A DNA stretch of 29,296 bases. Source: a virus. The notes under the pieces are model-generated. The model had not been told where the DNA came from. It saw only the letters and a list, made by a program, of their open reading frames with translations, and searched no databases. Shown piece by piece: positions 1-29,296 of this stretch. A program made the translations under genes and the position numbers. The stretch's first letter is position 1. Each line of letters starts with the position of its first letter. The stretch is taken from positions 1-29,296 of IMG/VR virus record IMGVR_UViG_3300044707_000042, one strand, 5' to 3'.

Positions 1-1139
1 TTGGTTAAATGCGTAAACACGGCATACCTACAAGCATCCATCAAGTCATCATTTGCCTTTACAGGTTCTTCTATTACGTTATCGTTTTTATCCTTTTTCC
101 ATTTGTAAGACATAAACTCCCTTCTTAAGTTTTTGCTATTGTAGTGCAAGTTTATTGGATAAGATTTCATTTTAACTATTCCTGCCCATACATCCTTTTG
201 TGCTGGTTTAATATTAAATCCTTGTCGGTAAAGTTCCTCAATAGATTTAGGCTCGGCTGCATCCGCATAGATTGTTGCTCGTTCTGGTAGCTTTTCCTTA
301 ATCAATCTTGATAGGTCGCTTAAAGTCAATCCGCTTTGATAAACTATTTCCTCAAAGTAGTTTTGTCCTTCATAGTGCGTAACCTTAACTAAAGCAGCTG
401 GGTGAACGTAACCAAAGTCCAATCCATAGAATACATCCCCATCTGGTGCTTGGTCATATTGTTTCCATTGAGTATAAATAATTTCCTTTGCAGAACCTCG
501 TTCCCCTAATCCGTAAACTTTCCACATAAAGTCATCTGGTAAGTCCTTGTATTGCTCAATGTTTCTTATTTGGCTATCGCTTAGATTTGAGATGTTATTT
601 AGGTAGGTTGAATGGATGCGCTTATTCTTTGGGTTATCAGCTACTTCATACACCCAAGAAATAAAGTCTGCTGGATTCCAATCTAAGAATGATTGTCCAG
701 TAGTACGAATTAAAAGCTGGTCAAACAAAGCCTTGCTAATTAGGTTTGCCTCGTTTACGAATAATATATCCCTTGCTGGTCCTTTTGCTTTGTCTGGGTC
801 TTCTAAGCCAAATAACTCTATGTACGAGCCGTTCTTAAACGTATAAATAAAATCAGTATATCTAAAATCCTTTTCATCCCAGATGTTCCATTGTTCAAGT
901 ATGTTTTTAAAATCCCTATAAACTCCACGCTTGATATGTGGTAAGGAATGAGATACGCACGAAATTCTTGTATTAGGCTTGGTTAAAGCAATGTGAATTA
1001 ATAATTGAACAACCGAATAGCTTTTGCTTGACCTTGACCCACCTTCATTGCATATTATCGGATAACCTTCCTCGTAAGCCTTTTTATTGGCATAGAATAC
1101 AGGTGTAGCCTTAATCTTTAATTGGTTGACAATCTGCAT
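1..1139 (-). CDS. terL: Terminase large subunit, 3'-truncated by the window edge
   Basis: Motor and nuclease that packages phage DNA into the prohead through the portal. 379 codons are visible, from an ATG at 1139 to the left edge. The start reads MQIVNQLKIKATPVFYANKK. A Walker A-like GGSRSSKSYS lies near residues 33-42, a Walker B-like DILFVNEAN near 125-133, and the RNase H-like nuclease motifs YGLDFGY, IYADAAEPKS and NDDLMDACRYAV follow towards the end. This is the PBSX/phage_terminase_3 type. Family members are usually a little over 400 residues, so only a short C-terminal piece is missing. The gene overlaps the end of terS by 29 bases. Identification is firm; the exact start is less so because no clear ribosome site is visible. 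Confidence 0.93.
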   Translation of the reverse strand, partial: MQIVNQLKIKATPVFYANKKAYEEGYPIICNEGGSRSSKSYSVVQLLIHIALTKPNTRISCVSHSLPHIKRGVYRDFKNILEQWNIWDEKDFRYTDFIYTFKNGSYIELFGLEDPDKAKGPARDILFVNEANLISKALFDQLLIRTTGQSFLDWNPADFISWVYEVADNPKNKRIHSTYLNNISNLSDSQIRNIEQYKDLPDDFMWKVYGLGERGSAKEIIYTQWKQYDQAPDGDVFYGLDFGYVHPAALVKVTHYEGQNYFEEIVYQSGLTLSDLSRLIKEKLPERATIYADAAEPKSIEELYRQGFNIKPAQKDVWAGIVKMKSYPINLHYNSKNLRREFMSYKWKKDKNDNVIEEPVKANDDLMDACRYAVFTHLT

Positions 1140-1458
1140 CTGGTTCTATTGTGATTTGCACATTACCCTTTATGTCAGCGGTGATGTCGGTTGTTTGTTT
1201 TGGTCTGCCCTCTAATCGGTCTAATAGTATTTCATAAGCCTTTAAATCGCCTTTCCTCGCCTTTGCAATAATCTGCATATCTAATTGCTCGGCTATGCTA
1301 AACTCCTCATCTTCGCCTGTAACTGGATTTCGCACCTTAGTAACCAACTCCAATAAACGCAAAAGCCTTGTCTTGCTATTAGGAACACCTTTAGGTCTGC
1401 CGTTCGGGTTTGCGACTTGCCCTTTCTTAAATGGGGTTAAATTCTGTTCATTTGCCAT
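1111..1458 (-). CDS. terS: Probable terminase small subunit (DUF5681-like)
   Basis: 115 residues. The N-terminus has the basic GRPKGVPNSKT motif (residues 21-31) that typifies DUF5681-like proteins, followed by a predicted helical core (LLRLLELVTKV, AEQLDMQIIAKARKGDLKAYEILLD split by turns). In phages such proteins sit directly before the large terminase and recognise the packaging site. Here it precedes and overlaps terL by 29 bases, which is the main support for the call. A candidate promoter lies just upstream, inside the end of the methyltransferase gene. Homology assignment is from recognised motif style, not from a search; a general DNA-binding role is the alternative. Confidence 0.75.
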   Translation of the reverse strand: MANEQNLTPFKKGQVANPNGRPKGVPNSKTRLLRLLELVTKVRNPVTGEDEEFSIAEQLDMQIIAKARKGDLKAYEILLDRLEGRPKQTTDITADIKGNVQITIEPDADCQPIKD

Positions 1459-1481
1459 AATTTCACATTTGTTTCACTATT

Positions 1482-2585
1482 TTACAAAGCTACTCCGTTC
1501 TTTTTGATAATCAAGGTAGGGTCAAGTTTTTTCATTCTGTCTACAATTACTTGACAGTATTTTTCGCTCATTTCCATTCCATAGCATACCCTTTTCATTT
1601 GATGTGATGCTATCATTGTTGTACCGGAACCGCAAAAAGGCTCAAATATTAAATGGTCTAATTCAGTAAAAGCCTCAACTAATTGCCCATATAGTTTAAC
1701 AGGCTTAGGACAAGAATGGAACTCTCTTAATGATTTGCCGTGTAATTCTTCTTTTTCTATCATCAATTCAATCACATCATTATCTAATTTTTTCTTAGGT
1801 GGGTCAAGAATTAATATTGGTTCCCAAGTTGATGCACCTCCAACTCCATTTCCAGCTTGAGCAAATTTCTTAAACCAAACTGCTACTTTAGTATCTCCGA
1901 ATCTTGATATATCTCTGGCTAAATTCATTAGTCCAGGTGTCCAGACCTTCCCGCATTGATGTAAAGCAAATACATCAGCAACTAATTGAGCATTAACATC
2001 ACTATCGTTGTCTTTATGTTTATCATATTCATAACCTATTCCATAAGGAGGGTCGGTTAAAACTAAATCAGCTTTCCTTCCGTTCATTAATTTATCAATA
2101 TGCTCTGGATTTGTGCTATCCCCACAAAGTAATCTATGTTCCCCTATCTCAATAATATCTCCATAAACAAATTCAGAATCTATTTCATTTGGAACCTTAA
2201 ATTCATCATCTTTAGCCTCTAATTCTTCTACAATAAAGTTTGGTATATCTAATCCCCATTCTGTAAGTAATTGCTCATCCCAATTGTTAGCTAAGTCATC
2301 CCAATCCCATTCGCCATATCCTACATTGTCTTTAACGATAAATTCCTTCTTTTGTTCTTCGGTTAATTCTTTAGCTTGTTTTACAGGAACATCCTTAAGT
2401 CCAGCTTCAATACAAGCCTTTAGCCTCATATTACCACCTAAAACAATATTGTTCTCATCTATTACTATTGGTCTAAGTTCAAGCATTTGTGGGAAGTCTT
2501 GGATTGACTTAACCAGCTTTTTAAACTTGTCATCCTTAATGATTCTTGGATTGTTGGGATTAGGTTTGATTTCGTTGATGTTCAT
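1482..2585 (-). CDS. ParB-like domain plus DNA adenine methyltransferase
   Basis: 367 residues in two parts. Residues 1-110 form a ParB/sulfiredoxin-like domain (IKPNPNNPRIIKDDK, ELRPIVIDENNIVLGGNMRL, with the VLGGNMR box at 48-54). Residues from about 140 are a class beta amino-methyltransferase: catalytic DPPY at 178-181 comes first and the AdoMet-binding FCGSGTT at 317-323 comes last, followed by CYGMEMSEKYCQVIVDRM. DPPY predicts N6-adenine methylation. No cognate restriction enzyme is nearby, so it is an orphan phage methyltransferase, likely protecting phage DNA from host restriction or marking it. Its ATG overlaps the stop of the zinc-ribbon gene in a TAATG junction, implying translational coupling. 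Confidence 0.9.
   Translation of the reverse strand: MNINEIKPNPNNPRIIKDDKFKKLVKSIQDFPQMLELRPIVIDENNIVLGGNMRLKACIEAGLKDVPVKQAKELTEEQKKEFIVKDNVGYGEWDWDDLANNWDEQLLTEWGLDIPNFIVEELEAKDDEFKVPNEIDSEFVYGDIIEIGEHRLLCGDSTNPEHIDKLMNGRKADLVLTDPPYGIGYEYDKHKDNDSDVNAQLVADVFALHQCGKVWTPGLMNLARDISRFGDTKVAVWFKKFAQAGNGVGGASTWEPILILDPPKKKLDNDVIELMIEKEELHGKSLREFHSCPKPVKLYGQLVEAFTELDHLIFEPFCGSGTTMIASHQMKRVCYGMEMSEKYCQVIVDRMKKLDPTLIIKKNGVAL
1485..1514 (-). promoter_or_regulatory. Candidate Bacteroidota promoter before terS
   Basis: On the minus strand TTG (1514-1512) is followed after 19 bases by TAGCTTTG (1492-1485), matching the TTG-N17-23-TAnnTTTG layout described for Flavobacterium. The likely start would give a leader of about 20 bases to the terS ATG at 1458. 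The -7 element is also the last codons of the methyltransferase, so chance agreement cannot be excluded. Confidence 0.35.
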
Positions 2586-2776
2586 TATCGGTTTTTTGTT
2601 GGAGTTCGTATTGATATTATGCTATCTACTTTTTTCTCTAAATTGTCATATCCTACCCATTTTCCACACTTGGTACATTCAAATTGGGTTTCTTTTATCT
2701 TACCAAACCATAGATATCCTTCGGTAACTGTACCGCATTTACAAGTATATAGCTTCTTACCGTATGTGTCTTTCAT
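2585..2776 (-). CDS. Small zinc-ribbon protein
   Basis: 63 residues with CKC at 13-15 and CTKC at 34-37, giving four cysteines suited to one zinc ion, and an otherwise polar sequence. Both ends are coupled to neighbours by TAATG overlaps (2776 with the 39-residue gene upstream, 2585 with the methyltransferase downstream). Function is not recognised; small zinc ribbons of this kind in phage early operons usually bind nucleic acid or a protein partner. The tight coupling makes it a real gene. Confidence 0.7.
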   Translation of the reverse strand: MKDTYGKKLYTCKCGTVTEGYLWFGKIKETQFECTKCGKWVGYDNLEKKVDSIISIRTPTKNR

Positions 2777-2895
2777 TATTTACCTTGTTTACGATATGGT
2801 TTAACTGGTTTGTCCTTTGGACCAGATGTTTTTTTGTACTTTCCACACTTTCTTTTGCCAAAGCTGACTTTGTTATTGCTGCTTACTTTCGCCAT
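2776..2895 (-). CDS. Small basic hypothetical protein, 39 residues
   Basis: ATG at 2895, stop TAA overlapping the next ATG (TAATG at 2778-2774). The product starts MAKVSSNNKVSFGKRKCGKY and ends with a run of lysine, proline and glycine (KPVKPYRKQGK). It is strongly basic and probably binds nucleic acid or ribosomal RNA. I recall similar KRK-G-K-KK-GPKDK-YRGQG type small proteins in other Bacteroidota phages, but this was not searched. The start lies inside the end of the upstream 58-residue frame (23 bases overlap). Confidence 0.6.
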   Translation of the reverse strand: MAKVSSNNKVSFGKRKCGKYKKTSGPKDKPVKPYRKQGK

Positions 2896-3049
2896 ATTTA
2901 TTTATTAAATCTGCCATAAAATCAAATCTTTGTTCTTGTGTTTCGCCAAATACATAGTGCGTAGTACCATCAATGTCAAAAACATAACAAGGATAACCTG
3001 CTATTTCTTGCTCTTTGCACGTTTCAAATATGTTACTGATATTTGTCAA
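2873..3049 (-). CDS. Small hypothetical protein with TTG start
   Basis: An open frame of 58 codons from TTG at 3049 to TAA at 2873. It fills what would otherwise be a 250-base gap between the NinG-like gene and the 39-residue gene. The product begins MTNISNIFETCKEQEIAGYP and continues with CYVFDIDGTTHYVFGETQ, a normal-looking amphipathic composition with a beta hairpin-like centre. The codon before TTG is a stop, so no earlier start exists in this frame; the only other in-frame ATG is late (FDFMADL). It overlaps the upstream gene by 17 bases and the downstream one by 23. Function unknown. Confidence 0.55.
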   Translation of the reverse strand: MTNISNIFETCKEQEIAGYPCYVFDIDGTTHYVFGETQEQRFDFMADLINKYGESKQQ

Positions 3050-3392
3050 TTAATTCGTTTAATTCAGTTCTTGTCCATTTCTTTAGCCTATTGTTAACCG
3101 CTTCAAACTCCAACTCCTTAACCGCTTTTTCCCCTATCCTTTTTACTAAGCCAATTCGGTACATTGCTTGATTGCCGTGCTTAAACATATTGCATCCAGC
3201 ACATTGCAAGTGTATATTCCATTCGTTAAACCTTAAAGCCGAATACCCTTTAACAGTAAAGTAATGTCCAGCTTGATTACCATTGTAGCTTCCGCAACTA
3301 ATACAAGGCAATCCTTCATCTCTTTTCCTTATGTACGCATTAACTACCTTTTGGGTTTTTTCTAACAACTTTGGTAAAGGTATCAATGGCAT
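3033..3392 (-). CDS. ninG: NinG/Rap-like HNH recombination protein
   Basis: 119 residues. Matches the lambda NinG (Rap) pattern: CISC at 30-33, AGHYFTVKG with His43, RFNEWNIHLQC with His61, and CAGC at 64-67, followed by the basic KHGNQAMYRIGLVKRIG. NinG-family proteins are HNH-type zinc nucleases that act on branched recombination intermediates in phage recombination. Placement in an operon with a Bet-type annealing protein and other nucleases fits a phage recombination module. Length is shorter than lambda NinG (about 200 residues), so it corresponds to the core domain. Confidence 0.82.
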   Translation of the reverse strand: MPLIPLPKLLEKTQKVVNAYIRKRDEGLPCISCGSYNGNQAGHYFTVKGYSALRFNEWNIHLQCAGCNMFKHGNQAMYRIGLVKRIGEKAVKELEFEAVNNRLKKWTRTELNELIDKYQ

Positions 3393-3401
3393 AAAGCAAA
3401 A

Positions 3402-4058
3402 TTAAAACAATTTTTGTTGCATTTGATGTTTTTTTAACCTATCTAATGCTTTTTCGTAATATTCTTTATCTAACTCACAAGCAGTTAAATTAAATCCGTA
3501 ATCGTGGCAACCTATTGCTATTGAACCAGAGCCTAAATGTGTATCTAATATCTTATCTCCTTGCTTTGCGTATTTATCAAGCAACCATTTATAAAGTGCT
3601 ACTGGCTTTTGTGTTGGATGAATACGAACTTCTTTATTTTTCATATTTTGTTGTAACATTCCTTGCCATTTAAACTTATATTTCCTAACCGAAGTTCTAA
3701 ATGAAGTCCAAGCTAATTCACAATCAGCAAAATCAGTTTCGCCATTATCTTTATCCCATACTATCCAACAAGATGAATCATAAGGTATTTTACTAATAAA
3801 ATGATTAGCACCCCAAATAATTTGATTTTTAGATATTCTTATTAATTCATTAAAATAATCAATATCAGGAGAATTTATATCATTTCCTGAAAATGCTTTA
3901 TAATTTTTAGATATTGCAAATTTACCTCTGGTATGATTTTTTGACCCATCTTCGCCAATACCATATGGAGGGTCAACAATAGCTAAATCAAAGTATTTAT
4001 CTGGATAACGTGCCATAAGTAACATATTATCTTCATTTGTTATTTCTATATTGGACAT
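3402..4058 (-). CDS. DNA adenine methyltransferase (class beta)
   Basis: 218 residues. DPPYGIG at 29-35 is the catalytic motif IV; the AdoMet pocket THLGSGS is at 173-179, after HPTQKPVALYKWLL, the usual motif leading into it. The order IV then I marks class beta. Between them lies WIVWDKDNGETDFADCELAW, the typical strand-rich core. It probably makes N6-methyladenine. No target-recognition domain of notable size is visible, as in small phage enzymes. It is the second orphan methyltransferase of the window and is unrelated in its N-terminus to the one at 1482-2585. Confidence 0.9.
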   Translation of the reverse strand: MSNIEITNEDNMLLMARYPDKYFDLAIVDPPYGIGEDGSKNHTRGKFAISKNYKAFSGNDINSPDIDYFNELIRISKNQIIWGANHFISKIPYDSSCWIVWDKDNGETDFADCELAWTSFRTSVRKYKFKWQGMLQQNMKNKEVRIHPTQKPVALYKWLLDKYAKQGDKILDTHLGSGSIAIGCHDYGFNLTACELDKEYYEKALDRLKKHQMQQKLF

Positions 4059-4060
4059 AA

Positions 4061-4258
4061 TTATTTTTTCAATCTAACAACACATAATCTATCGTTATGC
4101 TTGTAGCGTTTTTTGTTTATTGGGTTCATATATGTCATAATAGTTTTATAGTCAGTACCTAAAAACCTTATCGCCTTTGCTATTGACCTAAACCATATTT
4201 CCTCTTTTGTATCTAAATAAATTAATTTAACCTCAATGTTATTGTCTATTCCTGTCAT
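4061..4258 (-). CDS. Small protein resembling a nuclease-associated modular DNA-binding motif
   Basis: 65 residues. The centre reads FRSIAKAIRFLGTDYKTI followed by KKRYKHNDRLCVVRL. This resembles the NUMOD1/IENR1 helix-turn-helix repeats found next to HNH and GIY-YIG homing nucleases (hydrophobic strand, then S-IAKA--FLG-----I, then K-YK). It may be a stand-alone DNA-binding module or a remnant of a homing nuclease. It overlaps the end of the PD-(D/E)XK gene by 20 bases and stops two bases before the methyltransferase start. The motif match is by eye only. Confidence 0.6.
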   Translation of the reverse strand: MTGIDNNIEVKLIYLDTKEEIWFRSIAKAIRFLGTDYKTIMTYMNPINKKRYKHNDRLCVVRLKK

Positions 4259-4628
4259 ATTTAGCTATGTCATTTAATAAATTTATTAATGGTATCAAAA
4301 ATGCTTTAGAAGTATTCTTATCACCTCCAACTTTTAAATATTTATTTTGTTTATAATAATTTCTACATACACCTTTTAAACTATTAATTGGTAATATTAA
4401 TGCAGAATCTAATTCACTCATTCTATATATCCAATAGTCAGCAGTTGTTGTAGATAATCCACTTGGCAAACCTCTTGACTCATATTCTATAAATAAATTT
4501 CCTGTTGTATGAATTTTTCGGTCATTTTTTACTTCAACCTTATACCCATTTGATAACATTTTTTTTACCCAATCTTCGGCTTGTTCCCCAAATTCTAAAT
4601 CATATGTAAAACTGTTTGAATATTTCAT
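4239..4628 (-). CDS. PD-(D/E)XK-type phage nuclease
   Basis: 129 residues. The pattern is that of a small restriction-fold nuclease: an N-terminal helix with Glu15 (EFGEQAEDWVKKML), then VEVKNDR with the E-x-K pair at 32 and 34, then GNLFIEYESRG (43-53) and STTTADYWIY (59-68). The second half is helical. Such proteins occur in many phage replication modules and are proposed to resolve junctions or process ends. The gene is coupled by an ATGA overlap (4628-4625) to the membrane micro-protein upstream. Confidence 0.7.
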   Translation of the reverse strand: MKYSNSFTYDLEFGEQAEDWVKKMLSNGYKVEVKNDRKIHTTGNLFIEYESRGLPSGLSTTTADYWIYRMSELDSALILPINSLKGVCRNYYKQNKYLKVGGDKNTSKAFLIPLINLLNDIAKYDRNRQ

Positions 4629-4744
4629 TTTATTATACGCTTTATTTTAAAATATAAATGTGCAGTTAAATAAATGCAACAAGCTAAAGGAACTGATATT
4701 AGCATAAACTTTGCTAATTCATAAATAAATGTTAATTGTTTCAT
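4625..4744 (-). CDS. Membrane micro-protein, 39 residues
   Basis: ATG at 4744 overlaps the stop of the upstream gene (ATGA) and its own stop overlaps the next start (ATGA at 4628-4625). The product starts MKQLTFIYELAKFMLISVPL, continues ACCIYLTAHLYF and ends KIKRIIK. That is one membrane span at about residues 8-32 with a positive tail predicted to be cytoplasmic. Double ATGA coupling and the coherent hydrophobic profile argue that it is translated. A membrane peptide in the replication operon could anchor a complex or act on the host; nothing specific is recognised. Confidence 0.6.
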   Translation of the reverse strand: MKQLTFIYELAKFMLISVPLACCIYLTAHLYFKIKRIIK

Positions 4745-5466
4745 AGTTGGTTTTGTAAATATAAGTACAAAGAATATCTTTTGCACTCGTTTTTTATAAA
4801 TAATTCATCCGTTAATCTTTCCAACTCTTTATCGGTTTTAGCATTAACCTTGTAATATGCTATTACCTTAGCCTTTATCTTTTCAGCTACATCCTTTGAT
4901 AAATTGGTTGTGTTTAAATCTTTTCGCTTCCATAGAATATCAAAAGCCATAATGTTAAGCAGTTTCCAATCTTTTTTAGTTGACTTATCCCAATTTTGGT
5001 ACAATGCTTCTATAATTTCATTATCATTGATTTTTGGAATGTCTAATGCTGGTGGCTGGGTATATGTCTTGTTTCTTACTTGAATTGATATTGGTTTGTA
5101 AGCTGACATAACATCGCCAAAGAATTTAGGGGTAAACATAATCGCTTTGTCAACTGATAATTTCCCCATTGCGTAAAGTTCAAAAGCTACTCCAAGTTCT
5201 TTTAGTTTGAAGTTGCCATAGTTTTTAATTACAAATTCGCATAAAAACTGAAACAACTCTATTGTAGGAGTTTGACATCCACTTAAAACAATACAAGTTT
5301 TTAAATGCTCCTTAACTTCTATTGGTGAGCATCTACCTACACTCATTGTTTCTAAAGCCATAGCAACTTTTAATTCATCTGAATCTAATTTAGTGTAAAT
5401 TTCTAAGGGCATCCCATTCTCTTTCACTAAAACTTGGTTTGCTATTGTTGCTAATTCCTGTTGCAT
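4741..5466 (-). CDS. Hypothetical protein in the replication module
   Basis: 241 residues, soluble and largely helical, with a conserved-looking CSPIEVKEHLKTCIVLSGC segment (46-64) and a charged C-terminal half. Not recognised. Its place directly after a DUF4373-type initiator-like gene suggests a replication partner, for example a helicase loader, but no AAA+ Walker motifs are visible. The longest frame overlaps the upstream gene by 77 bases. A later ATG at residue 19 (position 5412, MPLEIYTKLDSDEL) would cut the overlap to 23 bases; however the first start has an A-rich leader (TATAAACCAAATG), so I keep the longer form. Confidence 0.7.
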   Translation of the reverse strand: MQQELATIANQVLVKENGMPLEIYTKLDSDELKVAMALETMSVGRCSPIEVKEHLKTCIVLSGCQTPTIELFQFLCEFVIKNYGNFKLKELGVAFELYAMGKLSVDKAIMFTPKFFGDVMSAYKPISIQVRNKTYTQPPALDIPKINDNEIIEALYQNWDKSTKKDWKLLNIMAFDILWKRKDLNTTNLSKDVAEKIKAKVIAYYKVNAKTDKELERLTDELFIKNECKRYSLYLYLQNQL

Positions 5467-6127
5467 TTGGTTTATAATTTATATGAACAAATTTGCCTTC
5501 TTTTAAATCTCTTGCCATCCAATTTTTTGCGGTTGCAATCCAATTTAACTTCTTTTCTCCATTTGAATCTGACCAATTTTTAATGACTTCGTGGTAATAT
5601 GTAAAATTAGCTTCTTCATACTGACTTCCAATAAAAGCTGCCTTAAATTTATTTATATCTAAAAATTCAGTTTCACTAAATAGCGTTTGCTTACTAACCT
5701 TTACTTTAGTTTCTTTTACTTTACTTTCCTTTTCTTTCCTTTCCTTTGCATTGCCATCCCCAATAGCCACCCCATTAGCCACCCCATTTTTCCACCTATT
5801 AGCAGCACCTAATTTACCTTTTTCGCTAAGATTTTGCCTTAAAGCAAGATGGTTTTGTAACCTTTCGGAGTAAAATTCCCCAGACTCTATTGTAAATAAA
5901 TCAAAATTGTGTACTACTCCATTAACCTTTACATCGGTTGTTTGCATCTGCATAGCTAAAACAGGAATCAACTCTAATGGCAATCTCCCTCCAGCATTTG
6001 CCAATTGTTCAATCATAAACCAATAAATGCCATAACCTTCCATACCAAGTTGATGCCTTAAAAACAGAATCTTGGTATCATTAGCCGAATTGTAATCGTG
6101 GCTAAAATAATAACTGTTACTTTTCAT
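5390..6127 (-). CDS. DUF4373 (Lin1244/Lin1753-like) replication protein
   Basis: 245 residues. The N-terminal 90 residues (FSHDYNSANDTKILFLRHQL, GMEGYGIYWFMIEQLANAGG) are the winged-helix-like domain of the DUF4373/Lin1244 family, which resembles the N-terminal part of phage replication initiators. A charged linker KERKEKESKVKETKVKVSK follows, then a C-terminal region with WIATAKNWMARDL that resembles the tail of DnaD-like proteins. It probably binds the phage origin or recruits the host helicase. It is preceded by a long leader with complementary segments (see that entry) and overlaps the next gene. Confidence 0.75.
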   Translation of the reverse strand: MKSNSYYFSHDYNSANDTKILFLRHQLGMEGYGIYWFMIEQLANAGGRLPLELIPVLAMQMQTTDVKVNGVVHNFDLFTIESGEFYSERLQNHLALRQNLSEKGKLGAANRWKNGVANGVAIGDGNAKERKEKESKVKETKVKVSKQTLFSETEFLDINKFKAAFIGSQYEEANFTYYHEVIKNWSDSNGEKKLNWIATAKNWMARDLKEGKFVHINYKPNATGISNNSKPSFSEREWDALRNLH

Positions 6128-6129
6128 AA

Positions 6130-6227
6130 ATAAAATAGCCCTATCAAATCCCTCCTATGTTGCAGATAGGAGTTCATCTCAAGGGCAATAAGTTCTTAAT
6201 AGGTCTGCAACACCTAATACAAAAATA
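6130..6227 (-). promoter_or_regulatory. Structured leader of the replication gene, possible pseudoknot
   Basis: The 102 bases between the HTH gene and the replication gene hold no ORF. On the minus strand a -7 like TATTTTTG (6227-6220) is followed by a leader of roughly 85 bases. CTCCTAT (6172-6166) and ATAGGAG (6158-6152) form a 7-bp hairpin with loop CTGCAAC (6165-6159). The whole loop is complementary to an upstream GTTGCAG (6211-6205); as a rival helix the match extends to 9 bp (6212-6204 with 6166-6158). GCCCT (6186-6182) and AGGGC (6142-6138) can close around the hairpin. No good -33 element was found for the promoter. Confidence 0.5.
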
Positions 6228-6229
6228 CA

Positions 6230-6424
6230 CTAATTAACCGAATACTGTGCTACTTGTTTCTTATTTTTTAGCTTAACAATGGTAGTTTTTATGTTCATAC
6301 CATCATTTCTAAGGTCTGCTATTCGTGCTGCTAATCTAAAGCATCCGAACTTATTTAGGGCATCAATAGGGGTTAACTTTCTACCTTTATTTAGGTAGTT
6401 TGCGATTTGTTGGTTTTGGCTCAT
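6230..6424 (-). CDS. Small helix-turn-helix protein (HTH_39-like)
   Basis: 64 residues. KGRKLTPIDALNKFGCFRLA followed by ARIADLRNDGMNIKT is the pattern of the small winged-helix family PF14090 found in many phages: two helices, recognition helix around FRLAARIADLR, and a beta wing in the remainder. It probably binds DNA as a regulator or accessory replication factor. It overlaps the upstream gene by 38 bases; its ATG has an A-rich leader (AAAAACTTACAACTATG), which supports this start. Confidence 0.75.
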   Translation of the reverse strand: MSQNQQIANYLNKGRKLTPIDALNKFGCFRLAARIADLRNDGMNIKTTIVKLKNKKQVAQYSVN

Positions 6425-6581
6425 AGTTGTAAGTTTTTAATAGTTTTTCTAATTGTTTGATTTTAATTTCTAACTTAATAATATCATTATGTTTCTGTTT
6501 GCATAATACTCTAAACATAGAATCTTCAATAATATCTTTTAATTCGTTAGGGTCAATTTGTGTAATGGTTACTGCTCTCAT
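6387..6581 (-). CDS. Hypothetical coiled-coil protein
   Basis: 64 residues. Starts MRAVTITQIDPNELKDIIED and has a heptad-like helix NDIIKLEIKIKQLEKLLKTY (32-51). The N-terminus resembles the lead-in of small Bacteroidota excisionase-like proteins (I-PEEL--LI), but the helix-turn-helix part is absent. Its ATG is preceded by AAAACCTACCAAT, the leader motif shared by several early genes here. Function unknown; dimerisation is likely. Confidence 0.6.
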   Translation of the reverse strand: MRAVTITQIDPNELKDIIEDSMFRVLCKQKHNDIIKLEIKIKQLEKLLKTYNYEPKPTNRKLPK

Positions 6582-6629
6582 ATTGGTAGGTTTTAAATTT
6601 GCGCTTAACGTTATCGCCCAACGTGGGGG

Positions 6630-6902
6630 TTAGAATGGCAAGTCGTCTTCGCTTTCTTGTTTGTTTACGGCAAATTCTTTTTTACCTGTTGGTGCGTTAT
6701 AAGAAACTTGCTTACCTCTACCACAGTAGTTTTTCTTTGCCTTTTCTGCTCGTTCCTCCATTGTTTGATTGTTCCATACTGTGTGGGTATTTCCATTGGA
6801 ATCTGGTTCTTTTAAAAAGTCAGTAGCTACGTTTGCGTAGTGTTTGCCGTTTTTAGCTTCCTTCCAGTTGATTTCTTGTTTGCAAATGTTTAATACAATC
6901 AT
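6630..6902 (-). CDS. Small protein with SSB-like acidic tail
   Basis: 90 residues. The first 35 residues (INWKEAKNGKHYANVATDF) look like a short beta-rich domain. The rest is basic and polar, and the last residues are SEDDLPF. An acidic stretch ending in P-F is the signature of single-stranded-DNA binding proteins, where it docks partner proteins such as helicases, RecO or exonucleases. The body is shorter than the usual SSB oligonucleotide-binding domain, so it may be a reduced phage SSB or a protein that borrows the SSB-type contact. It lies in the same operon as bet, which favours a role in recombination or replication. Confidence 0.6.
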   Translation of the reverse strand: MIVLNICKQEINWKEAKNGKHYANVATDFLKEPDSNGNTHTVWNNQTMEERAEKAKKNYCGRGKQVSYNAPTGKKEFAVNKQESEDDLPF

Positions 6903-6913
6903 TGTTTTTAGTT

Positions 6914-7081
6914 TTAATGTTTATTTAATTGTTCTTGTTCTAATGCTATTTCGTTTTGTCTATCTTGTTCTAATTCTTCCTCATCTTCTTCATCCTCCCA
7001 ATCGCAATGTTCTAAACAATCTGGACAAATTCCGATTTCATCCATATCGGTATATGCTCCGCAGCAAGTTGAATAAGGCAT
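6914..7081 (-). CDS. Small acidic zinc-knuckle protein, 55 residues
   Basis: ATG at 7081, stop at 6914. The product begins MPYSTCCGAYTDMDEIGICP, continues DCLEHCDWED and then a strongly acidic helix rich in Glu, Asp and Gln. Cys6, Cys7, Cys19, Cys22 and Cys26 suggest a zinc site. Similar small CCGA...C-DC-EHC proteins are common in Bacteroidota phages. The ATG lies three bases after the stop of the 81-residue gene. Its acidic tail could mimic DNA, but the function is unknown. Confidence 0.65.
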   Translation of the reverse strand: MPYSTCCGAYTDMDEIGICPDCLEHCDWEDEEDEEELEQDRQNEIALEQEQLNKH

Positions 7082-7083
7082 AA

Positions 7084-7329
7084 TTAATCGTTTAAATAGT
7101 TTTCAAATACTTCAAATTTATCAGCTAACATTTGATAAGGAATGTAATCCCTTTTAGGTTGTTCTAATAACTCTGGAAAGTATTTTTGTTTATGTAGTTT
7201 AAGTTTATACTTAGCTAAATTTAATTGATGAATCATTTCACTTGCGTTTTGAGGATAGCTTGTATCTACTTTGTAATTCCAGAACTTAACTGCTTCTCTT
7301 AAATCCCATAATCTTGTTAATGGTGTCAT
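7084..7329 (-). CDS. Hypothetical protein
   Basis: 81 residues, helical and basic-aromatic (REAVKFWNYKVDTSYPQNAS, LAKYKLKLHKQKYFPELLEQ). It overlaps the end of bet by four bases (ATGA), so it is probably co-translated with it. No family recognised. Confidence 0.65.
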   Translation of the reverse strand: MTPLTRLWDLREAVKFWNYKVDTSYPQNASEMIHQLNLAKYKLKLHKQKYFPELLEQPKRDYIPYQMLADKFEVFENYLND

Positions 7330-8042
7330 AAAGTTTGTTTTTTCTTGGTAAATAATTTAGTTACTTCTTTGTCGGCTAATTCTTGATTCAATGTGTAAAG
7401 TTCAGCCAATTCGTTTGTACTTATGCATAAATCAATAGCTAACTCCAAGTCATCAATATTATCGTGCGTTTTAATATAGGCTGGTTTTTCATCACTTTGC
7501 GCCATTTCATCACCTGTATAAAGTCCGCTTAAATCTTGTGGGTAAGCCTTTCTTAAAGCTAATGCTTCTGCAACTTTACTAAGCATTGTATGTGGCATCT
7601 TAGCCCATAAACCCATTGGTTTGCCTTCATTTGTTCTTTGGCAGTATTCATCCCAATAAGCTACTCCAACGGCTGCTTCATACCTTAAATCGCCGTGAAA
7701 TCTAAATACTGATACCTTACAAGAAATTAACTTACCATCTTGTTCTACAAATACAGGTTCACTTTGTCCACCATAGTTTCCGCTTCTTTCAGCGATTACT
7801 CGGAATCCATCAATGCTGGTTTGAATGGTCATTTTTTTAGACCATCCGTTTTGCGTTTTAACGTTCCTGTGGATGCAATAAATCTGCCTTGATAATGCAT
7901 CAAGTCCTGTCCTTTGTGCTTGATAAAGAAATAGCTTTAGTTCATCAACTGTTGCCTCTGGAGCAATCTGTGATTTTACTAACTCTACTTGGTCTTTCGT
8001 GTACGAAAGTTGTGGCTTTTTAGCCAGTTGTTGTTCGTTCAT
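7326..8042 (-). CDS. bet: Single-strand annealing protein, Bet/Red-beta type
   Basis: 238 residues. The stretch from residue 28 to about 180 fits the phage Bet family: ELKLFLYQAQRTGLDALSRQ, IYCIHRNV, MTIQTSIDGFRVIAERSGNY, KVSVFRFHGD, WAKMPHTMLSKVAEALALRK and AYPQDLSGLYTGDEM. These are the diagnostic blocks of Red-beta. It anneals complementary single strands during recombination and replication. The usual partner exonuclease is not adjacent; the DnaQ-like exonuclease and the PD-(D/E)XK nuclease elsewhere in the window are candidates. The start carries the leader AAAACCAACCAATATG. An inverted repeat lies in the 51-base gap upstream. Confidence 0.93.
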   Translation of the reverse strand: MNEQQLAKKPQLSYTKDQVELVKSQIAPEATVDELKLFLYQAQRTGLDALSRQIYCIHRNVKTQNGWSKKMTIQTSIDGFRVIAERSGNYGGQSEPVFVEQDGKLISCKVSVFRFHGDLRYEAAVGVAYWDEYCQRTNEGKPMGLWAKMPHTMLSKVAEALALRKAYPQDLSGLYTGDEMAQSDEKPAYIKTHDNIDDLELAIDLCISTNELAELYTLNQELADKEVTKLFTKKKQTL

Positions 8043-8074
8043 ATTGGTTGGTTTTAGAGTTTAAAATTAGGTAC

Positions 8075-8093
8075 TTTGGTGTTAATAACCAAA
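8075..8093. repeat. Inverted repeat before bet (possible operator or hairpin)
   Basis: TTTGGT (8075-8080) and ACCAAA (8088-8093) are separated by GTTAATA. The repeat lies directly after the stop of the DnaA-like gene and about 33 bases before the bet start. It may be an operator, or an RNA hairpin in the message. There is no U-run, so a terminator is unlikely. Confidence 0.35.
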
Positions 8094-8531
8094 TTAAATA
8101 AGCACATTTAAGTTGAAAACATCCTTTTTTATGGTATCATCAAACTTATTTGACAATTGACCCCTAATCTTTTGGATTGAGTGTAAAACTGTTGTCCTAT
8201 CCCTATTGAAGATTTGTGCTATTTCCTCGCCATTTAATTCGGTTTTTTCCTTAGTTAAATACATTGTCATTTGCCTTGCTAAAGTAACCTCCTCGCCTCT
8301 ATATTTGGACATCATTTGTCCATACTTAATTTGATAGTAATTGCACACTTTTTCGGCTATTTCAATCGCATACTCCTTTTGTTGTTCTTTGTCCATTCTT
8401 ATTGTTTTTATGTTTAAATGTTTGTCTAATAAATCCTTTAATTGATTTATCTCTTGCTTTAGTTTTTTGTTCTTTTCTCGCAAAACCTCTATTTCAAGTT
8501 CTGCCATATACGTTTTGTGTACTTCTTTCAT
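8094..8531 (-). CDS. DnaA domain IV-like DNA-binding protein with coiled coil
   Basis: 145 residues. Residues 8-40 are a leucine-rich coiled coil (LREKNKKLKQEINQLKDLLD). Residues 55-125 match the DnaA DNA-binding domain IV: YGQMMSKYRGEEVTLARQMT, MYLTKEKTELNGEEIAQIF and NRDRTTVLHSIQKI, the last equivalent to the DnaA signature RDHTTVLHA. The AAA+ ATPase part of DnaA is absent. It probably binds DnaA-box-like sites, as initiator or as a competitor of host DnaA; the coiled coil would allow dimerisation. It is joined to the upstream gene at 8531 by an overlapping start and stop. Confidence 0.82.
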   Translation of the reverse strand: MKEVHKTYMAELEIEVLREKNKKLKQEINQLKDLLDKHLNIKTIRMDKEQQKEYAIEIAEKVCNYYQIKYGQMMSKYRGEEVTLARQMTMYLTKEKTELNGEEIAQIFNRDRTTVLHSIQKIRGQLSNKFDDTIKKDVFNLNVLI

Positions 8532-8827
8532 TAGAAATGTAAAAGGTTTATTGGTAACATAAAGTCCTCTGTTAAGGTATAAAGGTCCAGAATTAGGTAA
8601 TGGTAGCTTTTAAGGATTCTGCGCTGGATGTCATTCATCCTTGCAATCTTTATTAGTAAGTCCTCCTCGCTTATCATTGTCCTTGTATCATCCAAACCTC
8701 GCCTCCATTCAGCAAGGTCAGCCTCAAATAGATTTTGCCTTCCCTGTGCTTGTTTTAGCAGTTCCAGTAGGATTGTTGCTCTTTTGTGCAACTTTAGTTG
8801 TTTCTCTTGATAGATTAGTTTGCTCAT
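8531..8827 (-). CDS. Hypothetical helical protein
   Basis: 98 residues, mostly helical, with a basic first half (KQLKLHKRATILLELLKQAQ) and hydrophobic C-terminus. No family recognised. The start at 8827 has the leader AATCCTAAAACAATATG, similar to other early genes, which supports it even though it lies 104 bases inside the upstream ribbon-helix-helix gene in another frame. The next in-frame ATG (MISEEDLL) would lose half the protein. Confidence 0.6.
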   Translation of the reverse strand: MSKLIYQEKQLKLHKRATILLELLKQAQGRQNLFEADLAEWRRGLDDTRTMISEEDLLIKIARMNDIQRRILKSYHYLILDLYTLTEDFMLPINLLHF

Positions 8828-8951
8828 ATTGTTTTAGGATTTTATAAACCAACTTACTTAATGTTATGCCTTTAGAGTCGGCTTCGGTTTGTAGGTTAGT
8901 CTTGATTTGATTCGTTACTAATGTTGTTATTAGGGTTTTCATAGATTTCAT
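8724..8951 (-). CDS. Ribbon-helix-helix-like protein
   Basis: 75 residues. TLVTNQIKTNLQTEADSKGI followed by TLSKLVYKILKQYEQ looks like a MetJ/Arc ribbon-helix-helix unit: one strand and two helices with the G-T-S turn between them. The tail (after residue 50) is low-complexity, rich in T, K, S and N, and is encoded in the region shared with the next gene. A dimeric DNA-binding regulator of the early region is the likely role. Start at 8951 or 8942 (second Met) cannot be decided. Confidence 0.6.
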   Translation of the reverse strand: MKSMKTLITTLVTNQIKTNLQTEADSKGITLSKLVYKILKQYEQTNLSRETTKVAQKSNNPTGTAKTSTGKAKSI

Positions 8952-9066
8952 TAATGCCTTTTGCTAAGTCTAAACAGGCTTGTACTGTTTCTCTTACATA
9001 GCCATCTTTAGGCATAGTTAATAATTTAGTTTCTAAAGTGTGGATATAAAGTTTAATTGGTGTCAT
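8896..9066 (-). CDS. Hypothetical protein, 56 residues
   Basis: From the ATG at 9066 the product starts MTPIKLYIHTLETKLLTMPK and ends ESNQD. It overlaps the ribbon-helix-helix gene by 56 bases. A start 45 bases earlier exists in frame, but it would lie inside the upstream membrane protein gene, whose stop (9069) sits two bases before this ATG; the shorter form is therefore chosen. Not recognised. Confidence 0.55.
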   Translation of the reverse strand: MTPIKLYIHTLETKLLTMPKDGYVRETVQACLDLAKGINEIYENPNNNISNESNQD

Positions 9067-9068
9067 AC

Positions 9069-9197
9069 TTAAATGTTTTGAAGGATTGCGGTAATTAAAA
9101 ATGCCACGCATACAATAATAAATGCGTAAATCGGTTTGATGCTTTCAGCTTTGTAGCGTTCGTTTGCTTTTTCCTGTGGAGTTTTTAGTCTGTTCAT
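9069..9197 (-). CDS. Single-span membrane protein, 42 residues
   Basis: ATG at 9197 with the leader CAAAACAAACCAATATG. The product starts MNRLKTPQEKANERYKAESI and is followed by a span of about 20 residues (YAFIIVCVAFLITAILQNI). The charged N-terminus should face the cytoplasm. The strong leader match and tight spacing to the next gene support it. Function unknown. Confidence 0.6.
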   Translation of the reverse strand: MNRLKTPQEKANERYKAESIKPIYAFIIVCVAFLITAILQNI

Positions 9198-9213
9198 ATT
9201 GGTTTGTTTTGGT

Positions 9214-9405
9214 TTAAAATTTATTTCCTTTAATAACTTTTAATACTTTTATTGGCTCTTTAGAACTATCTACTACCAATTGGTAACTATACCCATTATT
9301 CAAATATGATAATGCTTTATTGTATAGTTTTAAATTTATATGCTTACCATTTTTATAAGCATTTAATTCTTGCAATGGTGTTGCATTTTTAAAATTGAAT
9401 ATCAT
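9214..9405 (-). CDS. First gene of the early operon, hypothetical
   Basis: 63 residues from ATG 9405 (MIFNFKNATPLQELNAYKNG). A longer frame to 9525 exists but its extra 40 residues would lie across and upstream of the promoter at 9459-9426, are hydrophobic without pattern, and lack the leader motif; ATG 9405 has AAACCAAAACAATATG. The product may form a small alpha/beta fold (LKLYNKALSYLNNGYSYQLV). As the first gene after the early promoter it may be strongly expressed. Not recognised. Confidence 0.6.
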   Translation of the reverse strand: MIFNFKNATPLQELNAYKNGKHINLKLYNKALSYLNNGYSYQLVVDSSKEPIKVLKVIKGNKF

Positions 9406-9425
9406 ATTGTTTTGGTTTATGAAAT

Positions 9426-9459
9426 CAAAGATAGGGTAAAACCTTATAACTTTATCAAA
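9426..9459 (-). promoter_or_regulatory. Early promoter of Bacteroidota type
   Basis: TTTG (9459-9456), a 22-base spacer and TATCTTTG (9433-9426) on the minus strand agree with the TTG-N17-23-TAnnTTTG consensus of Flavobacterium. Transcription would begin near 9420 and give a leader of about 15 bases to the ATG at 9405. It follows tandem terminators and a palindrome cluster, as expected for the start of a separate transcription unit. Confidence 0.6.
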
Positions 9460-9519
9460 CAAGCTAATTATTTTAAATAAATTTGATGAACGGCAAATAA
9501 TAAGGATAAATGGTATATA

Positions 9520-9568
9520 AGTCAAAAAGTCAAGTAATTGACTTACTTTATTGGGATATGTGTCAAGT
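9520..9568. repeat. GTCAA repeat and palindrome cluster (candidate operators)
   Basis: A perfect palindrome AAGTCAA-GTAA-TTGACTT occupies 9527-9544. Two further GTCAA copies flank it at 9521-9525 and 9563-9567, giving four GTCAA half-sites within about 50 bases, one inverted. The cluster lies 60-100 bases upstream of the early promoter. A binding site for a phage or host regulator, or part of an origin, are the leading options. Confidence 0.5.
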
Positions 9569-9598
9569 TATAGGTTTACTTTGTCCAGTTTATTATAT

Positions 9599-9630
9599 AA
9601 AAAACCACCCTAATAAGACTAAAAGGGTGG
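9599..9630 (-). terminator. Rho-independent terminator T1
   Basis: Minus-strand RNA would form CCACCCT (9630-9624) paired with AGGGTGG (9611-9605), a perfect 7-bp stem with a 12-base loop, followed at once by six U (9604-9599). On the plus strand there is no U-run after the stem, so it acts leftward. Confidence 0.85.
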
Positions 9631-9669
9631 CTAAACCTAAGTTCTCCAATATGAAAGCCAAAGATATAT

Positions 9670-9693
9670 AAAAAACCCCACCTTTTTAGGGGT
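9670..9693 (-). terminator. Rho-independent terminator T2
   Basis: Minus-strand RNA pairs CCCC (9692-9689) with GGGG (9679-9676) around a 9-base loop; the flanking base pair 9693/9675 extends the stem into the U-run (9675-9670). It lies 20 bases after the metallopeptidase stop and closes the late/lysis transcript just ahead of T1. Confidence 0.75.
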
Positions 9694-9713
9694 GAGGAAC
9701 TATGAACGAACAA

Positions 9714-9983
9714 CTATTTAGAACCATCTTGTAATGGTGTATCGTTAGAATTATCAACCATTCGGTATCCTTGTTGCCAAAGAACCTTACATAAAGTTAC
9801 ACTTTTCTCAATAATTGCATCTTCATCATCCATTGGATTAAGTATATGTAAGCACTCGTGCAATAGGATTTCAAGCTGCTTCTTGCCTTTTAGCCGTGAG
9901 TCAATATAAACTACACCATCACTTTCAGCAATGCCGTGAGCTTGTTCCCTACCTAATTTGCGATATATAACTTTAATCTTCAT
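9714..9983 (-). CDS. Small HExxH metallopeptidase-like protein
   Basis: 89 residues. LLHECLHILNP at 40-50 holds the HExxH zinc motif (His42, Glu43, His46), and DAIIEKSV (55-62) offers a downstream Glu as third ligand. This resembles minimal ImmA/SprT-like zinc peptidases seen in phages. The N-terminal strands (KIKVIYRKL, GVVYIDSRL) are usual for the fold. It may cleave a host regulator or toxin, or be a structural derivative. It is the last gene before terminators T2 and T1 and overlaps the upstream gene by 11 bases. Confidence 0.72.
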   Translation of the reverse strand: MKIKVIYRKLGREQAHGIAESDGVVYIDSRLKGKKQLEILLHECLHILNPMDDEDAIIEKSVTLCKVLWQQGYRMVDNSNDTPLQDGSK

Positions 9984-10164
9984 CTTTTAATAAAGCTAAA
10001 TCTGGTCTGTCTATTTCTTTAAATATAAGTTTCTCACCACCTCTTATCTTGCCTAATGTTAACTTGATTTCTTGCTCTAAGTTGTGCAGTTCAATTAGTT
10101 TAGTAACTAACCATTGCTCTTGTTGTATTGGTGTCAATTTTGCAAAGTTTTTAGGGTATCTCAT
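9973..10164 (-). CDS. Hypothetical protein
   Basis: 63 residues. MRYPKNFAKLTPIQQEQWLV followed by a long helix (KLIELHNLEQEIKLTLGKI). The N-terminal YPKNFAKLTPEQQ-W pattern is common in small phage proteins, but no function is known to me. It is coupled to the metallopeptidase by an 11-base overlap and begins two bases after the HNH gene. Confidence 0.6.
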   Translation of the reverse strand: MRYPKNFAKLTPIQQEQWLVTKLIELHNLEQEIKLTLGKIRGGEKLIFKEIDRPDLALLKDED

Positions 10165-10166
10165 AA

Positions 10167-10616
10167 TTATTTATATTTCCTTCTTGATGTCTTTGATGCA
10201 TTTTCGGACATCGTTAAAAATTGAATATTTCCTAATGTATATCCAAATTTAGTATCTATTCTATCAATACTTGGACATAACCTTCTTTCATACAATGCAT
10301 CTTCCCATTCTTTAAACAACCTATGAAATTCACTATTATTTAACGCAAATTCATAAAATTGTTCCTTTGGCAAAATATCCAACCCTTGATAGATATGTAT
10401 ATAATCTTTTTGCACACCCTTAACCCTACTTGTCATATTTCTATACATTCTAACCAAAAATCCTTTTTTAGTCTTCTCATATCGCCTTGTACAGATATTG
10501 TTATTCTTAAACCTGTACATTCTTGTTATTTCATTTTTACACTCTTTGCATATTGCACTATGCTTGTAAAAATTAGTTAAATCCTTTTCAATGTCGCATT
10601 TACTACATAATTTCAT
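10167..10616 (-). CDS. Free-standing HNH endonuclease
   Basis: 149 residues. An N-terminal zinc ribbon (Cys4, Cys7, Cys23, Cys26) recalls KLCSKCD...CKECK modules; a basic middle follows. The C-terminal PSIDRIDTKFGYTLGNIQFL and MSENASKT (from residue 115) is the HNH core of the type D-RID...GY---N-Q-L----N--K used by homing nucleases. It is probably a mobile, selfish gene that cuts related phage genomes. It has its own promoter-like element and palindrome upstream and separates the exonuclease from the small genes that follow. Confidence 0.82.
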   Translation of the reverse strand: MKLCSKCDIEKDLTNFYKHSAICKECKNEITRMYRFKNNNICTRRYEKTKKGFLVRMYRNMTSRVKGVQKDYIHIYQGLDILPKEQFYEFALNNSEFHRLFKEWEDALYERRLCPSIDRIDTKFGYTLGNIQFLTMSENASKTSRRKYK

Positions 10617-10630
10617 AAGATATTTTCTTA

Positions 10631-10652
10631 CAAAGATACGTGGTTAAACACG
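10631..10652 (-). promoter_or_regulatory. -7 element and palindrome before the HNH gene
   Basis: TATCTTTG on the minus strand (10638-10631) ends 15 bases before the HNH ATG. It abuts CGTG-GTTAAA-CACG (10639-10652), an inverted repeat just upstream that could bind a repressor. No convincing -33 TTG was found at the expected distance. The whole element sits in the 37-base gap between the exonuclease stop and the HNH start. Confidence 0.4.
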
Positions 10653-10653
10653 A

Positions 10654-11394
10654 TTACTTATCAGTCTTTGAATGAAATTTATTACAAGTTTTGCACTTGA
10701 ATTGTATCCTTGTTAAACCAGTAGCCGTTACAACCTTATTATTTCTGATTAAATCATCCGAACCGCACTCTGGACAACTGCCTCTATCCTCCCCAAATAT
10801 TACCCCATAATGAGTTTTAGGCTCTATGTGATTTGAAAGCATTTTAAATACCTTTTCTAATAAAACCACATCTTTTTTACAATACTTAATCATAGCCTCC
10901 ATTGCAGCTTTGTCTTTGTGCAATAGAATATTTTTCCAAAGACTATATTCTGTTTTAATCTTTTGTCCTATACCTAAAAAATCAGCTATATAATTAAGCC
11001 TGTTAGAGTTAAACCTAAACTTTTGCCTTGCAACTTTTAATGTATCAATTGTTGTGTATTTTGGGAACATTTCTATTTTATGAAATAAGCATCTTGTTCT
11101 AATCCAAGCTAAATCAAACTTATCTCCATTATGCCCTACTAATTCATTAGCTACGTTTGCAACCTCAATAAACTGTTCAAGCATTTTTTTATCATTCTGC
11201 TTTGCATCCCATTGTAAAGCATATACCTCCTTATCATCTTCCCATTTATAACAAATACAAATAATTGCCCTTTCTTGTATTATGTTTGAATAGTCAATGT
11301 TTTTCTTATAACCAGCTTCCCAAAATAAACCAATGTTTGGACTTGTTTCAATGTCAAAAAAAAGCCTTTTGCGTTTTGTTTTTGTTGTTGCCAT
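10654..11394 (-). CDS. DnaQ-like 3'-5' exonuclease with C-terminal zinc ribbon
   Basis: 246 residues. Residues 10-190 carry the three exonuclease blocks of the RNase H-like DEDD superfamily: FFDIETSP (Asp14, Glu16), VGHNGDKFD (Asp94) and YCKKDV (171-176, Asp175), so it is of the DEDDy type. The C-terminus adds a zinc ribbon (Cys207, Cys210, Cys234, Cys237) that may bind DNA or a partner. Phage proteins of this group act in recombination or replication. It sits among the late genes after the endolysin, away from bet. The start has the leader AAAACCAAAACCTATG. Confidence 0.82.
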   Translation of the reverse strand: MATTKTKRKRLFFDIETSPNIGLFWEAGYKKNIDYSNIIQERAIICICYKWEDDKEVYALQWDAKQNDKKMLEQFIEVANVANELVGHNGDKFDLAWIRTRCLFHKIEMFPKYTTIDTLKVARQKFRFNSNRLNYIADFLGIGQKIKTEYSLWKNILLHKDKAAMEAMIKYCKKDVVLLEKVFKMLSNHIEPKTHYGVIFGEDRGSCPECGSDDLIRNNKVVTATGLTRIQFKCKTCNKFHSKTDK

Positions 11395-11405
11395 AGGTTT
11401 TGGTT

Positions 11406-12008
11406 TTATGCGATACTATTTAGAATCAAATCTGCTTCTTCTTCTCTACGTTTGACCAAACCATCCAATCCAACATTTTCCCAAAGTCTTTTAGACCTTT
11501 CTATTTGGTCAGCTATGCCCTCGTAGTCTTTTTTTGCCACAAGGTCAACTATTGCCCTCATTTCCTTTCGCCTATCGCCATCTAACTTATTTCCCCTGTT
11601 ATAAATCATTGAAACCAACGCACCTCTTGTGTCCTCGTTTAAAGTGTCAAGTTCTGGATAAATGGCTTTAGTCAAAGCATAGTATTTAGGTAGCGACTTA
11701 TTAACGAATACATCATAGGCAAAATTGTATGGAATCCTAACTTGCAGTATTTCGCCACGCATCATTGATTTAACGGCTTCACCTTTTATCCCTACTACTT
11801 TTCTTAGCGCATTAATAAAGTTTAAATTTAAGCCTTGCCAATCGCTAAAGAACTGTTTTTCGGTTACATAACCCAAATCATAGCCCAAGCCAATTGTGCA
11901 GCCCGAATCGCCTCCAGCCCAAATAGGCTTTTGGTATCTTTTTTCGTACACGGCTCTACCTCCGACCTCGTGCTTAATAATCATTTCAATTGCTTTCTTG
12001 GAAATCAT
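11406..12008 (-). CDS. Endolysin, pesticin/T4-type muramidase
   Basis: 200 residues from ATG 12008. Glu14 in IIKHEVGG, Thr38 and Asp44 in GCTIGLGYDLG match the Glu-Thr-Asp arrangement of the pesticin/T4 lysozyme family. The C-terminal SMIYNRG and RRKEMRAIV and ...SKRLW...RREEEADLIL blocks are typical of phage members. It cleaves peptidoglycan at the end of infection. No signal peptide or separate cell-wall binding domain is seen, so it should need a holin. A longer in-frame start at 12110 is rejected because the ATG at 12008 overlaps the stop of the upstream 28-residue gene (ATGA). Confidence 0.88.
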   Translation of the reverse strand: MISKKAIEMIIKHEVGGRAVYEKRYQKPIWAGGDSGCTIGLGYDLGYVTEKQFFSDWQGLNLNFINALRKVVGIKGEAVKSMMRGEILQVRIPYNFAYDVFVNKSLPKYYALTKAIYPELDTLNEDTRGALVSMIYNRGNKLDGDRRKEMRAIVDLVAKKDYEGIADQIERSKRLWENVGLDGLVKRREEEADLILNSIA

Positions 12009-12091
12009 ATTACTTGATTTATAAAGTAAACTAAACCAATTACCCATAATACAAAACCAATTGCAAATGCTCTTTTTTCGTTGTTTTCCAT
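12005..12091 (-). CDS. Membrane micro-protein, 28 residues
   Basis: ATG 12091 overlaps the stop of the gene before it (TAATG) and its TGA overlaps the endolysin start (ATGA). The product begins MENNEKRAFAIGFVLWVIGL and ends VYFINQVI: four charged residues, then one membrane span of about 19 residues. Being coupled on both sides inside the lysis cassette suggests a holin accessory, an antiholin-like or pinholin-like peptide. It is too short for standard gene finders. Confidence 0.6.
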   Translation of the reverse strand: MENNEKRAFAIGFVLWVIGLVYFINQVI

Positions 12092-12285
12092 TATTTACTG
12101 AATTTATCAATAGTTGTTAAACCTGCAAATGCCATACTCATATAAAAAACTAAATCGCCTAAATGGTCGCTTTTAGTAATTACAAAAGTTGTATAAAGAC
12201 AAATTGAACCTATAAAAGCTAAAATCCTTTTGTGGCTCATAGCACCTACTTCATCACTAAACATTGAAATAATAAACTTTTTCAT
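12091..12285 (-). CDS. Holin-like membrane protein with two spans
   Basis: 64 residues from ATG 12285 (MKKFIISMFSDEVGAMSHKR). Two hydrophobic segments, about residues 21-37 (ILAFIGSICLYTTFVI) and 43-58 (LGDLVFYMSMAFAGLT). The FS-E-GA-S-KR-LAFIG lead-in recalls small two-span proteins often called holins in Bacteroidota phages. A longer frame starting at 12309 would overlap the upstream gene; the ATG at 12285 sits just after that gene's stop and is preferred. Holin is the leading guess. Confidence 0.62.
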   Translation of the reverse strand: MKKFIISMFSDEVGAMSHKRILAFIGSICLYTTFVITKSDHLGDLVFYMSMAFAGLTTIDKFSK

Positions 12286-12286
12286 A

Positions 12287-12820
12287 TTAAAACTTTTTAT
12301 AGTATCCAAAAGAATATCCGTTCATTGTTGCCGTTGCCGTATATAAGGTGTTTTTAGCCGTTTTAAGAGCAATTGAACCTCCTATCCCAATTTGTCCGTT
12401 AGAATGCTTTAAATCGCCTATAAATCCCAAATAAAGCTGGTTCTTTGACTTTGGCTCTATTAATTTGGTAATTGTTATGGTCGGAAGGTTAAAATTGGCA
12501 CTAAAACCTCTGCCTTGTATCTTATTTTGACTGATTGTGTCTTGAATGTATGCGTATCCTAAAGAATCTATGCGCATAGTATCGGAATAAACCTTTACTT
12601 GGTTGTAATCCTTAACGATTGTAATTGTGTCCGTTTCAACTATGTAAATTGTGTCTAAAACTACAAAAGGGATTGAATTTCCCTTTATAAACTTAGTAAA
12701 AGTTTTCTGTTGGTAAACTGTATCAGTTAAGATTACAGGTTCACTTTTGGTGTATCGTGCCTCACTTGCGATAAAAAAGATTAGAACCGCCACTAATAGA
12801 ACGATTACTACATCTTTCAT
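12287..12820 (-). CDS. Membrane-anchored periplasmic protein, possible spanin-like
   Basis: 177 residues. Residues 3-18 (DVVIVLLVAVLIFFIA) form an uncleaved signal anchor, followed by about 155 residues outside the cytoplasm, rich in Thr, Val and Ile with repeated LDTIYIVETDTITIV-type beta strands. The C-terminal third has alternating aromatic and glycine residues (YLGFIGDLKHSNGQIGIGGS). In Bacteroidota phages, similarly built DTIYI-rich proteins sit in the lysis cassette; a spanin-like role at the outer membrane is possible but unproven. Coupled by TAATG to the holin candidate upstream. Confidence 0.6.
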   Translation of the reverse strand: MKDVVIVLLVAVLIFFIASEARYTKSEPVILTDTVYQQKTFTKFIKGNSIPFVVLDTIYIVETDTITIVKDYNQVKVYSDTMRIDSLGYAYIQDTISQNKIQGRGFSANFNLPTITITKLIEPKSKNQLYLGFIGDLKHSNGQIGIGGSIALKTAKNTLYTATATMNGYSFGYYKKF

Positions 12821-12993
12821 TACTTAAATCTTTTGGTAGCTTTAATGTAATATCTTGCAGCTAAAAGACCAGAAACAATAGCAATCAAACTCGCTATAAG
12901 TGAAACTATCGGTTGCACATTTGCAACACTAATAAATGCGGATGTTCCGCTAACAATAGTTAATAAGTCCGATTGATTGCTATTATGTACCAT
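12820..12993 (-). CDS. Holin candidate, 57 residues
   Basis: ATG 12993 overlaps the stop of the preceding gene and its stop overlaps the next start, both in TAATG. Product begins MVHNSNQSDLLTIVSGTSAF. Two hydrophobic segments, about 11-25 and 29-46, then a basic C-terminus (KATKRFK), which is the layout of small class II holins. Holins are not conserved in sequence, so this rests on topology and place. Confidence 0.55.
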   Translation of the reverse strand: MVHNSNQSDLLTIVSGTSAFISVANVQPIVSLIASLIAIVSGLLAARYYIKATKRFK

Positions 12994-13136
12994 TACGCTT
13001 CAGTTGATTCTTGTGGTGGATTTTGTTCTGCGTTTAACTTACCTAAAAACTGCAATAATGGTAAACCATAAGCAGTTGGGATTGTGTTGATAAACGCTTC
13101 TAATTCCTTGATTTGTTCTTGATTAATTGTTATCAT
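12993..13136 (-). CDS. Small hypothetical protein leading the lysis cassette
   Basis: 47 residues from ATG 13136, starting MITINQEQIKELEAFINTIP and ending with an acidic, Gln/Pro-rich tail (EQNPPQESTEA). Soluble, one amphipathic helix. Coupled by TAATG to the holin candidate. A TAnnTTTG element lies 18 bases upstream. Function unknown. Confidence 0.6.
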   Translation of the reverse strand: MITINQEQIKELEAFINTIPTAYGLPLLQFLGKLNAEQNPPQESTEA

Positions 13137-13153
13137 AGTTTTTATTTTATATA

Positions 13154-13161
13154 CAAATATA
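13154..13161 (-). promoter_or_regulatory. Candidate -7 element for the lysis cassette
   Basis: TATATTTG on the minus strand, ending 18 bases before the ATG at 13136, which is the distance seen at the better supported early promoter. No TTG is found 17-23 bases upstream, so it is weak or needs an activator. Confidence 0.3.
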
Positions 13162-13174
13162 GTTAAATATTCAA

Positions 13175-13495
13175 TTAAATTGATTCTTCAATATTTTCTT
13201 CAATAGCTTCTTCAACAATTGGTTCTGGTACTGGAGGTACATAATCACCTGTAATTGTTAGGTTAAGTTCAGCAGCAACCCAATCCCAAGCATAAGAATC
13301 TACTTCCCATTGTGCATAGGCTTCTCCTGTCATTGTTAAATTACCATCTTGTAATCTTTGTTGATTAGCACTAAGTAGGTTATAGCAAAATACTGCACTT
13401 GTTCCTAAAGTTACATTTACTGCCCAAGCATTAAGGTAAACTGCTTCTACGAATACACCATTTTGCCAAATTTGAATTGGTTGAATTTCCTTCAT
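13175..13495 (-). CDS. Small fibre-associated hypothetical protein
   Basis: 106 residues following the fibre gene with a one-base gap. The body is aromatic and beta-rich (IQIWQNGVFVEAVYLNAWAV, YAQWEVDSYAWDWVAAELNL); the end is Pro then Glu/Ile-rich (PIVEEAIEENIEESI). Its position is that of tail fibre assembly proteins, and similar short proteins follow fibre genes in other Bacteroidota phages, but the family is not recognised. Confidence 0.6.
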   Translation of the reverse strand: MKEIQPIQIWQNGVFVEAVYLNAWAVNVTLGTSAVFCYNLLSANQQRLQDGNLTMTGEAYAQWEVDSYAWDWVAAELNLTITGDYVPPVPEPIVEEAIEENIEESI

Positions 13496-13496
13496 T

Positions 13497-16400
13497 TTAT
13501 TTATTTTTTATTTTATCTAATTCTAGTTTAAGTTCTTTTATTTGCTCTTGTTGTTCTTTTATAGCTTCTATTAATACAGGTATTAATTCAGTATATCTTA
13601 CCCCTAATATTCCATCATTATTTGTTTCTATTAATTCAGGGAATACCATTTCAACCTCTTGAGCTATCAATCCTAAATTCTCTTTTTTAGAAATGTCATC
13701 TTTATAACAGAAGTTTATTGTTTGTAAAGTAGATAATTTCTCAACCGCATTTGTTATATGTGAATTTATATTTTTAATTCTTATATCTGAATTAGCAGTC
13801 CAAGAAGTAGCACCTTGTGTTAAATAAACACCACCTGAATAGTTGGTTATGTAAAGCTTATTACCTGTATACTGATTAATTAAAATCATATCCCCTGCAG
13901 CCGTTCCTGTTATAAAATCATTTGCAGAAGTACAAGCACCTAAAGCACCACCTATTGTAGGAGAGGTTATTGTATTAGAAATTGTAAGTCCAGGTGCTGT
14001 TCCTGCAAGTTTAAATTGATTATTAGGAGAAGTACTATAAGCAGCAAAAGCAGGACTTGAACCACCATCTACATACAACTGATAATTAGTGTTAGAAGTA
14101 TTGTTTATGTTTACTTTACCCCCTGATGTGATTCTCATTCGTTCGTTTCCACCACTTGTATAAAATGCTATTGCATTAGCAGACCTAATGCCAAAATCTG
14201 TTGCAGTTCCACCACTATTTGCAAATTGTAAAGTTGCTCCTATATAAGCAAAGTTTGTTCCTGAATTAGAAAATCCTCCGTACCAACCATTGGCATCATT
14301 GCTATTAAATGTAGCAGTACCATTATTAGCTAATGTTAATAAATTTTGTGCAGAATTATTTCTAAACCTCATTAAACCTGTCCCACTTGTTTGTAAAATT
14401 GTAAAATCTCCATCTGCTAATAAAACATTGTTGCCAAGAAATTGTACCCAAGCCTCTGTGTTAATATTAAAAGTGTTTCCTATCGTCAAACTACTTGAGA
14501 ATGTAGCAGCTCCAGTAGAAGCTATTGTAAATCTATTTGTTGGAGCAACTGTTCCATCTCCTGTTGCTATTATAAAATTATTAGTGCCGCCATCTTGATA
14601 TAATCTTATTGAATTATCTGCTGCACCTGTGGACTTAAAGAATATATTTTTACTATTGCCAACATTACCTTCAATATATAATACAGAAGAAGTAGAACCT
14701 AATACCCTTACTGTACCATTAACATCTAACTTATATCCTGCATCGGTAGTTGTGCCTACTGCTAAATTTCCTGTACTAAACAAGGTCATTGCTTGGGTAA
14801 ATGATATAGCGTTACCTGCCGTTCCAGAAGGAGCAATAGCCCAATTATGCCCACCATTATCAAAAGTATATAGAGTAGCAGTACCCGTTGCACCATAAAA
14901 ATATCCACCATTATAATAAACATTATTACCAATTTGTGCAACTCCACTTCCACCAAATAAATTCAAACCATTTAATGCACCTATTTGAATTGCTTTACCT
15001 AATGTCCAAGTGTTCGGTGTAACTCCTAATCCTAAATTGCCTGAAGATAATGTCATTCTTGTAGCTACACCTAATTCTACAAATCTAATTGCATCTGTAT
15101 AACCAATAGAACTATTTGTAGTGCTGAAGCGAATATCATCTCTAAATTGAGCAGCCCCATTTACATCTAATTTATATGAAGGACTTACACCTATTCCAAT
15201 ATTAGAACTCACTTCTTGTATTACGCTATCTCCTATTGTACTTGCACCTGTAAACTTAGGTAGGTAGTTTGTTGTACCTGTTCCTGTTACAGGGTTAGTT
15301 AATGCACTTTGCTTGTTGTTAAACGTAGTCCAATCTGTACTTGAAAGTAAACCATTTTGTGAACCACTTGCAGTAGCAATAGCTAAAGAAATCGTACCAC
15401 TTGTAGTGATAGGAGTTGAACCAATAGTTACACCACTTGTTGCAGATGATAATCCTACGCTTGTAACTGTTCCTACACTATAAGACCTATTCGCACTTAA
15501 ATCAAATGAAGTTCCGTTAATAGTTATAGTTCTACTTGTTGGAACGTACCCACTTAAATCTGGTGCATAGTTAGGAATGTTAAACACCCCTGTTGTTGAA
15601 TTATAAGTTGCAGCACCGCTTGTACCTGTTGTGGTCAAACTAATCGCTGCTCTTGCTAAAGCGTCGGTATATTGAGTAATAGTAGAAGCTATCGTAAATG
15701 AAGGATAAGTACCACTAATAGATATACCTGCACCTGCCGTTAAAGAAACAGTTTGGTCAGGAGCAGAGTTAGTAATTACCCCTGTTGTATTGTTGTAGCT
15801 TATTCCTGTACCTGCACTTAAAGAAGTTAAGGTTATAAAATTAGAACCATTTGTGATTTGGTTATTATTTGTAGGTATTGTTATTACCCCTGTTGTGCTA
15901 TTGTAAGCACCACTACCTGCCGTAAAACTTAAAGCAGCTCTTGACCTTGCATCCGTAAAATAAAGGTTTGTATTTTCAGTTACTTGGCTTGTGTTATAAT
16001 CGCCACTAACCGCTACAATCGCACCTGTTCTACCAAATACACTTGTTACAGGATATGAAATATCACTTGTTAATGCTAAAGTACCACTTGCATTTGGTAA
16101 AGTGTAAGTTCTTTCAGTATTGTTAGTTAATGAACTTAATTGAAAACTTGCTGATTTATAATTACTTGAACCAATATCTGATATTAATATAAATTTTGTT
16201 CCATTTGCATTTATACTATTATAGCCAGTAATATTACCAAGAAATGTTGTTCCTTGTTTTATACCAATATATCCACTTTGCGTTCCAGAACCAATTGAAA
16301 AAATACCAACTGAATTAAGTGTATCCGCAGTTAAACTAAATGCTCCTAAATCAACACTTGCATTTGCTCCTGTATATGGCACATAAGTTGAAGCAGCAGC

Positions 16401-17237
16401 AGCCGTACTTAACTTATTATTAAACGTACTCCAATCAGTTGAACTTAATTTACCTGTATTTGTAGCCGAAGCCACAGGTAGGTTAAAAGTATGCGTATCC
16501 CCACTTGAAACAATAGCAAAGTTAGTTCCGCTTGTTCCTGTGGTTATAAATTGTGATTGGTCAGTTAAGTTATTTAAAGAAACCATACCCTTAGATAAGG
16601 TGGTAACTACTTGACACAAATGTCCATTCTCAGTATGTAAAGTAACTGTTCTACCATCTACGTTTACATAGATTCTAATTGCCAATCTATCCGTTAAAGC
16701 TAAATTAGCAGTAGCCACAGGAATAGCAAAATAGTAAGGGTTAATTACAGTTCCTTGAGTAATATACTCTGGAACTCCAACGCTTGAACCTAATAAAGTA
16801 AAAGTAGTACCATCGTACTTATAAAGTTCTGCATAGAAAAAAGGGTTACCTGTGTTATTATTTACGCTAAAATAAAACTCACAATTAAAGTTACCGCCAG
16901 GAATCAATATTACATCAGGGTCATTAGCATCAGTTAAATAACTCGCTACATATCCGTTAGCCGATATAGCAATGTCAGTTCCAGCACCTATGATTGGCTC
17001 TTTGCTTAATTCTCTATAAGCAACACCTCCTATTGTACCTTGTGAAACACTTGAATTAAGATAGTAACTAACCGAACTACCGCCACCACTTGATGTTGGG
17101 AAGTCAGCTAACGTACCATCACCTCGTACATATTGAGAAGCAGCACCATCTAAAGCAGTTATTACACCACTATTAGCCACTACTGGACCTTGTATATCCC
17201 TAATCTTTGCTTCGCCTGTAACTTGTAATTGACTCAT
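13497..17237 (-). CDS. Tail fibre with S74 intramolecular chaperone
   Basis: 1246 residues, the largest gene. The body is low in charge, rich in Thr, Ser, Gly and Asn, and repetitive: LSSTDWSTFNNKL / LSSTDWTTFNNKQ, YNSTTGVITIP / YNNTTGVITNS / YNSTTGVFNIP, and YKLDVNG seen twice. The C-terminal 100 residues form a Peptidase_S74 domain: Ser1150-Asp-Ile-Arg-Ile-Lys1155 gives the Ser/Lys dyad, then LGLIAQEVEMVFPELI and a coiled-coil end. The chaperone helps trimerise the fibre and is cut off by itself before Ser1150. It is likely the receptor-binding fibre. Confidence 0.88.
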   Translation of the reverse strand: MSQLQVTGEAKIRDIQGPVVANSGVITALDGAASQYVRGDGTLADFPTSSGGGSSVSYYLNSSVSQGTIGGVAYRELSKEPIIGAGTDIAISANGYVASYLTDANDPDVILIPGGNFNCEFYFSVNNNTGNPFFYAELYKYDGTTFTLLGSSVGVPEYITQGTVINPYYFAIPVATANLALTDRLAIRIYVNVDGRTVTLHTENGHLCQVVTTLSKGMVSLNNLTDQSQFITTGTSGTNFAIVSSGDTHTFNLPVASATNTGKLSSTDWSTFNNKLSTAAAASTYVPYTGANASVDLGAFSLTADTLNSVGIFSIGSGTQSGYIGIKQGTTFLGNITGYNSINANGTKFILISDIGSSNYKSASFQLSSLTNNTERTYTLPNASGTLALTSDISYPVTSVFGRTGAIVAVSGDYNTSQVTENTNLYFTDARSRAALSFTAGSGAYNSTTGVITIPTNNNQITNGSNFITLTSLSAGTGISYNNTTGVITNSAPDQTVSLTAGAGISISGTYPSFTIASTITQYTDALARAAISLTTTGTSGAATYNSTTGVFNIPNYAPDLSGYVPTSRTITINGTSFDLSANRSYSVGTVTSVGLSSATSGVTIGSTPITTSGTISLAIATASGSQNGLLSSTDWTTFNNKQSALTNPVTGTGTTNYLPKFTGASTIGDSVIQEVSSNIGIGVSPSYKLDVNGAAQFRDDIRFSTTNSSIGYTDAIRFVELGVATRMTLSSGNLGLGVTPNTWTLGKAIQIGALNGLNLFGGSGVAQIGNNVYYNGGYFYGATGTATLYTFDNGGHNWAIAPSGTAGNAISFTQAMTLFSTGNLAVGTTTDAGYKLDVNGTVRVLGSTSSVLYIEGNVGNSKNIFFKSTGAADNSIRLYQDGGTNNFIIATGDGTVAPTNRFTIASTGAATFSSSLTIGNTFNINTEAWVQFLGNNVLLADGDFTILQTSGTGLMRFRNNSAQNLLTLANNGTATFNSNDANGWYGGFSNSGTNFAYIGATLQFANSGGTATDFGIRSANAIAFYTSGGNERMRITSGGKVNINNTSNTNYQLYVDGGSSPAFAAYSTSPNNQFKLAGTAPGLTISNTITSPTIGGALGACTSANDFITGTAAGDMILINQYTGNKLYITNYSGGVYLTQGATSWTANSDIRIKNINSHITNAVEKLSTLQTINFCYKDDISKKENLGLIAQEVEMVFPELIETNNDGILGVRYTELIPVLIEAIKEQQEQIKELKLELDKIKNK

Positions 17238-17243
17238 AATATT

Positions 17244-17936
17244 TTATTGAAATAATCCACGAATATACTCCCCAGCTTCTAAAGGTCTACCAAAAGTAAG
17301 AACCCCAGTTGAACTTATAAACTTAACATCATCACCTGTTGGAGTTCCTGTTGTTAAAATGTTTTGTGCATCCACACCACCTCTTGAAACGTACAAACAA
17401 GCATATCCGATTGTGTCCGCAAAAGTAATTGATGTTTCGCCACCACTTGCCGTGTAACCTTTTGTCTTAACAGGATTTGAACCTACTATAATCACACCGC
17501 TTGGGTCAACCTCCGTTCCTGTTGTATTGTATGCACCTGTACCTTGTAGGCTAATATTGTAAGTAGCCACATCCTTTTGTGGTGCGTTTATTGCTAAACT
17601 TGATATATTACAAGTTCCGTTAATAATAGTCAAACCATCAACCCCGTTATCCACTACAAACTTAATCTCTATTGGCTCTCTTGATAATTGCTTATCTAAC
17701 ATAAACAAATAAGAAAAACCAGTCAAAGTAATTAACCCATCGCAATTTACACTCCAAGTAGCCACATCATTTTTATATTCTCTAAACCAAGCACTTGATT
17801 GACTTGTTACCTCTTTTTGGTCTACGTTTACATTAAACGTACAATTTGTACTACACGCAAAAGCGACATCAACCTCTGGGTCAACATCTGTTCTATGCCA
17901 ATAAAGCATTACGTTATTTCCTATTACTGCTGCCAT
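17244..17936 (-). CDS. Tail-tube-like protein, second copy
   Basis: 230 residues. The first 140 residues resemble the TP901-1-type major tail protein fold (NNVMLYWHRTD, FACSTNCTFNVNVDQKEVTS, WSVNCDGLITL, PQKDVATYNISLQGTG), and the rest looks like an added beta domain (FADTIGYACLYVSRGGVDAQ). The genuine tube protein is more likely the one at 22464-22913, by gene order. This one, between tail tip and fibre, could form a distal ring or link the fibre to the tip. Confidence 0.62.
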   Translation of the reverse strand: MAAVIGNNVMLYWHRTDVDPEVDVAFACSTNCTFNVNVDQKEVTSQSSAWFREYKNDVATWSVNCDGLITLTGFSYLFMLDKQLSREPIEIKFVVDNGVDGLTIINGTCNISSLAINAPQKDVATYNISLQGTGAYNTTGTEVDPSGVIIVGSNPVKTKGYTASGGETSITFADTIGYACLYVSRGGVDAQNILTTGTPTGDDVKFISSTGVLTFGRPLEAGEYIRGLFQ

Positions 17937-17952
17937 ATTACAAATTTAACCT

Positions 17953-19920
17953 TTAATTATAATTTATCCCATCTAATGTATAAATAGTTAAAATATTGCT
18001 CTCTATTTCAACATTAGAAATATCCAAAACTGTTGATTGTATTTCACCAGAAACTATGTTTATAGACATATTGCCAGTCATATAATACTTTTCAGATACG
18101 TTTATTTGACTTGGGTCAGTATCCGTAAATTGAATTACCGAACCAGCGTTAAATGTACCTTCAGCATTTTCTAAACCAAATATGGTAGAATCAATATTTA
18201 TAAGATTCCTTCTATAAGCATTTATATATTCTTTCATTATCAATTGTGATAATCCTTGAAAAGTACCACTTACCCCAAATTTATACCAACCTGTTGCAGA
18301 CACAAAAACAGTATTATTTAATACTAAAATATTGCCCAAAGCTGGATTAGATAATTGTCTATTAATTCCATCACCACTATAAATAGGATAGCCAAATGGC
18401 AAATCTAATTCTAAAGTATATTGATTATTTGAATCTAATATTGAAGTAGTTTTAATTAATGATATAGGAGATTGAAAAGATAAAACAAAATCCCCAACAG
18501 TTATTGAAGTAGAACAACTTGCATTATCAAATATTTCTAATCTTAAAGTAATCGTTCCGCTTATCGGCAAAGGTGTTGTAGTAATAGAAAAGTTATTGAT
18601 TACATTCTCATCAACCTCATCTATTAAATAATAATTGTCAAAAGGTGCAGTAGTTGCATCTTGCCACAATTTATCTACGTTAAAATAATAAGATGGCGCA
18701 CCACCACCTGTTCCTGTTACTTGTATAATTAAACGACCTCTTTTTTTAGCTAATTCTTGGTCATAAAATGCATTGGAATAAGTTAAAGTATCCCCTTGTA
18801 AACCAGAAGAAACAGTTGCAGATATGTATGTGTAACCTTTTACTGGACCAGCATTTACACCTGTAATCAATTGATATCTATCGCTTGATTCGTATGTTTT
18901 AGTTATTAATGTAACACTACCACCTGTTCCTTGTGTATAAGTAGTCCATAAAACAGGTACTCCAGCGACTTGTGTTTTTAGATTATTGTTACCAATATAA
19001 TTAGGCGAATATTCTAAATTGTAGTTTTGCACAAAATTGTTGTACCCTTTCTTAAATATCTTTACTTGTGAATTATCTACAAAGTATAATCCACTTGTAT
19101 TACCATTGTATGATTCAACTATATTAATTACCGAAGCAATACCTGTACTTGAATAAGTACCATTTGCTAAATATTCTGTATAAAAATAATCATTAGAAGC
19201 AATTTCATTTATTGCTACTATATTCCATTTGTTGTTTGCTTGATATATTCTACAACCAAAAGACTTACATATTTTAGATAATACTTGTAAACAACTTTCA
19301 TAACTGCCATCACTATTTAGAAAATAGTTAGGTCTTAAATATCCTTGATTAAAAGGTTCGTCATAAGTATTTACGTTCCTATTATTCATATATTGAGAAT
19401 AATAAGAACAAACTGTATATATATTTAACCCACTTGGATAACCTATTTGATTTAAACAAGTAGTGAAAAAATCTAATATTTTAACTGGAGTAAATTTTGC
19501 TACAATACCAGTTTCTACGAAAGGATAAGGGAAATAATCTAATATACCTAAACCATCAATTGCATCAAAACTTAATTCCTTTCTACCTGTTGTAAACGAG
19601 TATTGAACATTATCACTTAAAGCCCATCCTGTCCATTTTACAACTCCGTCAATCTTTAATTTTACTAAATACTTTCTATCGTTTAAAGTAACAAAGTTCG
19701 GTAAATTGTTTTGGTCATCAGTTACATCAATAGCAATAGATAATTGACTTGCATAAATTGGCTCGTAAATATCATCCGACCTTGGAATATATTGTAACTG
19801 AATACTAACCCCATCATAATCAATTACACTTGCAACTGCTTCATCAATATACATTTCAACTACTGAAATAGTATTATTTTGCGTTGCGCTTGTTACTCTG
19901 TATTTTAAATTATATGCCAT
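17953..19920 (-). CDS. Tail-tip / baseplate hub protein
   Basis: 655 residues, directly after the tape measure gene. The first 130 residues (FVTLNDRKYLVKLKIDGVVK, WTGWALSDNVQYSFTTGRKE, LSFDAIDGLGIL) have the style of distal tail and hub proteins of Bacteroidota siphoviruses. A middle segment (SYESCLQVLSKICKSFGCRI, YQANNKWNIVAIN) recurs in such hubs. The C-terminal half is beta-rich, with Ile/Thr/Ser repeats. Likely role: closes the tail tube and carries the fibre. No peptidase motif is seen. Confidence 0.72.
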   Translation of the reverse strand: MAYNLKYRVTSATQNNTISVVEMYIDEAVASVIDYDGVSIQLQYIPRSDDIYEPIYASQLSIAIDVTDDQNNLPNFVTLNDRKYLVKLKIDGVVKWTGWALSDNVQYSFTTGRKELSFDAIDGLGILDYFPYPFVETGIVAKFTPVKILDFFTTCLNQIGYPSGLNIYTVCSYYSQYMNNRNVNTYDEPFNQGYLRPNYFLNSDGSYESCLQVLSKICKSFGCRIYQANNKWNIVAINEIASNDYFYTEYLANGTYSSTGIASVINIVESYNGNTSGLYFVDNSQVKIFKKGYNNFVQNYNLEYSPNYIGNNNLKTQVAGVPVLWTTYTQGTGGSVTLITKTYESSDRYQLITGVNAGPVKGYTYISATVSSGLQGDTLTYSNAFYDQELAKKRGRLIIQVTGTGGGAPSYYFNVDKLWQDATTAPFDNYYLIDEVDENVINNFSITTTPLPISGTITLRLEIFDNASCSTSITVGDFVLSFQSPISLIKTTSILDSNNQYTLELDLPFGYPIYSGDGINRQLSNPALGNILVLNNTVFVSATGWYKFGVSGTFQGLSQLIMKEYINAYRRNLINIDSTIFGLENAEGTFNAGSVIQFTDTDPSQINVSEKYYMTGNMSINIVSGEIQSTVLDISNVEIESNILTIYTLDGINYN

Positions 19921-19922
19921 AA

Positions 19923-21773
19923 TTAAACACCTCTCCTTAAGTTTAAAGCCGAGTTAGAACGATTAATTGCTAATATCAAATCATTTCCTCTTAATACAAA
20001 TTGACCATTTTGTCCTACACTTGTGCTATTCATTGAACCAGCGTTAAATGAAGATTGCATTATGTTACCAAGTTTACTTAAAGGTAAAACCGCTTCGCTT
20101 TCGCTTCCCTCACCAATCATTGCTAATGTTGGACCAGTTGCAATTCCGCCATTTGCTAATCCTAAAATACTTTTAAATGCACCAAAAAATGAAACACCAC
20201 CTCCTGCAACATTTGAAGCACCACCACTTATTAAAGATAAAATACCAGCAAATAAAGCAGCTTGAACTAAAGATTCAGCAATACTTCTTGCCAATCTACT
20301 AAACATTTGACCTAATGCCTCACCAGCACTTAATCCTTGTTGCATAGCATCAAACATTCCAAATAATGCACCAGTTACATTTTGTGAAATATTTTGTGCA
20401 ATATCACTATATTTTTTATTTAAATCTTCTAACCTTTTTTTACGAGCCTCATCTGAATCTATTTCAGCTTTATCTTGTTTGATTTTATTTTGCACAAAAG
20501 CACCAAATCCACTTTGATTAGATTCTTCTAATAAGTCTTTAGCTCTTTTTTCAAAATAGTTTTTTCTTGTATCTTCTTTTTTTATCCTTTCAGATGGTAA
20601 TTCAAATAATTTAAATGATTCATTTTTAAGCACAAATTCAGCCTCTTTTCTTCTTGCTTTTAATTTAGCAACATATTCATCCATTTTTCTTAATTCATCC
20701 TTTGTATATGCTACAACAGGTGAATCTTTTTTATTATTTTTTGGGTCTGGTGTTTCAAATACTGATAAAGCATTAGCTAATTCTAAATTTTTACTTTTAG
20801 CAGATATAATTTGTTTTTCTAATTCCTTTAAAATTGGATTATACCTTTTATTAATATTCGCTATTTGTTGCTCCGCAGTTATAACAGAAGCACCACCGCC
20901 AGGTCCACCACCAGTAATAATATCGCCTTTAACTGCTTTTAATGCCTTATCTCTTTCGGCTATTGTTTTCTTTTGATTCTCGTATATTAAGGATAATGCT
21001 TGTGCATTATTTTTTTCTTTAGCATTATATTCTTCTTGCTTAGATGCCATATTGACCAAATGAGTCATATATGTAGTGTCAGCACCAATTTTTAATGCTT
21101 GAATATCTTTGCTATCCTTATATAATATCTTTAATTTCTTTAATGCTTCTTCTTGCTGGGCAGGAGTTCCACCAGCAATTACACTAACTAAATTTAAACC
21201 TATTGTTCTATTTGCTTGTGCTTCTCCAACTACTTTGTATAAATCTTGTGAAATCTTTGCTAATTCTGCTCTAAATTCTTTTAGCTTTTCAGTTGGACCT
21301 TTAAAGAACGCAGCAATTTCATCACTAAAAGTAACCGCTAAAGAAGATACAACACCTAAAGCAAGACCAATACCAGCTGGTCCTACTAATCCAGCAGCCA
21401 TTGATTTTAATGCTTCTGTTGCACTACCACTTTTCTTTTGTAATTGCTGAAATGATTCTAATAAAGGATTTAAGTTATTTGCAATACCAATAAATCCATA
21501 TGGAGCATCCTGTGCAACTCTTGACAAGTTTGATAAAGCAGTTGTTGCATCGGCAGTTGGTCTACCAACTTTATTCATTTGTTGGTTTATATTAGCAATT
21601 GTACCATTAAGAGTTTTAATTGAATTATTTAAATAATTAATTTCTCCAACATTAGTTGCTTTTTTTAATGCAGCTTCAAATTGTCTTAATAGATTTTGTG
21701 CTTTTTGTAAAGAACCTTCAAAGTCCGCAGTATTAGCACCAATATTAATATTTAAATCTATAATTTCTGCCAT
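19923..21773 (-). CDS. Tail tape measure protein
   Basis: 616 residues. Long helical stretches with Gln/Lys/Ala composition at both ends, a hydrophobic segment at about 126-149 (AAGLVGPAGIGLALGVVSSL) and a second Gly/Ala-rich hydrophobic zone near 495-540 (ALFAGILSLISGGASNVAGG). It follows the G/T chaperone genes, as expected. It sets tail length and is ejected with DNA; at about 0.15 nm per residue it predicts a tail near 90 nm. Confidence 0.88.
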   Translation of the reverse strand: MAEIIDLNINIGANTADFEGSLQKAQNLLRQFEAALKKATNVGEINYLNNSIKTLNGTIANINQQMNKVGRPTADATTALSNLSRVAQDAPYGFIGIANNLNPLLESFQQLQKKSGSATEALKSMAAGLVGPAGIGLALGVVSSLAVTFSDEIAAFFKGPTEKLKEFRAELAKISQDLYKVVGEAQANRTIGLNLVSVIAGGTPAQQEEALKKLKILYKDSKDIQALKIGADTTYMTHLVNMASKQEEYNAKEKNNAQALSLIYENQKKTIAERDKALKAVKGDIITGGGPGGGASVITAEQQIANINKRYNPILKELEKQIISAKSKNLELANALSVFETPDPKNNKKDSPVVAYTKDELRKMDEYVAKLKARRKEAEFVLKNESFKLFELPSERIKKEDTRKNYFEKRAKDLLEESNQSGFGAFVQNKIKQDKAEIDSDEARKKRLEDLNKKYSDIAQNISQNVTGALFGMFDAMQQGLSAGEALGQMFSRLARSIAESLVQAALFAGILSLISGGASNVAGGGVSFFGAFKSILGLANGGIATGPTLAMIGEGSESEAVLPLSKLGNIMQSSFNAGSMNSTSVGQNGQFVLRGNDLILAINRSNSALNLRRGV

Positions 21774-21778
21774 CTTTA

Positions 21779-22153
21779 TTAATTTACTCCGTACAATTTA
21801 AGTGTCCTTGCCAATTGTTCTTGTGTTATCATCACTCTTTCTTCATCAATATCAGCATTATCTAACTCTGGTATGCTCCAAAAAGATTTCATTGATTTTG
21901 GTGTTTTCTCGGTAGTAGAACTTAAATATACAATATAGGCAAGGTTTCTTGTCCTTGCCCATTCGTTTAACTCGTTTCTTTCCTTACCTAAAACGATAAT
22001 GGAAAAGTCCTTCCAAGTCATATCCCAAAATTCATTTGGTCTTATTCCGCACTCCGCAGCTTTAACTAAGATATCATCCCAGCTTAGCTTTGTTAGGCTT
22101 TTTTTTTTCTTCTTCCTTTTTTGCACCTGTAATGGTGTGGACTGTACTTTCAA
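21779..22153 (-). CDS. Tail assembly chaperone, T part (frameshift product)
   Basis: Open frame of 124 codons whose only upstream start is TTG at 22153, inside the G gene. The useful part begins after the A10 run: SLTKLSWDDILVKAAECGIR then PNEFWDMTWKDFSIIVLGKE, a pattern seen in the T domains of tail chaperones. It is in the +1 frame relative to G. It is most likely made as a G-T fusion of about 222 residues by frameshifting or slippage at 22108-22099, rather than from the TTG. It binds the tape measure protein and recruits tube subunits. Confidence 0.72.
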   Translation of the reverse strand: MKVQSTPLQVQKRKKKKKSLTKLSWDDILVKAAECGIRPNEFWDMTWKDFSIIVLGKERNELNEWARTRNLAYIVYLSSTTEKTPKSMKSFWSIPELDNADIDEERVMITQEQLARTLKLYGVN

Positions 22154-22448
22154 CGATATATTTTAAATAGTCAATAATTTGACCTTCTTCGCTGAAAATA
22201 GAACCCACTTCATCAATCCATTCGCAAGCATCATCAATGGTATATATAACTTCATCTTTCTTGCTTACACAAGCAGATTTGTAACCAATGTAAACAAGCT
22301 GAACTATAATGTCTAAACTTGTTTGAGCCGTTGCAAGAACTTTGAAGTATTCATCAATACCGATATTGTTTTGTTTAGTAAACTCACGCATTGACCAAGT
22401 ACCCCACTTTAGGTGGATTGTGTTGTTGTTAGTTTTTAATTGGAACAT
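22074..22448 (-). CDS. Tail assembly chaperone, G part
   Basis: 124 residues from ATG 22448, just after the major tail protein. The helical body (TWSMREFTKQNNIGIDEYFK, IIVQLVYIGYKSACVSKKDE, IYTIDDACEWIDEVGSIF) fits small gpG-type chaperones. The end is highly charged (TGAKKEEEKKKPNKAKLG) and coded by the A-rich slippery region. Together with the T frame it forms the conserved G/GT pair located before the tape measure gene. Confidence 0.78.
   Translation of the reverse strand: MFQLKTNNNTIHLKWGTWSMREFTKQNNIGIDEYFKVLATAQTSLDIIVQLVYIGYKSACVSKKDEVIYTIDDACEWIDEVGSIFSEEGQIIDYLKYIVESTVHTITGAKKEEEKKKPNKAKLG
22099..22108 (-). other. A10 slippery run for G-T expression
   Basis: Ten A in a row on the coding strand, after GAAGAAG and before GCC, at codons 114-117 of G. 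The T frame is +1 (or -2) relative to G, unlike the -1 shift of lambda. A run this long could allow ribosomal slipping or RNA polymerase slippage. Confidence 0.6.
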
Positions 22449-22463
22449 AGTTTTTTTTATTTA

Positions 22464-22913
22464 TTATGATTGCTCTGTTTGAGTAATTGGTGGAACACTT
22501 ACTACAAATGTTGCAGTAAACTTCACATCATCTTTATCAGCAGCATTAACATTAAAGTTGCTAATAAATACTAATTGACCAGCACCACCATAATAAACAT
22601 CACCTGCTGCTGGAGTAGCTTTACCCATCTTAATTGCGAATAAAGTTTGAGCAGCGTGAGCCGTATACAATTGTTGGTAGCTATCTTTAGAAGGAGTACC
22701 TGTTTCATCAATCGCAAAACCTTCACATTCAAAAGATTGGTTAAATGATTGATTTGGAGTGTACTGGTCGCCACACTTAGAAGTTGCATCAATTGTTCCT
22801 AAAGTTGATGTCAAAGAGTTAGAAGTCAAACAAGCAACTGGCTTGAATGTTCCATCATTGTTAATGTCAGCTAAGAGGATATAATCTCTACCGCTTACTT
22901 TTGTTTCTGCCAT
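22464..22913 (-). CDS. Major tail (tube) protein
   Basis: 149 residues. Starts MAETKVSGRDYILLADINND; the pattern KPVACLTSNSLTSTLGTIDA, QSFECEGFAIDETGTPSKDS and KFTATFVVSVPP is typical of the TP901-1-like tail tube family. It sits between the tail terminator and the G chaperone, the normal place for the tube gene. Hundreds of copies form the tail. Shorter than many homologues because it lacks the extra Ig-like domain. Confidence 0.8.
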   Translation of the reverse strand: MAETKVSGRDYILLADINNDGTFKPVACLTSNSLTSTLGTIDATSKCGDQYTPNQSFNQSFECEGFAIDETGTPSKDSYQQLYTAHAAQTLFAIKMGKATPAAGDVYYGGAGQLVFISNFNVNAADKDDVKFTATFVVSVPPITQTEQS

Positions 22914-22924
22914 TTTATTTAATT

Positions 22925-23332
22925 TTAATTTTGAGTTATGGTTATATTATATGTTATTAATACTCTAAAAACGTTATCTAAAGGATTTAAACCATCCAAA
23001 TTCCTAATGCTTTCAACACTTAAACTTGATGCACCAAAACCATTTGATAAGGTTATTGTTGTATCCGAGTTTATATCTTCTAATATCAAATCGCTTATAG
23101 CTTCAGCACGTTTATATCCAAAGTTAGCATTTTTTGTAATAATATCAACTGTGATTGAAATACTATTTGTATATCCAGCTTTGCCTTGTTCTTGACTTGC
23201 CGTTCTGCCAGTCATAACAATATACTCATCACCAGCACCCTCTGGAGCAAAACCATCGTAAACAACCAATCCACTTGCACTTGTCAAGTTGGTATAAAAC
23301 CATTTCTTTATTTCTATATTAGGATTTAACAT
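22925..23332 (-). CDS. Tail terminator / tail completion protein
   Basis: 135 residues. IEIKKWFYTNLTSASGLVVY then GDEYIVMTGRTASQEQGK, SISITVDIITKNANFGYKRA and a C-terminal FRVLITYNITITQN. This follows the alpha-beta pattern of gpU/DUF3168-type terminators: N-terminal helix, strand rich body, central helix (EAISDLILEDI). Position between the gp10-like gene and the tube gene supports it. It overlaps the upstream gene by 14 bases. Confidence 0.7.
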   Translation of the reverse strand: MLNPNIEIKKWFYTNLTSASGLVVYDGFAPEGAGDEYIVMTGRTASQEQGKAGYTNSISITVDIITKNANFGYKRAEAISDLILEDINSDTTITLSNGFGASSLSVESIRNLDGLNPLDNVFRVLITYNITITQN

Positions 23333-23867
23333 TCTTCATAACGTTTAATATGTTCTTAATCAATTTAGGCTTTTCTGCTTCAAATGCTGGTATCAAGAAT
23401 GGTTGTGGTCTTAATCCATTTTTTAGTATTTTAATAGCCATAAAAAAAGCGTGTTTTTTTGCATCTTTGCCAGCTTGAATATATCCTTTTCTTATACCCC
23501 ATTGCATTAAAGCCTCTACCATATCTTCAAACTTACCACCTTTTCTACCTTTAAAATTACCAGCTAACTCCTCAAATCCAGCTGGGATACTTACTTTACC
23601 ACCAGTTCCAAATTCTACATAAGCAGCATAAGAAGCCTTTGCTCCAACAGTATAAACAATACCCTTTTCAACATCTCTTTCTTTTTTATAAATGCTACCT
23701 CTTAAAGTATTCATATTGACTGGTGCTAATCTCTTAGCCATACTTTCAATATTTAAAGCCGAAGCATTTATTTCATCCTTAACTTCTTGTTGTATCTTAG
23801 CATCTAATGTATCAAGTTTTTTTAATACATCGGATAAATTTCCTATATCAAAAGTAAAACCAGCCAT
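23319..23867 (-). CDS. HK97 gp10-family protein
   Basis: 182 residues. The diagnostic ASYAAYVEFGTG (78-89) and RPQPFLIPAFEAEKPKL (154-170), together with the N-terminal helix and LAPVNMNTLRGSIY (47-60), identify the HK97 gp10-like family, which functions at the head-tail join. Its start overlaps the stop of the head closure gene by one base (ATG at 23867). Confidence 0.88.
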   Translation of the reverse strand: MAGFTFDIGNLSDVLKKLDTLDAKIQQEVKDEINASALNIESMAKRLAPVNMNTLRGSIYKKERDVEKGIVYTVGAKASYAAYVEFGTGGKVSIPAGFEELAGNFKGRKGGKFEDMVEALMQWGIRKGYIQAGKDAKKHAFFMAIKILKNGLRPQPFLIPAFEAEKPKLIKNILNVMKNVKS

Positions 23868-24208
23868 TACTTGTAAATTATTAACTCCAAGAACCTATTT
23901 TGGTTCTCTACGTTCTTAATGGAATGTATTGTGTATCTATCGCCTTCAACCTCTACCTCGTAAGAATCTAATATAGTAACTCCAAAACGAATATAAAGGC
24001 GGTTTCTTTGGTCAAATTGCAATTCCGACTCTCCTATCTCACGAACTTGATTATCTGGTCTTAAATCGCCCCAAACTGTGCTTTGTAGGGCAAATGTGGT
24101 TGTGTACCCACCTTGACCATCACTTGTCCTTGTTGGAGCATAGATTCCAACTTGACGAGTCATTGTGTTGGCATCAACGTAGTTTGCTTTCGCTTTTCCT
24201 AACTTCAT
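23867..24208 (-). CDS. Head closure protein (head-tail adaptor type)
   Basis: 113 residues. MTRQVGIYAPTRTSDGQGGY then VWGDLRPDNQVREIGESELQ, RNRLYIRFG and DRYTIHSIKNVENQNRFLEL are the sequential strands of the SPP1 gp16 / HK97 gp9-like family. It seals the connector after packaging and accepts the tail. Starts one base after the connector gene stop. Confidence 0.85.
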   Translation of the reverse strand: MKLGKAKANYVDANTMTRQVGIYAPTRTSDGQGGYTTTFALQSTVWGDLRPDNQVREIGESELQFDQRNRLYIRFGVTILDSYEVEVEGDRYTIHSIKNVENQNRFLELIIYK

Positions 24209-24209
24209 A

Positions 24210-24752
24210 TTATAAAATTGGGCTTATTCTTGTCCATCTTTGACAGGCTTTCCAAGACTTTTCACAAATACCAGAATCACCATCCAAGCCTCTATTTTCG
24301 TAATCGTAAGAGATTTGGTCTAATATGGCTAATTTAAGGTCTTTTGGAATGGTTGTGTAACCAGCCTCATAAGTAGCCTTTAAATTGGCATATCTTGGAG
24401 ATGATAGTTTTGGGAACTCGTTGCCTATTAATTGTAGATTAGGTGTTGTAATCTCTATTCCGTTTTGCTCCATATCAAACAACTCAAACGTATCAATGTC
24501 AACTGGTCCAAATGGAATGTCAAAATTACCACTTACGTTGTTAAAGTAAGTAGTTATGTCTTTTGGTATCAAACTCAATCCTGTTGCCACTTCAATAGCT
24601 TCTCTTGCTTGTGTAATCATTAACGTAATCAAAGTATCTTCAGCACTTGTAGTAACACGGCAATATAATTTTGCTTCGGCTAAAGTAACTGGCTCTGTTA
24701 TTGGTGCGATAGGAACGGCACTAAAGTCATTAATATAATTAGAATAAGACAT
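24210..24752 (-). CDS. Head-tail connector (gp6-like)
   Basis: 180 residues. EPVTLAEAKLYCRVTTSAED followed by TLITLMITQAREAIEVATGL and the C-terminal LKLAILDQISYDYENRG are the pattern of the HK97 gp6 / SPP1 gp15 connector family. Twelve copies form a ring under the portal. It is the first gene after the terminator that follows the capsid gene, and a TAATTTTG element (24772-24765) lies 13 bases before its ATG. Confidence 0.85.
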   Translation of the reverse strand: MSYSNYINDFSAVPIAPITEPVTLAEAKLYCRVTTSAEDTLITLMITQAREAIEVATGLSLIPKDITTYFNNVSGNFDIPFGPVDIDTFELFDMEQNGIEITTPNLQLIGNEFPKLSSPRYANLKATYEAGYTTIPKDLKLAILDQISYDYENRGLDGDSGICEKSWKACQRWTRISPIL

Positions 24753-24764
24753 ATCCTTTTTTTA

Positions 24765-24772
24765 CAAAATTA
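24765..24772 (-). promoter_or_regulatory. Candidate -7 element before the connector gene
   Basis: TAATTTTG on the minus strand, 13 bases before the connector ATG and just after the capsid terminator. No TTG is present at 17-23 bases upstream; the nearest is 12 bases away. Kept at low confidence because it would restart transcription exactly where the terminator ends it. Confidence 0.25.
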
Positions 24773-24788
24773 CTTAATTTATTCCAAT

Positions 24789-24815
24789 AAAAAACCCCCA
24801 CCGAATTGGCAGGGG
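24789..24815 (-). terminator. Terminator after the major capsid gene
   Basis: Minus-strand RNA pairs CCCCTGCC (24815-24808) with GGTGGGGG (24802-24795) around AAUUC, 8 bp including two G-U pairs, followed by six U (24794-24789). On the plus strand the two wobbles would be A-C mismatches and there is no U-run, so it works leftward only. Confidence 0.8.
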
Positions 24816-24839
24816 TCATTTATTTACTAAACCTTAGAA

Positions 24840-25928
24840 CTATGCGTTAATTGAAGCATAGATAGCAGAAGTAGTCAACATTAAGTTGATGTCCTCATAA
24901 CACTCAATACGAGCAGTTACCAAGTTCTTTTGGAAGTTTTCGCCATTCTCATAAGAGAACTCAATTGCTAAACCTTCAACTTCAACTCTCTCTAAGTAGC
25001 TTGAATCAAAGATTAATACTTTGTCATTAGTTACCCAAGATGCAGAAATTACAGGAACTCCCCAGATTGTCATACCGCCATTAGGGTTTACAATAACACT
25101 ACCAGCACCAGCATAATAACCAGCAGCAATAGTTGCTTTCAATAATTTTCCCATTTGTTGTTGAGAAACTAAAGCGTAAGAAGGTACAAAGTTTGCAGCC
25201 TTTTGGTTACCGATATAATCTACTAATTGTAACAAATCGTTAGTTTCAGCAGTTGTAGTTGAACCAGTTGCAGCAGCAGATACAGTAGAGAAAAACGCAG
25301 CATTCTCAGCCTTGAAGAAATCTCTTTGTAGCATTCTTGGTAAAGTTTGTGTCAAGAAAGGTAAAGACTTCAACATTTGCTTAGAGAAAGTTGAGAAACC
25401 AGCTAAGTAATCGTTTACAACTTTAACTTCGGTTAAAGAGTAGTTGTTCTCACCTTTATCAGAACCTTCAGTTTGAGCAGCGATGTTGTTAGTTAAACCA
25501 GCGTTCTCACGATAGTAAACATACAATCCAGTCTCACTTCTAACAGTAGGGATTAAATCTCTAAAGTTTAAACTTTGAGATGGTTGGATAGCTGGATTTG
25601 GAGCATAAGTTGCTTGAGAATCACCAGTTAAGTTACCACTTAAAGTCATTGTCTTAACATCAGATAAGTCTAAACGGAATTTACCGCTATTCTTTAAAGA
25701 CTTTTCCATTGCTTCAAAGTTACCATCTAATTTCTCCATAATAACTTCATCCATAAATTTAACTTCTCTTTTAGCAGCTTTCTTTTGTGCAGCTAATTGT
25801 CCGTCAATTTGTTTTTGTAACTCGTCTTTTACAACAGTTACTTGTGCAGATACCTCTTTAATTTGAGCTTCTGCATTAGCTTGAAAACCTTTAAGGTTCT
25901 CAGCCATTTCGTTGATTAAATTTTCCAT
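24840..25928 (-). CDS. Major capsid protein, HK97 fold
   Basis: 362 residues. Residues 1-70 form a coiled-coil scaffold domain (MAENLKGFQANAEAQIKEVS, TVVKDELQKQIDGQLAAQKK). The capsid body begins near 90 (MTLSGNLTG) and shows LNFRDLIPTVRSETGLYVYY, the N-arm/E-loop lead, and PNGGMTIWGVPVISASWVTN towards the end, both typical of phage_capsid proteins. The prohead protease gene directly upstream should cut off the scaffold domain. A strong terminator follows the gene, consistent with separate high expression. Confidence 0.9.
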   Translation of the reverse strand: MENLINEMAENLKGFQANAEAQIKEVSAQVTVVKDELQKQIDGQLAAQKKAAKREVKFMDEVIMEKLDGNFEAMEKSLKNSGKFRLDLSDVKTMTLSGNLTGDSQATYAPNPAIQPSQSLNFRDLIPTVRSETGLYVYYRENAGLTNNIAAQTEGSDKGENNYSLTEVKVVNDYLAGFSTFSKQMLKSLPFLTQTLPRMLQRDFFKAENAAFFSTVSAAATGSTTTAETNDLLQLVDYIGNQKAANFVPSYALVSQQQMGKLLKATIAAGYYAGAGSVIVNPNGGMTIWGVPVISASWVTNDKVLIFDSSYLERVEVEGLAIEFSYENGENFQKNLVTARIECYEDINLMLTTSAIYASINA

Positions 25929-25930
25929 TT

Positions 25931-26674
25931 TTACTTTTTAAATAGATTGTTAAATTGCTTAATTGCCTTTAATACTTCTTCGTTATTCTTTTCTTCTACC
26001 ACTGGTGTCGGCTCAACTGCTTCAGCGGGTTGAGTGATTGTTTCAGTAATTTCCAAAGCCAATAACTCGGCTTGTATTTGTTTTATTTGAATCTCCATTA
26101 AAGCAAAGGTGTCATCTGTGAATGTACCACCTCTAAATGCCTTAATTAAGTTTTCTAATCTTATTGATAAGTTTTCTTTAGTTTCTTTGAACTCACCCTT
26201 GAAACCCAATGTTGGAGTTTCTGGATTAGCACCCCAAAGAACCGCAGAACCTTCATATAGTTTTAACTCTGTGATTGTACGCACACCAGTCTTTTGGTTT
26301 ACATCAGACTTTAACGTACTAAAACCGATTGAGTGTTGATTGATTAAACCAGCTTCATATAACTTGATAGCATCTTCGCCACATTCAGTTTCTATTAAGT
26401 CAGTAACCGCAACAAGCATATCGCCTTCTATGTATAACTCTTTAGGCTTACCTAAAGTATGTGCCATATCAGCTTTGTGGTCTACTAAAGACCAAATCAT
26501 ATTCTTTCCTTTTGGTCCACGTTCTTTGATAGTCTTGGTAAACGCTTCAGCAACGATAATATCATTGTCTAAATCAACGTTTCCAATTCTTGACCAACAC
26601 GCTTTTACTGTTCTTGATTCTGGCTCTATATCCAAAATCATATCATTGTAGCTTTTGTTTTCAATCTTACTCAT
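25931..26674 (-). CDS. Prohead serine protease
   Basis: 247 residues. The herpesvirus-like protease fold of HK97 gp4 (S78) is indicated by the N-terminal DNDIIVAEAFTKTIKERG, His66 in SLVDHK, and Ser115 in INQHSIGF. The C-terminal 70 residues are Glu/Gln/Ala-rich and probably a removable assembly domain. It matures the capsid by cleaving the scaffold domain. A TAACTTTG sequence lies only five bases before its ATG. Confidence 0.88.
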   Translation of the reverse strand: MSKIENKSYNDMILDIEPESRTVKACWSRIGNVDLDNDIIVAEAFTKTIKERGPKGKNMIWSLVDHKADMAHTLGKPKELYIEGDMLVAVTDLIETECGEDAIKLYEAGLINQHSIGFSTLKSDVNQKTGVRTITELKLYEGSAVLWGANPETPTLGFKGEFKETKENLSIRLENLIKAFRGGTFTDDTFALMEIQIKQIQAELLALEITETITQPAEAVEPTPVVEEKNNEEVLKAIKQFNNLFKK

Positions 26675-26696
26675 ATAACAAAGTTATTAATTTTTT

Positions 26697-27578
26697 TTAA
26701 TCTGCTAACAAATCTCTTATTAAGTTAGAAATTTGCATTAAAGCCACGTTATTTATTAGATTCCATACTAACCCCATATCGCCTCTTGGCGGATTGTCTT
26801 GTAACCTTTTTGGCTTACCATCTTCGCCTCTTACCGCTTCATAGCCTAACGTACAACGGCAATTGATAACATCCCCAGCACTTCCACTTGGGTCGCAAGG
26901 ATGTAACATTTGCTCAAAACCGCCATTCTTAGTTTTAACATTAAATTTTTCATCGTAAGGTACTTTTATTCCGTCCATATGATAATGGTCAAACATATCT
27001 CGTGGCACTCGCCTTGTTCGGTTATCTCTCGCTGCTATCCACTCTTTCATAGTTACAAGTCCAGTTGCAGCCGTGCCTACCATAGAACCAATGTTCGCTG
27101 CTCTGCCTGTTTCTGTTCTTGCTATCATTTCGGCTCGGTAGTCCGTTATACCAGCCGTTCTCAATAGCTTAATTGTTTCTTGCATTGTCAAACCTTCCTC
27201 AACAGACTTGATTAAGTATTGTTGAATTTGGTTCTTTGTTGTTTGTGTTATTTCGGCAGCTATATTATCTAATCCTTTTAATTCAAGATAAGTCAACATC
27301 ACATAAGTAAACAAGTCCGTTTGCTTACTTTTAAATTCCTCTGGTCCGTAATAACCCTTAACCGATTTAGAAACGTTTTTCTCGGCAATTTGTGCCATCT
27401 TAACGCCCATTGCAATATGAACGTTTTGGATGGTCTTTTTTATCTTCTTATCGCTAATAGCGTTTAAATCTTGGGTATCGCAATAAGTATCCACTTGCCT
27501 TTGTAGTTCTTTCTTGAACTTTGGCGAATAGGTTTTTATTGCGTTTAAGTATAGTTTTCTATAATCTTGCCAAATCAT
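26697..27578 (-). CDS. Minor head protein, Mu F / SPP1 gp7 type
   Basis: 293 residues. DYRAEMIARTETGRAANIGS (about 147-166), WIAARDNRTRR and HYHMDGIKVPYDEKF, then CDPSGSAGDVINCRCTLGYE, are the hallmark of phage head morphogenesis proteins (PF04233). The CNCR-type cysteines near the end may bind metal. The protein is packaged in the head with the portal. It overlaps the preceding gene by four bases. Confidence 0.9.
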   Translation of the reverse strand: MIWQDYRKLYLNAIKTYSPKFKKELQRQVDTYCDTQDLNAISDKKIKKTIQNVHIAMGVKMAQIAEKNVSKSVKGYYGPEEFKSKQTDLFTYVMLTYLELKGLDNIAAEITQTTKNQIQQYLIKSVEEGLTMQETIKLLRTAGITDYRAEMIARTETGRAANIGSMVGTAATGLVTMKEWIAARDNRTRRVPRDMFDHYHMDGIKVPYDEKFNVKTKNGGFEQMLHPCDPSGSAGDVINCRCTLGYEAVRGEDGKPKRLQDNPPRGDMGLVWNLINNVALMQISNLIRDLLAD

Positions 27579-27949
27579 TTGTTAGGATTGTATGCCCAGT
27601 TCTTTAAGGAAATATCCCTTTTAGATGGACACTCTTTGTTTACAGGTTTGCCTTGCTCCATATTTTTCATTCTACTAACAAAGCTAATCGTTCTATTTGC
27701 CGACTTAACTTCATTTGCACCCCAATCAGCTTTTTTCTTGCTCAATAGATTTAAGTTCCTATTTACTGGACTTCTATCTAATGACGCTAAACGTGAGCAT
27801 TTAGTTTCACTCCAAGCCTTTAACTCGGAATAAGACATATTCACTGTTTCGTGATACTTTGCGTAAACTTCATCAATAACCTCGCTAAGGTCGGCTTTTA
27901 GGTCAACCTTTAAATCAAATAACTTATCAATAATTTCTTGGCTATTCAT
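27575..27949 (-). CDS. Conserved small phage protein (SKRDISLKNW type)
   Basis: 124 residues. Helical N-terminus (LKVDLKADLSEVIDEVYAKY), then MSYSELKAWSETKCSRLASL, RNLNLLSKKKADWG, NRTISFVSRMKNME and CPSKRDISLKNWAYNPNK. I recall this sequence pattern, especially the C-terminal CPSKRDISLKNWA, as a small family found in diverse phages near head genes, with no known function. It overlaps both the portal gene (8 bases) and the minor head gene (4 bases), which indicates coupled translation in the head operon. Confidence 0.65.
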   Translation of the reverse strand: MNSQEIIDKLFDLKVDLKADLSEVIDEVYAKYHETVNMSYSELKAWSETKCSRLASLDRSPVNRNLNLLSKKKADWGANEVKSANRTISFVSRMKNMEQGKPVNKECPSKRDISLKNWAYNPNK

Positions 27950-29296
27950 TTGGTAGCGTTAATGGTTGAAACTCATCTGGACTTTGTAAACTTGATGGAA
28001 TGTATAATTTTTCCATTTCAGTTTGGTCAATGTAAGGTGGAATCTCTAATCCCATAATATCCATCTTTTGCTTTGGTGCAATCCACCAAGCCTTATCTAA
28101 CCATTCAACTTGCTCTGCTTTGTTAGCTTCTAATTCTCCGTAAACAGTTGGGTCAAAGTCAACATAAATATCTGTTCCACGATATCCCCAATCCGAATGT
28201 AATTTTCTATTTAAGTTATCTCTAATACCTACTAACAAAGGAATCGCACAACGAACTGTCAATGCTTTCTCTCCTTCTCTTTGGTTGTTGTAAGTCTTAT
28301 TGTCAGCATCGTTTAATAATTGAGAAGGTACTCCGTAAATATTACAAAGTGCTTTCATATCCCACTTTTCACTTTCAATGATATCTAATTCAACAGGACT
28401 CAATCCAATTTGTTTCCAATCTACTTTATAACCACTAACCGCAATAGAATTAAAGTTAGCAGAACCACCTTTTTCGCTTACTGCTCTTTTAAGTGCTTGT
28501 GCTTGTTGTGTTCCACTAATAGGGTCAAACCTATCATCATTCATAAAAAGAACTCCAGCTGGACCACCATTCTGGAAAGATGCAACCGCCGCAGTTTTCG
28601 CTTCGTTTGAACGAGTCAAGTTTCTCGCAGCAGCCATCAATGGAGATTGACCATATAGTTGATTGCCAGTTGTATTCCATTGTAAGTTTATGTATTTATC
28701 TTGTAATATCTCTTGTTTAGTAAAGTTCCAAAGTGGACCATAATTTAATTGGTAACCGCTAATCGTTGGAGGGAAGTTTTGAATGTCCGCTAATACGTAC
28801 ATATATTGAGAAGGAAGCACGTATAACTCATACGGCTTACCATCATTGTTGCCACCTTCAATCATCTTTGCGTAAACAAATGAATTACCTGTAACTAATT
28901 TAAAAGTACACCAAGCCTCTACGAAATCGCCAAATGTATCTTCTTCATTAGGGTATTTTAATAACTCGTTTAATCGTGCATCTTTTGTATATAATTCAAA
29001 CGCTTTCTTATGTAGCTTCTCAACATCCTTCCAGTTCTCAATCTTATCTGGTTGGCTCATCAAAGCCTTGTATTTCTTTGCAGAACTTTCATCTTTTACT
29101 TTATAAACGTGGAATGGAGCAAGTTTTGCTTTATCCGCAATTAATTTAACGATTGAATAAACTATATCGTTTGCTGAATAACCATCATTTACGAAACTAA
29201 TGTTATCGCCACCTTGCCAAGTTATTATCCCTTGTTGTATTGCAACTTGTCCGTTAAAAGGAATTTGTGGTAGTACAGTAGATAGTTTTTGTCTTT
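27942..29296 (-). CDS. Portal protein, 5'-truncated by the window edge
   Basis: About 450 residues are visible from the right edge to the stop. The frame is open up to the edge and begins RQKLSTVLPQIPFNGQVAIQ; a TTG or ATG near 29060 is internal. The HK97-family portal blocks are clear: WCTFKLVTGNSFVYAKMIEG, YELYVLPSQYMYVL, LYGQSPLMAAARNLT, NGGPAGVLF and ICNIYGVPSQLL-like (CNIYGVPSQLLNDADNKTYN). The ring of 12 is the DNA channel and docking site of the terminase. Only a short N-terminal part should be missing. Confidence 0.9.
   Translation of the reverse strand, partial: RQKLSTVLPQIPFNGQVAIQQGIITWQGGDNISFVNDGYSANDIVYSIVKLIADKAKLAPFHVYKVKDESSAKKYKALMSQPDKIENWKDVEKLHKKAFELYTKDARLNELLKYPNEEDTFGDFVEAWCTFKLVTGNSFVYAKMIEGGNNDGKPYELYVLPSQYMYVLADIQNFPPTISGYQLNYGPLWNFTKQEILQDKYINLQWNTTGNQLYGQSPLMAAARNLTRSNEAKTAAVASFQNGGPAGVLFMNDDRFDPISGTQQAQALKRAVSEKGGSANFNSIAVSGYKVDWKQIGLSPVELDIIESEKWDMKALCNIYGVPSQLLNDADNKTYNNQREGEKALTVRCAIPLLVGIRDNLNRKLHSDWGYRGTDIYVDFDPTVYGELEANKAEQVEWLDKAWWIAPKQKMDIMGLEIPPYIDQTEMEKLYIPSSLQSPDEFQPLTLPNE

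Follow-up and report, generated by a model that had tools for sequence, protein, structure and literature searches.

A conserved kissing-loop leader RNA, probably a control element, upstream of replication and nuclease genes in uncultured phages

Introduction

In IncI plasmids a pseudoknot in the leader of repZ reportedly activates translation of the replication initiator, and an antisense RNA is said to block this pseudoknot. The phage leader described here resembles it in two respects: close to the start codon of a replication-initiator mRNA a leader loop takes part in long-range pairing, and the loops diversify between relatives. It differs from the IncI type in that loops of 6–9 nt kiss completely, in having no leader peptide, Shine-Dalgarno site or conserved antisense promoter, and in also serving genes that do not encode initiators.

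Other described systems share single features with this element. In phage T4, gp32 binds the pseudoknot in the leader of its own gene 32, and in both cases a pseudoknot lies at the 5′ end of the mRNA of a phage replication protein; unlike gene 32, however, unrelated proteins follow the same leader here, which makes autoregulation by the encoded protein less likely. The RNAI/RNAII kissing complex of ColE1 is intermolecular and its 7-nt loops pair over their full length, as do the 7-nt loops of our element, in which the anatomy is intramolecular instead. The put RNAs of HK022, which modify RNA polymerase and do not depend on a set spacing to a start codon, are likewise structured phage RNAs at the very start of a transcript, whereas the element studied here combines a fixed distance to the start codon with kissing hairpins (a literature search for put RNA returned nothing). 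Leader RNAs of replication genes are therefore known; what is new, to our knowledge, is that two hairpins which kiss over their whole loops lie between the promoter and the start codon.

Results

Anatomy of the leader

The DNA analysed is a phage record of 29,296 bases from IMG/VR, referred to in its entirety as the window. Among isolate phages its terminase is closest to Bacteroides phages (about 40% identity), and Flavobacterium phages are also matched. The leader is flanked by a winged-helix gene (HTH_39, 6230-6424) and by the gene for an initiator of 245 aa, all on the minus strand (Table 1). The leader opens with P1, which a conserved linker (AACUUAUU) connects to P2 and P3; the loops of P1 and P3 form a kissing helix. 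From P2 outward, the interior of the P2/P3 arm comprises a 3x3 internal loop, the 2-bp helix P2b (6178-6177/6147-6146) and a purine-rich internal loop, UGAA (6176-6173)/GGAU (6151-6148), which leads to P3.

The sequence-only reading of this DNA had drawn the P3 hairpin, its loop, a complementary heptamer further upstream and the enclosing GCCCT/AGGGC pair, and we found all of them on the minus strand exactly where it had put them. The loop is indeed complementary to that heptamer, GTTGCAG; the heptamer, however, is not a free strand: it forms the 7-nt loop of another hairpin, P1, which that reading had missed, and the interaction is therefore a loop-loop kissing. The same reading had proposed a rival helix of 9 bp, which does exist in the window (TGTTGCAGA/TCTGCAACA) but is not conserved: complementarity was exactly 7 nt in 66 of the 78 distinct hits of the covariance model described below, and on these grounds we rejected a conserved switch between two folds.

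Table 1. Coordinates of the leader elements and of the downstream gene in the window.
Feature	Position	Strand	Basis
-7 promoter box TATTTTTG (Bacteroidota, TAnnTTTG)	6220..6227	-	Sequence; predicted +1 at about 6215
P1 hairpin: TAGGT 6216-6212, loop GTTGCAG 6211-6205, ACCTA 6204-6200	6200..6216	-	Sequence; two-sided changes in relatives
Single-stranded linker AACTTATT, P1 to P2	6187..6194	-	Near-invariant in the leader alignment
P2/P3 arm	6138..6186	-	P2 = GCCCT 6186-6182/AGGGC 6142-6138
P3 hairpin CTCCTAT/ATAGGAG (6172-6166/6158-6152), 7-nt loop CTGCAAC 6165-6159, kisses P1 loop	6152..6172	-	
U-rich spacer TATTTTATTT, P2 to start codon	6128..6137	-	T bias before ATG in leaders
Downstream gene: replication initiation protein, 245 aa	5390..6127	-	Pfam Lin1244_N PF14297, E 2e-8; phrog_2562 'replication initiation protein', E 2e-19

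Relatives found by RNA pattern and by covariance model

Taken on its own the window gives a modest signal. Its nested fold had a z-score of -1.77 and was matched by 10 of 200 shuffles; double hairpins whose 7-nt loops are complementary are expected at 0.235 per simulated window when both strands are counted. The case rests on the comparison with relatives, which puts the element far beyond what chance would be expected to produce. A reversed-sequence control was uninformative, since reversal keeps pairing and gave identical counts, and a Markov simulation was used instead (10 hits vs 323).

IMG/VR was searched with a pattern made of the linker, P2 and the U-tract, in which neither a loop nor a start codon was required, and this yielded at least 120 matches. 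Among the matches listed, loops complementary over at least 6 nt were present in 54 of the 57 distinct hits with enough upstream sequence, the three remaining hits being two chance matches (L156 and L191) and a broken contig (L197). Also among the matches listed, 80 of 82 distinct hits had an ATG 7–12 nt beyond P2, most often at 11 nt (47 hits), and the two hits lacking this spacing were the two chance matches without the fold. At the level of sequence, the element is linked in cis to the gene that follows.

A covariance model, R1, was built from 37 leaders, leaving out the window type and the type with a GCG/CAA internal loop and encoding no kissing pairs. It nevertheless recovered the window element at 60.1 bits (E 4e-10), and the P1 and P3 loops were complementary over at least 7 nt, with 19 different sequences, in 74 of the 78 distinct pooled hits. 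When instead the P1 loop of one hit was set against the P3 loop of another, 6 nt were reached in 118 of 4596 combinations. The four hits without scored complementarity were the broken contig L197, L085, which the model had mis-anchored and whose loops (CTCTGAC/GTCAGAG) do pair by eye, and the two weak hits L069 and L109. These last two (L069 6675-6748 and L109 9905-9978, both on the minus strand) have non-complementary loops and are possibly degenerate or chance copies. Nested folding retained both hairpins, P1 as well as P3, in 98 of the 101 distinct leaders. In a further, flexible scan the loop labels AAAAAT, TTATAAA and ATGCGAC were dropped as chance or antisense matches.

Covariation and strand

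The rows of one alignment, A2, had been picked for exact loop complementarity, which makes the kissing helix circular there, and other sets of rows were used instead. Across the 41 distinct rows of alignment A5, 96.0% of cells pair, compared with 72.3% in shuffles, which do not remove relatedness; sliding of the partners, which keeps relatedness, drops pairing to 34–55%. The compensatory changes in homologues that the sequence-only reading had named as a check were found: among the model-aligned hits, 15 of the 17 nested pairs had changed on both sides, including all four core pairs of P1 and 6/6 pairs of P3, and the covariation score was reached by 0/500 shuffles. Covariation thus shows, at the level of sequence comparison, a fold with a kissing helix of 6–9 base pairs. 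Moreover, in 36 distinct leaders whose loci had been picked by protein similarity, 30 cells were G-U and only 2 were A-C, from which it follows that selection acts on the sense RNA.

Relatives found by protein similarity

A tblastn search with the window initiator identified 56 loci, 52 of them with upstream sequence, and in 51 of these 52 the kissing leader lay immediately 5′ of the initiator. At locus L040 the leader precedes an HNH-like ORF, which in turn precedes the initiator. A second, profile-based search added 30 of its 80 loci, the rest being mostly duplicates or partial matches. With both searches combined, loops complementary over at least 6 nt were found in 80 of 82 loci, a count in which L404 (see below) was entered as paired, and in 42 of 44 distinct upstream regions; the two exceptions among the 82 loci were L040 and L405, the latter without a leader. 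The linker also occurs in these loci in the variant forms AACTTTTT, AACTCATT and AAAATATT. L013 and L014 encode initiators more than 90% identical to the window type, yet their leaders are of quite different sequence, which indicates that the leader has been exchanged independently of the protein.

Some divergent forms were also seen. At 1000-1087 (+), ahead of an MGKRFTDTEKW-type initiator, L404 carries what may be a very divergent relative of the leader, in which P1 with a 10-nt loop, a GTGGAT/ATCCAC pairing and an AGCCCC/GGGGCT stem can be made out by eye. Further leader types, with AACTTATTAGGG linkers, occur in L382 (1087-1170) and L391 (1415-1496, +), where the loops read ATGCGAC/GTCGCAT or GTCGCAT/ATGCGAC; ATGCGAC, dropped in the flexible scan, is also a genuine loop in loci from the profile-based search.

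Promoter and start site

In Flavobacterium psychrophilum the -7 box of the Bacteroidota, TAnnTTTG, occupies positions -12 to -5 (PMC9723704). The window box lies 3–4 nt upstream of P1. Of 101 distinct leaders examined, three had no box and two were too short, and in 91 of the 96 with a TAnnTTTG box P1 starts no more than 2 nt from the predicted +1.

The start site too is distinctive. The ten bases before the ATG are 85% T in 42 distinct leaders, which are mutually related and hence not independent samples, against 30% at 41 other gene starts of the window that we picked; an earlier set had passed a filter requiring T, and these statistics come from loci that protein similarity alone had selected. 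Adenine at -3, -6 and -12 was present in 9, 2 and 0 of the 42 leaders, respectively, compared with 25, 20 and 25 of the 41 other starts. In Flavobacterium johnsoniae, A at -3, -6, -12 and -13 is a positive determinant of initiation, whereas well-translated genes have U at -3 less often and this base is associated there with low ribosome density (PMC6847099).

Downstream genes, copies and distribution

The proteins encoded after the leader include replication proteins, namely Lin1244_N initiators, DnaD/O-like, DnaA-like (organizer), DUF1376-like primosomal and Prim-Pol/DUF3987 proteins, and also endonucleases of homing type, with HNH/NUMOD4 proteins, one marginal GIY-YIG match and one protein with NUMOD3 motifs, as well as DNA methyltransferases. 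The sequence-only reading had taken the region for a pseudoknot in the leader of a replication initiator; the structured RNA is real, and this description was too narrow, given that the element also precedes unrelated initiators, nucleases and methyltransferases. The sharing of one leader by unrelated proteins makes the encoded initiator an unlikely regulator and favours a portable element of expression control; autoregulation by the initiator was disfavoured as a candidate on the same ground, several unrelated protein families being preceded by the same leader.

When 36 longer records were searched as a whole, 35 had a match, usually one. The window has one good model hit, and most of its genes are without the element. 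Two records (G018 and G029) have a copy at each end, probably a terminal repeat. In several phages a second leader, with a different pair of loops, stands before an endonuclease gene, and the loop sequences differed in 5/5 two-copy loci of the flexible scan, a comparison of few independent cases in which three of the five loci carry the same pair of loops.

Other genes recur around the leader. The window encodes at 8094-8531 (-) a protein of 145 aa with a DnaA C-terminal DNA-binding domain (Bac_DnaA_C), and 79 of 117 loci have a similar protein on the upstream side of the leader. An ORF of 65–68 aa with a weak, sub-threshold NUMOD1 match (4061-4258, minus strand, about 1.5 kb downstream of the leader) has counterparts no more than 7 kb from the leader in 99 of 117 loci and is a putative candidate partner. 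Finally, two window proteins with DPPYGIG motifs (1482-2585 and 3402-4058, minus strand), one of which starts ParB-like, appear by eye to be N6-adenine DNA methyltransferases.

In the genome collection the strict pattern matched 64 stretches, 0/64 with the fold, and the best match of the model search had an E value of 0.008. The model, run with stricter filters, matched none of 299 genomes drawn from a single family around a Flavobacterium genome; a further set gave 0/5, and no leader match was found by DNA similarity among the INPHARED isolate phages. Within the collections searched, the element as recognised by these sequence searches belongs to uncultured phages, and all its carriers to date are phages whose hosts appear to be Bacteroidota.

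No match at gathering level to Rfam release 15 was found in the window, and three representative leaders gave only weak matches far below gathering, so a known RNA family was rejected. The literature searched, which included few of the subscription journals and no preprints, gave no description of the element, and the motif table of a survey of 104 candidate RNAs, in the part of that source available, shows no obvious counterpart (PMC2864571). Judged from these comparisons, evolution has preserved this leader in many related uncultured phages, and it is probably an RNA control element not described before.

Discussion

Our leading interpretation, on which we are evenly divided, is that this leader of about 88 nt is a phage cis-regulatory RNA whose kissing-loop fold acts as a translation gate at a poor start site. 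Transcription would start at the first base pair of P1, as the promoter box suggests; in the emerging RNA P1 would fold first, followed by the P2/P3 arm, after which the apical loops would kiss. The folded domain ends about 10 nt before the AUG, so that P2 would fill the landing place of the 30S subunit, and the spacer lacks adenine at -3, -6 and -12, where this base promotes initiation in Flavobacterium. Translation of the initiator, or endonuclease, would thereby be kept low or conditional, until opening of the fold, or a phage or host factor reading it, raised expression at the right stage. The comparisons show the fold, the strand that is selected, the arrangement of promoter and AUG and the exchange of the leader between unrelated genes; the direction of control, with repression as the default, and a releasing factor or any other ligand are what we infer. 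No alternative fold is conserved, and no route by which the gate would open can be read from the sequence. The replication and nuclease genes that follow the leader suggest no riboswitch metabolite. That the leader may adjust initiator synthesis, as had been proposed from the window, is plausible.

Two observations tell against a gate: translation may instead be promoted where a start codon is tightly folded, as is said of plasmid repZ, and a P1 at +1 is equally expected of a hairpin that protects the 5′ end. The main rival is accordingly a positive element, since leader pseudoknots reportedly activate initiator translation in IncI plasmids. In that case the kissing-loop domain and the U-rich spacer would recruit the ribosome, in an IRES-like manner, or would protect the 5′ end of the mRNA. 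The start of P1 falls at about +1, as in 5′-protecting hairpins, and a spacer rich in U throughout separates the fold from the AUG by a fixed distance, as if to place a ribosome. Most window genes do without such help, however, and U rather than A at -3 goes with low ribosome density in F. johnsoniae (PMC6847099), and we consider a positive role rather unlikely. A transcription attenuator, with the P2/P3 arm and the U-tract as an intrinsic terminator controlling read-through, would fit the terminator score (d'Aubenton formula): 77 of 101 distinct leaders scored above 0, compared with 24% when the hairpin was shuffled and the same tail kept, although the filter for leaders had demanded at least 3 T before the ATG, which makes the tail partly circular. 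The window-type leader, by contrast, scores -34.8, its U-tract being broken by an A, and is absent from a generic terminator scan; termination is thus not conserved, no antiterminator fold is conserved either, and the fixed distance to the AUG would be needless. Attenuation is possible for relatives with U6 tracts and not for the window leader, and as a general account it is improbable.

Control of the IncI type, in which an antisense RNA would block a kissing needed for initiator translation, has in its favour an anatomy alike in outline, with a leader loop pairing before an initiator and loops diversified between relatives. An antisense -7 box, however, is missing near the window leader, and with the sigma-A type consensus that was tested no conserved one was found in 99 leaders: boxes on the antisense strand lay inside the leader in 10/99, and a box was present in the first 200 nt of the downstream gene in 2/99, against 11.3 expected. 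We regard this kind of control as very unlikely. Equally unlikely is a stand-alone small RNA acting in trans and read through into the next gene; a promoter and a U-tract do closely flank the structured RNA, and small phage RNAs that pair by their loops exist (phi29 pRNA), but an AUG 7–12 nt downstream in 80/82, before unrelated genes, points to a role in cis. A DNA-level element, either an origin hairpin or an inverted repeat bound by protein, would explain a position beside the initiator gene; given the sense-strand G-U pairs with hardly any A-C, and the second copy before endonuclease genes in some phages, it is the most improbable of the explanations weighed here.

Returning to the translation gate, it is tempting, if doubtful, to go further and see in these leaders a phage-only class of portable kissing-loop gates, plugged before whichever initiator, endonuclease or methyltransferase fills the slot, with loops re-coded from lineage to lineage, and between the two copies of a single genome, to avoid cross-pairing. 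Were this true, the loop code could be a determinant of orthogonality, or even of incompatibility, between co-infecting phages. More generally, the element would represent a family of phage RNAs that has so far gone undescribed and whose covariation is unusually strong, linking promoter, kissing-loop fold and start codon within about 100 nt, in a phylum whose mRNAs are without Shine-Dalgarno sites and whose translational control is little understood, and its anatomy lends itself to direct tests.
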